Shown piece after piece: positions 1 through 54,248 of a stretch of 54,248 nt of DNA. The notes below the pieces were generated by a model. The model did not search any database, had not been told where the DNA came from, and saw only the letters and a program-made list of their open reading frames with translations. The DNA comes from Sedimentisphaerales bacterium (lineage in GTDB: Bacteria; Planctomycetota; Phycisphaerae; Sedimentisphaerales; Anaerobacaceae), in the NCBI GenBank assembly GCA_016933295.1, contig JAFGBG010000260.1, positions 1-54,248 of the forward strand, given 5' to 3'. Every line of letters begins with the position of its first letter. Position 1 is the stretch's first letter. The position numbers were made by a program, and so were the translations under genes.

Positions 1-131
1 ATCGCCGCCCCGGCGATAGCCCGCTTGCAGCAGACGTAAGGCGAAAGATCGTTAATCCACCCGATGAAGCTTAAACCGAAAAAGCACATCACCGAGAAAC
101 TTATTGCAACTGGTCGCGGGTGTATCAGCAT
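1..131 (-). CDS. Small membrane protein downstream of flhA (N-terminal fragment)
   Basis: An open frame starts with ATG at 131 and stays open to the window edge, giving 43 residues. It begins 28 bases after the flhA stop, with GAGAAAG just upstream as a plausible ribosome binding site. The N-terminus has a hydrophobic stretch (roughly residues 8-26) followed by a short basic segment, so it is probably a membrane protein co-transcribed with flhA. I do not recognise the family. In many flagellar operons flhF follows flhA, but this start does not look like FlhF. The reading is supported by position, open frame and start signal only. Confidence 0.5.
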   Translation of the reverse strand, partial: MLIHPRPVAISFSVMCFFGLSFIGWINDLSPYVCCKRAIAGAA

Positions 132-159
132 ATCTTTCTCACATTATTCCTAAAATAAA

Positions 160-2313
160 TCAACGAGAAGCTATTGAAAATTCCTGCTCTTTTTGTTCTA
201 TCTGCGGTCTCGATTCGGCCTGACGAATAGATATTGTGTCAATCGGCTCCACTTCGGTCCCAAGAACAATCTCGTCGTAGGCAACAACCGATAGCATCGA
301 AAGGGTCCTCGATAACATTACCGACAGCGGCGAACGTATTCTCGAATCGCACAATAAAACAACTTTCTGCCTCCCCTGATCCATAGCGGCCTTCCAGGAC
401 TGCGCGGTTTTTCTGCTTATATCCATCGCGGTTTCGGTCGGCAAGGCAAGGCTCATTCCGTCTTTGTCCTGCTGCAACGTCGAAGCTATTTGATGTTCCA
501 GCGCGGGATCAAGAGTAATCGCCAGGATTTTGCCGGAGTCATCTTTATATTGTTCGGTGATCGTTCTGCTGAGGCGTTTGCGAACCATCTCGGTCAGTAC
601 GGCGGAATTCTTGGTCTTGCTCGCGTGCTCTCCAAGCGATTCGAGGATAGCGGTCAGCTCGCGAATCGGTATCCCGTCTTTTATGAGATTTTTCAGTACG
701 CGCTGAAGCAGCCCTATGGGCACATCCTTGTCCGGGCCGATGACTTCCCCGACCAGGGACGGCTGGGTTTTGCGAAGTCTGTCAACAAGCAACTGAACAT
801 CCTCGCGGGTCAATAAATCTTCTGCGTGCTCGCGCAGCGTTTCGGATAAATGCGTGATAAATACTGATTCGGGGTCGATCACGGTATATCCGTTAACTTC
901 GGCCTTTTCCTTCATATTCGGCGTAATCCACAGAGCCGGCAGTCCGTAAACCGGCTCGGTGGTTTTTATTCCATCGACTTTATTCTGCACGGTCCCCGGA
1001 TCCATCGCCAGAAACATATCCGGCTCCAACCGGCCGCTTGCGACGGGAAGCTCCGCAATCCTGATTTCATATACCGACGGGTCCAATGTAATATTGTCAC
1101 GCAAACGGACAAGCGGCATGATAATGCCAAGCTGCTGAGCAAATTTTCTCCTCAAGGCACCGATGCGATCGAAAATCGCGCTCTTTTTCCGCGGATCAAC
1201 CATCGAGACCAGACGAACGCCGACCTGAACGGAAATACGGTCAACATCCAGCAGCTCCTCGATGGGCTGTTTTTCGGTTTTCGCCTGGGGGCTGTCGCTT
1301 TGTTTGACCTGTTGTTTCTTTTCATTTTTTGCCACGTTTCTGCCGCAAACCGCCGTTGCAATACCCAAAGCCAGAAAAGGTATTTTCGGCATTCCCGGCA
1401 CAAAAGCCATCGCGGCGATAATTAAGGACGCAATGATTAACGGCTGGCTGGACTTGAGAAACTGCCGGGACAGGTCCTGGCCAACGCTGTAGCGCGACGA
1501 TATTTTTGTCACCAGAAATCCAGAACTTACAGCGATTATGACGGACGGTATCTGACTTACAAGACCGTCGCCGATCGACAGAACAGAGTAGGTCCTGACA
1601 GCTCCGCCGATATCCATTCCCCTCGAATAGCCCATAGCTATACCGCCGACTATATTCACGGCGGTTATTATCAGGCCCGCTTTGGCGTCGCCGCGTATGA
1701 ACTTGCTGGCTCCGTCCATAGCGCCGTAAAACTCACTCTCCTTAACTATTTTCGCCCTGCGTTCGTTCGCCTGGATTTCGGTTATCATCCCTGCGTTTAG
1801 GTCGGCATCGATTGCCATCTGCTTGCCGGGCATCGCGTCAAGTGTGAAGCGTGCCGAGACCTCGCTTATTCGCTCGGCGCCTTTTGTTATGACGATGAAC
1901 TGGATTACAACAAGGATAAGAAAGATTACCAGACCTACCACAAAACTCCCGCCGGCAACGAAACTGCCGAAAGTCTGAATAATTTTGCCCGCGTTACCCT
2001 GTAAGAGAATCAACCTGGTCGAGGCCACATTAAGTGACAAACGGAAAAGAGTTACAAAAAGAAGCAGCGACGGAAATGTGGATAACTCCAGCGCTTCCTT
2101 CGACGAGAGAGTGACAATAAGCACCGCCACGGCAAGCGATATGCTGCAAGCCAGAAGCATATCCAGTATCGGCGTAGGCAAAGGAATAACGAGGGTTCCG
2201 AGCACCGCCATCAGGCCGAAAGCTAAAATAAAATTGCTATAACCGGCCATGGGTGTAGCTAAATCGCCCACCGGATTGGAGAGCCGTTTGTTCGTTTTTT
2301 CGGAACCTGCCAT
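160..2313 (-). CDS. flhA: Flagellar export gate protein FlhA
   Basis: FlhA is the export-gate component of the flagellar type III secretion system; its membrane domain conducts protons and its cytoplasmic ring docks chaperone-substrate complexes. The 717 residues match the usual length of about 700. The N-terminal third holds about eight membrane segments (residues 25-320). The conserved FHIPEP-type loop is visible near residues 141-176 (VITKGAERISEVSARF, then DAMPGKQMAIDADLNAG). The rest is the cytoplasmic FlhA-C domain. The ATG at 2313 lies 18 bases after the fliN stop, with AGGA about 10 bases upstream. It is the last complete gene of a flagellar operon. A type III virulence homologue is unlikely given the fliL-fliM-fliN context. 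Confidence 0.97.
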   Translation of the reverse strand: MAGSEKTNKRLSNPVGDLATPMAGYSNFILAFGLMAVLGTLVIPLPTPILDMLLACSISLAVAVLIVTLSSKEALELSTFPSLLLFVTLFRLSLNVASTRLILLQGNAGKIIQTFGSFVAGGSFVVGLVIFLILVVIQFIVITKGAERISEVSARFTLDAMPGKQMAIDADLNAGMITEIQANERRAKIVKESEFYGAMDGASKFIRGDAKAGLIITAVNIVGGIAMGYSRGMDIGGAVRTYSVLSIGDGLVSQIPSVIIAVSSGFLVTKISSRYSVGQDLSRQFLKSSQPLIIASLIIAAMAFVPGMPKIPFLALGIATAVCGRNVAKNEKKQQVKQSDSPQAKTEKQPIEELLDVDRISVQVGVRLVSMVDPRKKSAIFDRIGALRRKFAQQLGIIMPLVRLRDNITLDPSVYEIRIAELPVASGRLEPDMFLAMDPGTVQNKVDGIKTTEPVYGLPALWITPNMKEKAEVNGYTVIDPESVFITHLSETLREHAEDLLTREDVQLLVDRLRKTQPSLVGEVIGPDKDVPIGLLQRVLKNLIKDGIPIRELTAILESLGEHASKTKNSAVLTEMVRKRLSRTITEQYKDDSGKILAITLDPALEHQIASTLQQDKDGMSLALPTETAMDISRKTAQSWKAAMDQGRQKVVLLCDSRIRSPLSVMLSRTLSMLSVVAYDEIVLGTEVEPIDTISIRQAESRPQIEQKEQEFSIASR

Positions 2314-2331
2314 TACGATATAATCCTAACT

Positions 2332-2715
2332 CTATCCTTCATCGGTCTTGGCAACTGATTCGGCAATGCCAAGAATCTGCGTTATCTTTACTGCGAAGCG
2401 CTCGTCAACCACAACAACAGTCCCCGTGGCGAACTTGGTATCACCCAGGTACAAGTCGATAGGCTCGTCAATGGGTTTACCAAGTTTAACTACCGATCCC
2501 GGCCCGAGCCGTAAAAGCTTCCTCACGGGTATTTCCGTCTGGCCGACCGTAACGGTAATCGGTACGTTCATATCCAGCAGGATATCTATACTCCCGGCAG
2601 GTCCGGCAACATCCGTCTCGGCCGTTTCCGAGAATTCTACCGACTGGGCCTGTTTCTTCGAGTCTTCCTGCCGCTCTTCGGTCTTTTCTTCTACTGCCTG
2701 AGCTGCTTTTGCCAT
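2332..2715 (-). CDS. fliN: Flagellar motor switch protein FliN
   Basis: FliN is a C-ring subunit that, with FliM and FliG, sets rotation direction and helps dock export substrates. The 127 residues fit the family. The first 42 residues are a charged, low-complexity tail; residues 45-115 are a SpoA domain with the expected pattern (DMNVPITVTVGQTEIPV, then KLGKPIDEPIDLYL and a VVVDERFAVKI strand). ATG at 2715 is preceded by AAGGA at about 10 bases. It sits between fliM (43-base gap) and flhA (18-base gap) and is surely co-transcribed with them. Confidence 0.95.
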   Translation of the reverse strand: MAKAAQAVEEKTEERQEDSKKQAQSVEFSETAETDVAGPAGSIDILLDMNVPITVTVGQTEIPVRKLLRLGPGSVVKLGKPIDEPIDLYLGDTKFATGTVVVVDERFAVKITQILGIAESVAKTDEG

Positions 2716-2758
2716 ATCTATATTTTCCTTCTATTCAACAATTTTTCTCATCCAGGTT

Positions 2759-3730
2759 TCAGGCCGTCTTTTTAACTGCCGTTGACGAAATTGTTACGGC
2801 ATATTTACCGTTCGATTTTACAGGCCAGCCACAACAGACGGTCTGGCCGTCCAGAATTACTTCCAAAGGCTCGTGCACCTTTTTATCCAACAGCAACACA
2901 TCGTTAACCTGCAGATTCATCATCTCCTCGAAACTAAGCTCGGCACAAGCCAGTCGAACGGAAACGCAAACGGACAACTGCTCCAGGTGCTCACGAATCA
3001 TTCCGGATATATTTTCTTTGGATAACCCGGAAACAACTTTTTTTTTCGTTCCGACTACCGGCTCCAGCTTACTGCAGGGAACTAAAAAGAAAGCCTCGTT
3101 ACTTACGCCGTCATCAGGTTGTTTTATGTTAAAAGAAATCTTGCACAATTCCTCCGCCGCCTGTATTTCAAGAGGAAATTGCCCGCTTACCAATCTTTCC
3201 GCCGGCTGGAGACTGCCGTCCGAATAAGTTTGTGAAAAAGCCGAAACAACGGCGGACGCCAAATCCAATAAAAGTGATTTCTCCAACTCGGATAGCTGCT
3301 TTTCCCCGCTTTCCTGTGATTCGTCATCACCAAGCAATTGTTTTGCCCATACAACGGCGGTTGGCTCAGGTATGCCAAGCAAACCGAGACGATTTCCTTT
3401 ATCGGAATCGAAAGCCAGGTAAAAAATCTCTCGCTCATCTTTCGAGGATTCTTCAATATAGTTATTTACAAAGTATTGTTTGGCTGATACGACCTCGGCC
3501 TCGAACGTACTGCGGCAAAAACTGGAAAATTTTTCGGCAACAGCCGCGGCAAGATTTTCCGTAAAAACACCAAGTCCGGCAAGCTGCTTGCCGTTGAAAT
3601 AATGAGGCTCTCGCCAGTTGTGCTCCCTGGTTTCGATCTGCGAGTCTTCGGTGTTCGCTCTCGAACCGACGGCCGAAAGCAACTGTTGTATTTTTTCTTT
3701 AGTCAAATTGTTGGAAACTACATTGCTCAT
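2759..3730 (-). CDS. fliM: Divergent flagellar motor switch protein FliM
   Basis: The 323-residue length is near that of FliM. The C-terminus (about 248-318) is a SpoA domain (LQVNDVLLLDKKVHEPLEVI, then CCGWPVKSNGKYAVTI). The first 20 residues (LTKEKIQQLLSAV) resemble the amphipathic FliM N-terminal helix that binds CheY-P, usually LSQxEIDALL. The middle domain is poorly conserved compared with enteric FliM; residues such as CSKLEPVVGTKKK fall where a linker would be. Its start codon overlaps the fliL stop by four bases (ATGA), implying translational coupling. Assignment rests on the SpoA domain plus the fliL-x-fliN position; a FliN/FliY-like protein is the alternative. Confidence 0.82.
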   Translation of the reverse strand: MSNVVSNNLTKEKIQQLLSAVGSRANTEDSQIETREHNWREPHYFNGKQLAGLGVFTENLAAAVAEKFSSFCRSTFEAEVVSAKQYFVNNYIEESSKDEREIFYLAFDSDKGNRLGLLGIPEPTAVVWAKQLLGDDESQESGEKQLSELEKSLLLDLASAVVSAFSQTYSDGSLQPAERLVSGQFPLEIQAAEELCKISFNIKQPDDGVSNEAFFLVPCSKLEPVVGTKKKVVSGLSKENISGMIREHLEQLSVCVSVRLACAELSFEEMMNLQVNDVLLLDKKVHEPLEVILDGQTVCCGWPVKSNGKYAVTISSTAVKKTA

Positions 3731-4311
3731 TGTACGGCGAAATTTCTAAAAAGAATATGCTTTATCCTGGGTTTGGAATCGGGAAACAGTTTATCGTTAA
3801 AACCTTCGCGTATCTGCGACTGGACGCTCTTGAGATTTTTATCCCCTCTTATATCGTCGAGGGCCAAACCGGCAAGATAAACCGTAAGCCAGTCGGTCAG
3901 GATAGGTTTATACTCTTCAAGAAGGGCCGTGCCGTCTTTTTTAGACAATTCGGAGCTTATTTGAAGCGTTATCGAGAGGCTGATATAACGTGCGACACTC
4001 GGCTCATTGAGATTTGCCACTACCGGCTCCAAATCATAATACCAGACATCTCCGGAACTGTCTTCGGAATCTTCATCTGATTTTGCATCATCCGTTTTTG
4101 CAGAATCAACGGCCTTCGGCTCAGACTCGGGCATCTCCGACGGTCCGGCGAGCAATCGACCAAGGCCCAGGCCGGCACCGGCAGAAATCCCCACTACAAC
4201 AATTATTATCACAACCGGAAGCATGCGGCCAATCAGAGACTTTTTCTCACCTTTTTCCGCCTTGGTCTCTTCTTTGGAATCCTGCTTTTTTGTATCGTCT
4301 GTGTCTGCCAT
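3727..4311 (-). CDS. fliL: Flagellar basal body-associated protein FliL
   Basis: FliL is a single-pass inner-membrane protein that surrounds the stator units and supports motor torque. The 194 residues show a charged cytoplasmic tail (1-27, rich in K, E and D), one membrane helix near 30-52 (MLPVVIIIVVVGISAGAG), an acidic linker, and a periplasmic domain from about 88 (WYYDLEPVVANLNEP, then YISLSITLQI) typical of FliL. The C-terminus ends in a short hydrophobic strand (ILFRNFAVQ), as in other FliL proteins. ATG at 4311 has GAGG seven bases upstream. It overlaps fliM by four bases. Confidence 0.93.
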   Translation of the reverse strand: MADTDDTKKQDSKEETKAEKGEKKSLIGRMLPVVIIIVVVGISAGAGLGLGRLLAGPSEMPESEPKAVDSAKTDDAKSDEDSEDSSGDVWYYDLEPVVANLNEPSVARYISLSITLQISSELSKKDGTALLEEYKPILTDWLTVYLAGLALDDIRGDKNLKSVQSQIREGFNDKLFPDSKPRIKHILFRNFAVQ

Positions 4312-4345
4312 TTATACACCTCATTTACTTATATTAAGGGCCTTA

Positions 4346-5893
4346 TTATGCCGGCTGCAGGCTGCCCTCTTTGCGATAACGATGTATCCTGTCCCGCAGC
4401 GTTCTGTCACTGATACCCAGAACCTTTGCGGCTTTTGTCTGGTTACCTCCTGTCCGGCGTAAAGTCTCAAGTATCGCCCGTCGCTCCACCTGCTCGAGAG
4501 GCAATCCCCCGAGTCCGAATTCGTCATCCTGCTCCATGGAAGGATTTTCCTGGGAATACCCTTCGAAAGACGGCAAACTAAAGCTGCAGGACGGTTCTTT
4601 GTATTTACATTCCTGCTGCCGGAGCGGCTGCAATTCGTCAAAAAGCCACGAAACATCGGCCAGCGATAAAACCGGCCCTACCCCAAGCATCAAAGACGTG
4701 CGAACAACGTTTCGCAGTTGTCTTACGTTACCCGGCCAGTGATATTTGGAAAAAATCTCCATCATTGCCGGATCGATATCCGTGATGTGACGCTGCACCT
4801 CTCGTGAATACAGGTTGACAAAATACCAGATGAGGTCCTGCAGGTCGTCCGAACGCTCCCTTAATGGAGACAAAGTCAATCTTACTGCGTTCAGACGGTA
4901 ATAAAGGTCCCGCCGGAAACGGCCTTGCTCAACTTCCCTTTGAAGGTCTCTGTTAGTGGTGCTTATTATTCTGACATCGACCCTGACACTTTCATTTCCG
5001 CCGACCCGCTCGAAATCCTGCTGTTCGAGCACTCGCAGTAGTTTTGCCTGGAACCTTATTGGAGTTTCCGTAATTTCATCCAGGAGCAATGTCCCGCCGT
5101 GCGCCATCTCGAATCTGCCCTTTCGCCGGGCATAAGCACCGGTAAACGCGCCCTTTTCGTGCCCGAAAAGCTCACTCTCCAGGAGCGAGTCGCTTAAAGC
5201 CGCACAATTAATCCTGACATACGTGCCGCCGGTTCTCCTGCTTTTATGATGGATTAAATAGGCAATCAGCTCTTTGCCGGTCCCGCTTTCGCCGCTGATT
5301 AATACAGGGGCCGAGGTTGGTGAGATTTTTTTTGCCAGCTCGACGGTTTGATTGAGCTTTACGCTCCTTCCGACGATCTGGTAGAGACATCGAACACCGT
5401 CATGCGCCGAATCTATCGTAGAGTAGCCGTGGTTTGGAAGAAAAGTATCCAGAAGCATTTCCACCTTTTCGCGTTCGAGAGGTTTGATTAAAAAGTCACA
5501 ACAACCCCGGCGAACGGCCCTGACCGCCCTTTCGATAATCTGCCGCTGGTTCTGTAAACATTCCAGCCGGGCTTGTTCTATCATAATAACCGGCAGCTCC
5601 GGTGAATTTTCCCTTATTTTTTCAACCAGCTCAAAACCATCCCCGCCTTTATTCGATGATTCCGGTTGTCCTCCGATTGCGTCACCGGCAAATACAAGGT
5701 CACAACTGCCTTTGTTGATGAAATCTATCACACTTTCCTTCTTACTGATAATGTGTCCCCTGATTCCCTTGCGGGCCAGAATTTCAAGTAAAAAACGAGT
5801 CGTTTGTGAATCATTATCCGCAATCAATACATTTGCGATATTCTCTTTGTTTATCTGTTTTTGATTGGTTTTTAAGTTTTTCTGTTGTTGCAT
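4346..5893 (-). CDS. Sigma-54-dependent transcriptional activator (FlbD/FlrC-like)
   Basis: An NtrC-class enhancer-binding protein that would activate sigma-54 promoters of flagellar genes. From ATG 5893 it has an N-terminal receiver-like domain, a central AAA+ domain with Walker A GESGTGKE, the sigma-54 contact motif GAFTGA, Walker B GTLLLDE and an arginine-finger region (RFRRDLYYRLN), and a C-terminal Fis-type helix-turn-helix (GGNQTKAAKVLGISDRTLRD). The receiver looks degenerate: the expected phosphoacceptor stretch reads CDLVFAGDAIGG, with the Asp displaced by one residue, and the usual Thr position reads Glu (VIMIEQ). A longer start at 5956 would overlap the upstream gene by 32 bases; the start at 5893 leaves a 31-base gap and is preferred. 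It lies inside the flagellar operon directly before fliL, pointing to a role in flagellar class regulation. Confidence 0.88.
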   Translation of the reverse strand: MQQQKNLKTNQKQINKENIANVLIADNDSQTTRFLLEILARKGIRGHIISKKESVIDFINKGSCDLVFAGDAIGGQPESSNKGGDGFELVEKIRENSPELPVIMIEQARLECLQNQRQIIERAVRAVRRGCCDFLIKPLEREKVEMLLDTFLPNHGYSTIDSAHDGVRCLYQIVGRSVKLNQTVELAKKISPTSAPVLISGESGTGKELIAYLIHHKSRRTGGTYVRINCAALSDSLLESELFGHEKGAFTGAYARRKGRFEMAHGGTLLLDEITETPIRFQAKLLRVLEQQDFERVGGNESVRVDVRIISTTNRDLQREVEQGRFRRDLYYRLNAVRLTLSPLRERSDDLQDLIWYFVNLYSREVQRHITDIDPAMMEIFSKYHWPGNVRQLRNVVRTSLMLGVGPVLSLADVSWLFDELQPLRQQECKYKEPSCSFSLPSFEGYSQENPSMEQDDEFGLGGLPLEQVERRAILETLRRTGGNQTKAAKVLGISDRTLRDRIHRYRKEGSLQPA

Positions 5894-5924
5894 AATCAAT
5901 TTTTCTCTGAAGAAAACTACTGCA

Positions 5925-6758
5925 TTATTCCGAGATTTTCTGCTTACTGTCTTCAATCAATTTCTGCGGATTGTCCTTTTGATACCATGTTATTAACTGA
6001 TTTTGAATCATCGCCATCTGCGCCCATAGTGAATCGGGATATTCCGTAACGAGCCGACTGTACATTTTCGCCGCTTCGGTCATATCATTTTTTCGCAGAC
6101 AATTTCCGAGTTGAAATAAAATCCAGGCTCTCTCTGCGGCGGAATTCGGGCTGTTAAGAGACGTTCGACTGAGAGCTTCCTTATAAAACAACACCGCTTC
6201 TATATAATTGCCGTTGTGAAACAGAACCTCTCCCAATTCGAAAGGATTGTCTATTTTCTGAGGATTTTCGGACAGCCCTCTGAGCACTTGCATTGTTTGC
6301 TCACTTATCGGCGTGTAAGGCAATTGCGGCTGAAAATCCTTTTTCTGAACCTCAGGTTTATCTTTTACCCGGGGAGCTTCATTGGGTTCGGTTACAACCG
6401 CCGTATCCGGAGTAATTTGTTCGGCCGTTTTTTCCTGAGGCGAAACTTCGATTGCACGAACCTGCTCGATTAACCGTTTAAGCTCGTTTTGTTGTTTGGG
6501 TTCTTCCTTCTCCGTAAGCGGAGCAATGTCGGCACTCCGCAATTGACGCATGAGCTTTTCGCCCGAATCATTCGGATCGGAGATGCTCTGGGGAAGCACA
6601 TATTCCACTAATTTATCGGATTGCGCGAAAGCGGTGCCGGTAACAAAGGCCAAAAAATCGAAGGGTAAAAGCGAAAAACAATATATACAAATACAATACT
6701 TCAAAGCCGAAGTTATAAAATTCGAATTACAGATGTTTTTCAGGCATCTATTTTTCAT
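5925..6758 (-). CDS. Exported TPR-repeat protein
   Basis: A protein of about 277 residues with a hydrophobic N-terminus ending in GTAFAQ, which reads as a signal peptide or anchor, so the rest probably lies in the periplasm. Residues about 50-160 are polar and proline/glutamate-rich without recognisable structure. The C-terminal 110 residues look like tetratricopeptide repeats (ELGEVLFHNGNYIEAVLFY, then AERAWILFQLGNCLRKNDM), in the style of YbgF/CpoB-type TPRs. ATG at 6758 has GGTGA six bases upstream; a GTG at 6770 would overlap the preceding gene by seven bases. It lies between a large TPR protein and the sigma-54 activator, all in one operon. A flagellar assembly role is inference from context only. 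Confidence 0.75.
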   Translation of the reverse strand: MKNRCLKNICNSNFITSALKYCICIYCFSLLPFDFLAFVTGTAFAQSDKLVEYVLPQSISDPNDSGEKLMRQLRSADIAPLTEKEEPKQQNELKRLIEQVRAIEVSPQEKTAEQITPDTAVVTEPNEAPRVKDKPEVQKKDFQPQLPYTPISEQTMQVLRGLSENPQKIDNPFELGEVLFHNGNYIEAVLFYKEALSRTSLNSPNSAAERAWILFQLGNCLRKNDMTEAAKMYSRLVTEYPDSLWAQMAMIQNQLITWYQKDNPQKLIEDSKQKISE

Positions 6759-6763
6759 ATTAA

Positions 6764-9337
6764 TCACCACTGGTTGGACAGAGCCATCGCCGCTTTGTCA
6801 TAATCTTTCTGCCGATTGTACGCCGTTGCCAGCATTTTTAATGTTTCCTGTCTGGTATCATCCGGCAGGTTCGTATCCAAAAGCTGCAAACTGACGGAAA
6901 TCGCCTCGGAATTCTTGCCGAGCATCAAACAAACATTAATCAGCTCGCATGCGGTTTTTTGCGCCAGAGGTCCGGGCTCCGCCGAACGAAGGACGGCGCT
7001 GAAGTTGCCGCGTGCAAGCTCCAAATCACCGTTGGCAAGATAACACTGAGCCAGCTCGAAAGTCAGTTTTACGTTTAATTTGGGATCGGTGACATATTCC
7101 GCCCGATTACGAAGAGAATCGATTGCCGCATCGACCAAACCCAGCATTCGATAGATTTTGCTTTTGAGCAGCAGCATATCGACGGATTGTTCCTCCGAAA
7201 GAGCAACCTCGCGGGTATTTTCCAGCGCGTCAAGGGCCTCAAGGAAGTTCTCCTGCTCAATATGACCGTCAACAAGGGCCTTTATCGCTTCGACGTACTG
7301 CTCTCTCGAATTTTGCTCGGTCAATGCGTACTGAAAAGCCTCCGAAGCCTGCTCGTACTTTCCCAGCGCAAGATTGGTTTTGCCTAAGAGAAAATAAGCC
7401 GAATATAAATAATTACCCCGCCCTCCCTTTGCCAAATCGATATATCGCGTCAGCCATTTCGCAGCGTCCTGATACGCTTCTATCTGGTAGAAACATCCCG
7501 CCGCTCCGAAAGCGGATTCTGTTTTCGAATCTTCGGACAATCCGAAATTATATACCCTGCTGTAAAGTTGTGCCGCTTCCCCGTTCAGCCCGGCCATTTT
7601 AGTTACGTCGGCCAATCGCAGGTAAGCCCGGCAATATATTTCAGCATCGGGATATTGTTCGATAAGCTGTCTCAAATCCTCGCGGGCGCCCTGATAATCG
7701 CGCAGCTCGGTTTTTATTTTGCTCGAGTGTAAAAGGGCAAACGGAGCGAGGGCCGTCTGCGAAAACCGGTTGGCAACCAGTTTGTATTCGGCAATCGCTT
7801 CCGCCGACCTGTCGGTTTGTGATTGCAGCAGCCCCATCGCAAAATGAGCGTTTCCCAGGCGCTCTTCGTTGTTAAACATGAGAATATATTTCAGCCAGAG
7901 AGAAATCGCGTGGCGACCGAGAAACAGGACATGCTCGTTCAAAGAAGAATATTCGGCGGGATTGTATATTGTCACCTTTTGTCTGCCGGAATCTTCTTCC
8001 GAACGCGCCAACAGTCCGGTGCAGCCGGCAGCAATCAGGACGATCTGCTGGGAATTCAAACTCGGCAGATACAAAGTCGCCGGGCTGAGACGGATTACAT
8101 CCGGCTCCGGATTCAATCCGGATTCCCGCTCGAAAATCCAGTGGATATCGATATCCGCGTCGGCGGCGAATTTTGCCAACAGCTCTTCAATCGGAGCACC
8201 GTATGACGCCACGGACCAGCGGGGCAAAACGTTTCTGTCTTCGAGCCGGGAAATTTTTGGATCGAGCAGGCCCGTGCCGATGTGCTCGGAACCGGAACTT
8301 AAAACGGCGCGCAACTGCGGCTCGCTTAAGTCGGTAAACGGTTCCATGGAAATGTTCGGCTTGCTCCATAAAGAATCGGGTATGTCACTGTCTGCGTTGC
8401 TCAGCGAAAGCACATAACGGCTCAGGCACTCGGCGGCAAGAAAATAACAGTCACACTCGAACGCCATCGTCCAGTCGTGGTCGAAATCGACCGCCTTGAT
8501 TAACGCCAGCGCCTTATAAGCCCTCGTCCTTGCGTGCAAATATCTTTTTCTCCGTATTTCGAGCATGCTGAGATGGTAATTTGCGAGTACCCTTACAATC
8601 GGCGAAGGGCTGTCGGTTACCAATACGAAAAAGCGGCTCGCATTTTCATAATCTTTGGCATTTTCCAGACAAAGCGCCATTTGCAGCCGAAGAAAATCTC
8701 TCAGCATCACCTCGCTGACGGGCATAGCCTCGTAAAGCTGATTAAAGACGGTGTAAGCCTTGTTATAGTCCTTCGATTGAAAAAAGTCCCGGGCAACTTT
8801 CAACGATAAAGGCTGTGACGGCGGAAGATTGCCGGAAGATTTCAACATTTTAACTTCCGCGGCGTTCGAGGAATCCGCCGCCGCTTTCGATAAATCCGAT
8901 TCCTGCCGTCCGTCAACAGGCGCCTGGCCGGCGGAAATTGACGTTGGACCGTTGATTGTTCCCGACTTTTGCCCGAATAAAACGTAAAGAAGAATCGTTG
9001 TAACCAAAATTATCCCCAAAGCGATAACTTTCTGGAGCAATGTAAAATGCCTAAGCCTATTTTTGCCGGGCAGAGACTGTCGAATTCCGGCGGTTTTCTT
9101 CGCATCGGAAATCTTCGACTCAGACAGCAGCTTGTAGAAATCCTCGTCGCCGTTGAAAATCTCGTGCTCGGTAAGCTCTTTATGGGATTTTGGCGTCGTG
9201 GCCGCCTTTGGTTCGGTCTGTTTTTTGCGCACTTTTTTCTTAACCGATTTCTTTACCGATTTGCGTTCCGGTTGCGCCTCGGATTGTTTGATTTCCTGAT
9301 CGTCTTTTTGTTTTCTTTCGACCATAACTACCAGCAT
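6764..9337 (-). CDS. Large membrane-anchored TPR protein heading the flagellar operon
   Basis: An 857-residue protein with three parts: a lysine-rich cytoplasmic tail (1-95, including KKSVKKKVRKK), one membrane helix at about 103-121 (VIALGIILVTTILLYVLF), and a long periplasmic region with many tetratricopeptide-like helix pairs (for example AHFAMGLLQSQTDRSAEAIA and YFLLGKTNLALGKYEQASEA). TPR arrays usually act as scaffolds for protein contacts. It is the first gene behind the sigma-54 promoter at 9458-9473 and overlaps or touches the second TPR gene, so it is presumably made with the flagellar genes. No flagellar protein I know has this layout. The start may instead be the ATG at 9325; GGAG lies awkwardly placed for either. 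Confidence 0.72.
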   Translation of the reverse strand: MLVVMVERKQKDDQEIKQSEAQPERKSVKKSVKKKVRKKQTEPKAATTPKSHKELTEHEIFNGDEDFYKLLSESKISDAKKTAGIRQSLPGKNRLRHFTLLQKVIALGIILVTTILLYVLFGQKSGTINGPTSISAGQAPVDGRQESDLSKAAADSSNAAEVKMLKSSGNLPPSQPLSLKVARDFFQSKDYNKAYTVFNQLYEAMPVSEVMLRDFLRLQMALCLENAKDYENASRFFVLVTDSPSPIVRVLANYHLSMLEIRRKRYLHARTRAYKALALIKAVDFDHDWTMAFECDCYFLAAECLSRYVLSLSNADSDIPDSLWSKPNISMEPFTDLSEPQLRAVLSSGSEHIGTGLLDPKISRLEDRNVLPRWSVASYGAPIEELLAKFAADADIDIHWIFERESGLNPEPDVIRLSPATLYLPSLNSQQIVLIAAGCTGLLARSEEDSGRQKVTIYNPAEYSSLNEHVLFLGRHAISLWLKYILMFNNEERLGNAHFAMGLLQSQTDRSAEAIAEYKLVANRFSQTALAPFALLHSSKIKTELRDYQGAREDLRQLIEQYPDAEIYCRAYLRLADVTKMAGLNGEAAQLYSRVYNFGLSEDSKTESAFGAAGCFYQIEAYQDAAKWLTRYIDLAKGGRGNYLYSAYFLLGKTNLALGKYEQASEAFQYALTEQNSREQYVEAIKALVDGHIEQENFLEALDALENTREVALSEEQSVDMLLLKSKIYRMLGLVDAAIDSLRNRAEYVTDPKLNVKLTFELAQCYLANGDLELARGNFSAVLRSAEPGPLAQKTACELINVCLMLGKNSEAISVSLQLLDTNLPDDTRQETLKMLATAYNRQKDYDKAAMALSNQW

Positions 9338-9457
9338 CGCTCCAGAAACAGTTTTGAAAAACTTTTTCGACCGTCCAAAATAACCTGAGAGCGATTAACT
9401 TTTCAAAAATCGACAACTTCTTATCGAGAAGCCGGACTTATCCTTACTGTAGCGAAC

Positions 9458-9473
9458 AGCAATAACTATGCCA
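9458..9473 (-). promoter_or_regulatory. Sigma-54 (-24/-12) promoter of the flagellar operon
   Basis: The minus strand reads TGGCATAGTTATTGCT. GG and GC are separated by exactly ten bases, and the element matches TGGCA at -24 and TTGCW at -12. Transcription would begin near 9446, about 110 bases before the large TPR gene. It lies in a 299-base gap with no gene, directly before an operon that encodes flagellar parts and its own sigma-54 activator. Confidence 0.82.
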
Positions 9474-9569
9474 GATACGGCGGCAAGCGTAAAAGTCGCC
9501 GCTATCGGGGCCAAAAGCGTGAAAAATATGTTACCTTCGTCGAAAATGTATTATAGTCTCGAATTGGGA

Positions 9570-9594
9570 TGTCGGTATTCTATACAAACCGACA
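9570..9594. promoter_or_regulatory. Inverted repeat, candidate enhancer for a sigma-54 activator
   Basis: A perfect 7-base inverted repeat, TGTCGGT and ACCGACA, is separated by 11 bases. Its centre is about 135 bases upstream of the predicted sigma-54 transcription start, inside the usual range for enhancer sites of NtrC-class activators. No T-run follows on either strand at the position expected of a terminator, so a binding site is the better reading. Which of the two activators would bind is unknown. Confidence 0.5.
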
Positions 9595-9636
9595 GATTTT
9601 CTGACATGTTAAACACTACCGATAGCTTTCCGGCGG

Positions 9637-11079
9637 TTAAGCGTAAGAAAAAGACTCGAGTTTCTCAGGTGTTTGTTGATTGTCGCCCGCTGCGGCAAAA
9701 GATTCTTTCTCGATATTATATTGCTTGACCTTGGCATAAAGGGTCGCTCTTGTAATGCCGAGCAGACCTGCGGCTCGTGTCTTTTGCCAGCCGGTCTTCT
9801 GTAAGGCCCGACAAATCAGCTCGCGCTCCGCTTTTTCAAGAGAAAAATCAGTAACCGCATCGGATTTCGAGCTTTGAGTCGTTTCACATATTTGCGCCGA
9901 ATCAAATATTATCCCGTTAAGGCCTATCTTGTCCGTCGTTTCAAGCATGATCGCCCTGTCTATCACGTTGCGCAGCTCACGAATATTACCCGGCCAATCG
10001 TGTCGCTCAAGCGACTGAACCGCCAATGTCGTCAGGGACGTTATTTTTCCTTTTTTATCCGGGCAGATAGTCGAAGTTTTAAGAAAATAGTCGGCCAACA
10101 GCGAAATGTCGTCTCTGCGTTCAGGTGACCTCAAGGGCGCCGTTATTATTGGACTTATATTAAGACGATAGTAAAGGTCGCGTCTGAAGCGGTTGTCCTC
10201 TACTTCTCGTTTCAGATTTCGATTGCTTGCGGCTATTATCGTGGCGTTGCAGGCGATATTCTTTGTCCCACCGACCTTTCTGAATTTTTTCTCCTCGAGC
10301 ACACGAAGTAATTTGGCCTGGAGATTCATCGGCATCTCGCTTATCTCGTCGAGCAGCAAAGTACCGTCGGCGGCTAACTCCAGCAGACCTGTCTTATCAC
10401 GATCAGCACCGGTGAAAGAGCCTTTCACATGCCCGAAAAGCTCGCTTTCCAGCAAATTCGCCGTTAAAGCAGCGCAATTAACGGCTACAAACGGCTCGTT
10501 CGGATGCCTTAGAACATGTATTGCTTTTGCAATAAGCTCTTTTCCGGTACCCGTTTCTCCGAGCACAAGTACCGGATTACAGCGGCTCGAAGCCACGAGC
10601 CTGGTCATTTTAAGGGTATTCAGAACAGATCTGCTCTTTCCCGCCAGAGAAACAGCGGCTGCAAGCTCATTCGCAAAGAATTGATTTTCCTGCCCCTCTG
10701 CGCCCTTCCGGTTCCCAACGGCTTCATTTTTTATTTTTCTGATAATCGCCTGCAGGTGTTCGTAATCCTGCATTCCCTTTATATAGTCATATATTCCCAG
10801 TTCCGAATAATCGCCGGGAATTCTTTCTTCGCCGCTGTCACTGGTGCCTATAAGAACAACCGGGATGTCGTTTGGATTTTTTTCAGTATTATCGATAAGC
10901 TCGCGCACCAAATCGACATTCAGCCTGTCGTCGTAAAGTATCAGATTCGGATTTACGGTTTGAATGACTTCGAGAGCATCCGCGGGATCATCTGCGGCAA
11001 ATACTTCATGGCTGCATCTATGAGCTAAGTTCTGGACCTCGGGGTCCCTACTTACTGTAACGATTCTATTTAAATTCAT
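9637..11079 (-). CDS. Sigma-54-dependent response regulator upstream of the flagellar operon
   Basis: An NtrC-class activator with an N-terminal receiver-like domain (IVTVSRDPE, phosphoacceptor candidate in LILYDDRLN, Thr in VVLIGTSDS, Lys in YDYIKGM), a central AAA+ ATPase domain (Walker A GETGTGKE, sigma-54 contact loop GSFTGA instead of GAFTGA, Walker B GTLLLDE, RFRRDLYYRLN), and a C-terminal Fis-type helix-turn-helix (WQKTRAAGLLGITRATLYAK). It ends 164 bases before a sigma-54 promoter that faces the flagellar genes, so it is a strong candidate for their activator. The frame is open back to an ATG at 11160, giving 507 residues; the ATG at 11079 starts right at the receiver and is chosen on domain grounds, as neither has a clear ribosome binding site. 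Confidence 0.87.
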   Translation of the reverse strand: MNLNRIVTVSRDPEVQNLAHRCSHEVFAADDPADALEVIQTVNPNLILYDDRLNVDLVRELIDNTEKNPNDIPVVLIGTSDSGEERIPGDYSELGIYDYIKGMQDYEHLQAIIRKIKNEAVGNRKGAEGQENQFFANELAAAVSLAGKSRSVLNTLKMTRLVASSRCNPVLVLGETGTGKELIAKAIHVLRHPNEPFVAVNCAALTANLLESELFGHVKGSFTGADRDKTGLLELAADGTLLLDEISEMPMNLQAKLLRVLEEKKFRKVGGTKNIACNATIIAASNRNLKREVEDNRFRRDLYYRLNISPIITAPLRSPERRDDISLLADYFLKTSTICPDKKGKITSLTTLAVQSLERHDWPGNIRELRNVIDRAIMLETTDKIGLNGIIFDSAQICETTQSSKSDAVTDFSLEKAERELICRALQKTGWQKTRAAGLLGITRATLYAKVKQYNIEKESFAAAGDNQQTPEKLESFSYA

Positions 11080-11160
11080 CAATTCAGAATCTGTATGTCT
11101 AACCCGTATTGTTTTTCCCTGTTCACTAAACACATAAGTAACGGACCTCTGTAAAGCCAT

Positions 11161-11735
11161 AAATCGACAGTCTGAGACCTTCTACTTTAATTTTTTTTAT
11201 GGGACCGCCCAATAATGTCACTGTTTCTCTAAAATAAAAAAACAAACGCCGGAAACAGACATTTTTATTGGACATTCGCAATGTTTTCGGACTTAAATCT
11301 TTTTGCCGGATGTATGACAAAATAAAAAAATGAAACCGCAAACAGGTAAATCTTATGGGACGTCAGGGCGGTGACAATTGCTCTTAATTCGCAGCAAAAA
11401 AATTCATTCATTACGACGGACAGACCGGGACACTTAAATAGAACAATCAACGTTTTTTTACTCAGAAAGATCGATTATAATAAGCTACCGTCATAAGTTA
11501 ATATGTAATAAAAACCTACCGCAGTTCCTCATTCCTGCAAAAAAGGTTAGGGCATGGCAGTACGAGTCGGTCGGTTTGAGTTTTTACATAAAAACATATC
11601 AGGAATTTCGCCGGTAAATCCGTGCAAAGTAATAAGAATTTGGTATTATAGCATAGGCACGCTCGGTGGCACAGCCATGTATTTAATACGGGAAATGCCG
11701 GTTACTAACAGTTGAATTATTAAAGGGAACTTAAG
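11161..11735. other. Gene-free stretch between two divergent genes
   Basis: About 575 bases of AT-rich sequence separate the minus-strand sigma-54 activator from the plus-strand acetyltransferase. It must hold both promoters. The only motif worth naming is GATTATAATAAG near 11471-11482, which contains a TATAAT, but no convincing -35 partner lies at the right distance. No conserved-looking protein, RNA gene or repeat was seen. Confidence 0.5.
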
Positions 11736-12242
11736 TTGAATATTATTATTCGAAATGAAAAGAAGTCGGATTTTGAAGCAATATCGGAAATAACAAGAGC
11801 GGCTTTCGAGAATGAGCCGCACAGTAATCAAACGGAGCAGTTTATAATTACTGCTTTGCGGGCCGCCCGCTCACTTACAGTTTCGCTGGTCGCTGAAATG
11901 GAAGGAAAAGTAGTAGGTCATATTGCTTTCTCTCCCGTGACTATAGACGGCAGGAACTGCGATTGGTACGGTCTTGGCCCGATTTCCGTATCACCTGAGC
12001 ACCAGAGACAGGGCATTGGAAAATCTATGATCCAAGAAGGATTTCGATTATTAAAAAAATCAGGTGCGAAAGGCTGTGTCCTTGTGGGTGATCCCGGGTA
12101 CTACAAACGTTTCGGCTTTAAAAATCTCCCTTGTTTGATTCTTGAAGGCGTACCTCCTGAAAACTTTCTTGCATTACCATTCGGGGAAAACAATGCTCAC
12201 GGAATTGTGGTCTTCCACGAAGGTTTCGGCGCCACGAACTAA
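11736..12242 (+). CDS. GNAT-family N-acetyltransferase (YhbS-like)
   Basis: A 168-residue acetyl-CoA-dependent acetyltransferase of the GNAT fold. Motif A is clear at about 83-100 (ISVSPEHQRQGIGKSMI), including the Q/R-x-x-G-x-G pyrophosphate loop; the following GCVLVGDPGYYKRFGF is typical of the YhbS/COG3153 group. The substrate cannot be told. Translation starts at TTG 11736, preceded by AAAGGGA at good spacing, and the N-terminus MNIIIRNEKKSDF fits the beta-1 strand of the fold. It is a single gene on the plus strand, convergent with the M16 homologue. Confidence 0.88.
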   Translation: MNIIIRNEKKSDFEAISEITRAAFENEPHSNQTEQFIITALRAARSLTVSLVAEMEGKVVGHIAFSPVTIDGRNCDWYGLGPISVSPEHQRQGIGKSMIQEGFRLLKKSGAKGCVLVGDPGYYKRFGFKNLPCLILEGVPPENFLALPFGENNAHGIVVFHEGFGATN

Positions 12243-12258
12243 CCTGAACCTGAAATTG

Positions 12259-12280
12259 ATTCAAAACCAATATTTTGAAT
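12259..12280. terminator. Hairpin between convergent genes
   Basis: A perfect 8-base inverted repeat, ATTCAAAA and TTTTGAAT, flanks a 6-base loop in the 70-base gap between the acetyltransferase and M16 stop codons. Its placement suggests a bidirectional terminator or mRNA-end hairpin. The stem is AT-rich and the T-runs are part of the stem, so strength is uncertain. Confidence 0.4.
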
Positions 12281-12312
12281 AACGGTGGATGGGACAATTT
12301 ATATGCAATTAA

Positions 12313-13554
12313 TCAATTCGAGCCGACTTCCAGTTTAGCCGGGCCGATTGTTAGCACGGTAAAATCACCGAATATATTTTTTCGCAGGAACTCGATGACC
12401 GAATCGACGTTCGTCGCATCTATGCCGCTTTTAATTTCATCCAGACTGCGTATTCTGCCAAGAACGTAATAATCGCCGGCGATAGCCCCCGCACGGCTGC
12501 TCGACGACTCACTTTGTAATATCAGCGAGCTTTTCAGACCCACTTTAGCTCTGGCGATTTCTTCTTCTGAAATACCTTCGCGAAGCCGCTCAAACTCTCC
12601 GATTATTACATCCAGCGTTTCCTGGGCTTTGTCGGGCGTTGTGCCCGCGTAACACATAATACCGGCGGCATATTTGAGACTGTGATACCTGGCTCCGATA
12701 GCATAGCATAATCCCCTCTTTTCCCTGACTTCCGTGAAAAGTCTTGCGCTCATTCCGCCGGAAAGAACGGAAACCGCCACCCTGGCATTATAGTAATCGT
12801 CATCCGACGGCCTGACCGTCTCGGTCATCAGGGCGATATGCGTTTGCGCCCCGTCGTTTTTAATGTGCAGATATTTGCCGGAATTTTTTTGCACTCTAAA
12901 GTCGATCTCATGCGGTTTTGTTTCAATACCGGCGAATAAATTTTCTATCTGTTCGCAAATGCGGCCAAAATCATACTTGCCCGCGACGGAAAAAATAGTC
13001 CCGGACAGATTGAATTTATCCTTCAAGATATTTCTTGTCTTATCGGCGGTTAAATCCTGTAATTGCGATATCTCCCCGAGGGTACTGCGGCCCAAAGGAC
13101 TCGGATAAAATTGCTCCCTTAGCTTAAGCATAACTTTATGCCGGGGATCATCATCCAATGAAAGCACCTCGTCAACGGCCAGTTGTCTGGCCGGCTCGAA
13201 CTGCTCGTCCTGCAAACGGGGCCGAAGTATTACATCGGCATATAATTCCAGGGCCTGCTCAAGATTGCCCGCTTCCAGCGAAGCGCCGATTGAAATATGA
13301 GAGCTGCCGATTGAGCGGCTGCGAACCAAACCAAGCCCGTCGATGGCGTCACTTAGCTGCCTGCTGTCTTTGTCGCCCCCGCCTCTGAAAATCCAGTCGG
13401 AAATAACGTTCGCCGCTCCGCAGCAACCTTCGGGTAATAATGCCGCCCCGGCAGGAAGCATAAAACCGAAAGCGACCGATCCTACTGCTTCCATAGGCTC
13501 GCCAAGAAGTACCATCCCGTTTTTCAGAACATGCATGTCAAATTCGCCCGTCAT
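12313..13554 (-). CDS. M16 (insulinase/pitrilysin) family protein lacking the zinc site
   Basis: A 413-residue protein with the two-lobed M16 layout, as in mitochondrial processing peptidase subunits. The N-terminal lobe shows the usual NGMVLLGE start and the helix that should carry HxxEH. Aligned by its flanks (GCCGAANVISDWIFRGG), the three catalytic residues read Asn49, Ser52 and Asp53, so zinc binding and peptidase activity are not expected. The second lobe has the conserved REKRGLCYAIGARY segment. It may be the non-catalytic partner of an M16B pair, but no active M16 gene is in the window. ATG 13554 has GAGGAA seven bases upstream, fixing the start. Confidence 0.85.
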   Translation of the reverse strand: MTGEFDMHVLKNGMVLLGEPMEAVGSVAFGFMLPAGAALLPEGCCGAANVISDWIFRGGGDKDSRQLSDAIDGLGLVRSRSIGSSHISIGASLEAGNLEQALELYADVILRPRLQDEQFEPARQLAVDEVLSLDDDPRHKVMLKLREQFYPSPLGRSTLGEISQLQDLTADKTRNILKDKFNLSGTIFSVAGKYDFGRICEQIENLFAGIETKPHEIDFRVQKNSGKYLHIKNDGAQTHIALMTETVRPSDDDYYNARVAVSVLSGGMSARLFTEVREKRGLCYAIGARYHSLKYAAGIMCYAGTTPDKAQETLDVIIGEFERLREGISEEEIARAKVGLKSSLILQSESSSSRAGAIAGDYYVLGRIRSLDEIKSGIDATNVDSVIEFLRKNIFGDFTVLTIGPAKLEVGSN

Positions 13555-13683
13555 TTTCGTTCCTCAACAATTTATACAAAATCAGGAATCCACCAAAACC
13601 GTATGCTACAAAAATACGAAGGGATTCTAACTGCAAATGCGGATAATTTCAATAACTAAAAGCCAATTCCTCCTATGCGGCAA

Positions 13684-14685
13684 TCAGAAATCAGCGATAA
13701 AAGTATATGCGTTTTTATTATGAACATCTCTACATTCGAACCTTGACGCCAGAAACGCCTCTATATGCACTATTTGAACCGTCGAAGCATACCGCTCGAA
13801 CAGCTTTTTGGTCGCAGATACGCTCAGTTTATTCCAGTGATAATCGTCGACGTTTTGAACGATGTGGTCTTTGTCTTCGTGCATATTAAAAAAACCGATG
13901 CATATACTGCGACTTGTAACGCGGCAGATTTCAGAAACGGCAATCTCTAACGCATCGAGTGAAAAATGCTCGAATAAATCATGCACAAAACAATAATCGA
14001 ACGCATTATCTTCCGCCGGAATTTCAAAAACATTGCCGACTCTGAAATCTATTTCCGGAAACATCTGCCTGGCATTGCGGATATTTTTCGCACACAGGTC
14101 GAATCCCGTGTAATTAATAAACCCGGAGATTCCGAAGGAATCGATAAACCGGTAATCATTGGCCGAGCCGCACGCCGGTTCGAGAACGGAGATTTTTTTG
14201 GATTTTTCCTCGGCTAAAAGCTCGGACCAGATTCTCTGGAAAGTGGTCATAATATACTCAGGAACAGGTTCATCAGTACTCTCAACCGGGGCCCAATTCA
14301 ACAAATCGCAGATATAATTAGGCAACGCCAGTCCGGCGAAAGTTTGTGATATATACGAAGGGATTTCTATTCCTTCGGCGTTTTTTTGTCCTGAAATAAG
14401 GGCATAGAGAACCGCCTGCAACCGGTCTGTCCTGACCTGCCGCTTGAGCAGTTCCAGCAGCCAGTTGACCACCAGACCAAATCGCAGCTCATGCTCGGCA
14501 AGATCGGCGAATTTTTCGCCGAACAGCTTCTCTACAAGCCAGTGCCGGCTCAAAATGCTCTGGATATTGATACGAGGGTCCTGCACATCTTCGACAAGAT
14601 AGTTACGAAGCGTCGTTCTGTCATGTTTCGACCACGACTTTAAGAGTTTCTCTGTTTCCAGCCTGAAACGGTCTTCCATGTGCAT
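13684..14685 (-). CDS. Class I SAM-dependent methyltransferase
   Basis: A 333-residue protein with an unrecognised helical N-terminal region (1-155) and a class I methyltransferase domain in the C-terminal half. Motif I is VLEPACGSAND at about 168-178, an acidic residue ends the next strand (YTGFDLCAKNIRNA), and the motif IV region is AFDYCFVHDLFEHFS, as in COG2226/Methyltransf_11-type enzymes. The substrate is unknown. GTG at 14688 and ATG at 14685 are both possible starts; neither has a strong ribosome binding site. It lies 129 bases downstream of the M16 start on the same strand. Confidence 0.85.
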   Translation of the reverse strand: MHMEDRFRLETEKLLKSWSKHDRTTLRNYLVEDVQDPRINIQSILSRHWLVEKLFGEKFADLAEHELRFGLVVNWLLELLKRQVRTDRLQAVLYALISGQKNAEGIEIPSYISQTFAGLALPNYICDLLNWAPVESTDEPVPEYIMTTFQRIWSELLAEEKSKKISVLEPACGSANDYRFIDSFGISGFINYTGFDLCAKNIRNARQMFPEIDFRVGNVFEIPAEDNAFDYCFVHDLFEHFSLDALEIAVSEICRVTSRSICIGFFNMHEDKDHIVQNVDDYHWNKLSVSATKKLFERYASTVQIVHIEAFLASRFECRDVHNKNAYTFIADF

Positions 14686-14793
14686 CACTATCTAAGGATT
14701 TTAGGAGTCGAAAAATATACCTACACAAATAAAATCGAATTCTAACAATATACGGCGAGACTACAACTATGAAATCAAGATGTGCTTTTATAT

Positions 14794-14830
14794 AAAAAAA
14801 GCTGCCGGAGGAGTTTCTCACGACAGCTTT
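14794..14830 (-). terminator. Rho-independent terminator of ECF cassette 1
   Basis: On the minus strand a stem AAGCTGTCG / CGGCAGCTT (one G-U pair, 12-base loop) is followed by seven T. It lies about 30 bases past the stop of the cassette 1 membrane protein. Confidence 0.8.
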
Positions 14831-14859
14831 ACGGATTGCTATTTATTTGAAACGGCGGA

Positions 14860-16095
14860 TTATTCAATCTCACGCGACAAACCGTACGGGCCGTGAACTA
14901 CACAGGTAGATTTGCCTCCTAACCGGCGGAACTGAATAATCATTTTTTCTTCGGTCTTTTTGCCGTTCTGTAATTTTAATATAACTGGAACTGCCGCAAT
15001 CGTACCGAGCTTGGAGTGGCCGGTTTTAAGTATCTTGCCGATTTTTACAATCTCTGTAATGCGGTCGTCTTTGTCCGGTTCAAAAACGATGGAACGTATA
15101 AAATCATCTCCTAAGTTTCGGCTTAGAGGAGCAATTTGCCTGAGCTGGTCGAGGTCCTGGTCAATGACTGCCTGGAACAATATACGTACTGTTTTTTCCG
15201 CGGCTTCCTGCTGTGATAGCCCTTCGATTGAAATCCCATCCCGTGGATTACTCAACGCACTGACATTTTCATCGGGAATCGTCAAAGGCTTCTCCGTGTA
15301 TGTCGGCTTGCCCGGGATATTAACTTCGAAGAAACTATCAGGCAGATTTTCATAATAAGTAATCTTAAAAGCCTCGAATGCAGGCTGGCCGCTGCGGTCC
15401 AGATTTGGCCATTGCTTAAAGGCCACCGGCAGCTTACTTTCGAGATCAAACTCAATCATCCAGGATTGGGGGCCATTCGAATCTATCATACTGCATATCA
15501 TCGTAACACGTTCCCGCCCTGTAGCGGGATCTTTGCCGCGAATTGTTTCGGTATTGTCGGCCTTGCTGAACATTTCCAGCAATTCAGGTCCGAGCCACTG
15601 AGAAAAACCAAGAGTGATGGCGTTTTCGAAGTAAACCGTGTTCTGACCGGGTTCGTAGTGGTAAGTAGAGCCGTCCTTTGTCCAAGTGATCGCACCTTGA
15701 CTGTTTCGCACAACTGAATCCGTAGAATAGGAACCGGTCTCATCAGAACGCATCCATATTTCCGCCGTACCGCCCGGATATGCACCGACGACATATACCG
15801 CCTTCAAGTCCTTGAGAGCTTCGATGGTATCGGAAAGTGCCCACGCCGGTGCGTTAAATTTGTCGATGACAAGAAGTGATAACACAACAGCGATTATTAT
15901 AAACGTTGCGACTAATTTGCTGATGTTGTTTTTCATAATAATTCTCCATATATTCGACCATGTAAAAGCCGATTGTTGATTTTTTGTTTTTCCCATCGCA
16001 TTCAAGATATCTTCGAGAATTTCTTTATCTTTCTGCGCGTTGGTATTAAAAGGAATATTTTGAATCTTCTTTTCAATATTTTCCGACGGCCTCAT
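14860..16095 (-). CDS. ECF cassette 1 membrane protein, putative sigma regulator
   Basis: A 411-residue protein translationally coupled to the ECF sigma gene before it (four-base ATGA overlap; GAGG seven bases upstream). Residues 1-53 are polar and would be cytoplasmic, followed by NIWRIIMKNNISK and a membrane helix at about 60-78 (LVATFIIIAVVLSLLVI), then PAWALSD, which reads like a signal peptidase site. The outer domain has a beta-rich part (about 95-285; AVYVVGAYPGGTAEIWMRS) resembling LolA/RseB-type lipoprotein-carrier folds, and a C-terminal domain starting EGLSQQEAAEKTVRILFQA. It is a paralogue of the cassette 3 protein. No zinc anti-sigma motif is seen. An anti-sigma or sensor role is inferred from pairing. 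Confidence 0.68.
   Translation of the reverse strand: MRPSENIEKKIQNIPFNTNAQKDKEILEDILNAMGKTKNQQSAFTWSNIWRIIMKNNISKLVATFIIIAVVLSLLVIDKFNAPAWALSDTIEALKDLKAVYVVGAYPGGTAEIWMRSDETGSYSTDSVVRNSQGAITWTKDGSTYHYEPGQNTVYFENAITLGFSQWLGPELLEMFSKADNTETIRGKDPATGRERVTMICSMIDSNGPQSWMIEFDLESKLPVAFKQWPNLDRSGQPAFEAFKITYYENLPDSFFEVNIPGKPTYTEKPLTIPDENVSALSNPRDGISIEGLSQQEAAEKTVRILFQAVIDQDLDQLRQIAPLSRNLGDDFIRSIVFEPDKDDRITEIVKIGKILKTGHSKLGTIAAVPVILKLQNGKKTEEKMIIQFRRLGGKSTCVVHGPYGLSREIE
15934..15947 (-). promoter_or_regulatory. Internal ribosome binding site and ATG, cassette 1
   Basis: GGAG at 15944-15947 precedes an in-frame ATG (15934-15936) by seven bases, at codon 54 of the membrane protein. Initiation here would yield a protein starting MKNNISK with a full Sec signal peptide ending near AWA. 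Confidence 0.5.
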
Positions 16096-16637
16096 TTTTT
16101 CACCTCGCCGTTTAACAATGACCGCAGTTTTTCAAGCCCGTAGCGGTACCGGCTCTGGACGGTGTTTATTGAAACGTTCAGGGATTTGGCTATTGCCCTG
16201 AATTTCATTCCACCCTGCACGTGCAGGATTACGGCTTCGCGCTGGTCGTAAGGAAGCTGTGACAGTGCGAAATTTAGTTTATCCAGCTCTTCGTTGCGGA
16301 TAATCCAGCCTTCGGGTAAATTAGAATCTTTCACCGAGGATTCAGCCTCATCGAGATTTACGGTCCGCCGACGCTGTGTGGCCCGGTTACTGTTACGAAT
16401 TCGATTTGTCACACACGTTGCCAGGTACCCTTTGAGATTACCGCCGAGTTTTAGCTGCCCGGGCGACTGCGCCAGCGAGACGAAAACATCGTGCACAACG
16501 TCCTCGGCAACACTGGTCTGGTTCGAGAGCCCACCGGCCATCCTGAGCAGATTATTCTTGTACTTTTCGTAGATGCGTGCCAGTGCGGCCTTCTCGCCCA
16601 GTTTGAATTTCCAGATAAGCAGCTTATCTTCTAACAT
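16092..16637 (-). CDS. ECF-type RNA polymerase sigma factor, cassette 1
   Basis: A short sigma-70-family factor of about 181 residues with only regions 2 and 4. Region 2 covers about 23-88 (ALARIYEKYKNNLLRMAGGL, then AEDVVHDVFVSLA). Region 4 is about 125-178 (LSQLPYDQREAVILHVQGG, then AIAKSLNVSINTVQSRYRYG), with the helix-turn-helix that reads the -35 element. The start MLEDKLLI matches that of cassette 2 (MLEDRILL), so ATG 16637 is preferred over 16643. It overlaps the membrane protein gene by four bases. Sequence similarity makes cassettes 1 and 2 close paralogues. Confidence 0.9.
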   Translation of the reverse strand: MLEDKLLIWKFKLGEKAALARIYEKYKNNLLRMAGGLSNQTSVAEDVVHDVFVSLAQSPGQLKLGGNLKGYLATCVTNRIRNSNRATQRRRTVNLDEAESSVKDSNLPEGWIIRNEELDKLNFALSQLPYDQREAVILHVQGGMKFRAIAKSLNVSINTVQSRYRYGLEKLRSLLNGEVKK

Positions 16638-16700
16638 TGGCATCTCAATTTACAACAAAAGATACGATTAATCGTCATTTATAATACAATTTGATCCCAC

Positions 16701-16715
16701 ATTTTAGTCTAAAAT
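16701..16715. promoter_or_regulatory. Palindrome upstream of cassette 1 sigma gene
   Basis: ATTTTAG-T-CTAAAAT is a perfect 7-base inverted repeat about 65 bases before the sigma start. It contains TTTAGACT read on the minus strand, also found about 72 bases before the cassette 2 sigma gene. It could be part of a promoter or an operator; no promoter is certain. Confidence 0.35.
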
Positions 16716-16733
16716 CATCCTCTTTTCACAACG

Positions 16734-16764
16734 AAAAAAGGCCGGACTGAATCGACCCGGCCTT
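16734..16764 (-). terminator. Rho-independent terminator of ECF cassette 2
   Basis: The minus strand reads AAGGCCGG, an 11-base loop, CCGGCCTT and a run of T: a perfect 8-base GC-rich stem with a T tract, about 33 bases past the cassette 2 membrane protein stop. Confidence 0.9.
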
Positions 16765-16796
16765 AATGTTTTTCGTATTAAGCTAAAATGTCGGCG

Positions 16797-18023
16797 TTAT
16801 TTTATCAATTCCTCGAAGTGGTTTTTATCTAAGATAATCTCGATATGACCGTCTGCGAAACCGACTATGGCGCCATCGGCCGGCCATTTTTCGAATATTT
16901 GATACAAAATCATCTCCCTTAACGGATCGGAACCTTCACGTGGTGGACGGTATCGCATCAAAACGGGACCGTTCGGATTATCTTGAGAAGTTAACAAATT
17001 TTTAAGTATTTGATCTGTGATGCCTACAGCTTTAAGCTCACTTAATTTTTTTGGGTATTGACCATTTCGTTCCGAAGCATATATAAAACAATTCAATAGT
17101 AAATGCCTCATTTTCGTAGAAATTCTGCTTTGAGCATCCGAGTAGTTTGAACTTCCCTCCGTGAAAGTGTAATCCTCAGGCGGTTTGAGACTGAACAGAG
17201 AATCATTCAGTTCTGTATCTATTTTAATTTCTGTGTATGTTATCGGCGGGTGATTCTGCTCCGGCCAGGTATGTTCGATTTGAACAGGTAACTTAGTCTC
17301 AGGATCAATCCAGACTGTCGTGACACGGTTATCCTTAGTCGATCTAAGCATTCGTACGGAACGGCCGCTAAGTGTGACCATGCCAATATCCTCGACAGCT
17401 CCGGCCGCCAGATCGAGCAACTTATCACGAAGACGCGTATATAGTTGAGTCTGTACCAGCCTGCCGGTGCCGGGGTCAATATTGTATTCGTAACTTATGT
17501 CGGACAGCACTGCTGTTTTTTCAACCGGATTGATAACCAGGCATTGACGCTTACCATAATCAGTGATTGTTATTTCTCCGACGAATCTGGATGTCGGTGA
17601 AGTTAATTTGACATGGCGTTCGAGGTTCGGCTCTTTGAACATTCGCTTGGACTTGAAGAGAAATTTTCCTTCGTTCTCTCCATCTTCGTAAGCCATCTCC
17701 ATAATCCTTATGCAAGAAAAGGTGCGTGCTTGTTTGACATGGTCCATCGCCGCGGCAAATGCGGTATTTGCTCCGTCAATCGGTGTTACAACAAAATTGA
17801 TTCCAAGAATTATCGCGAAGATTATAATCGCGGCGGCGGTTAATTTTATTTTTCTGCTTTGCATAATTATTCTCCATATATTCCGCTTGGAATAAGCTGA
17901 TTCTGTATCTTTTAACTCATTAAGTGCCGCTTGCGCACCTGCAAGGATGCGGTTTTTGTTTACGGCATTTTTTTTGATTCGTATATTTTTTGCTAATCGC
18001 TCTATATCTTTTGAGGATTTCAT
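16797..18023 (-). CDS. ECF cassette 2 membrane protein, putative sigma regulator
   Basis: A 408-residue protein whose start overlaps the sigma stop by four bases. Residues 1-53 are polar; NIWRIIMQSRKIK leads into a membrane helix at about 61-80 (LTAAAIIIFAIILGINFVV) and NTAFAAAMDHV, which looks like a signal peptidase site. The outer part (about 92-290) has a LolA/RseB-like pattern (KQARTFSCIRIMEM, then TTVWIDPETKLPVQIEH). The C-terminal 110 residues (ISTKMRHLLLNCFIYASERN, ending in WPADGAIVGFADGHIEII) resemble the H-x-G-D/A-DGH tail common in planctomycete secreted proteins of the DUF1559/prepilin-like type. Function is not known; regulation of the neighbouring sigma factor is inferred. Confidence 0.68.
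   Translation of the reverse strand: MKSSKDIERLAKNIRIKKNAVNKNRILAGAQAALNELKDTESAYSKRNIWRIIMQSRKIKLTAAAIIIFAIILGINFVVTPIDGANTAFAAAMDHVKQARTFSCIRIMEMAYEDGENEGKFLFKSKRMFKEPNLERHVKLTSPTSRFVGEITITDYGKRQCLVINPVEKTAVLSDISYEYNIDPGTGRLVQTQLYTRLRDKLLDLAAGAVEDIGMVTLSGRSVRMLRSTKDNRVTTVWIDPETKLPVQIEHTWPEQNHPPITYTEIKIDTELNDSLFSLKPPEDYTFTEGSSNYSDAQSRISTKMRHLLLNCFIYASERNGQYPKKLSELKAVGITDQILKNLLTSQDNPNGPVLMRYRPPREGSDPLREMILYQIFEKWPADGAIVGFADGHIEIILDKNHFEELIK
17862..17875 (-). promoter_or_regulatory. Internal ribosome binding site and ATG, cassette 2
   Basis: GGAG (17872-17875) lies seven bases before an in-frame ATG (17862-17864), codon 54. The shorter product would begin MQSRKIK with a Sec signal peptide ending near AFA. 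Confidence 0.5.
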
Positions 18024-18562
18024 AATAATTCGCCTTTATTCAAAAGAGACCGGAGTTTGTCGACTGAGTAACGATACCTGCTGCGTACCGTGTTTACCGA
18101 GACATCAAGAAGCCCGGCGATCCGTGGGAAATTCAGTCCGCCCCGTACGTGCAGGACGAAAACTTCCCGCTGCTGATAAGGCAGTTGCACCAGAGCATCC
18201 AAAAGTGCCGCCGCCTGTTCATCTTCGATCAGCCTGGCGAGAGGATTATCCCTTTTTGCGGGATTCTCGAATGTATCCGGCTGACAATCCGGTTTTCTTT
18301 CCTGTTTACGCAGGTAATCTCTGGCTCGATTTGCCACGCAGCACATCAGATAGGCCTTTAGATTGAAGCGAATCTTCAGGCTCCCGGCATTGCCGACGAG
18401 CCTGACGAAAACATCGCTAAGGCAATCCTCGGCCGCATGGATATCGGATAGAAGAGATGCCGCTACGGCGAGTAAATCATCCGCGTACTTTTCGTATATA
18501 AGCTGCAGAGCGTCGGAATCTGCGGCACGCAGGCGTCTCAGCAGGATTCTATCTTCCAGCAT
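18020..18562 (-). CDS. ECF-type RNA polymerase sigma factor, cassette 2
   Basis: A 180-residue ECF sigma factor. Region 2 spans about 20-85 (ALQLIYEKYADDLLAVAASL, then AEDCLSDVFVRLVGNA); region 4 spans about 123-175 (LVQLPYQQREVFVLHVRGG, then IAGLLDVSVNTVRSRYRYS). It is the closest relative of the cassette 1 sigma in the window, both beginning MLED and ending in a KLRSLLN motif. The stop overlaps the next start (ATGA), implying coupled translation. It faces away from rhaM across a 203-base gap. Confidence 0.9.
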   Translation of the reverse strand: MLEDRILLRRLRAADSDALQLIYEKYADDLLAVAASLLSDIHAAEDCLSDVFVRLVGNAGSLKIRFNLKAYLMCCVANRARDYLRKQERKPDCQPDTFENPAKRDNPLARLIEDEQAAALLDALVQLPYQQREVFVLHVRGGLNFPRIAGLLDVSVNTVRSRYRYSVDKLRSLLNKGELL

Positions 18563-18590
18563 CGATATCGTTCCTAAATGCCAAATAAAA

Positions 18591-18602
18591 TTGAACGTTC
18601 AA
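18591..18602. promoter_or_regulatory. Palindrome TTGAACGTTCAA upstream of cassette 2 sigma gene
   Basis: A perfect 12-base palindrome lies 29 bases before the sigma start, in the divergent gap shared with rhaM. A related half-site, ATTCAACA, follows at 18617-18624. It may be an operator, but no partner repressor is identified. Confidence 0.35.
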
Positions 18603-18765
18603 CTACTGATATGACGATTCAACAACTCAAACCAGTCTAAAGAAAATCGAAATTTTTTACCAGATTTTAATCCGGCTTGGTTCAATATTTGGATTGACGA
18701 TTTCAACACGTTTGGGTAAATAATAAACAATAATCTGCCTGAAATACAAAATGGAAAGGACTAAA

Positions 18766-19083
18766 ATGAAACGAAACGCATTTAAGATGAAGCTATCGAG
18801 CGGCGATGTTGCCGAATATAAGAAAAGACACGACGAAATCTGGCCGGAGCTGGTGGAGGTGCTCAGAAAGGCCGGTATAAGCGATTATTCCATCTATTAC
18901 GATGAAGAAACACAAACTCTTTTCGCCTTCCAGAAACTTACCGATGATAACACAGCGGACGAGCTGCCGCAAAATCCGGTCGTGCGTAAATGGTGGGACT
19001 ATATGAATGACGGCATAATGGAATACGATGAAAAAGACGAACCCGTTTCCATCCCGTTAGAAGAAGTTTTCCACATGGATTAG
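18766..19083 (+). CDS. rhaM: L-rhamnose mutarotase
   Basis: A 105-residue protein of the RhaM/COG3254 family, which interconverts alpha and beta anomers of L-rhamnose. The family pattern is clear: KMKLSSGDVAEYKKRHDEIW near the start, with the conserved His, ISDYSIYYDEETQTLFAF in the middle, and VRKWWDYMNDGIM followed by PLEEVFHMD at the end. ATG 18766 is preceded by AAAGGA at six bases; the ATG at 18751 has no such site. No other rhamnose genes are nearby, and it stands alone between two ECF cassettes, ending in a terminator shared with the convergent cassette 3. Confidence 0.93.
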   Translation: MKRNAFKMKLSSGDVAEYKKRHDEIWPELVEVLRKAGISDYSIYYDEETQTLFAFQKLTDDNTADELPQNPVVRKWWDYMNDGIMEYDEKDEPVSIPLEEVFHMD

Positions 19084-19127
19084 AGAAAAAACAGATCCGG
19101 AAATATCCGTCGCATACAATTTTAAAG

Positions 19128-19171
19128 AAAAAAAACGCTACTAAGCCAATCAGCCCGGCAGCGTTTTTTTT
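19128..19171. terminator. Bidirectional terminator between rhaM and ECF cassette 3
   Basis: AAAAAAACGCT and AGCGTTTTTTT form a stem around a 20-base loop, giving T-runs on both strands. It lies 45 bases past the rhaM stop and 19 bases past the convergent membrane protein stop, so it can end both transcripts. Confidence 0.8.
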
Positions 19172-19189
19172 GTACAGTTATGCTTTGAT

Positions 19190-20518
19190 TTAATCCACGA
19201 CGCCCTTTTCCTTGGAGCCGATGATAAAACAGAACGTTTTGCCTTCCATCTCGTAAAACTTTATCATGGCATTCTGGACTTCATTCTTGCCGTTCTGCCC
19301 CTGGATCTCTATGGGGACATACCACAACTCGCCTTCCTGATAAGGCTCCCCCTTGATAACAACTTCTTTGACCCACTGGCCGTTTTCCTTCATTGTTTTG
19401 ATTTGTTCCCATATCAGAGGCGGATAGAGCCGGAAAAAAAGATCAAGCTTGCAGAGAGTTTCTATATCCAAATCGACCAGTGCCCGTCCGGTTTGCTTTG
19501 CAATTTCAAGGCAGGCCTCCTGCCGGGTCATTCCATCGGCAATCAAACCCGAATCGGGATCAACCATGCAGTCAACTTCCTCTTCGACAATAACAGCATC
19601 GTCGGGCAAATCGAATATGCCTTCCGGCGGCAGCTCGTTATAGCGTATCTCGGTGAGATTCTTTACGACAAGTGTCATTTTCATCATTTCCAAAGGGTTG
19701 TCGTCCCGTATCGTAGAGAAACTCAGCGGCAGTTTTGTTTCCGGATCCACGAGGAATTTCTGCTCTCTCTTCGAGGTTTTTATCAGGACAGCAATGATTT
19801 CTTTTCCCGTACTCGAATCAATCTCATTATCGATATTAATCGAATCCGATTTTTCCGCCTTCTTAACGATATCGTTAAAGAAACTGCCGAACTTGAAAAT
19901 CCAATCCTTGCTCCTCTCGTCACGTAAAGCAAAATGGACTCTGTTTGTGCGTTTGTTCAGGCCGAAAACACCCGCGGGCGAGCATACCTTGCAAAGGTTG
20001 TGCCCCGCTCTGCCCAACCATACGTGGGTGGGTCTGTCCGGGTCGCCGTCATATTTCATCCAGCACTCGAATTGTCCCTGCATATAAAATTCCCCCGCCA
20101 TATAAACCGTCTTAACTTCACGAATCGCATCGGCTGTCTGGTCCACTGCGTAGGCCGGAGTAACAGAATTATCCAGAAAGGATATTACCAGCAATACGGC
20201 AACTATTATTACCGCCGCAGCGGCAAATTTCGTTATTTTTTTATGCATTATAATTCTCCAAATTGATTTTTCTGTTGTGTAATCTTTCAGCGTTGAAAGG
20301 GCGCTTATCGCCCTTCCACAACGAACATCCATGCCGGCATCTATATTTTGACTAAACTGGGTAAGCAAGCTCTTTTCTTTTTCAAGTGACTGCAAATGCG
20401 CCCTGCATTGTTCACATTCGCTGATATGATGTTTGAGGGCATCAACTTTTTCCTGATTCAAAATTCCGAGGATATAGTCAGCCATCTGGTTCTGTATTTT
20501 TTCACATTGACTATCCAT
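19190..20518 (-). CDS. ECF cassette 3 membrane protein with zinc-type anti-sigma domain
   Basis: About 442 residues. The N-terminus carries a zf-HC2/ZAS anti-sigma signature, HHISECEQC (His-x3-Cys-x2-Cys at about 33-40 of the long frame) with an upstream Cys, so it is a likely true anti-sigma factor for the adjacent ECF. Then come SIWRIIMHKKITK, a membrane helix (FAAAAVIIVAVLLVISFL) and TPAYAVDQ, which resembles a signal peptidase site. The outer region pairs a beta-rich domain (TVYMAGEFYMQGQFECWMKY) with a C-terminal domain (DGMTRQEACLEIAKQ) related to the cassette 1 protein. ATG 20518 has AGGAG six bases upstream and overlaps the sigma stop; an ATG at 20524 is less well placed. Confidence 0.78.
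   Translation of the reverse strand: MDSQCEKIQNQMADYILGILNQEKVDALKHHISECEQCRAHLQSLEKEKSLLTQFSQNIDAGMDVRCGRAISALSTLKDYTTEKSIWRIIMHKKITKFAAAAVIIVAVLLVISFLDNSVTPAYAVDQTADAIREVKTVYMAGEFYMQGQFECWMKYDGDPDRPTHVWLGRAGHNLCKVCSPAGVFGLNKRTNRVHFALRDERSKDWIFKFGSFFNDIVKKAEKSDSINIDNEIDSSTGKEIIAVLIKTSKREQKFLVDPETKLPLSFSTIRDDNPLEMMKMTLVVKNLTEIRYNELPPEGIFDLPDDAVIVEEEVDCMVDPDSGLIADGMTRQEACLEIAKQTGRALVDLDIETLCKLDLFFRLYPPLIWEQIKTMKENGQWVKEVVIKGEPYQEGELWYVPIEIQGQNGKNEVQNAMIKFYEMEGKTFCFIIGSKEKGVVD
20246..20259 (-). promoter_or_regulatory. Internal ribosome binding site and ATG, cassette 3
   Basis: GGAG (20256-20259) is seven bases before an in-frame ATG (20246-20248). The shorter product would start MHKKITK, contain a Sec signal peptide ending near AYA, and lack the zinc anti-sigma domain. 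Confidence 0.5.
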
Positions 20519-21038
20519 TTTCATCTCCTTGCACGGTCAATAGTCCGTGCAATTGTTTTATCGCGCCTCGCAGTTTCGAATATACCGCCGATGTTGACAT
20601 ATCAAGATTTTCCGCAACCTTTTGGACGCTTTGGCCGTCGAAGTAGTACATCACTAACGGCAGTCTTGCTTCCATCGGCAGCTTCTCTATCGCCCGCCGC
20701 AGGTTATCATTTTCGTTCGGCTTCTGTTCCGGCAGTTTTATCTTTTCCTCTAATATTTTCCTGCCGCGTTGTTTCCTGCGAACAAAATTTATACATAAGT
20801 TTCCGGCGATTTTTCCAATCCAGGCGCCGAACTGGGAATCGCCTCGAAGCTTCGATATTTCCTGATATCCTTTTAATACCACTTCCTGTGCAGCATCTTC
20901 GGCATCATGAACATTGCCGACGATCCCAAGGCAAATCAAAAAAATATGCTTGTAATATCTTTCCACAAGCGATGCGTAAGCACTTTTATCGCCCTCGTGA
21001 GAGGCGGCTACTAATTTTTCATCCGAATGATTTTCCAA
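20511..21038 (-). CDS. ECF-type RNA polymerase sigma factor, cassette 3
   Basis: A 175-residue ECF sigma factor. Region 2 is about 12-78 (DKSAYASLVERYYKHIFLIC, then AEDAAQEVVLKGYQEISKL) and region 4 about 113-168 (AIEKLPMEARLPLVMYYFDG, then VAENLDMSTSAVYSKLRGA). It reads from a TTG at 21038, with AGGAG six bases upstream; no ATG lies nearby in frame. It belongs to a different subgroup from cassettes 1 and 2. It overlaps the zinc-type anti-sigma gene, the classical ECF arrangement. Confidence 0.92.
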   Translation of the reverse strand: MENHSDEKLVAASHEGDKSAYASLVERYYKHIFLICLGIVGNVHDAEDAAQEVVLKGYQEISKLRGDSQFGAWIGKIAGNLCINFVRRKQRGRKILEEKIKLPEQKPNENDNLRRAIEKLPMEARLPLVMYYFDGQSVQKVAENLDMSTSAVYSKLRGAIKQLHGLLTVQGDENG

Positions 21039-21144
21039 TAGAAGCTCCTGTATTCGATACTACTATAAAGACAAACAGTGGTAGCTGAATTTACAAAAAA
21101 ATAGGATTATTTTCAATTTTTGAGTTCAATTGTGTGAAAAAAGC

Positions 21145-21172
21145 AAAAAAGGCCGAGTTTCAAAGCTCGGCC
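21145..21172 (-). terminator. Rho-independent terminator of ECF cassette 4
   Basis: The minus strand reads GGCCGAG, an 8-base loop, CTCGGCC and six T, a strong terminator 32 bases past the cassette 4 membrane protein stop. Confidence 0.9.
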
Positions 21173-21204
21173 TGTTAACTGTCTTAAACATCCTGCTATT
21201 ATTA

Positions 21205-22794
21205 TCATGGCTCAACTGAACCGGGCACATATTCCTGTGCTGGAATCAAGCTGTCTATTAGATCATGCAACTCCTGTTCGCTGAGAGGCCCATTGACAGC
21301 AAGGACTAAGTAACTCCCAGCAGGTGATCGAAGGATATACCCGACGCGATTATTGTGAGGCTCGAATCCCGAACTTTTAAGTGCCAACTCAGTCCACCAC
21401 ATCTCGGTTGTTTTATCGTTTTGATGCAGCACCTTAAAGCCATTGTCCGATTCGTACATCCAGGGTATTGTTTCTCCAAGCTCCTGGAGTTTGCCAAATG
21501 CGGTGGTAAAATATCTGTTGAAGGTTTCTCCCAGATTAAGCACAACGTCACGGCTGTCTTTCGCACTATATGTTACACAAAACATACGGGCCGGCGCGCT
21601 TGCCTCATCCGGCAAATCGTAGATAAGACATTTGTTGGTCCATGAAGGGATTTTCGCAAAAATATAAACGGGATACGTAGCACGCTGAACCATCTGCCCT
21701 ACAGTCACAGTATCAGCCCCTTCGCCGGTATCCACATCAACTGCGGTTTGCTCCGCAACACTCGCTTTTATCTCGGCCATATTCCATGAAAGCTCCGGGT
21801 TATCAACCGTCTCGGTAACAGTGCGGCGATGTAAACGGGTTGTCTCGCCTTCAAAAACACATTCAACTTCATCGATGATTTCTGTATCAGAATCGACCTT
21901 GAACAAAAAGTAAGAATCTGTTTTTCCCCATGCATCTGTAAAACCGAGTTTGTACGTACGGACCGGCGTTCCATCTTCGAGCCTTTCAGAAGTGACTTCC
22001 TTAATCGGCGGATAATGTTTTCCGGGCACTGTTGCCTTGATACCAGCGGCAATTCCCAGAAAATCGGCGGGATTCTCCGGTATCCTAAATTCCTCAGTTT
22101 CGGCCTGTTGTTCGATTTTGAGTGAGCCTGACGGCTCTTTACCGGCAATATAAACAAACCGGCCGTCGTAAGAATTGGCAAACAGAACATTATCACCTGT
22201 CTTTAATACACGTGCAAAACACCCTGTGACAGGGTCATACCAGGATATATCCGATATAGTGATTGTTGTATCCGTGCTCCTGGCGACCTCAAGCTTGTGC
22301 TCCCGGAGTTGTCCATCCGCATCGAGCGAATAAACAGGCAGCCATTGATAAGACAGCCAGCTTTTGATAAATGCCACATTCTTTTCCTGTGTTGCATCGG
22401 CCTCTAACTCATCGAGAAGAGCACCCGCATCGGATTGCGATTGTGGGTACATAATTATCTCATTAACAATGTGAACAATCCCTTCCTGACCAATAAAAAG
22501 TGTTTTCTCAGCGGCAGAGGCGCGGGCCAACAAAGTGAACGAAGATATATGCCCGGTCGTATTCGAATACAACCAACCGAACAGAACTACGACAATCAGC
22601 ACGGCAGCCGTCGCGATTAGTTTTGTTATTCTCGAACTCATAATTTTTCTCCAGATACTTAAAGAGGTTTTTTTCTGCCGAATTAAGCAGGCATGAAGAT
22701 TTTGTTCGAGCTTATCACGATGGGCATAATCGGGAGTATCATCGAACTCGATTCCATGCAGAAAATCTTCAAATTCTTTTTCGTCAGATTTCAT
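21205..22794 (-). CDS. ECF cassette 4 membrane protein, putative sigma regulator
   Basis: About 529 residues from ATG 22794, which has GGAGG nine bases upstream and begins four bases after the sigma coding region; a frame start at 22833 lacks support. Residues 1-51 are acidic and polar, with a short segment ending SIWRKIMSSRITK before a membrane helix (LIATAAVLIVVVLFGWLY) and LARASAAEK, a likely signal peptidase site. The large outer domain shows no family I recognise; it contains TVRTYKLGFTD-type beta strands and a C-terminal lobe ending in SLIPAQEYVPGSVEP. It is unlike the other three outer domains, so each cassette seems to carry its own sensor-like part. Confidence 0.65.
   Translation of the reverse strand: MKSDEKEFEDFLHGIEFDDTPDYAHRDKLEQNLHACLIRQKKTSLSIWRKIMSSRITKLIATAAVLIVVVLFGWLYSNTTGHISSFTLLARASAAEKTLFIGQEGIVHIVNEIIMYPQSQSDAGALLDELEADATQEKNVAFIKSWLSYQWLPVYSLDADGQLREHKLEVARSTDTTITISDISWYDPVTGCFARVLKTGDNVLFANSYDGRFVYIAGKEPSGSLKIEQQAETEEFRIPENPADFLGIAAGIKATVPGKHYPPIKEVTSERLEDGTPVRTYKLGFTDAWGKTDSYFLFKVDSDTEIIDEVECVFEGETTRLHRRTVTETVDNPELSWNMAEIKASVAEQTAVDVDTGEGADTVTVGQMVQRATYPVYIFAKIPSWTNKCLIYDLPDEASAPARMFCVTYSAKDSRDVVLNLGETFNRYFTTAFGKLQELGETIPWMYESDNGFKVLHQNDKTTEMWWTELALKSSGFEPHNNRVGYILRSPAGSYLVLAVNGPLSEQELHDLIDSLIPAQEYVPGSVEP
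22639..22652 (-). promoter_or_regulatory. Internal ribosome binding site and ATG, cassette 4
   Basis: GGAG (22649-22652) precedes an in-frame ATG (22639-22641) by seven bases. The shorter product would start MSSRITK and carry a Sec signal peptide ending near ASA. Confidence 0.5.
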
Positions 22795-22798
22795 TTCT

Positions 22799-23368
22799 TC
22801 ATACCTCCCGCCTGGAAAGCTTCCTTTCGGCACCTAATTTCTTTCGCAGTTTGGCCAATGCCCGTGAGAGCTGGCTGCGAACCGTGCCGGGGCTGCTTCC
22901 AAGCACTTCGGCAATTTCTGTTAGTTTCAAATTTTCAAAAAAACGCAGTGTGATGATAGTTTGATACCTGGGTTTTAATGTTAACATTGCCTGCTTTAAT
23001 ACCGCCAGCTTCGCAGAAGATTCTTCACGATTACCGTTTTGGATATTCGATCGTTCATGGAAAATGCTCAGAGCCGTTTTCTGCCTGGTGGATTTTCTCA
23101 TCTGATCGTTAACATAGTTGGTCGAGATTGTATAGAGCCAGTTGCGAAACTGCCTTTCATCGCCCCTAAAATCGTGGAACTTCTCAACAACTTTTAGAAA
23201 AACCTGCGAGGTTATATCCTCGGCTATGTGTCTGTCAAAGAGCCTGTGAACACAATACTTAAAAACGGCGTCGTAGTGTCTGCGATACAGCAATGCAAAC
23301 GCGTTATAACTCGTTTGTGCCTGTATAATTAAATCGTTGCTCTCAAGTTCCCGACCGAAACTATCCAC
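22799..23368 (-). CDS. ECF-type RNA polymerase sigma factor, cassette 4
   Basis: An ECF sigma factor of about 189 residues. Region 2 reads ALLYRRHYDAVFKYCVHRLF, then AEDITSQVFLKVVEKFHDF; region 4 reads MLTLKPRYQTIITLRFFENL, then IAEVLGSSPGTVRSQLSRA. GTG at 23368 has AGGAG ten bases upstream; an in-frame ATG at 23410 has no ribosome binding site, so the shorter start is preferred. The gene is followed at once by its membrane protein partner, and diverges from a HAD gene. Confidence 0.88.
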   Translation of the reverse strand: MDSFGRELESNDLIIQAQTSYNAFALLYRRHYDAVFKYCVHRLFDRHIAEDITSQVFLKVVEKFHDFRGDERQFRNWLYTISTNYVNDQMRKSTRQKTALSIFHERSNIQNGNREESSAKLAVLKQAMLTLKPRYQTIITLRFFENLKLTEIAEVLGSSPGTVRSQLSRALAKLRKKLGAERKLSRREV

Positions 23369-23584
23369 GATAATACAGCTCCTAATTTTGCAGGTATCAG
23401 TTATCATCACTATTATAAATGCGCGGGATTGAAAAACGCGGCAAAAAATTAAAATTATGTTAATGCATTCTTTTCTGATTCATTCTCGTTCAGCCTTGAC
23501 AGATATTCCTTACGCAAGTATTTTGAGGCGAATTCTTTTTGATTTTTGGATTGTAATTTTGATATTTCATTTTTGCTTTTTTAT

Positions 23585-24265
23585 ATGAGTCGATTGTACG
23601 GTCTGATATTCGATGTTGACGGCGTAATCGCAGATACCGAGCCGGTTAACGCCCGGGTCACTATAAAGGTTTTTGAGGACATGTTCGGCTTAAAGGGCGT
23701 CAGGCCGGAGGATTTTGCCGAAGGAATCGGCAAAGGTGCGGAAAAATTCGTCAAGGCTGCCGCCGATGTGCATGGCCTGCAGTTGACAGACGAACAGATA
23801 AAAGCCGCCGCTTTGTTGCGTGAACAATACTTAATCGAAGCAATAAGGAACGAATCTCTACCGGCTTGTGCCGGCGTGCTGGAAATAATAGATGCCGCAT
23901 TGGACAGGAAAGATTTTCGTTTAGCTATCGCCACGTCAGCGTCTCTCGAATTGTCACGTGCCATTCTGGAATCCGCGAAGGTACCCTATCAAAAAATGGT
24001 TTATGTCACCGGCAGTGAAATTACACGCAAAAAGCCCGATCCGCAGCTCTTTCTTACCGCTGCAAGTCGTATGGGCATTCCGTCCGCTGATTGCGTTGTT
24101 TTTGAAGATGCCCCCAGCGGCGTCCGGGCTGCAAAAGCCGCCGGTGCAAAATGTATCGCAGTAACGAATTCCACAACCGCAGAAAATCTCAAACAAGCCG
24201 ATTTAATATGCGAGAGCCTCGAACAAATCAACCTCGATACTATCCGAAAACTCATCGAAACATAA
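23585..24265 (+). CDS. HAD-family hydrolase, beta-phosphoglucomutase-like
   Basis: A 226-residue HAD-superfamily phosphatase or phosphomutase. Motif I is LIFDVDGVIADTEPVN (nucleophile Asp10 and acid/base Asp12 from ATG 23585), motif II lies in AIATSAS, motif III in ITRKKPDPQLF, and motif IV in CVVFEDAPSGVRAAKAAG. The helical cap between motifs I and II fits the beta-phosphoglucomutase/CbbY group (subclass I). The substrate is probably a small sugar phosphate, but cannot be told from sequence alone. The frame extends upstream to 23546, yet ATG 23585 places the motif at the usual distance from the N-terminus. Confidence 0.9.
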   Translation: MSRLYGLIFDVDGVIADTEPVNARVTIKVFEDMFGLKGVRPEDFAEGIGKGAEKFVKAAADVHGLQLTDEQIKAAALLREQYLIEAIRNESLPACAGVLEIIDAALDRKDFRLAIATSASLELSRAILESAKVPYQKMVYVTGSEITRKKPDPQLFLTAASRMGIPSADCVVFEDAPSGVRAAKAAGAKCIAVTNSTTAENLKQADLICESLEQINLDTIRKLIET

Positions 24266-24280
24266 TTTTAATAACAACTA

Positions 24281-25003
24281 TTACACCTCGGATAAATCTA
24301 TAATCCACGGTTTTATAATCTGATTTTCAATTATGTCACCTGTCAGATTTATCCATTTTTTGCAATTATCGAGAATAACGCTGTCACTTGTTGCAACTAT
24401 CGAATCGGTTTTTATCAGTTCGGTATCCGGGCTTAACACAAGCTGAATATCCCAGTTCCAGTTTTTCTGTTCTGCCAATTCACCGATGAGTTTTTTTAGC
24501 CTGCCGCTATTGGAAACCGGGCTGTCTAAAAGCCAAAGGGCTTTTTCCACTCCGACTTCCTCAAGAAAATCACCGAGAAGCTCAACTGCCGGAATTGTCT
24601 CGGTGACTTTGCGATATGTGCCGTGAATGCTTGCCAGATCTCTGAAACTGCCGTCCCGTCCTTTTAATATAACCGCCCCGCTCATCGCCGCTTCAATCGT
24701 TATCAGCAGATTGTAACCGTCTATCGCCGGCGACCGGCCTTTGATATGATCAATCTCAACGCGATTTTTCCGCCGCAATTCGAGCTGCCGGTCCGAACAG
24801 GCGCTGCGCATAACGGCCAGCCTTTGCCTTTTTGTCAGCGAAAATCTGTCCCCGACCAGTTGCAAAGCGCTTTTTTCGGCATAGCCCTTCGTTAGCAGCA
24901 GCGAAAAATCCGCCGTCGCCGAACGCAGATCGGGAATTTTTTCCGGAGCAAATAATTTCACATCCTCCGGATGCGGACCTCTATGTAAGCGTTTGTCCGG
25001 CAT
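24281..25003 (-). CDS. DUF434 domain-containing protein (COG2454)
   Basis: A 240-residue protein that matches the DUF434/COG2454 family of bacteria and archaea. Landmarks are a helical N-terminal part (RGPHPEDVKLFAPEKIPDL, then RQRLAVMRSACSD) and a C-terminal nuclease-like alpha/beta part (DGYNLLITIEAAMSGAVILK, then WLLDSPVSNSGRLKKLI and TDSIVATSDSVIL). The ordered acidic residues recall PIN/NYN-type RNases, but no function is established and this is inference. ATG 25003 fits family starts; an in-frame ATG at 25057 is possible. It converges with the HAD gene, with 15 bases between stops. Confidence 0.8.
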   Translation of the reverse strand: MPDKRLHRGPHPEDVKLFAPEKIPDLRSATADFSLLLTKGYAEKSALQLVGDRFSLTKRQRLAVMRSACSDRQLELRRKNRVEIDHIKGRSPAIDGYNLLITIEAAMSGAVILKGRDGSFRDLASIHGTYRKVTETIPAVELLGDFLEEVGVEKALWLLDSPVSNSGRLKKLIGELAEQKNWNWDIQLVLSPDTELIKTDSIVATSDSVILDNCKKWINLTGDIIENQIIKPWIIDLSEV

Positions 25004-25160
25004 TGCCCGTTTCTCGCATTTTGTCGTGGGTATTGCACAATATAATAAGAAAAACAAATTGACTTAATTCTTTATTATATCTACTATTGAGAAAAATAAA
25101 AAACCTTATAGATGAAAAATATGCAATTTTAACTTTTTAATTTTGAACTTTTAGTTTCCT

Positions 25161-26009
25161 ATGCCCAGTCATAATTTGGCAACTATAGAAATAGACGAAC
25201 TCGAAATCATCGGCTACTCCGTCGCCGGCGAGGAGACCGTCGTGGCGATTCCGAAGCTGGACGTATGCTTCGATATCGGCAAAGCTCCCGATCAATTCAT
25301 TTCCATAAATCACGTCCTGCTGACACACGGACACATGGACCATTCCGCCGGTTTCGCTTATTACCTTTCCCAGCGAAATTTCTGCGGCCAGTCCGCCGGG
25401 ACAATTTTGACCCCCAAAAATCTACTGGCGCCCATGAGGCAAATTATCGACGCATGGTCCCGTCTGGACGGCAATCGAATCCCGGCCAAGCTCGTCGGCG
25501 TAACAGCGGGCGATGAATACCCGATAAAACCGAATCTTTTCGCGAGAGTATTCCCGACAAAACACTGCCGCGGCTCCGTCGGTTACAGCGTTATCGAAAA
25601 ACGCAAAAAGCTCAAGCCGGAATATGCCGGTTTGACGGGCCGGCAAATCGTCGAATTGAAAAAGCAGGGTATAGAAATCGATAATCCCCTTGAGATTCCT
25701 ATTGTCACCTATATCGGCGACACTCAATACGTCGATTATTCTCAACTAAATTACATCGTCGAAAGCAAAATATTGATTGCCGAATGCACGTTCTACGAAG
25801 ACGAGCATACAACCAGAGCCGAGGCCGGCAAACACATGCATATCGATGAATTCGCGACGCTGCTGAGTAAACTGCAAAACGAGCATATAATCGTCACGCA
25901 CACCACGCAGCGCACCTCAATGCGCGAGATACGCAGAATACTGAAAAACGCAATGCCTAAAGATAAGTACGACCGAATCACCCTGCTCATGGCAAAAGAC
26001 GCAATATAA
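25161..26009 (+). CDS. Ribonuclease Z-like metallo-beta-lactamase fold protein
   Basis: A 282-residue MBL-fold hydrolase. The zinc motif HxHxDH is present as THGHMDHSAG (His56, His58, Asp60, His61), with further candidate ligands in TKHCRG, TYIGDTQ, AECTF and IIVTHTTQRTS. The domain order matches tRNase Z-type proteins, which cut the 3' trailer of pre-tRNA, and the family includes planctomycete forms of this length. The flexible exosite arm of typical RNase Z is not obvious, so a related phosphodiesterase is the alternative. It lies 103 bases from the divergent DUF434 gene and is a single-gene unit. Confidence 0.82.
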   Translation: MPSHNLATIEIDELEIIGYSVAGEETVVAIPKLDVCFDIGKAPDQFISINHVLLTHGHMDHSAGFAYYLSQRNFCGQSAGTILTPKNLLAPMRQIIDAWSRLDGNRIPAKLVGVTAGDEYPIKPNLFARVFPTKHCRGSVGYSVIEKRKKLKPEYAGLTGRQIVELKKQGIEIDNPLEIPIVTYIGDTQYVDYSQLNYIVESKILIAECTFYEDEHTTRAEAGKHMHIDEFATLLSKLQNEHIIVTHTTQRTSMREIRRILKNAMPKDKYDRITLLMAKDAI

Positions 26010-26012
26010 CCG

Positions 26013-26030
26013 GTTCGAATACATTCGAAC
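26013..26030. terminator. Hairpin between convergent rnz-like and HAAS genes
   Basis: GTTCGAAT and ATTCGAAC form a perfect 8-base inverted repeat with two bases between, so the outer seven pair around a small loop. It sits in the 26-base gap between two convergent stop codons. No long T-run follows, so termination strength is uncertain. Confidence 0.45.
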
Positions 26031-26035
26031 ACCGC

Positions 26036-26743
26036 TTATCTTTTAGCTTGTCGTAATTTCGAGGGCCGTACCAGGATTACCCCCAATAACAAAACCAGCG
26101 GCAAAAATATCGACTGTATAAGTCCTTGAAAAACCTTAAACATTGACATTTGCCCGAGTTCCTGTGCGCTTAAAAGGCGAGCAGAGACAATCGAAGATAA
26201 GAATTTAGTTGTAAATGTCCCCAATACTATTGCAAAAACAATGATAAAGAGCACAATCTTACCACGAACACTATCGGCTATCTTGAAGAACGAATCGCCG
26301 CTTAATCTTTTTGTCCTGCTGATTCGATATACGACGAATATAATTATAACAAAGAATGTCACTTGTGACAATAAATCGATAACATTTAACGTATAACCTC
26401 TTAATCCGATAAATACGGCGAGAATCTGACATATACGCGAAACAACCTGCCCGATATATGTAACGATAAGCCAGCCAAAAACAACAATTCCTACACGGGA
26501 AAGTCTCTTTCGCCATAATATCGATGTATTTACCTTCGCATATTCCTCCGACAGGCTGTCCGAACGGCCGAGACGATGAGCGGCGACCATAAAAGCCTCT
26601 TCTTCAGTCAACTCCGACAATGTTAAAAGCTCAATTTCCTCACGCAGATGATTTTCCAGCTCGTCGATATCCGTTTTCTCGAAGCTCTGCTGCCCGGCAA
26701 GACCGCTTCGCCACGTTTTTATTTTTTCGTTCAGCTCAAACAT
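26036..26743 (-). CDS. HAAS/permease-prefix domain membrane protein, second copy
   Basis: A 235-residue protein. The N-terminal 70 residues form a helical prefix (MFELNEKIKTWRSGL, DIDELENHLREEIELLTLSE, TEEEAFMVAAHRLG) of the type known as HAAS or permease-prefix domain. About five membrane helices follow (for example VGIVVFGWLIVTYIGQVV and VLFIIVFAIVLGTF). The ATG at 26743 has GGGAGAA eight bases upstream. It follows the larger HAAS protein and PadR in one operon. In other phyla this prefix is often fused to MacB-like permeases and found beside PadR genes, so a role in sensing or controlling the permease array is plausible but not shown. Confidence 0.72.
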   Translation of the reverse strand: MFELNEKIKTWRSGLAGQQSFEKTDIDELENHLREEIELLTLSELTEEEAFMVAAHRLGRSDSLSEEYAKVNTSILWRKRLSRVGIVVFGWLIVTYIGQVVSRICQILAVFIGLRGYTLNVIDLLSQVTFFVIIIFVVYRISRTKRLSGDSFFKIADSVRGKIVLFIIVFAIVLGTFTTKFLSSIVSARLLSAQELGQMSMFKVFQGLIQSIFLPLVLLLGVILVRPSKLRQAKR

Positions 26744-26777
26744 ACTTTTTTCTCCCATTTTTTCTCAAAACCGTTTT

Positions 26778-27869
26778 TTATCCATCCGATTCGAGCGATT
26801 CCATATCGATATTTTTTGTTTCCACGGCGCCTTCCAGACGATAACTGAATACACCCGGCTCGGGAAACTCTATAGCTTCCGGATGAGTGACATCGTTGTA
26901 ATCGACCCAGAACGTATGATTTTTTCTCCAGTGTTTTTCCCCGCCGAGAGGAATTTTAATCATCCTGTAATCATTTACACGAACGGCAATCAAATTAAAC
27001 CAGCTTTCAAAAACTACAATGTCACTATACTGTGACCAGTGTATTTTCTGAATGCTGTCAACGTCTTCGGCGAGCCGAGCTATTTCTTTTGAAATATTCC
27101 CTTGTTTTTCTCTTATATAGAGATAATGATTCGGCGGATCAATCGACGGCATATCTGCGACATAAGCCTCGAATTTGCCGTCGGGAGATACCTGCGACTG
27201 GACGATTCTGTGCCCAATAAAGGCCGCCCTTGCCCAGCCTCCCCACCAGGAAGTCGTAAGAATAATAGCCATCCCGATGAAAATATATATCGGAGACAGG
27301 ATGAACGCCGGAATCAATGACTTAAGAACGAATCTCATTTTATTCCTGACTCGCTTGAGCAATTTCAGCCCCCATGACATACCAAACAAAGCGAATAACA
27401 GGAAGAAAGAGCACGAAAACGAGAATCTGCCTATTGTTTGAAGAGCGTTCCCAAAAGTGGCCCAGTGATGTGAGTTAGTCCAGCCGTGCAGCATCCAGCC
27501 GGTTGTTCCGAGCCATCCTATAATCCCGCAAAAGCCTATAAAAAGCAGCATCATAATAAAGCGGTCGCTGCGATAATTCCCGTCGGAATTCATAGATATC
27601 ACCTCATTGTTAATAATTCCTATTAATCCGGAATCATTATTAACTTTCGAAAATTCTTCGCTTAAAACATTTATATCACCCAATTGAGCGGACGCGGCGT
27701 CGAAATCCTGTTCGGTAATTTTTCCATTCCGCGCAAGATGTTCCATCTCGTCGCGCAAATGATTTTCCAGCTCATCCATGTCGGCTCGCCTTATCCCGCC
27801 ATTTTCCCGGAGCTTCCTGCGCCATTTTGCAATCGCATCATTCAGGTCAAACAAGGTCTCTTCTCCCAT
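26778..27869 (-). CDS. HAAS/permease-prefix domain membrane protein, first copy
   Basis: A 363-residue protein. Residues 1-75 repeat the prefix seen in the next gene (FDLNDAIAKWRRKL, DMDELENHLRDEMEHLARNG, TEQDFDAASAQLG). Four membrane helices follow (about 110-235, e.g. FIMMLLFIGFCGIIGWLG), then a soluble C-terminal domain of about 125 residues (SQVSPDGKFEAYVADMPS, IVVFESWFNLIAV) that resembles WD40/PD40-like beta repeats and would lie outside the membrane. ATG 27869 has GGAG upstream at the right distance and overlaps the padR stop by 28 bases, so expression is coupled to padR. Confidence 0.74.
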   Translation of the reverse strand: MGEETLFDLNDAIAKWRRKLRENGGIRRADMDELENHLRDEMEHLARNGKITEQDFDAASAQLGDINVLSEEFSKVNNDSGLIGIINNEVISMNSDGNYRSDRFIMMLLFIGFCGIIGWLGTTGWMLHGWTNSHHWATFGNALQTIGRFSFSCSFFLLFALFGMSWGLKLLKRVRNKMRFVLKSLIPAFILSPIYIFIGMAIILTTSWWGGWARAAFIGHRIVQSQVSPDGKFEAYVADMPSIDPPNHYLYIREKQGNISKEIARLAEDVDSIQKIHWSQYSDIVVFESWFNLIAVRVNDYRMIKIPLGGEKHWRKNHTFWVDYNDVTHPEAIEFPEPGVFSYRLEGAVETKNIDMESLESDG

Positions 27870-28183
27870 AATTTCTCCAAAATCGAATGGACCAGCATCC
27901 ATTGATTTTTCTGCTGTTTTAGTATTTTTGTTCCCTCATCTTTAATCCGGTAGTACTTACGCTTTCTGCCCGAATCGGAAGTTCGCATATTCGATTCGAT
28001 CAGGCCCTGCTGCTCAAGCCGATGCAGCACGGGATAAAGCATCCCATCGGACCACTGAATATTGTCGTTCGATAGCCGCCGGACTCGCTTAATTATAGCA
28101 TAACCGTAACTTTCACCTTCGGCAAGAATTGAAAGAATCAAAGGTGTGGCAGAGGCGGCAACCAAATCTTTCGATAAAGCCAC
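27842..28183 (-). CDS. PadR-family transcriptional repressor
   Basis: A 113-residue winged-helix regulator. The PadR pattern is clear: LVAASATPLILSILAEGES, YGYAIIKRVRRLS, then GMLYPVLHRLEQQGLIES and GRKRKYYRIKDEGTKIL. Such proteins bind as dimers to inverted repeats and usually repress themselves and the genes behind them. Translation starts at GTG 28183 with AGGAG eight bases upstream. It heads an operon with two HAAS-domain membrane proteins. A candidate operator lies 60 bases upstream. Confidence 0.93.
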   Translation of the reverse strand: MALSKDLVAASATPLILSILAEGESYGYAIIKRVRRLSNDNIQWSDGMLYPVLHRLEQQGLIESNMRTSDSGRKRKYYRIKDEGTKILKQQKNQWMLVHSILEKLWEKRPCLT

Positions 28184-28243
28184 TTTAATTTCTCCTGAAT
28201 ATAATCACATTCAACTTTCGGAAATCCATATACATATAACTTC

Positions 28244-28266
28244 TATACATAATACTTCTATGTATA
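28244..28266. promoter_or_regulatory. Inverted repeat upstream of padR, candidate operator
   Basis: TATACAT, nine bases, ATGTATA: a perfect 7-base inverted repeat 60 bases before the padR start. A further ATACATA-type half-site lies 14 bases upstream on the plus strand (28230s). The ATGT/ACAT core is typical of PadR operators, so autoregulation is likely. Confidence 0.5.
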
Positions 28267-28811
28267 TATGTCAATAAAAAAATCAGAAAAAAATAAAAAC
28301 ATCGACTGAAAGATAAACCTCCGGCAGTAAATCTTTCTCGCCTTCCGATACGTTACAAAACAACCTATTTACTTGTCATAAAAGAGCTTATGCCAAAAAG
28401 CAATACGCATTACACAGAATGCTGAACGAGAAAATTGGGTTCGTTTTGCAAAAAAAGTTCATAGGTGCATAAGTGCAAAGGCGCATAAACATATCGTGGC
28501 GTATATGAGTATATGTGTGTACTCATTTTCTTGATAAATATAGACTTACGATGCTCATAGATAAAATATCAACCCCTTGGGGGTAAAATATTAAAAGTCA
28601 AAAATCAAAATGACATATCAAAATTAAAAATTGTTCTCCTAAATACAGTGAACTCTTCTCAAAACCGATAGGCTTATTTTTGATTTTTACATTGTGGTTT
28701 TACATTTTGAATTGTGTTAGTGAACTATCCTTAGTTCGATAACTATCTTACACATTTCCGGCAAAAATTCAAGACAAATCTGCTGATTTTTTTGGTCCAT
28801 TATGTTTAATT
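28267..28811. other. Gene-free AT-rich stretch with imperfect inverted repeat
   Basis: About 545 bases lie between the padR promoter and the tolC stop, without a supportable gene. Two low-complexity blocks built from AAATCAAAA and TTTTGATTTTT units (28593-28632 and 28676-28713) are roughly inverse to one another. It may be a decayed dispersed repeat. A small CCCC/GGGG palindrome sits near 28572-28582. No clear terminator for the large efflux operon was found here. Confidence 0.45.
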
Positions 28812-30482
28812 TCAGGGATTACTCGCATCGATATCGGCCGGGGATATTTGAATCTGCCCCTGTCCCAAAAGAGCACCCGTGGCTCGTGCCAGGTTTATCT
28901 GGGCGATTTCATAGTCGGCAAAAGCGTAAATCTTCCGCAACTGCGCATCGGCAAGCCCCGTCGCCGAGTACAGAACATTCGTACTCGTGCTTTTGCCGAG
29001 CTGGAACTGCGACTGCTCGACCCTGTAATCCCTGTAAGCGGCAGTAACGCCCTGCTCTGCGGCAAGAATCCTGCGCCAGCTACTCTCTAATCCGCTGACG
29101 GCCTCATAAACTTCCAGCCTGATAATTTGCCGATATTTGTCACGCGAAGAGATATCCTGCAATTTTTCAAGCTTCGCCTGCCGCAGCCGCGCTTTGGCCG
29201 AACGGTTACCTAAAGGTATGGAAGCTGAAATTCCTATCGAGTGGTCGTCGAACGAATTGCCGTGAAGATCTCCGAAAGCGTCCACCGGGCCTGAGTCCTG
29301 AGCACTTGCCGAGTACGTGTAGCTGAACGTAACATCCGGCAAAAGCGAATTGCGAGCCAGTTCAAGATTAAGCTCGTCAACGGTCAGACGCTGCTCCAGT
29401 TCCACCATTTCCATACGGTTGGCAAGTGCCTGCTCGACAAGCCGCTTTTCATCCAGCTCCAAACCCAGCGGATTCGGCTCGGTTTGCGTGAGAATTTCCA
29501 CCGGAGCCTCCAACGGCAGATCCTGACGGTTGATTATCCGAAGAAGCTCGCGCTGATAACTCTGCACGGCGTTTTCGGCGTTAATCACGGATTCGAGCCG
29601 TCCGGCAAGACCCGCTTCGGCGCGGACGATTTCGATTTTCGCCGCCGAGCCGGCGGCAACTTTTTTCTTGGCCTGGTGGAACTGATCCTGAGCTAATTTA
29701 TACTGCTCCCGGCGGACTTCAAGCTCCTTTCGAGCGGCATAAAAACGCCAGTAGGCGATGTCGGCATTTGCCAGCAGATTAATAGCCGCAAGTTTGGTTC
29801 TGGCGCTTGTTATATTCCATTGATGAGCCGCAATGCGAATATACTGCGTGTTGACACGTGTGCCGGCGCCCTTAAACAACGACTGGATGTAAGAGACGCT
29901 TGCTGAGGCCTGTGCAATACCCCCGGAAGAATAGTTATCACTAAACGGTAAATCCACCTGAAGCTCACCGCCGGTCGGCAAGGGCTTTTCAATTCCCACT
30001 TCGCCGCTCTGTGATCTCGAGACGGCTCCCGTTCCCACCGTTTCAGAACGCTGATAATTTGTCGAGCCGTAAACCGTCGAATCAAACACGGCTTTTTCCT
30101 GTTCGAGTGACTGTTGCGCAATTGCCGGGCTTAAAAGCTCAATCTTCAGGTTAAGATTATTCTCCAGAGCGGCCGCACGTACCTGCTCGATAGACAAAGA
30201 CACCGTCTTTAACGGCTGATTCGGTTCGGCGGCTTCCTGGATAATCTTCTCGGTCGCCTGCTCGACCGTTACCGGCGGCAAAGTCGATTTATCGGCCAGT
30301 TTTATCGCATCAATCCTGTCGAGACCGGATTTCAGCGTCTGATCAGATATGTTGTCAGTTCGCCATGAACTGCAACCGGACACAATAATGATAACTGCGA
30401 ATACTTTAACTATTCTTCGGCACACTAAAGATATACCCGAAAAATAGTTGTTAAATAGCTCTTTGTTCCTGCATTTTTTCAT
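28812..30482 (-). CDS. TolC-family outer membrane efflux lipoprotein
   Basis: A 556-residue outer-membrane channel of the TolC/OEP family. The N-terminus is a lipoprotein signal ending VSGCSS, with Cys37 as the lipid-bearing residue. Two OEP repeats follow (roughly 95-310 and 330-545), with typical coiled-coil helices (AKKKVAAGSAAKIEIVRAEA; RQAKLEKLQDIS) and porin strands (GISASIPLGNRSAKA). It begins nine bases after the last permease gene and is the 3' end of the long permease operon, so it probably provides the outer-membrane duct for those exporters. GAGAG precedes the ATG. No membrane-fusion protein gene is in view. Confidence 0.9.
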   Translation of the reverse strand: MKKCRNKELFNNYFSGISLVCRRIVKVFAVIIIVSGCSSWRTDNISDQTLKSGLDRIDAIKLADKSTLPPVTVEQATEKIIQEAAEPNQPLKTVSLSIEQVRAAALENNLNLKIELLSPAIAQQSLEQEKAVFDSTVYGSTNYQRSETVGTGAVSRSQSGEVGIEKPLPTGGELQVDLPFSDNYSSGGIAQASASVSYIQSLFKGAGTRVNTQYIRIAAHQWNITSARTKLAAINLLANADIAYWRFYAARKELEVRREQYKLAQDQFHQAKKKVAAGSAAKIEIVRAEAGLAGRLESVINAENAVQSYQRELLRIINRQDLPLEAPVEILTQTEPNPLGLELDEKRLVEQALANRMEMVELEQRLTVDELNLELARNSLLPDVTFSYTYSASAQDSGPVDAFGDLHGNSFDDHSIGISASIPLGNRSAKARLRQAKLEKLQDISSRDKYRQIIRLEVYEAVSGLESSWRRILAAEQGVTAAYRDYRVEQSQFQLGKSTSTNVLYSATGLADAQLRKIYAFADYEIAQINLARATGALLGQGQIQISPADIDASNP

Positions 30483-30491
30483 AATATACTC

Positions 30492-32918
30492 TCATTCATA
30501 TCTAAGCGCCGCCATCGGATCGATTTTCGCCGCTCTTCTCGCCGGTATATAACATGCCAACAGGGAAACCACGCCAACGAAGCTTATTACGATGCTGTAA
30601 GATATCGGATCCGTGGGATTGGTGTTGTAGAGCAGGCTTCCCATCAAGCGACAAACGACCAGGGCGACGATAAGACCGACGGTTATTCCTAAACCGGTGA
30701 GTATTAATCCAGTGCCTATTATTGATTTAATAATATCAACGTGGCAGGCACCGAATGCCTTGCGGATTCCGATTTCGCGTGTGCGTTGCGTAATTGTGGA
30801 AGCAGTGACACCGTAGAGTCCCACAGTGATAAGTATCAACGCACCGCCGGCAAAAAGGTTTAGCACGAAGCTGCTCAGGCGGTATGTCGCCCGGGTATCA
30901 TGGATAATTCCCTGCATGGGCTGTATATGGTTAATCGGTTGTTTGACATCAACAGCCCACACGGCACGTCGCATGGATTCCGCCAGTGTTAACGGATCGG
31001 TTTGTGTTCGGGCTATAAAGACGATCCTTTCCATGCAAGCCTGACGCAGGGGTCGATACATGTGGGGAAAAGTCTGCTCGTTGATGCGTGTGCCGGTCTG
31101 GTGATTGCCCACGACGCCAATAATTTCACAGGGTGCTCCAAGTGCGATACGCTGCCCGATCGGATCCTGATTCGGGAAGTAGCGCCGTACGAATTCCTCG
31201 TCCACAATGACAACATGGAGGTTACCAGCATCCGTCTCCTGGAAGAGACGTCCCTTAATAAGGGGCATGCCCAGCGTTGTAAAGTAGTCGGTACTGACCG
31301 TGCGGAATTCAGCGGCCATTGAGTCATCAGGTGACTGCGACGTCCGATCGAGTATCTGGAACCCGCGCATGAAATTAAAGTCTGATACGGGAATGATATT
31401 GGTGGCCGCAACATGCGAGACACCGGGGATGTTTTGAAGCTGCGTTAAAACAGCCCGGCAAAAGTCGGCGCGTTGCCGATCCGTCTCGTAGGCCCGGCTT
31501 TGAGGAAGCGTTATCTGCAGGGTCATCAGGTTTACCGGATTGAAACCTGGAGAACTCAGGCGCAACTGGATAAGACTCTTTACCAGCAGGCCGGCACCCA
31601 CGAGAAGAACAACGGCCAGAGCGATCTGGGCAGTGACCAGGACATGGGCCAGGTGTCGACCATGGCGGCTCCGGCTGGATCCACGTGCCTTTGTTCGCAG
31701 GCTCTGCAGGGGACTTGTCTGTGAGGTTTTCCATGCAGGTAGTAATCCGAAACAGAGCGTGACAATAATCGACAGACCCAGTGTAAAGAATAAGATCCCG
31801 GGATTGATAGTGATGCGAGGTATACCGGCCATGCCTCCGGAGGATGTGATTAAATTCATCCCCCGACGCATTAGCCCCATACTCCCGGTTGCTCCCACAA
31901 ATCCTATCAAACCCGAAACCAGGGATATCAACAGACTCTCGATAAGTACCAGGCGACTAAGCTGCCAACGTCCGGCGCCTATGGCCGAACGAACAGCCAT
32001 TTCCTGGGAGCGACGATCCATACGCGACAAAAATAGATTAGCGATGTTAGTGCTGGCAACAAGCAGGAGCAATACGGCGGCCGCCATCATTGTCACGACA
32101 GTGCCTTGAACTTTGCCGAAGAGCAATTCCTGCAAAGGAATCAGCAATACCGTGAAGTCTTTATTCGATTCCGGATATTGAGCCTCCAGACGAGCCGCGA
32201 TGGTTTTCATCTCTGCCGTTGCCGCCTGGAGTGTGACAGTGGGATGTAACCGGCCAAATACCTGTAAGGCGTGACGAGAACGCGACTCCGACGGAGACGA
32301 TGTAAGAGGAATATAAAACTGGGCAGAGAATCCCTGACGGTAATCCATATCTGGGTGCGCAATGCCTACGACATTGTAAACCCGGTTATCAAGAGTGACG
32401 TCTTGCCCTAAAATGTCCGGATCCTGACTAAAGGCCTGTTGCCAGAGCGCGTGACTAAGTATCACCACTTGCGATTGTTCGGCCGATATCTCTTCCGGTA
32501 AAAAGGATCGTCCCAGAACAGGTTGTTTACGGAACACCTCAAAGAGATTGTCGGTAATGGCCCAACCTGTCAGCGCCAACGGTTCGTCTCGACCCGTCAG
32601 GTTCATGGTTCTATACCCCTGGGCTGCTAATGTCTCAAATACTGTATTCTGGGCAACGAAGTCTTGATAGTCAGGAAACGAACAGTTCAGCCTGGGAAAG
32701 TGACTGTGACGAGGATTCCGGCTCTTGCTCCATATCGAGACAAGGCGGTCGCTTCGATCGAAAGGCAAAGACCAGTCGCGAATACCGTCCCAGGCACTGA
32801 AGAATGCCGTGCATGCCGCAATCCCCAAACTAAGGACCAGTATAGTACAAATTGTGAAGCAGGGACTCATGTAGAGTTGTCTGATACCGTATTTGATATC
32901 CTGTAATAAGGTTCCCAT
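30492..32918 (-). CDS. ADOP-type MacB/FtsX permease 1
   Basis: An 808-residue permease of the duplicated orphan permease (ADOP) class: two MacB/FtsX units fused, eight membrane helices in all. Helix 1 is at about 20-43, a periplasmic MacB-type domain runs to about 270, helices 2-4 to about 430, helix 5 (VTAQIALAVVLLVGAGLLV) opens the second unit, and helices 6-8 end the protein. The FtsX motif after helix 2 is RRSQEMAVRSAIGAGR. The protein ends DPMAALRYE. It starts three bases after ATPase 1 and is presumably its direct partner; tolC follows. It is one of the more divergent copies (YMSPCFTICTILVLSLGIAA at the N-terminus instead of KNPGFT). Confidence 0.9.
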   Translation of the reverse strand: MGTLLQDIKYGIRQLYMSPCFTICTILVLSLGIAACTAFFSAWDGIRDWSLPFDRSDRLVSIWSKSRNPRHSHFPRLNCSFPDYQDFVAQNTVFETLAAQGYRTMNLTGRDEPLALTGWAITDNLFEVFRKQPVLGRSFLPEEISAEQSQVVILSHALWQQAFSQDPDILGQDVTLDNRVYNVVGIAHPDMDYRQGFSAQFYIPLTSSPSESRSRHALQVFGRLHPTVTLQAATAEMKTIAARLEAQYPESNKDFTVLLIPLQELLFGKVQGTVVTMMAAAVLLLLVASTNIANLFLSRMDRRSQEMAVRSAIGAGRWQLSRLVLIESLLISLVSGLIGFVGATGSMGLMRRGMNLITSSGGMAGIPRITINPGILFFTLGLSIIVTLCFGLLPAWKTSQTSPLQSLRTKARGSSRSRHGRHLAHVLVTAQIALAVVLLVGAGLLVKSLIQLRLSSPGFNPVNLMTLQITLPQSRAYETDRQRADFCRAVLTQLQNIPGVSHVAATNIIPVSDFNFMRGFQILDRTSQSPDDSMAAEFRTVSTDYFTTLGMPLIKGRLFQETDAGNLHVVIVDEEFVRRYFPNQDPIGQRIALGAPCEIIGVVGNHQTGTRINEQTFPHMYRPLRQACMERIVFIARTQTDPLTLAESMRRAVWAVDVKQPINHIQPMQGIIHDTRATYRLSSFVLNLFAGGALILITVGLYGVTASTITQRTREIGIRKAFGACHVDIIKSIIGTGLILTGLGITVGLIVALVVCRLMGSLLYNTNPTDPISYSIVISFVGVVSLLACYIPARRAAKIDPMAALRYE

Positions 32919-32921
32919 GAT

Positions 32922-33620
32922 TTAGCTTACCTTTCCCACAAGCTGTTCGGGAGTGATTTCTCCGTCCATCCAACCGTCTTTTAGCCTTATGATTCTTCTG
33001 CCGTAAGCGGCGTATTTGTCATTGTGGGTTACCTGAATTATGGTTGTGCCTTCTTTGTTAAGCTTCTTGAACAATTCCATAATCTCCTGGCCCTGCGATG
33101 AGTGGAGGTTACCCGTAGGCTCATCGGCAAGAATCAGCTTTGGGCCGGCCACTACGGCACGGGCAATAGCCACAAGCTGCTGCTGGCCACCGGAGAGTTG
33201 GTTGGGGTAAAGGTCCTTTTTGCCGACAATCCCGAATCTGTCAAGCGTATCGCAGACAATCGCCGCACGTTCCGAGGCCCTGACGTTGCGATACGACAAA
33301 GGCGTATCAAGATTCTCATAGACCGTCAGGCTGTCAAGCAGGTTGAAGGCTTGGAACACGAAACCGACATACTGCCGGTTCAAAGCCATACGCTGTTTCG
33401 GCTTTAATTCATGCACGGCGTTTTCGTTGAGATAATATTCGCCCTCCCAGTCGTGGTCGAGCATACCGAGGATATTGAGCAACGTGGATTTGCCCGCAGC
33501 CGACGGCCCCATGATAGTGACAAATTCACCTTCATCTATTTCAAGATTGATTTGCTGCAACACGTACAAAAATCCCGCTTTTGTATTGTAACGCTTTTGA
33601 ATGTTTTTAAGTTTAATCAT
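32922..33620 (-). CDS. ABC transporter ATPase 1 (MacB/LolD type)
   Basis: A 232-residue ABC ATPase. Walker A is GPSAAGKST (38-46), the Q-loop lies in [11 protein letters not shown], the signature is LSGGQQQ, Walker B is LILADEPTG, and the H-loop is in QVTHND. This family energises MacB-, LolCDE- and FtsX-like permeases. The D-loop after Walker B reads NLHSSQG, with His in place of the usual Asp, which could alter dimer catalysis. ATG 33620 has GGAG nine bases upstream; the frame extends to 33644 but lacks support there. It stands between permeases 2 and 1. Confidence 0.93.
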
Positions 33621-33673
33621 GAAAAAATGCTCCAAAAAATTCATATTAATAATTACTTATCGTTGATAATTCA

Positions 33674-36151
33674 TCATTCATAGCGCAATGCTTCCATCGG
33701 ATCGATTTTCGCCGCACGCCGGGCCGGAATCCACGCCGCCAATGCGGCAACCAATACTACCAGGAATATCGAAAGAATAATCGTCATGGGATCATTGTTA
33801 TTAACGCCAAAGAGTACGCTACGTAACAAACGTGTAAAAACGAGTGATATCGGTACTCCGACAACTAATCCAAAACCTGCCAGCCAAAGTGCACTGCGAA
33901 TAACAGGCCAGGCAACGTCTTTCGGACGGGCGCCAAGGGCCATTCGCACGCCGATCTCAACGGTGCGGCGGGTAACCATGAAAGCAAGCAGGCCGTATAA
34001 TCCGATGCAGGATAATAAAATACCGAGCAAAGCCAGGCCGCTGCCCAGATAGGTAAAAAGCCGTTCAGGAATTATCGAAGTCTTAAAAAGCTGTAACTGA
34101 GTTGAAACCTGTTCCAACGGAATGGTGCGATCAAGCTCAAAAACTATCTTACGAACAGCCGGCACTAAAGCCAATGGATCGCCCGCCGTACGGATTTCAA
34201 AGTACATTGCCCCCGGATTGGCCTGTCTGTGCGAAAAATACAGCGTAGGCTCTATCTTTTTCTGTACACGGTCGTACTTGGCATCGCCGCACACGCCTAC
34301 AATCTGATAATTTCTGCCGCTTACGCTTATCGATTGATTCAGGGGGTCTTCCTTTGGAAAACAGGTCTGCATTAAAGCCTCATTAATAATCACAACTCCC
34401 GGCCGGGATTGAGTATCGGTCTTTTCAAAGCGGCGCCCGCTCAACAACGGGATATCCATCGTCTGAAAAAAAGCCTCGCTGACATCGAGCGTATTGGCAT
34501 AGACGTTCTTGCTGTTCTCAGACGAACGACCGGGAACGGAAAAAGAGATACCCGAAACCGTTCCCCCCAGCAGGCTGTTGCCGGAAAGCGCAACACTTCC
34601 GACGCCGGGAAGCCCGGCGATTTTATCTTCGAGATGGTCGTAGAAACGAACGGAATTTGCATCACGATATCCCGCCTGAGAAGGATTGACGCCAAAAATC
34701 AGTATTTTATCCGTTCTGAATCCGAGATCGACACGATATAAATTTATAAGCGTTTGTATCAACAGGCCGGTACCCACTATAAGCAGAACCGCCAGGCTCA
34801 CCTGTGCGGCAACCAATAGCTTGCCAAGTCGCTGGCCGGGTACACCCAATGCCCTTTGTCCCTTAAGTCCGGAACATAAATCGATACGGGTAATCCGCAG
34901 AGCCGGGAGCAGGCCGAATAACAATGATGTCACTACCGCCGCACCAATGGTAAACAGTAAAACATTGAGGTCAATTCTCACATCAATATGAAATTTATCC
35001 AGGGTATCGGGTATAAAGCCTAATACCAGAGCCTTGATCCAAATAGCCAAAAGCAAACCCATCCCCGCTCCGGCAAAAGACAAAACCAGACTCTCGGTGA
35101 GCAACTGGCGTACAAGCCGTCCACGCCCGGCGCCCATCGCCGCACGTACGGTTAATTCCTGCCGGCGAGCGGCCCCTCGCGCCAGGAGCAATCCGGCAAG
35201 ATTTGCACATGCGATTAAAAGCACCAATCCAACCGCCGCCATCAATAAAAATAAGCCCTGTGCCATTTGTTTTCTGATAGGCAGAAGCCCCCGGCTGCCG
35301 TCTTCCAGAACAATATGCGGATTGTCCATCCTCGTCCCCTGCCCCGGCGCAGAGAGGATTTGCAGAAAGAGAGCTTCCATTGCCGTACGGATTTTAGATT
35401 CGTCTGCTCCGGGCTCCAGGCGAACCATGATATTAGCCCACCAATGATCCCTCGCGTCAATACGATAGGAAGGAGATAATACCGGCTGGGCGGACATCGG
35501 CACATAAATGCTCGCAAAGTCGCCGACTTCGGGGCTGCAATAAGATTCCGGCAAAACCCCGACAATGGTAAAAGATTGCTGATTTATTGTGATTATCTGC
35601 CCCAGAACCTCGTGGTTCAGATTATATTCTTTTTCCCACAAGCGATAGGTAATCACGGCGACAGGCCCTGCCTGTGAGGATTCATCGCCGGGACTGAGCG
35701 TTCGGCCGATTAAAGCATCGACTCCGTAGCCATCGAAAAAGTCTCCCGATACCATCATAACGTCCGCAGTGACGGCGTTTTTCGATCCTATTACCGTCAT
35801 GCCGGGCAAACTGTAAAAAGCAAACACATCCGAGCATTCATCGAGATTTTCCTTAAAGTCACGATAAAGCGGATAAGGAAAAGAGCCTGATAAAACAGCT
35901 CCGTTATCTCCGTTCCGTGTGCTGCCCGACCAGTGGGAAAGCGACCAGTTTTGGCCGCTCCAGTTCACCACTCGCAACTGGTGCGGATTCGGCACTGGCA
36001 ACGACCGCATCCAGACGGCGTTAAGCAGACTGAAAATCGCCGTATTTACACCTATGCCCAATGCCAGTGACACAACAGCTACGATTGTGAAGCCGGGATT
36101 CTTTCGCAATTGCCGAATCGCGTATTTAATGTCTTTCAAAATTGTAATCAT
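33674..36151 (-). CDS. ADOP-type MacB/FtsX permease 2
   Basis: An 825-residue duplicated permease. It begins MITILKDIKYAIRQLRKNPG and has the signature ARGAARRQELTVRAAMGAGR after helix 2, VAAQVSLAVLLIVGTGLLIQ at helix 5 and DPMEALRYE at the end. Its periplasmic domain begins VVNWSGQNW and contains a DHWWANIMVRLEPG segment that is shared with permease 5 (DRWWVQVMARIQPG), so these two form a subfamily. It lies 53 bases before ATPase 1 in the operon. The start at 36151 fits the KYAxRQLR motif shared by all copies. Confidence 0.92.
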   Translation of the reverse strand: MITILKDIKYAIRQLRKNPGFTIVAVVSLALGIGVNTAIFSLLNAVWMRSLPVPNPHQLRVVNWSGQNWSLSHWSGSTRNGDNGAVLSGSFPYPLYRDFKENLDECSDVFAFYSLPGMTVIGSKNAVTADVMMVSGDFFDGYGVDALIGRTLSPGDESSQAGPVAVITYRLWEKEYNLNHEVLGQIITINQQSFTIVGVLPESYCSPEVGDFASIYVPMSAQPVLSPSYRIDARDHWWANIMVRLEPGADESKIRTAMEALFLQILSAPGQGTRMDNPHIVLEDGSRGLLPIRKQMAQGLFLLMAAVGLVLLIACANLAGLLLARGAARRQELTVRAAMGAGRGRLVRQLLTESLVLSFAGAGMGLLLAIWIKALVLGFIPDTLDKFHIDVRIDLNVLLFTIGAAVVTSLLFGLLPALRITRIDLCSGLKGQRALGVPGQRLGKLLVAAQVSLAVLLIVGTGLLIQTLINLYRVDLGFRTDKILIFGVNPSQAGYRDANSVRFYDHLEDKIAGLPGVGSVALSGNSLLGGTVSGISFSVPGRSSENSKNVYANTLDVSEAFFQTMDIPLLSGRRFEKTDTQSRPGVVIINEALMQTCFPKEDPLNQSISVSGRNYQIVGVCGDAKYDRVQKKIEPTLYFSHRQANPGAMYFEIRTAGDPLALVPAVRKIVFELDRTIPLEQVSTQLQLFKTSIIPERLFTYLGSGLALLGILLSCIGLYGLLAFMVTRRTVEIGVRMALGARPKDVAWPVIRSALWLAGFGLVVGVPISLVFTRLLRSVLFGVNNNDPMTIILSIFLVVLVAALAAWIPARRAAKIDPMEALRYE

Positions 36152-36156
36152 TTATA

Positions 36157-36222
36157 ATTCCTTCTACATTCTGTTTCCTAAGTTTCCTCGACTGCGCTCG
36201 GGACAAGCCTGTATTCTGTTTT
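36157..36222. repeat. Dispersed spacer repeat, copy 1
   Basis: The spacer between permeases 3 and 2 holds CCTCGACTGCGCTCGGGACA followed by AGCCTGTATTCTGTTTT (36186-36222), identical over 37 bases to the spacer at 52890-52926, with related ATTCCTTCT...ATTCTGT sequence before it. The core can fold into a short hairpin (CTCGA/TCGGG). Confidence 0.8.
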
Positions 36223-36224
36223 CC

Positions 36225-38654
36225 TTATTCATATCTCAGCGCCTCCATCGGATCGACTCGTGTTGCGTGGATAGCAGGTATAAGAGACGCCAAACAGGTG
36301 GTTCCGCATATTATACCCAACCCGAGTAACAGCGACATCGGATTTAGAGGGCTGATATCATACAATAATGAACGCAGAATAAATGATAGTATCGCCGTGA
36401 GCGTCAATCCGATGATCAATCCGACAACCAGCAATTGACCTGCTTGTCGAACAACAAATCCGAGGATATGGCCACGTAATGCTCCCAGAGCCATACGTAC
36501 GCCGATCTCACGTTTGCGCTGCATTAGGTTGTAAGAAAGTGTGCCGTATATCCCAACTACTGTAATAACTAAAGCAAGACCCATGAAAGCGTTAGTGGCA
36601 ATCGTATAAAAACGACGGCCGCTGGTCGAGCTTTCCAAAGCCTGCTTCATGGTATGGATATCAACCAGAAGCAAATCAGGATCGATATTAGCCAGTTCTT
36701 GCCTGAGTAATGGAGCAAAGGCATTTGATTTTGCAGTGGTACGTATCACCAATGTACCCCTGTTCATGCCGCCGCTTTGGAGCGGGAAATATACCTGCGG
36801 CAGCGCAGGTACTTCCGGGCCCCATTGCCTGACATCTTCTACCACACCTACAACTTTTGCCTTGAAAAAAGGATCTGGGAAAGGAGGCTTAAACATTTTG
36901 CCGATGGGGTTCTGCTCAGGCCACAATGCCTTAACAAGGGCTCGATTTACGGCAACACCAATAAACTCACCTTCATTATCCATATTCTTCGGAGACCGCC
37001 CCTGTAAAAATGGAATCCCCATACTCACGAAATAATCCGGCGAAATATAACTTATCTCCGCAAGCGGCAGCGAACGATACATGGAAGGATCGACGGTCTT
37101 TTCGTTCTGGATGATTGGACAACTAAAACTTCCCTCAAGAGGAATATTTGTTCCGGCTGCAGTGTAGCTGACTCCGGGGATAGCGCCAATACGCTCGATT
37201 AACCGGTTCCAGAATTGCTCTCTCGCCTTGGTACTATTATAGCGCTCACCGCGGAGAATGATATTGGATGTCAATACTCGCTCCGAAACGAGTGTGGAGT
37301 TTGCATTAATAACATTAAGATAGCTCCTGGAAAGCAGTATCGAACAATTTGCAACAGCAAGCAATAAAGCAATTTGCCCAACCACCAGATACCTGAGAAA
37401 TCTATACCTGATCCGCGAGCCGGCCTGCGACCTGCCACCCTGCTTAATCATCTCCGCAATGCTGCTTTTCACTACTGTGAAGGCAGGCAGCAAACCAAAT
37501 AAAAAAGCCGTAAGCACCGATAGACCAACCGAAAACATCAGGACCATTCCATCTATATGCAGGCCGAGTTTCTGTGATTCGAGAACTGTTTCCGGCGGAA
37601 TAAAGCTTCTGATGAATGTCAGGCCAAATACGGCGAAAACAATACCTGCAGCACTGCCCAAAAGAGCTAAAAGGAAACTTTCGGTAAATAAGAGTCTCAT
37701 CATATCCGAACGCTGCGCACCGATAGCAAAACGCAAAGAGAATTCAGCCTGTCTTCCGGTCCCTTTGGCCAGCAGCATGCTGGCAACGTTGGCGCATGCA
37801 ATCAGAAGTAACAACCCAACGGTTGCCAAAAGAAACCACATACTGGACCTAGTTTTGCGGGTAATCTCCTCGTGATGTGAACGCAGACAGAATGGCTTGG
37901 ACCGGTTTGTGCCGGGATACTCAGCTGCGAGTTGTGAACCAATTGTCTTGATTTCAGCTTCAGCCTCTTCAAAGCTCACCTCTTCCTTTAGCCTCGCCAT
38001 GCACAATAACCATTGATTGCCTCGATTCTTTGACCTCAGCGTACGAGGTCGCCAAATCTCATAATTGCGGCCCTCTTGTCGAGATGTATAGAATTCAAAA
38101 TTAGCCGGCATAACTCCTATAATTGTAGTCTCTTGTTTGTTAAGATGGATAGTCTTTCCTATAACATCCTGATCACAAGCGAAAAGCCTTTTCCACAGCC
38201 CATAACTGATAATCGCTACAGGTGTAGACTCAAAATCATCCTCGTCGGTCTTGTCGAAAAACCGCCCGAGTACCGGCCGCAGACCAAATATACGCAATAA
38301 GCCGGTAGTAGTACGGACCGCATGCACAGATTCCGGTTTGTCTCCTCCAAGATCAACACTCTCGAGAGTATAAGCTGCAACATTTGAAAATGATTGATTT
38401 CGCTCTTTAATATCAAGGAAGTCGGCTTCTGAGAGCGGCCCCTCGCCATTTTTGGAAATGTTTGACCAAACATGAACAATTCGGTCCGCATCCGGGTACG
38501 GAAACGGATTAAAAATCCACGCCTTGAAAACACTAAAGACAGTTGTAGTGGCCCCAATACCAAGTCCGAGTGTCAGTACGGCCACAACGGTAAAACCGGG
38601 ATTTCTTCTCAGTTGGCGAAAAGCGTATTTTATATCGTTAATTAAATTACTCAT
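36225..38654 (-). CDS. ADOP-type MacB/FtsX permease 3
   Basis: An 809-residue duplicated permease starting MSNLINDIKYAFRQLRRNPG. Helix 1 is at about 21-44, the first periplasmic domain includes LSEADFLDIKERNQSFSNVA, the FtsX motif reads AKGTGRQAEFSLRFAIGAQR, helix 5 is VVGQIALLLAVANCSILLSR, less glycine-rich than in the other copies, and the end is RVDPMEALRYE. The DFLDxxxxxxxFxxxA pattern is shared with permeases 6, 7 and 8. It follows permease 4 by 38 bases and has no adjacent ATPase, so it would have to share one. Confidence 0.92.
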   Translation of the reverse strand: MSNLINDIKYAFRQLRRNPGFTVVAVLTLGLGIGATTTVFSVFKAWIFNPFPYPDADRIVHVWSNISKNGEGPLSEADFLDIKERNQSFSNVAAYTLESVDLGGDKPESVHAVRTTTGLLRIFGLRPVLGRFFDKTDEDDFESTPVAIISYGLWKRLFACDQDVIGKTIHLNKQETTIIGVMPANFEFYTSRQEGRNYEIWRPRTLRSKNRGNQWLLCMARLKEEVSFEEAEAEIKTIGSQLAAEYPGTNRSKPFCLRSHHEEITRKTRSSMWFLLATVGLLLLIACANVASMLLAKGTGRQAEFSLRFAIGAQRSDMMRLLFTESFLLALLGSAAGIVFAVFGLTFIRSFIPPETVLESQKLGLHIDGMVLMFSVGLSVLTAFLFGLLPAFTVVKSSIAEMIKQGGRSQAGSRIRYRFLRYLVVGQIALLLAVANCSILLSRSYLNVINANSTLVSERVLTSNIILRGERYNSTKAREQFWNRLIERIGAIPGVSYTAAGTNIPLEGSFSCPIIQNEKTVDPSMYRSLPLAEISYISPDYFVSMGIPFLQGRSPKNMDNEGEFIGVAVNRALVKALWPEQNPIGKMFKPPFPDPFFKAKVVGVVEDVRQWGPEVPALPQVYFPLQSGGMNRGTLVIRTTAKSNAFAPLLRQELANIDPDLLLVDIHTMKQALESSTSGRRFYTIATNAFMGLALVITVVGIYGTLSYNLMQRKREIGVRMALGALRGHILGFVVRQAGQLLVVGLIIGLTLTAILSFILRSLLYDISPLNPMSLLLGLGIICGTTCLASLIPAIHATRVDPMEALRYE

Positions 38655-38692
38655 TTATCGTTCTTCCTGAATTCTGTATTCTGTTTTCTGTC

Positions 38693-41212
38693 TCACTCAT
38701 ATCTCAGCGCTTCCATCGGATCGATTTTTGCCGCTCGCAGGGCGGGAATCAGTCCGGACAGGAGGGAAGTAAGTACCAATACGGAAATCGTAACTACAAT
38801 GCTGACTGGGTCAACCGCGCTGACATTATAGAACATCGATTGCATGAGGCGGGCCAGAACCAATCCCATGATGATTCCAAGTCCTAATCCGATCAACATG
38901 AGTCTGCCTCCCTCACAAAAGACCATTAGGATAATTTCCCTTCGTGTGGCCCCCAAGGTCATGCGGATGCCGATCTCCGGAGTGCGTGAGGCGACCATAT
39001 AGCCCTTGATGGCGTAGATACCCAGGGCCGCCAGAAACAGGGCAATGCCCCCAAAACAGATGGCCAAGCGCGCCCCCAAACCTGAGAGCAGGACCTCTTC
39101 GGTTTGGCGGGAACGATCCAGCAGACTGCTCACGGAAGTCACAGGGATTTGCGCATCTATGTTAAACATCTCCTGTGATAATGTGCCAAGCAAGGCCTGC
39201 TGGCCTTTTCGCGTCATATTGCAGGTTCTTACGTGGATAAATCTGGGTCTCGATTCTTCATGAGTAACGACATACAAGGTGGGTTCCGTTTTTGCGGTAT
39301 TGCCTGACGCCAGGTCTGCCACAATACCAACCACCCGATGGGGGCTTATTCTATCAATGTACTTGTCCGGCCCCCACTGAATATATCTGTCAAGGGCATT
39401 ACCGTCCGGGCGGAGGATACGCGCCAATGTCTCATTGATAACAACCACCTTTTCCGTGTCGGCCTGAGAATCCAGTTCGTTGAATGGGCGTCCCTGTAAT
39501 AGAGGGATCCCCAGGGTCTCGAAGTAGTCCACGCCCACGTTATATTGTAAGGATCCCTGAGTGAGTTTGATCCGGGGTGTTTTTTGCTCGCTGCTCGGCG
39601 CAAATTCAGACACTGGACCGCTATTCCACTTTGTCTGCGTAAAATGACTGCTCAGCGAGAAGGCCACGGATTCTACCCCAGGCAGAGCCAGAAAACGTTC
39701 CTTAATGGTCTGATAGACCTGACGTGTGTGCTGGAGATCGTAACCGGAAGTCGAAAGATCGACCTGCATCAACAGCTTGCCATCAAAGTCAAAATTCGAG
39801 TTGGCATACAAGGCGTTGAAAGCACTGCGGGTAAACAAGGCCGCGCCCATAACAAGCACGAATGACAGGGCCGTTTGTACCACTACGGACAGTCCCCTCG
39901 GGGCCCACTGCTTCCGGTTTGACGACCTGTTAGCATCCCGCCCGGATTCTTTGAGATCTGTGACTACATCACGTCGGGAAAGTCGCAAGGCGGGTTTAAG
40001 CCCAAACAGAAGTGTCGCCACAATACAAAAACCCAGGCTTCCCGATAGCACACGGACATCCAGCAGTGAACGAGAGACATTGATCGGAAAAAATTGGGCT
40101 CCAATCCACTCATGCACGGTACGCAATCCGACGGAGGCCAGAATATACCCAAAAACCCCGCCCACCAAAGACAAAAGCAGGCACTCTATGAGCAGTTGTT
40201 GGACAATTCGGAACCGTCCACCCCCCAGAGACAAGCGAATGGCTATCTCACGCTGGCGTGACGCACCCTGCACGACCATCATGCCGGCCAGGTTCAAGCA
40301 GGCAATCACCAGGACCACGCCAGAAACAGACATCAGACAGACAGTCAATACCGAAGCGGATGATCGTTGCTGTTGCTCGAAATACGGTATCAGATTCATG
40401 CGTCCCGGCCGCAACAGTTTGAGCTGCCCGGTCCCGCTCCACCATTGTGGATAATTCGCTCTGAGTCCTGGCACTGCGGCCTGCACCTGCGCCTGAGCGG
40501 CAGCCAGATCCAGTTGAGGCTTGAGTCGGCCCACAGGGATCACATTGGGATACGGCTCCGGACCTCGGCCTTCTCTCCACCTTGATGGCATGAACAGAGC
40601 ATACTTACCTAACGGCAGCCAGAAATCAGTCCCAAACATGGTCACCCCGGTAAATCCTTTGGGGGCCACCCCCACGATCCTAAACGCAATGTCATTGAGC
40701 AGGATTTGTGATCCTACCACGTCAGATTTTTCAAAGTGCTTTTTCCATGCCTCATAACTCAAAACAACCACAGGCTCGGCCGTGTACTGTTCCTCTTCCG
40801 GCAAGAACCAACGCCCCTGAGCCGGGACACTGCCTAACACGGAAAAATAATTGGACGATACACAATAGGCAGGAGTCGTTCCGGCGAATCCTGCACGATC
40901 GGTTCGCGTGAACGTCACATCCACCGTCATCACGCTGACCGCCGCCAAGTCCGTGAACACGGGATTATTTTCACGCAACGCTTGATAAGGGGCATAATTA
41001 AAGAAGAAATCTACATTCTCCGCCTCACATATCGCCAATTCCTCGATCCGGTCCACATGCAGGGGTCGCAAGAAAAGTATGTTAAGCAGGCTGAACGTCG
41101 TGGTATTGGCGCCGATACCAATTGCCAGTGTTATAACAGCAACGACAAAAAAACCAGGTTTCTTACTGAGTTTGCGAAATCCATATCTAATGTCGGAGAT
41201 TAAATTACTCAT
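38693..41212 (-). CDS. ADOP-type MacB/FtsX permease 4
   Basis: An 839-residue duplicated permease, the longest complete copy. The true start is taken as ATG 41212 (MSNLISDIRYGFRKLSKKPG), since a frame start at 41251 would only add an unrelated 13-residue tail overlapping the upstream gene. The FtsX motif is VQGASRQREIAIRLSLGGGR, helix 5 reads VVVQTALSFVLVMGAALFTR, and the C-terminus is KIDPMEALRYE. The first periplasmic domain is distinct (AICEAENVDFFFNYAPYQAL), so its ligand may differ. It sits between permeases 5 and 3 with gaps of 35 and 38 bases. Confidence 0.91.
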   Translation of the reverse strand: MSNLISDIRYGFRKLSKKPGFFVVAVITLAIGIGANTTTFSLLNILFLRPLHVDRIEELAICEAENVDFFFNYAPYQALRENNPVFTDLAAVSVMTVDVTFTRTDRAGFAGTTPAYCVSSNYFSVLGSVPAQGRWFLPEEEQYTAEPVVVLSYEAWKKHFEKSDVVGSQILLNDIAFRIVGVAPKGFTGVTMFGTDFWLPLGKYALFMPSRWREGRGPEPYPNVIPVGRLKPQLDLAAAQAQVQAAVPGLRANYPQWWSGTGQLKLLRPGRMNLIPYFEQQQRSSASVLTVCLMSVSGVVLVIACLNLAGMMVVQGASRQREIAIRLSLGGGRFRIVQQLLIECLLLSLVGGVFGYILASVGLRTVHEWIGAQFFPINVSRSLLDVRVLSGSLGFCIVATLLFGLKPALRLSRRDVVTDLKESGRDANRSSNRKQWAPRGLSVVVQTALSFVLVMGAALFTRSAFNALYANSNFDFDGKLLMQVDLSTSGYDLQHTRQVYQTIKERFLALPGVESVAFSLSSHFTQTKWNSGPVSEFAPSSEQKTPRIKLTQGSLQYNVGVDYFETLGIPLLQGRPFNELDSQADTEKVVVINETLARILRPDGNALDRYIQWGPDKYIDRISPHRVVGIVADLASGNTAKTEPTLYVVTHEESRPRFIHVRTCNMTRKGQQALLGTLSQEMFNIDAQIPVTSVSSLLDRSRQTEEVLLSGLGARLAICFGGIALFLAALGIYAIKGYMVASRTPEIGIRMTLGATRREIILMVFCEGGRLMLIGLGLGIIMGLVLARLMQSMFYNVSAVDPVSIVVTISVLVLTSLLSGLIPALRAAKIDPMEALRYE

Positions 41213-41247
41213 TTTACCTTCATTAATAATTCGATATTTTATATTTA

Positions 41248-43703
41248 TCATTCATATCTCAGCGCCTCCATCGGATCGACTTTTGCCGCTCTTCTGGCAG
41301 GAAGCCATACCGCTGCGAGCGAGACAAAAATAAGTAGAACAATCGCTCCGGCTATAGAAAGCGGATCATAAGGCTCTATGCCGAAAATATAGCTTTTGAT
41401 AAACCGCGATGCCACCAGTACCAAAGGAATTCCTATTAACGTTCCAATGAGGACCAGTGATATTGCGCTGCGTAGTACAGAAAAACCTATGTCGAAGGAT
41501 TGTGCACCGAGAGCCATACGAATGCCTATTTCACCGGTTCTTTGCGTTGTATAATACGACATAAGTCCGAACAAGCCTATACACGACAATAACACCGCCA
41601 GTAAAGCAAGAGACATCGCCAGCACTGCGAAGCACCTTTCGTTCGCAATGGATTCGTTGAGCTGAGTTGTCATGGTTTTAATATCACTCATAGGGACATT
41701 TGCATTACTGTCGGCCAGAATTTTACGTATAGCAGGAACCAGAAATAATGGCTCGGAAGCCGTGTGCACTTGATAAGTGAGGTGCCCGCCGCCGGCATGT
41801 TGGCGACAGGGAAAGAACACAGTGGATTCCATCGGCATTTTGAGGTCGTAGTACTTAGTATCGCCACACACACCAACAATGCGGTAATCACTTCCGCGAA
41901 TATGCAGGATTTTTCCAATTGGGCTCTCTCCGACGAAGGCGCTTTGCGCAAGTTTTCGATTAATTATCATAACCTTATCCGAACCGGGATGATCGGCCGC
42001 GTCGAAGTCACGGCCGGCCAGTAGCGGAATACCCATAGTGGACAGGAACGAATTGCTGATATCGAGCAATAGAATGTGGTGTCTATCCGACCGATTCGGC
42101 AAGTCAATCGTGGTCTCATTCCTCCCACGATCAAGCAGTTGTAAGTTGGAATTCGCAACGTCCAGAACACCCGGTAAGGCGGCGATCGAAGAGCGTACCT
42201 GTTCATGGAAATTTGCCTTTTGTTGATTTTCCATATCCGACTTGCTCGAATCCAAACTGAACACAAGGATATTTTTAGTATTAAAACCTGTCTCTACCTG
42301 ATAAAGATTTATTAGTGTCCGTATGAAAAGAGCGGCCCCCGCCAACAGCAGCAGAGCGAGTGCGGTTTGTATCGAGACCATACATCTGCCTAATCGCATG
42401 TGCGACAATGCTCTCGATGAATGTTCCTTAAGCGAAACTATCGGATTAACACGGCTGTAACGCCAGGCAGGCAACAGGCCGAACAACAACGCCGATCCGA
42501 CACAAATGAAAATGGTGAATTCAAATACGGTTACATCCAGACTTAAATCAACGACAATCTGTGAAGGCCACAGCATTTTATAGAGAAATTGCTTTACCCA
42601 CATGGCGAACAAGAGTCCACCGACCGTCCCCGCTAAAGCGATGAGCAGACTTTCAGTCAATCCCTGGCGTATCAGGTGTAATCGTCCCGCTCCTATGGCT
42701 GCGCGTACAGCTACTTCCTGTTGTCTGGCTGCCCCGCGCGCCAGCAACAATGAAGCTATGTTGACACATGCAGCTAAAAGTACTATTCCGGCCAATGGCA
42801 TGAGTATAAACAGCGAGTTAACCATTTTTGTTTTGGTCGGTACCAGAGGTCCCGAAAGACCTCCGCTGCCGTCAGTCAATAAAATACGCATTTCTCCCGA
42901 AGATGCTCCGGGTTCAACCTGGGCAAGAAGAGTCTGAAGTGAATTTTGCAGTTCAGATTCACTAATGCCAGGTTGAATTCGGGCCATCACCTGTACCCAC
43001 CAGCGATCATTAGATTCGATTGCGCACAAACCTTCCACGGCAGGCTGAAATGCTATAGGTGTGTAGAAATCTATCCTCCGGCCGGTTTCCAGACCGGCGA
43101 AATTTTGTGGCATAACACCAATTATTGTAAAACTATTGTTGTTTATAACTATAGTTTCTCCAATTATATCAGGATTCTTGTTGAAATGGCGTTGCCAGGC
43201 AGAATAAGAAATTACTGCGACTGGTCCTGCTGATGCTTTATCGTGTTGTGGCGTAATTGTTCCGCCAAGCATGGCTTCTATACCAAGACCACTGAAAAAA
43301 TTCCCGGAAACCATAAAGCCGTCAGCAGTAAATGACTGATCATGGTAAAGAATAGTGGGATGGTGCTCTAAAAATGCGAATACATTTCCAAGATTAGTGC
43401 TGTCATCCCGAAGTTTACAATATGTCGGATAGGTAAAGGTATTCGATATTTGCTGTCCGTCAGGTGTACTTGTACAACGTCCGGAGAAAATAGGTGGTGA
43501 CAAGCTGCCGATCCAATTTATCATGCGTAATTGCTGTGGGTCTTTTATCGGCAGCGACTTAAGTATCAGAGAATTGTACAAACTGAATACCGAAGTAATG
43601 GCTCCGATGGCCAGTGCCAGTGATATGACGGCTATTGACGTAAAACCGGGGTTTTTTCGCAACATACGAAAGGCATAACGAAAATCCTGAAGCAGCAATC
43701 CCA

Positions 43704-43704
<1 letters not shown>
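41248..43704 (-). CDS. ADOP-type MacB/FtsX permease 5
   Basis: An 818-residue duplicated permease starting MGLLLQDFRYAFRMLRKNPG. Its ATG shares one base with the stop of ATPase 2 (TAATG), and GAGG lies in the ATPase 3' end, so the two are translationally coupled and most likely form one transporter. The FtsX motif is ARGAARQQEVAVRAAIGAGR; helix 5 reads VSIQTALALLLLAGAALFIR; the end is KVDPMEALRYE. It is closest to permease 2, sharing the LRxxNWxG start of the periplasmic domain. Confidence 0.93.
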
Positions 43705-44414
<710 letters not shown>

Positions 44415-44517
44415 ATTAAAACTCCTGGTAACAAAAATCGCCGCTTTATTCGGCACAATAATATTTCAAGCACACAATGCTACTTATTTATTATTCCTGT
44501 CATAATTACGTTTTTTC

Positions 44518-46905
44518 TCATTCATATCTCAGCGCTTCCATGGGATCGATTTTTGCCGCACGCCGGGCCGGGATAAAACAGGCCAGGATAGATACGGCAA
44601 TTATTAATAATGGCACAAGAATAAAGGTGAGAGGATCGATCGTATTTATTTCATATAAATAGCTGGAAAGAAAACGCGTCAGTCCGATTGCACCCGCGAG
44701 TCCTGTAATCAAACCGATAACCAATAATATCAGCCCCTGTTTAAGAATCAGGCTTAAAATATTCGTCTTCTTCGCTCCCAATGCCATTCGCACGCCGATC
44801 TCGCGTGTCCGCCGAGCCACGGCGTAGGACACAACGCCATAGATGCCGATCACTATAAGCAACAGAGCAATAGACGCAAAGACCGACAGAAACATCGTCG
44901 TAAATCGCTCCTGGCTGAGCCGTTTATTCATTTGCTCTTTGAAGGTGCCGGTGCTTTTGAGCGGTAAAGTCGAATCGATGTCCCTGAGTATAGACCGGGC
45001 CTGCTCGATGACGGCGCCGGCCTCAGAGGCTGTCCGAACGACAAAGTTCAAATCAGGACCGTTGAATTCCGTAAAAACATCGAATGGCAGAAACAAATGA
45101 TTTGGTCTGTCAATCCTGACATTACCCTGAATCATATCAGCAGCAACACCAATAACACGGTACTGCCGCATACAAAATGTCAATTCTCTGCCAATTGGAT
45201 CATTATCCGGCCAAAATGTTTTTGCCAGAGTTTCGTTAATCACCGCCACGCGTTCCTTCTTTTGGTACTCATCGGTTGATATATTACGTCCTCTGAGAAT
45301 CGGTATTTGCAGCGTTCTGAAATAATCCGTGCCGACACTGTGATAGATCGCCCTGATTTGCTTTCCGTCAGGGGGCGTATATCCATCTACCGCTACAGGA
45401 GCCATACTGCCCCTCGGAGAACAGGGCATTGATGAATCCGTCGATGCGCTCTTTACATAAGGCAGGGCTGTCAGTCGTTCCAGGAAATCGCGGCTAAATT
45501 GATACCGCTGCTGTTCATTCATCCTCCTTACACTTACATTGAAGGTCAACAGGTTATCTCTGTTGAAGCCGGTATCGGCGGATGAGAGCCGCAACATACT
45601 TCGAATCATCAATCCCATTCCGATGGATAAAATCAGTGCTATGGCAATCTGGCCGGAAATCAGTATATTCGAGAACCTGGAATGGCGTATCGACAAGCTT
45701 CGTCGTTCCGTAAGAACATTCGTAAGGCGACATCTCTGCATGAGCCAGAAAGGAGTGACACCGAGAACTATTCCCACCAACAGGCAAAGTCCCAGACCGA
45801 AGAGAAGCTCTTTCAGCTCGATTCGAATCGAATCGGAAAAAGGCACAAAATCAGCGAGCTTTACCCTGAAAATCGTCATCATCCAGACAGTTATAAGCAA
45901 GCCTACGATGCCACCGGCCAGTGACAGCAGAATGCTTTCCGTCGTGAACTGACGAAACAGCCGCAGCTTATCGGCGCCGAGGATTCCGCGAATAGCCACT
46001 TCCTTATCTCTTGTCGATACCCTTGCAAGGCACAAATTGGCCACATTCGCACAAACAACCAGAAGGATGAATCCCACGACACCATAAAGAATCCATAAGG
46101 TAGTTCGTACCCCGCGAACAACGATATCACGCAGACCATATATTAATATTTCGCTATCACCCATCCCCAATTTCTCAATCAGTTGCTTGTGCCGCTCACC
46201 TAACAAAAGCAGGGCCTGTTCAATCGAAATACCCGCCTTAAGTCGTCCAACCGTAGTTAGCCAGCAATAGGTCCTATTGGTTCGTTGCTCGCCCGCAGGT
46301 ACCAGAACAGTCCAGATTTGTGCATCATCGATGGTATCCGGATATGAAAAACCCGGTGGCAATACTCCAATGATAGTATAAACCTTGTCCTGCAAAACAA
46401 CCGTGCTTCCCAAAGCTTCTTTGTCCTGTCCGAAGCGGCTTTTCCAGAAATCATAACTGATTACGGCTACAGGTTCCTTTGGCTGTTCATCGGCCTGCGT
46501 AAAGGTTCTGCCCATACAGGCAGATACTCCGAGTAATGAAAAGAAGTTTCCGCTAACCATCGCCCCGTTAATCTTGTTTGCACCCTGCTCCTCGATCATC
46601 TCGAATTCTGCCGGAGAAAAGGCGGCGAAATCCTCCAACACGGGATTCTGCTGCCTCCAATCCAGAAAATCCGGATATGAAAAACCAGTTATGAATCCAA
46701 ACTTCCTGCTTTGTTGCCGAACGACGATCAGACGGTCCGCATTTTTAAACGGCAAAGGTCGCAGCAACACGGCATTAACCACACTGAAAATAGCAACATT
46801 TGCACTGATTCCAATCGCCAGTGTCAGTACGGCAACAAGCGTAAAACCTGGACTCTTCAATAATTGGCGAATACCATATTTAATATCGTTAATTAGAGTG
46901 CTCAT
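44518..46905 (-). CDS. ADOP-type MacB/FtsX permease 6
   Basis: A 795-residue duplicated permease, starting at ATG 46905 (MSTLINDIKYGIRQLLKSPG); the frame reaches 46953 but the extra 16 residues match no other copy and overlap the upstream gene. FtsX motif ARVSTRDKEVAIRGILGADK, helix 5 LISGQIAIALILSIGMGLMI, end KIDPMEALRYE. It is clearly the sister of permease 8: both carry AIGISAN, VVNAVLLRPLPF, SGxFFxxLxVSACxGRTFT and RLFRQFTTESI or RLLRQFTTESI. A fairly recent duplication is the simplest explanation. Confidence 0.92.
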   Translation of the reverse strand: MSTLINDIKYGIRQLLKSPGFTLVAVLTLAIGISANVAIFSVVNAVLLRPLPFKNADRLIVVRQQSRKFGFITGFSYPDFLDWRQQNPVLEDFAAFSPAEFEMIEEQGANKINGAMVSGNFFSLLGVSACMGRTFTQADEQPKEPVAVISYDFWKSRFGQDKEALGSTVVLQDKVYTIIGVLPPGFSYPDTIDDAQIWTVLVPAGEQRTNRTYCWLTTVGRLKAGISIEQALLLLGERHKQLIEKLGMGDSEILIYGLRDIVVRGVRTTLWILYGVVGFILLVVCANVANLCLARVSTRDKEVAIRGILGADKLRLFRQFTTESILLSLAGGIVGLLITVWMMTIFRVKLADFVPFSDSIRIELKELLFGLGLCLLVGIVLGVTPFWLMQRCRLTNVLTERRSLSIRHSRFSNILISGQIAIALILSIGMGLMIRSMLRLSSADTGFNRDNLLTFNVSVRRMNEQQRYQFSRDFLERLTALPYVKSASTDSSMPCSPRGSMAPVAVDGYTPPDGKQIRAIYHSVGTDYFRTLQIPILRGRNISTDEYQKKERVAVINETLAKTFWPDNDPIGRELTFCMRQYRVIGVAADMIQGNVRIDRPNHLFLPFDVFTEFNGPDLNFVVRTASEAGAVIEQARSILRDIDSTLPLKSTGTFKEQMNKRLSQERFTTMFLSVFASIALLLIVIGIYGVVSYAVARRTREIGVRMALGAKKTNILSLILKQGLILLVIGLITGLAGAIGLTRFLSSYLYEINTIDPLTFILVPLLIIAVSILACFIPARRAAKIDPMEALRYE

Positions 46906-46949
46906 TTTTAATGCCTTCAGTATTATGTCTTCTGTATTTTGTTTTTTTC

Positions 46950-49361
46950 TCACTCACTTCTCAGCGCCTCCATCGGGTCGATTTTCGACGCACGCCGGGC
47001 CGGGATAACGCAGGCCAGCAATGCGATGCCTGTCAATAACAACGCAACCGACATAAAAACAACAGGGTCGGTCGGGCTGATTTCGTACAGCAGGCCGCGC
47101 ATAATTCGCGTTATTACAACGGCACATATCGCGCCCAAAACAACTCCTGCAACGGAAAGTTTAAGCCCCTGGAATAGCACCATCCGCAGAACCTGGTATG
47201 ATTTTGCTCCTAATGCCAGACGGATACCGAATTCCCGTGTCCGCCCGCTAATTGTGTACGAGATCATCGCATAAAGACCGACGGCGGCAAGCAAAACTGC
47301 CGCGACAGCGAACAGGCCGACTAAAAAAGCTCGAAAACGCATGGGCGCCAGAGATTTACTGATCAGATGTTCAAGCAGGACGGTGGAATTCGGCAGTAAA
47401 TCCGAATCGAGCATCCAGAGCCGCTCACGCATAGCGGCTGCCAGCGATTGCCCGCCCGTATCACTGCGGGCAACCAGGGTCATAAAGGGCCATGGATTCT
47501 GCCCAAAGGGAACGTAAACCTCCGGAACGATATCTGCATCCAGGCCCTTGTGTTTAACACTGCTAACAACACCCACGACCTCTCGTTCACGCATGTTGTC
47601 GTTTGCCAGCCCGATACGCTGCCCTGCGGCATTGGTCGTGCCCCAGAGCTTTCGCGCAAGGGTTTCATTGATAATGACGACCTGCGGCCCGTCTGCGTTG
47701 TCCCTGGCTGAAAAGGTCCTTCCATGGAGCAATTTTATCCCTATAGTCTTAAAATAATCGGGACTGACTGCATGGTATTGAGCGAAGTTTTGCTCGCCGA
47801 CCAATGATGAACTATTGTACGCATTATATCCAAAGGTCATTACGTTCCCTGAAAACGGCGGATTGGTAACCAGAGCGGCATCAGCCACGCCGGGGATATT
47901 CTCCACACTCGACAACAACCGCTCAAAAAAGGCGGATTGTTGATGTGGTTCCGGGTATCGCGTCACAGGCAAAGAAACAGTCATGGTATGTATATTCTCA
48001 GGCACAAAACCCGGATTAACACTTTTCAGAGACCAGAAACTCCGCGCCATCAGGCCGGTGACAATTAGCAGTATTACAGAAAATGCCGTTTCAGTCACAA
48101 CCAGGAGACAACGCAGACGCTCACGCCGAAAGGTTCCGGATATTTGCCTACCTTGATTTTTAAGATGCCGAGCCAAATTCAGCGACAAGACCCCACCTGC
48201 GGAAAGCGCTCCGCAAGCCAGAACCACAAGAACCGACAGGACGAGTCCGAATGAAAATGTCCGTATATTCATACCTGCCTGTGCAAGACGGGGAATATCC
48301 CACGGACTCATTTTCGTGACGAGGTCAACGCTCCGGTAGGCGATAAGAATACCCAAAATCCACCCAGACAGGGCCAATAAGAGATTCTCAATAAGTAAGT
48401 GACGCAGTAAACACGAACGCGTCGCCCCCAAAGCCTGCTGTATTGCCAGTTCCTGCTGCCTGTCTGTAATGCGTGTGATTAACAGATTGGTAATGTTCGC
48501 GCAGGCGGTTAGCAGCAGCAGTCCTGCGCCACCCAGCAGTACCAGAAGGGAAGGACGAACCGATGAAACCATCTGGTCATGCAGGCCGATTATGCGGACT
48601 CCCCAGCCTCGATTGACTGGATCTTTCTTCGCAATTTGTGCCGCAACCATGTTCATCTTAACCTGAGCCTGTTCCATGGTCACTTCTTCTCTCAATCTGG
48701 CCAGTACGTGCAAATGCCGGGCACCACGCATGCCGGGTAACTGCTGCTCCGACCCAAATACCAACGGTACCCAAAGCTGCGTGCCTTCGTTAAGGATAAA
48801 ATCATCAGGCATGACACCGACCAGTGTAAACGATTCATCGTTCAGTTTTACGGTTTGACCGATTATATCATTATCGCCGCCGAACCGCGATTGCCAGAGT
48901 CTATAACCGATCAGCACAACAGGATTTGTGCCTTCAATCATATCCTCGGCACAAAAAGCACGCCCAAGTTCCGGTGTTACACCGGCCAATTTGAAATAGC
49001 CGTCCGTAACGGCCAGCCCTTTACAGCGTTGCGGCCTTTCCCCGCCGGTCAGGATAAACGAATTCACCGTAAATGCGGCAATCTCATCAAAGATATCCGC
49101 TTGTTCCCTCCAGTCCAGGAAGTTTGGCGGCGAGACCCACATGCGGTCCTGCCCTTTCTCCGGATTGCTTTCCCAAACACCCACCAGACGCTCGGCGAAA
49201 GGCATCGGTAACGGCTCCCACAGAATTTTATGAACAACGCTGAAAATCGAAGTTGCAGCCCCGATACCCAATCCAAATACCAAAACAACTATAAGTGTAA
49301 ATCCCGGACTCCTTCGCAACCGACGAAAAGCGTATTTGATGTCATTGAGTAAAATACTCAT
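46950..49361 (-). CDS. ADOP-type MacB/FtsX permease 7
   Basis: An 803-residue duplicated permease beginning MSILLNDIKYAFRRLRRSPG at ATG 49361 (a start at 49373 adds four residues). Helix 1 is LIVVLVFGLGIGAATSIFSV. The first periplasmic domain has MWVSPPNFLDWREQADIFDE and the FtsX motif is TRITDRQQELAIQQALGATR. Helix 5 is VVTETAFSVILLIVTGLMAR, and the protein ends KIDPMEALRSE, with Ser in place of Tyr. It follows the S41 peptidase gene by 25-37 bases and precedes permease 6 by 44 bases. Confidence 0.92.
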   Translation of the reverse strand: MSILLNDIKYAFRRLRRSPGFTLIVVLVFGLGIGAATSIFSVVHKILWEPLPMPFAERLVGVWESNPEKGQDRMWVSPPNFLDWREQADIFDEIAAFTVNSFILTGGERPQRCKGLAVTDGYFKLAGVTPELGRAFCAEDMIEGTNPVVLIGYRLWQSRFGGDNDIIGQTVKLNDESFTLVGVMPDDFILNEGTQLWVPLVFGSEQQLPGMRGARHLHVLARLREEVTMEQAQVKMNMVAAQIAKKDPVNRGWGVRIIGLHDQMVSSVRPSLLVLLGGAGLLLLTACANITNLLITRITDRQQELAIQQALGATRSCLLRHLLIENLLLALSGWILGILIAYRSVDLVTKMSPWDIPRLAQAGMNIRTFSFGLVLSVLVVLACGALSAGGVLSLNLARHLKNQGRQISGTFRRERLRCLLVVTETAFSVILLIVTGLMARSFWSLKSVNPGFVPENIHTMTVSLPVTRYPEPHQQSAFFERLLSSVENIPGVADAALVTNPPFSGNVMTFGYNAYNSSSLVGEQNFAQYHAVSPDYFKTIGIKLLHGRTFSARDNADGPQVVIINETLARKLWGTTNAAGQRIGLANDNMREREVVGVVSSVKHKGLDADIVPEVYVPFGQNPWPFMTLVARSDTGGQSLAAAMRERLWMLDSDLLPNSTVLLEHLISKSLAPMRFRAFLVGLFAVAAVLLAAVGLYAMISYTISGRTREFGIRLALGAKSYQVLRMVLFQGLKLSVAGVVLGAICAVVITRIMRGLLYEISPTDPVVFMSVALLLTGIALLACVIPARRASKIDPMEALRSE

Positions 49362-49398
49362 TTTTTCCTTCATCTGTTAATTAATGACAAAGATATTT

Positions 49399-50415
49399 TC
49401 ATTTATTACTTTTGGCCTTTTGAATGGCGTCTTTTGCCGCATTTAATGCGTCATCGGCTTTTACAGATATCTCCGGAACCACACCTGTCCCCTGCCAGTC
49501 GGTTTTGGTTTTGACATGAGCCAGTCTGCTGACAGGCAGAACCAACACTATGTCGCGACCAATGCCGATTGTATCCGTGCCATGGGCCGCACCGGCCGAG
49601 GTCTCACCGATAATTTTTGCCCTGCCGATTTTTTGCAGGCCGTATGCGAACATCTCGCCCGTGGAAAAGGTCTCGGAACTCATCAGGATATAAACAGGGA
49701 TATTCGGCATACGTTTACCGGGAATATCCGTGCGCGTTCGGAACTCAGCGACCTTCTCATTCTCACGATTAAAGGACGTATAAAGCGGCTGCGACGCCTC
49801 AGCCTCCAATAAGTAGCTGGCCAGATACATCATGACCTCGGGATCGCCGCCTCTAATACATTGACGTAAGTCAAGAATCATTGCCGTGCATCCCTGAAAG
49901 GATTGCATGGCCTTGTCGATCACCTGATAGACCTTGGGTGCTATCTCGGGAGAGTAGAACTCAAGGACGCCCATAAAGCCGATATTACCTTCCTGAACCT
50001 GGGACGGTAATCCGTAGCTAATCATTTCGAGGATGCTTTTCTTTAGTTTATCATCCAGTTTGGTCCCATCAGCAATCTTGAACGTGAGAGCGGGGTGTAT
50101 CCAATCAGTACCGGCCCCCGACGGATTCTTCAACTTTAATTGCTTGTCACCGGTTGCTTCAAGCATGTCCGTAATCAGGGCACTGATCAACGTAGCCCTG
50201 GTCTCAAGAGCATCGTACGTTTTTTTATCTTTTTTTTGCGCGATGGCCTGGGCCGCTTTTCGACCAAGATTCGGATCAACATACTGATTCGCCAGTTGGT
50301 CAACGACATTATCGATTATTTCACTGCGTTCTGTTGCTGTGATATCCTGTGCCGAGGCAGAACAGAAACCAATCGATATAAATAAAACAATGATAATGGC
50401 CACTTGTTTTTTCAT
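49399..50415 (-). CDS. Secreted S41-family peptidase (IRBP/tricorn-like)
   Basis: A 338-residue protein with a signal peptide (MKKQVAIIIVLFISIGFCSA, cut near SAQ). The N-terminal half is a helical IRBP-type domain (SEIIDNVVDQLANQYVDPNL). The peptidase domain shows LDLRQCIRGGDPEVMMYLAS, the serine motif VYILMSSETFSTGE (Ser241 as probable nucleophile, Glu244 nearby) and KIIGETSAGAAHG, then the C-terminal TGVVPEISV. There is no PDZ domain. Family members cut C-terminal peptides in the periplasm. It lies between permeases 8 and 7 with gaps of 50 and 25-37 bases, so it belongs to the operon; it could process exported peptides, which is inference. Confidence 0.88.
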   Translation of the reverse strand: MKKQVAIIIVLFISIGFCSASAQDITATERSEIIDNVVDQLANQYVDPNLGRKAAQAIAQKKDKKTYDALETRATLISALITDMLEATGDKQLKLKNPSGAGTDWIHPALTFKIADGTKLDDKLKKSILEMISYGLPSQVQEGNIGFMGVLEFYSPEIAPKVYQVIDKAMQSFQGCTAMILDLRQCIRGGDPEVMMYLASYLLEAEASQPLYTSFNRENEKVAEFRTRTDIPGKRMPNIPVYILMSSETFSTGEMFAYGLQKIGRAKIIGETSAGAAHGTDTIGIGRDIVLVLPVSRLAHVKTKTDWQGTGVVPEISVKADDALNAAKDAIQKAKSNK

Positions 50416-50465
50416 TTTATTCTCCTAACGGATCAAACCATAAAATTATCAATTTCCATAATTTT

Positions 50466-52862
50466 CTACTCGTAATGCAATGTTTCTATCGGATTGGTTT
50501 TGGCCGCACGGTAAGCCGGTATAAAGCAAGCCAACATTGAAACGATGGTAATGATTATCGGAGCCAGAACGAAGGTCACTGGGTCGGTGGTACTGATTTC
50601 GTACAAATAACCGGCCAAAAACCGCGTCAGACAGATCGAACCGACGATGCCGATGACCAAACCGATGACCAGCAACAGCAGGCCGTGTTTTAATACCATT
50701 GCCAGAATGCTTGTCTTTTGCGCGCCCAATGCCATGCGAATACCGATTTCTCGTGTTTGCCGGGCTACCGCATAAGATACTACGCCGTAGATTCCGATGA
50801 TAATCAGTATCAGCGCAATGGAAGCAAAGACCGTCAAAAATGCAGTAGTGAATCGCTCCTGACTGATATATTTGTCCATCTGGGCTTTGAAAGTTGTGAC
50901 ATCGTAGAGTGGCAATGTCGAATCTATGTCTTTGAGTATAGACCGAGCCTGCTCGATAACAGGACCAGGCTCGGAGTCTGCTCGAACAACAACATTTACA
51001 TTAGAACCACCATAAAATCCGGCAAAAATATTAAGTATCGGATACCTGTCAAATGGGAAAAACAAATGGGTAGGCTTGTTCGTCTTAATATTGCCCTGAA
51101 CCATATCAGCGGCAACACCAATCACCCTGTTCTTCTGCCCGCAAAAACTCAGCTCTCTTCCGATTGGGTCCTGTTCCGGCCAAAACAAACGGGCCAGGCT
51201 TTCGTTTATAACCACTACCGCTTCGGTTTTCTGACACTCCTGAGGCGAAATACCGCGTCCCTTCAGGATAGGTATCTGAAGTGTCCTGAAGTAATCTTCG
51301 CTAACGCTATGATAAATGGCACTAATAGGCTTTTCATCAGGAGATGTATATCCATCAGTGGTGACATAGGAGGCGACCCCGTCGGTTAAACAAGGCACAG
51401 ATGAATCTGTCGATACGCTTTTGACATAAGGCAGGGCACTCAGCCGTTCCTGTATTTCCCGGCTGAGCTGATATCGCTGCGTTCCATCTTTTTCATTTGT
51501 TCCGATCTTAAACGTCACCAGGTTTTCCCGATTAAATCCGACATCGGCTGAGGAAAGACACAGCATACTGCGAATCATTAAAACCATACCGCTGGATAAA
51601 ACCAGTGCCATGGCAATCTGGGCGGCAATCAGCATGTTGGAGAGCCGGGCGCGGCCTCCCGATGAACCTCGTGATTCCGTCAGGACGTTTGCCGGGCGAA
51701 ACCTCTGCATATGCCAGTAGGAGGTAACGCCGAGAAATATCCCTACCAATAAGGAAACGCCTAAACCAAAGAGAAGCTCCTGCGGATCGATATGTATTGA
51801 ATTCGCCATAGGGACAATGCCGTTAATCTTGACTTTGAAGACGGCTATCGTCCAGATTGTTATCATCGAGCCCGCGATACCCCCTACCAATGACAGCAGA
51901 ATACTTTCCGTTGTAAACTGGCGAAGCAGACGCAGTTTATTAGCGCCGAGAGCACTGCGGACAGCCATTTCCTTATTTCTCGACGAAGCCCTTGCAAGAC
52001 ATAAGTTAACTACATTCGCGCACACAATCAAAAGGATTAAACCCACAATCGCTGAAAGCACCCATAAGGTTGTTCGTACACTGCTTACTACCGTATCGCG
52101 CAGGCCGACCATCGATATTTCACTATCACCTGACCCGGATGCTTGAGCCATTTGTTTGTGCTTTTCTTTCATCAACAACTGTGCCTGCTCTATTGAGAGA
52201 CCTGCCTTGAGACGCCCCGCTGTTCGAAGCCAATAAAAGCTTCTATTAGTCAGCTGGTTCCCAGTAGGATTCAGCAGGGTCCATATCTGCGCTTTCCCAA
52301 GAGATTCGGGATAATGGAAACCGCGGGGTAATACCCCAATGATCGTATAGACTTTATCGTCTAACGTGATCGTTCTACCTAAAATCTCTTTGTCCCGCCC
52401 AAAGCGGCTTTTCCAGATATCATAGCTTATAACAGCAATAGGTTCGGTATTTCCCCGTTCGTCCGCCCTGGTAAAAGTTCTCCCCAGACAGGCAGATACC
52501 TTGAGCATGGGAAAGAATTCGCCGCTGACTTCCGCACCATTAATCTTGCTGGCGCCGTCATGCTCAACCAGCTCGAAAAGGGCCGCAGTATAAGCCGTAA
52601 AATCCTCAAATACCTGATTTTGTTCTCTCCAGTCCAAAAATTCAGGATACGAAAAATTTATTGCCTTCACCTGCTGGACAACCACCAGGCGGTCTGAATT
52701 TTCAAACGGCAGCGGCCGCAATAGAACTGCATTGACCACGCTGAACATAGTAATGTTCGCACTTATTCCTATCGCCAGCGTCAGTACGGCAACAATCGTA
52801 AAACCGGGATTCTTTCGCAGCTGCCGGAAAGCATACTTTAAGTCATTAAAAAAAGTGCTCAT
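50466..52862 (-). CDS. ADOP-type MacB/FtsX permease 8
   Basis: A 798-residue duplicated permease starting MSTFFNDLKYAFRQLRKNPG. FtsX motif ARASSRNKEMAVRSALGANK, helix 5 LIAAQIAMALVLSSGMVLMI, second periplasmic domain with SVSTDSSVPC and SAIYHSVSEDYFRTLQIPIL. It is the sister of permease 6 along its whole length. The C-terminus deviates from the others, reading KTNPIETLHYE instead of KIDPMEALRYE. It lies 50 bases before the S41 peptidase and 69 bases after permease 9. Confidence 0.92.
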   Translation of the reverse strand: MSTFFNDLKYAFRQLRKNPGFTIVAVLTLAIGISANITMFSVVNAVLLRPLPFENSDRLVVVQQVKAINFSYPEFLDWREQNQVFEDFTAYTAALFELVEHDGASKINGAEVSGEFFPMLKVSACLGRTFTRADERGNTEPIAVISYDIWKSRFGRDKEILGRTITLDDKVYTIIGVLPRGFHYPESLGKAQIWTLLNPTGNQLTNRSFYWLRTAGRLKAGLSIEQAQLLMKEKHKQMAQASGSGDSEISMVGLRDTVVSSVRTTLWVLSAIVGLILLIVCANVVNLCLARASSRNKEMAVRSALGANKLRLLRQFTTESILLSLVGGIAGSMITIWTIAVFKVKINGIVPMANSIHIDPQELLFGLGVSLLVGIFLGVTSYWHMQRFRPANVLTESRGSSGGRARLSNMLIAAQIAMALVLSSGMVLMIRSMLCLSSADVGFNRENLVTFKIGTNEKDGTQRYQLSREIQERLSALPYVKSVSTDSSVPCLTDGVASYVTTDGYTSPDEKPISAIYHSVSEDYFRTLQIPILKGRGISPQECQKTEAVVVINESLARLFWPEQDPIGRELSFCGQKNRVIGVAADMVQGNIKTNKPTHLFFPFDRYPILNIFAGFYGGSNVNVVVRADSEPGPVIEQARSILKDIDSTLPLYDVTTFKAQMDKYISQERFTTAFLTVFASIALILIIIGIYGVVSYAVARQTREIGIRMALGAQKTSILAMVLKHGLLLLVIGLVIGIVGSICLTRFLAGYLYEISTTDPVTFVLAPIIITIVSMLACFIPAYRAAKTNPIETLHYE

Positions 52863-52867
52863 TTACG

Positions 52868-52927
52868 ATTCCTTCTGTATTCTGTGTTCCCTCGACTGCG
52901 CTCGGGACAAGCCTGTATTCTGTTTTT
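52868..52927. repeat. Dispersed spacer repeat, copy 2
   Basis: The spacer between permeases 9 and 8 contains the same 37-base block as 36186-36222 (here 52890-52926), preceded by ATTCCTTCTGTATTCTGTGT. Each copy separates an ADOP start from the stop of the gene upstream of it, 16.7 kb apart. Confidence 0.8.
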
Positions 52928-52931
52928 TATC

Positions 52932-54248
52932 TTACTCATATCTCAGCGCCTCCATCGGATCGATCTTGGTCGCTCTGCGGGCAGGTATATAGCAGGCTAG
53001 CAAGGTGACAACCACCAACAACAACGGAACCACGGCAAAGGTCACCGGATCAAGGGGTTTCACCCGGTAAAGCAAGAACTCTATAACCCGGGTAACTGCC
53101 AATGCCCCCAAGATACCGATGGCAATACCTATACCGGCCAGCAGGCACCCTTTCTTAAGAATCAAACCAAGTACATTGCCGCGTTGAGCGCCCAGAGCGA
53201 TGCGGATACCGATCTCCTGCTGACGCAAATTCACTGCATAAGCCATCACGCCATACACACCCAGCGAGGCCAGTAACAAAGCTGTCACGGAGAAAAATCC
53301 GTTGAGCATCAGTGAAAACCGCTCACGCCAAATTGTATCATCAATGCGTCTCTGCAAGGTCCGTACATCTAGAATCGAAACCGTTTTGTCCAGGTTTGCT
53401 ACAAGTTCTCTGATGGCTCTGACCTGACTCAGAGGTTCAACATCAGTTCTTACTGTAAATATCGCCGCCCAGGGTGGAAACTGTGCATGCAGGATCGATA
53501 TTTCCGGCTCAATGTCTTCCTGAATCGTCTGCTGCTTGGAATCGGCAATAATTCCGACAATTTCACAATAAGAGGGACTATCATCTATCCCTACATCGGG
53601 AGCAATGCGTGTTCCCAACGGGTTCTGGTCAGGCCAGAATCGGCGCGCCATGGTTTCATTAATAACAGCCTTACCCTCTGCTAGCTGAACATCACGCTCA
53701 TTAAATAAACGTCCCTTCACAAGTTTGATACCGACAGACTTGAAATAATCTGAAGACACCAACTTAGCAAGCGCAACAGTAGGTACATCTGGTTGAGTTT
53801 GCAGGCCGTCTTTTATGGAAAATTCACAAGGCCACCTTGATGTAGTAAAGGACAAAAGACTGGTTGATCCGACTGTACGCACTCCCGGGAGAGCTTGCAG
53901 TTCAGATTCCATACGATTTAGGAACTCACTGCGTGCTCGATTCTCCTGGAACTGCTCACGCGGAAACCAAACTTGAAAGGTCAGAACGTTCTCCGGCTTC
54001 ATACCAAGATCGGTTCGCATCAATGAAACAAAACTTCGCCCAAGTAAACCCGCTCCCACCAATAGCACCAGGGCCATGGCAATCTGGATCACTACCAGGG
54101 CATCCTGAAGGACTCGATAACGGGAACTCGTGGATCGTCCCGCACTGTTCTGAAGTACAGGCAGGACTTCGCAACCCAGCAAGCGAATCGCCGGCGCCAA
54201 ACTAAACAGCACGCAGGACAGCAAACAGGCCAAAGCCGTAAAAGCCAG
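52932..54248 (-). CDS. ADOP-type MacB/FtsX permease 9 (C-terminal part, cut by window)
   Basis: The C-terminal 438 residues of a ninth duplicated permease; the frame stays open through the window edge (LAFTALACLLSC), so an internal TTG at 54233 is not the start. What remains is helix 4 of the first unit, helix 5 (VVIQIAMALVLLVGAGLLGR), the second periplasmic domain (SSDYFKSVGIKLVKGRLFNE) and helices 6-8, ending KIDPMEALRYE. The array therefore continues upstream of this window, and the operon promoter is not in view. Confidence 0.92.
   Translation of the reverse strand: MAFTALACLLSCVLFSLAPAIRLLGCEVLPVLQNSAGRSTSSRYRVLQDALVVIQIAMALVLLVGAGLLGRSFVSLMRTDLGMKPENVLTFQVWFPREQFQENRARSEFLNRMESELQALPGVRTVGSTSLLSFTTSRWPCEFSIKDGLQTQPDVPTVALAKLVSSDYFKSVGIKLVKGRLFNERDVQLAEGKAVINETMARRFWPDQNPLGTRIAPDVGIDDSPSYCEIVGIIADSKQQTIQEDIEPEISILHAQFPPWAAIFTVRTDVEPLSQVRAIRELVANLDKTVSILDVRTLQRRIDDTIWRERFSLMLNGFFSVTALLLASLGVYGVMAYAVNLRQQEIGIRIALGAQRGNVLGLILKKGCLLAGIGIAIGILGALAVTRVIEFLLYRVKPLDPVTFAVVPLLLVVVTLLACYIPARRATKIDPMEALRYE

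Follow-up and report, generated by a model that had tools for sequence, protein, structure and literature searches.

In Streptomyces, the sigma factor itself exists in two forms, SigR and SigR', which originate from two starts. In the RseA/RseB and MucA/MucB systems, an anchored anti-sigma protein adjoins the sigma gene and a LolA/RseB-like domain lies outside, RseA and RseB being the products of separate genes. In-frame internal starts are known from a number of other bacterial genes, among them those of ClpB, IF2, CheA, SpaO/SsaQ and two-product endolysins (PMC9430671, PMC11005335, PMC13059759). Shine-Dalgarno (SD)-like pausing has also been described before the second transmembrane segment (TM2) of Escherichia coli membrane proteins (PMC4359368). 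We present here four genes from Sedimentisphaerales bacterium contig JAFGBG010000260.1 and their relatives, in which an internal SD and start codon are placed just ahead of the membrane segment of putative sigma-factor regulators.

Four partner genes with an internal GGAG-N7-ATG

The window, which designates the whole stretch of 54,248 nucleotides analyzed, contains four loci, and in all four the regulator gene adjoins an ECF sigma gene. The first-pass annotation had reported a GGAG seven bases before an in-frame ATG in each regulator; the four sites were recovered at the same coordinates, in frame and on the minus strand, and the encoded W-R-x-I-M with its AGA arginine codon was verified at 4/4 of them. 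Only the numbering in protein 3 requires a qualification: the motif lies at codon 91 from the start chosen in that annotation but at codon 93 from the upstream ATG 20524. The features are as follows.

14860..16095, minus strand: protein 1 long form, 411 aa (ORF; AF2 mean pLDDT 84.5; fold resembling MucB and LolA-type carriers); a short, helical part in the cytoplasm, a single transmembrane segment, LolA/RseB-like domain at about 82-270, NTF2-like domain at about 292-410
14860..15936, minus strand: protein 1 predicted short form, starting at the internal ATG of the in-frame GGAG-N7-ATG
15944..15947, minus strand: protein 1 internal SD GGAG, 7 nt ahead of ATG 15936-15934
15954..15972, minus strand: protein 1 hairpin TCGGCT-n7-GGTCGA upstream of the internal SD (RNA model 58.9 bits)
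16092..16643, minus strand: ECF sigma factor, partner of protein 1; its stop codon and the long-form start of protein 1 share 4 nt
16797..18023, minus strand: protein 2 long form, 408 aa; transmembrane anchor and LolA/RseB-like ectodomain at about 82-291
16797..17864, minus strand: protein 2 predicted short form (GGAG-N7-ATG 17862-17875)
17879..17894, minus strand: protein 2 hairpin TATTCC-n4-GGAATA upstream of the internal SD (RNA model 41.4 bits)
18020..18562, minus strand: ECF sigma factor, partner of protein 2; overlaps the start of protein 2 by 4 nt
19190..20524, minus strand: protein 3 long form, 444 aa; zf-HC2 anti-sigma domain (Pfam, E 1.7e-5), transmembrane segment, ectodomain
19190..20248, minus strand: protein 3 predicted short form (GGAG-N7-ATG 20246-20259)
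20511..21038, minus strand: ECF sigma factor, partner of protein 3 (domain search)
21205..22794, minus strand: protein 4 long form, 529 aa (ORF), from ATG 22794 with SD GAGG
21205..22641, minus strand: protein 4 predicted short form (GGAG-N7-ATG 22639-22652)
22799..23410, minus strand: ECF sigma factor, partner of protein 4 (domain search)

Searches of the four partners against Pfam and NCBIfam returned zf-HC2 and otherwise only weak matches, under the cut-off, to DUF1571/DUF2092 or to anti-sigma entries of a general kind. The zf-HC2 anti-sigma match is confined to protein 3, proteins 1, 2 and 4 having none in Pfam, and the DUF1571/DUF2092 matches of protein 2 fall below the curated cut-offs. 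The N-terminal regions devoid of a Pfam match may bind the sigma factor. Fold prediction covered two ectodomains, those of proteins 1 and 2, and both are predicted to be LolA/RseB-like, with Z scores of 8-14 to LolA, LprG, RseB and MucB and with agreement from Foldseek.

The bare GGAG-N7-ATG is not enriched in the window (7 occurrences against 5.3 expected; 29 of 100 shuffles reach 7), so that its significance stems from its fixed place in homologous proteins and not from its rarity. An alignment search in which the five motif codons were masked gathered 203 distinct members of the family. A class-wide pattern scan confined the family to the window's own order, and the sole match outside it (G449) lacks the motif. 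An ECF sigma gene precedes 180 of the 185 members checked in relatives, with a 4-nt overlap in 121, and none of 142 genes starts solely at the internal ATG. In the window's own genome, weaker matches to the element occur outside the family; one of them, an apparently ordinary gene start (L254) with only a short reading frame upstream, carries the same GGAGAATTATTATG.

Selection on nucleotides at the internal site

Among the 203 members, codon 1 is NGG in 198 (TGG 143, AGG 35, CGG 3, GGG 17) while its residue varies between Trp (143), Arg (38) and Gly (18), the codon being AGG or CGG in 38/38 cases of Arg and GGG in 17/18 cases of Gly; codon 2 is AGA in 175, AGG in 3 and AGC or AGT in 14, these codon counts overstating the evidence as the changes from TGG to AGG or GGG and from AGA to AGC or AGT are single steps. 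The members are moreover paralogues of common ancestry. Two further comparisons, a thinned set and a test on CGN codons, are independent of the single-step changes. In the thinned set (61 members below 62% nucleotide identity), the GG of codon 1 does not vary, the A and G of codon 2 reach 0.97 and 0.94, and GGAG and ATG are nearly fixed against 0.26-0.5 for most third positions. The CGN test used a second set, drawn independently by pattern but sharing members with the alignment set: codon 2 is CGN in 6/9 cases left without a start codon and in 0/75 with ATG (p 2e-7).

Arginine codon usage at the site departs sharply from that of the same genes. Where codon 2 encodes Arg and the ATG is present, it is AGA or AGG in 169/169 cases; the other Arg codons from 12 codons upstream to 13 downstream comprise 121 AGR and 100 CGN (p 6e-31 against codon 2). 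Background AGR amounts to 36% overall and 55% within 15 codons, and an Arg following Trp elsewhere in these genes is AGA in just 9%. The earlier proposal that this AGA is selected as part of a ribosome binding site is supported, as two outcomes named there as refuting it, Arg codon use at the genome average and frequent loss of GGAG or ATG from homologues with the membrane segment, did not occur: codon 5 is ATG in 187 of 203 members (92%) and GTG in 3, and GGAG is missing in only a few of the 187. Lost ATGs became ATA, ACG, CTA or CTG, not TTG. The GGAG decays when the ATG is lost, as expected if both serve one function.

One could suppose instead that the W-R-x-I-M peptide is constrained and that shared descent or gene conversion between paralogues preserved a functionless DNA motif. 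Neighboring codons do show some synonymous conservation, as do, to some extent, the third positions of other codons in the segment (ACA, GCC), and some of the codon changes are single-step. However, residue 1 is freely Trp, Arg or Gly while its GG stays fixed, CGN appears only without ATG, the hairpin stems described below compensate, and adjacent Arg codons and third positions have diverged in the same genes, which largely refutes this explanation and leaves it barely credible. Selection acts on the nucleotides and not on the peptide.

RNA structure and probable ribosome binding

Two features absent from the first-pass annotation surround the motif. Folding is weaker over the 45 nt at the internal ATG than in synonymous resamples, at -2.26 kcal/mol as opposed to -4.05 (p 1e-13), and a hairpin lies about 6 nt upstream of the GGAG. 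Over all members, the hairpin score is 12.1, compared with 5.2 when codons are resampled according to the usage of the gene itself (p 6e-21), and a strong stem is present in 60% of them. It is missing or displaced in two window genes: none was found at the usual distance from the internal SD of protein 3, and protein 4 has only a weak upstream stem at 22675-22690. Stem covariation is 0.232 against 0.141 when shuffled, with 0/500 shuffles attaining it. Ungapped covariation over all 140 thinned members is diluted by variable stem positions; pairs were counted in 52 members of fixed geometry, a choice that favors pairing, and weight is therefore placed on the within-set shuffles and on the codon resampling of all members. 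A hairpin belonging to gene starts in general was considered and ruled out, as it is absent upstream of ordinary starts. Selection at the nucleotide level thus bears on the GGAG, the ATG, the hairpin and the open structure.

The anti-SD CCTCC, found in sister species, matches GGAG, and the energy of the duplex is -6.8 for the internal site, -8.6 for the long start and -3.2 for a random codon. The internal start codon is in frame and has an SD at normal spacing. The exact anti-SD match and the fixed spacing to an in-frame ATG argue against a conserved core acting as a DNA site, such as a recombination joint swapping N-terminal and sensor modules or an intragenic site for a regulator. The core does sit at the boundary of variable N-terminal and C-terminal modules, with an inverted repeat beside it, but the sequence of that repeat varies, with compensation, and we regard a DNA site as very improbable.

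A translational pause deserves slightly more consideration while remaining improbable. The GGAG would slow the ribosome before the membrane helix and aid targeting, Met being a mere residue; the site does lie shortly before a transmembrane segment, as do the SD-like elements of E. coli (PMC4359368). Those pauses, however, precede TM2, after emergence of TM1, and involve no start codon, whereas the segment concerned here is the sole one. For a pause, an ATG 7 nt away would be superfluous, and a pause element should not depend on any start codon at a set distance, yet ATG and GGAG are kept and lost jointly; a lack of RNA structure around the ATG is typical of starts.

A putative two-product regulator and its relation to known systems

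Arginine codon use and the retention and coupled loss of GGAG and ATG, with independent support from the weak structure at the ATG and from the hairpin, favor the earlier reading of two products per gene and strongly imply translation initiation at the second ATG. We favor, with a probability of about 0.74, a model in which internal initiation yields a second product endowed with an export signal, one gene giving rise to an anchored, RseA-like form and a free, RseB-like form. Start 1, in most cases tied to the upstream ECF sigma gene through the 4-nt stop/start overlap, would produce the long form, in which a single transmembrane helix joins a sigma-binding region in the cytoplasm to an exported sensor domain. 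Start 2 would consist of the hairpin, an A/T-rich spacer of about 6 nt, GGAG, 7 nt and the ATG just ahead of the transmembrane segment, the hairpin presumably insulating the internal site. Its product would begin with Met-Lys-Ser-x-Ile-Thr-Lys, followed by a hydrophobic core and AxA as a Sec signal, and would constitute a free or differently anchored sensor domain deprived of the sigma-binding part. The free form would probably compete for ligand or bind its anchored counterpart, thereby setting the signaling threshold, and the ratio of the two forms may, as suggested earlier, tune signaling.

The basic, hydrophobic and AxA layout previously noted for the short form proved correct, [AVT]xA following the core in 127/181 members against 13/181 for a control stretch. 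This N-terminus could work as a Sec signal, and the short form may be exported and cleaved. Alternatively, internal initiation would be real but the short product would not be secreted: its signal anchor would escape cleavage and hold it in the membrane, where it would act on the long form as a dominant partner. This is suggested by the long core (about 15-18 residues) and by the 9-15 residues separating it from AxA, a greater distance than textbook signal peptides show, but the conservation of [AVT]xA at positions 32-37 in most members argues against it. We consider this anchored product rather unlikely, and it overlaps the favored model, which allows a free or a differently anchored form.

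More tentatively, it is possible that this structured mRNA element (hairpin, spacer, SD and ATG), located within the coding sequence of hundreds of sigma-partner genes of a single order, lets each gene yield two proteins, one an anti-sigma regulator held in the membrane and the other an RseB-like sensor that is free, the hairpin setting their ratio, perhaps in response to a signal or to the translation load of the upstream sigma gene. Gene callers give one protein per gene, so that a family-wide second product of signaling regulators would be missed. If the model is true, the two halves of an RseA/RseB-like switch can come from a single gene, and anti-SD-matching codons that are fixed across changing residues and lost with the start codon offer a testable signature for other hidden starts. 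It would also suggest shared translational control in the large sigma-factor expansions of this planctomycete-related order.

Internal starts are already known, and our literature search found no paper tying anti-sigma factors to them in this manner; a hairpin plus ribosome binding site across a whole regulator family appears to be new. With ClpB, IF2 and CheA, the genes described here share an in-frame internal SD and start giving a C-terminal product of one gene; they differ in that the site is family-wide, often has a compensating hairpin ahead and confers a possible export signal on the short product. The likeness with SigR/SigR' resides in two starts giving two isoforms in a sigma-factor control circuit, but there the sigma factor is doubled and here its membrane partner. 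As the ectodomain is LolA/RseB-like in the two modeled cases, the pair resembles an RseA-RseB system encoded by one gene, in which both functions would be housed together with two starts. Instead of being encoded by a separate rseB gene, the domain forms part of the anchored protein, and these regulators are therefore classed not as members of the RseA/RseB system but as working like it.

Internal sites and the partner family

The four membrane partner proteins of ECF sigma genes (proteins 1-4, minus strand, 14860-22794) are each encoded next after their sigma gene and carry an in-frame GGAG-N7-ATG within the text W-R-x-I-M (codons 1 to 5), at the positions located by the first-pass annotation (15934-15947, 17862-17875, 20246-20259 and 22639-22652). 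The bare motif occurs 7 times in the window vs 5.3 expected, which by itself is not meaningful; the question is therefore whether selection acts at the DNA level on its fixed place in these proteins. A small plus-strand ORF between sigma/partner pairs (18751-19083) resembles, by eye only, an L-rhamnose mutarotase.

A pattern in which both the Arg codon and the ATG were left open yielded 97 sites in 161 genomes of the order; with ATG fixed it matched in several families of the order, and with ATG free it was absent outside the order except for one unrelated match. An alignment search in which W-R-x-I-M was masked as unknown found the family in 84 of the 89 genomes of the window's taxonomic family, with 24 copies in the window's own genome alone. 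The DNA of 203 distinct members was fetched and aligned, and the five motif codons were read out unseen. Further tandem runs of partner genes resembling the window array were encountered in the same genome (G000:C245:55-6378, C204:2558-4440 and C37:52706-54918).

Selection on the nucleotides of the site

Codon 1 is NGG in 198/203 members and encodes Trp, Arg or Gly, the counts of the latter two being weakened by single-step changes (TGG to AGG or GGG). Arg at codon 2 of ATG-bearing members is AGA or AGG in 169/169 cases, vs 121 AGR and 100 CGN among other Arg codons up to 12 codons upstream and 13 downstream (p 6e-31), and Arg following Trp elsewhere in the same genes is mostly CGN; Arg codon use at the site does not match the average, an outcome that would have spoken against the first-pass annotation. 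Ser at this codon is AGC or AGT in 12/12 ATG-bearing members, vs 41% among all Ser codons, a count again weakened by single-step changes (AGA to AGC or AGT) that leave the CGN test unaffected. A Glu variant (TGGGAGTATATCATG) likewise retains GGAG, 6 nt from ATG. Shared descent does not account for this conservation: in 61 members thinned to <62% nucleotide identity, GG never varies and conservation is 0.97 for A and 0.94 for G, vs 0.26 to 0.5 at most surrounding third positions.

Among Arg members of the pattern set, whose rows were counted by hand and then tested, CGN stands at codon 2 in 6 of the 9 that lack a start codon, vs 0/75 with ATG (p 2e-7). GGAG is intact in 83/85 members with a start codon, so that homologues keeping the start seldom lose it, and in 5/12 without (p 2e-6). 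Such joint retention or loss fits an initiation site; neither a peptide motif nor a pausing element would be expected to show it. GGAG and ATG are almost certainly under selection as nucleotides. A minority of order-wide members lack ATG, some having CGN at codon 2; these would yield the long form only and serve as natural controls.

Upstream hairpin and predicted ribosome binding

Around the internal ATG the RNA has less structure than its synonymous resamples (-2.26 vs -4.05 kcal/mol; p 1e-13). About 12 codons upstream it is more folded (-9.30 vs -5.82; p 4e-13) because of a small hairpin, typically TCGGCT-n7-AGCCGA, centred ~15.5 nt before GGAG. The hairpin score is 12.1 vs 5.2 under each gene's own codon use (p 6e-21), with only small excesses in two later segments, offset by 30 and 45 codons; no significant hairpin was found in ATG-less members, and none at ordinary gene starts in the window. 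Stem covariation is 0.232 vs 0.141 shuffled (0/500 shuffles as high), 5/6 stem pairs change on both sides, and a covariance model recovers the element at known places in the window's own genome. Compensating hairpins are present in ~60% of ATG-bearing family members. Within the window, the hairpins of proteins 3 and 4 are weak or displaced; protein 1 has a good one and protein 2 a fair one, both in coding sequence ~6 nt before GGAG:

15954-15972, minus strand, compensating hairpin, protein 1
17879-17894, minus strand, compensating hairpin, protein 2

The 16S 3' end is GGATCACCTCCTTTCT in two sister species and had no match in the window's own assembly. The internal site pairs with the anti-SD more weakly than the long-form start and far more strongly than random codons (-6.8, -8.6 and -3.2 kcal/mol, respectively). 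L254, a covariance-model match in the same genome (G000:C128:13439-13469), is apparently an ordinary gene start with an identical GGAGAATTATTATG, which suggests that this SD-ATG spacing is also used at normal starts. Since the sigma gene lies directly upstream in 180 of the 185 members with upstream room, with an exact 4-nt overlap in 121, translation of the long form seems to be coupled to that of its sigma factor, a coupling from which the internal start would be free. We put the probability of translation initiation at the internal ATG at roughly 0.85. The first-pass reading of an internal start giving a second product is supported, codon use and GGAG retention both having come out in its favour.

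Predicted products and known systems

The predicted short form begins with a short basic stretch followed by a hydrophobic core. The AxA site previously noticed after the core recurs as [AVT]xA in 127/181 members, vs 13/181 in a control stretch; a long stretch separates it from the core, so export with cleavage is, from sequence, plausible only. Export of the short product in free form is somewhat favoured. In AlphaFold models (pLDDT 84.5 for protein 1 and 75.9 for protein 2) the ectodomains match LolA, LprG and RseB/MucB folds, a common fold with LolA/RseB being no proof of function. Protein 1 additionally has a predicted NTF2-like domain in its C-terminal part (14860-15270); the RsgI9 S1C-NTF2 protein of Clostridium thermocellum is among the structural matches of this domain.

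By analogy, the long form may work as a fusion of RseA with RseB, and the short form as free RseB. Internal starts are of an already known kind; judged by the literature searched, an order-wide combination of hairpin and ribosome binding site within sigma-partner genes appears new.
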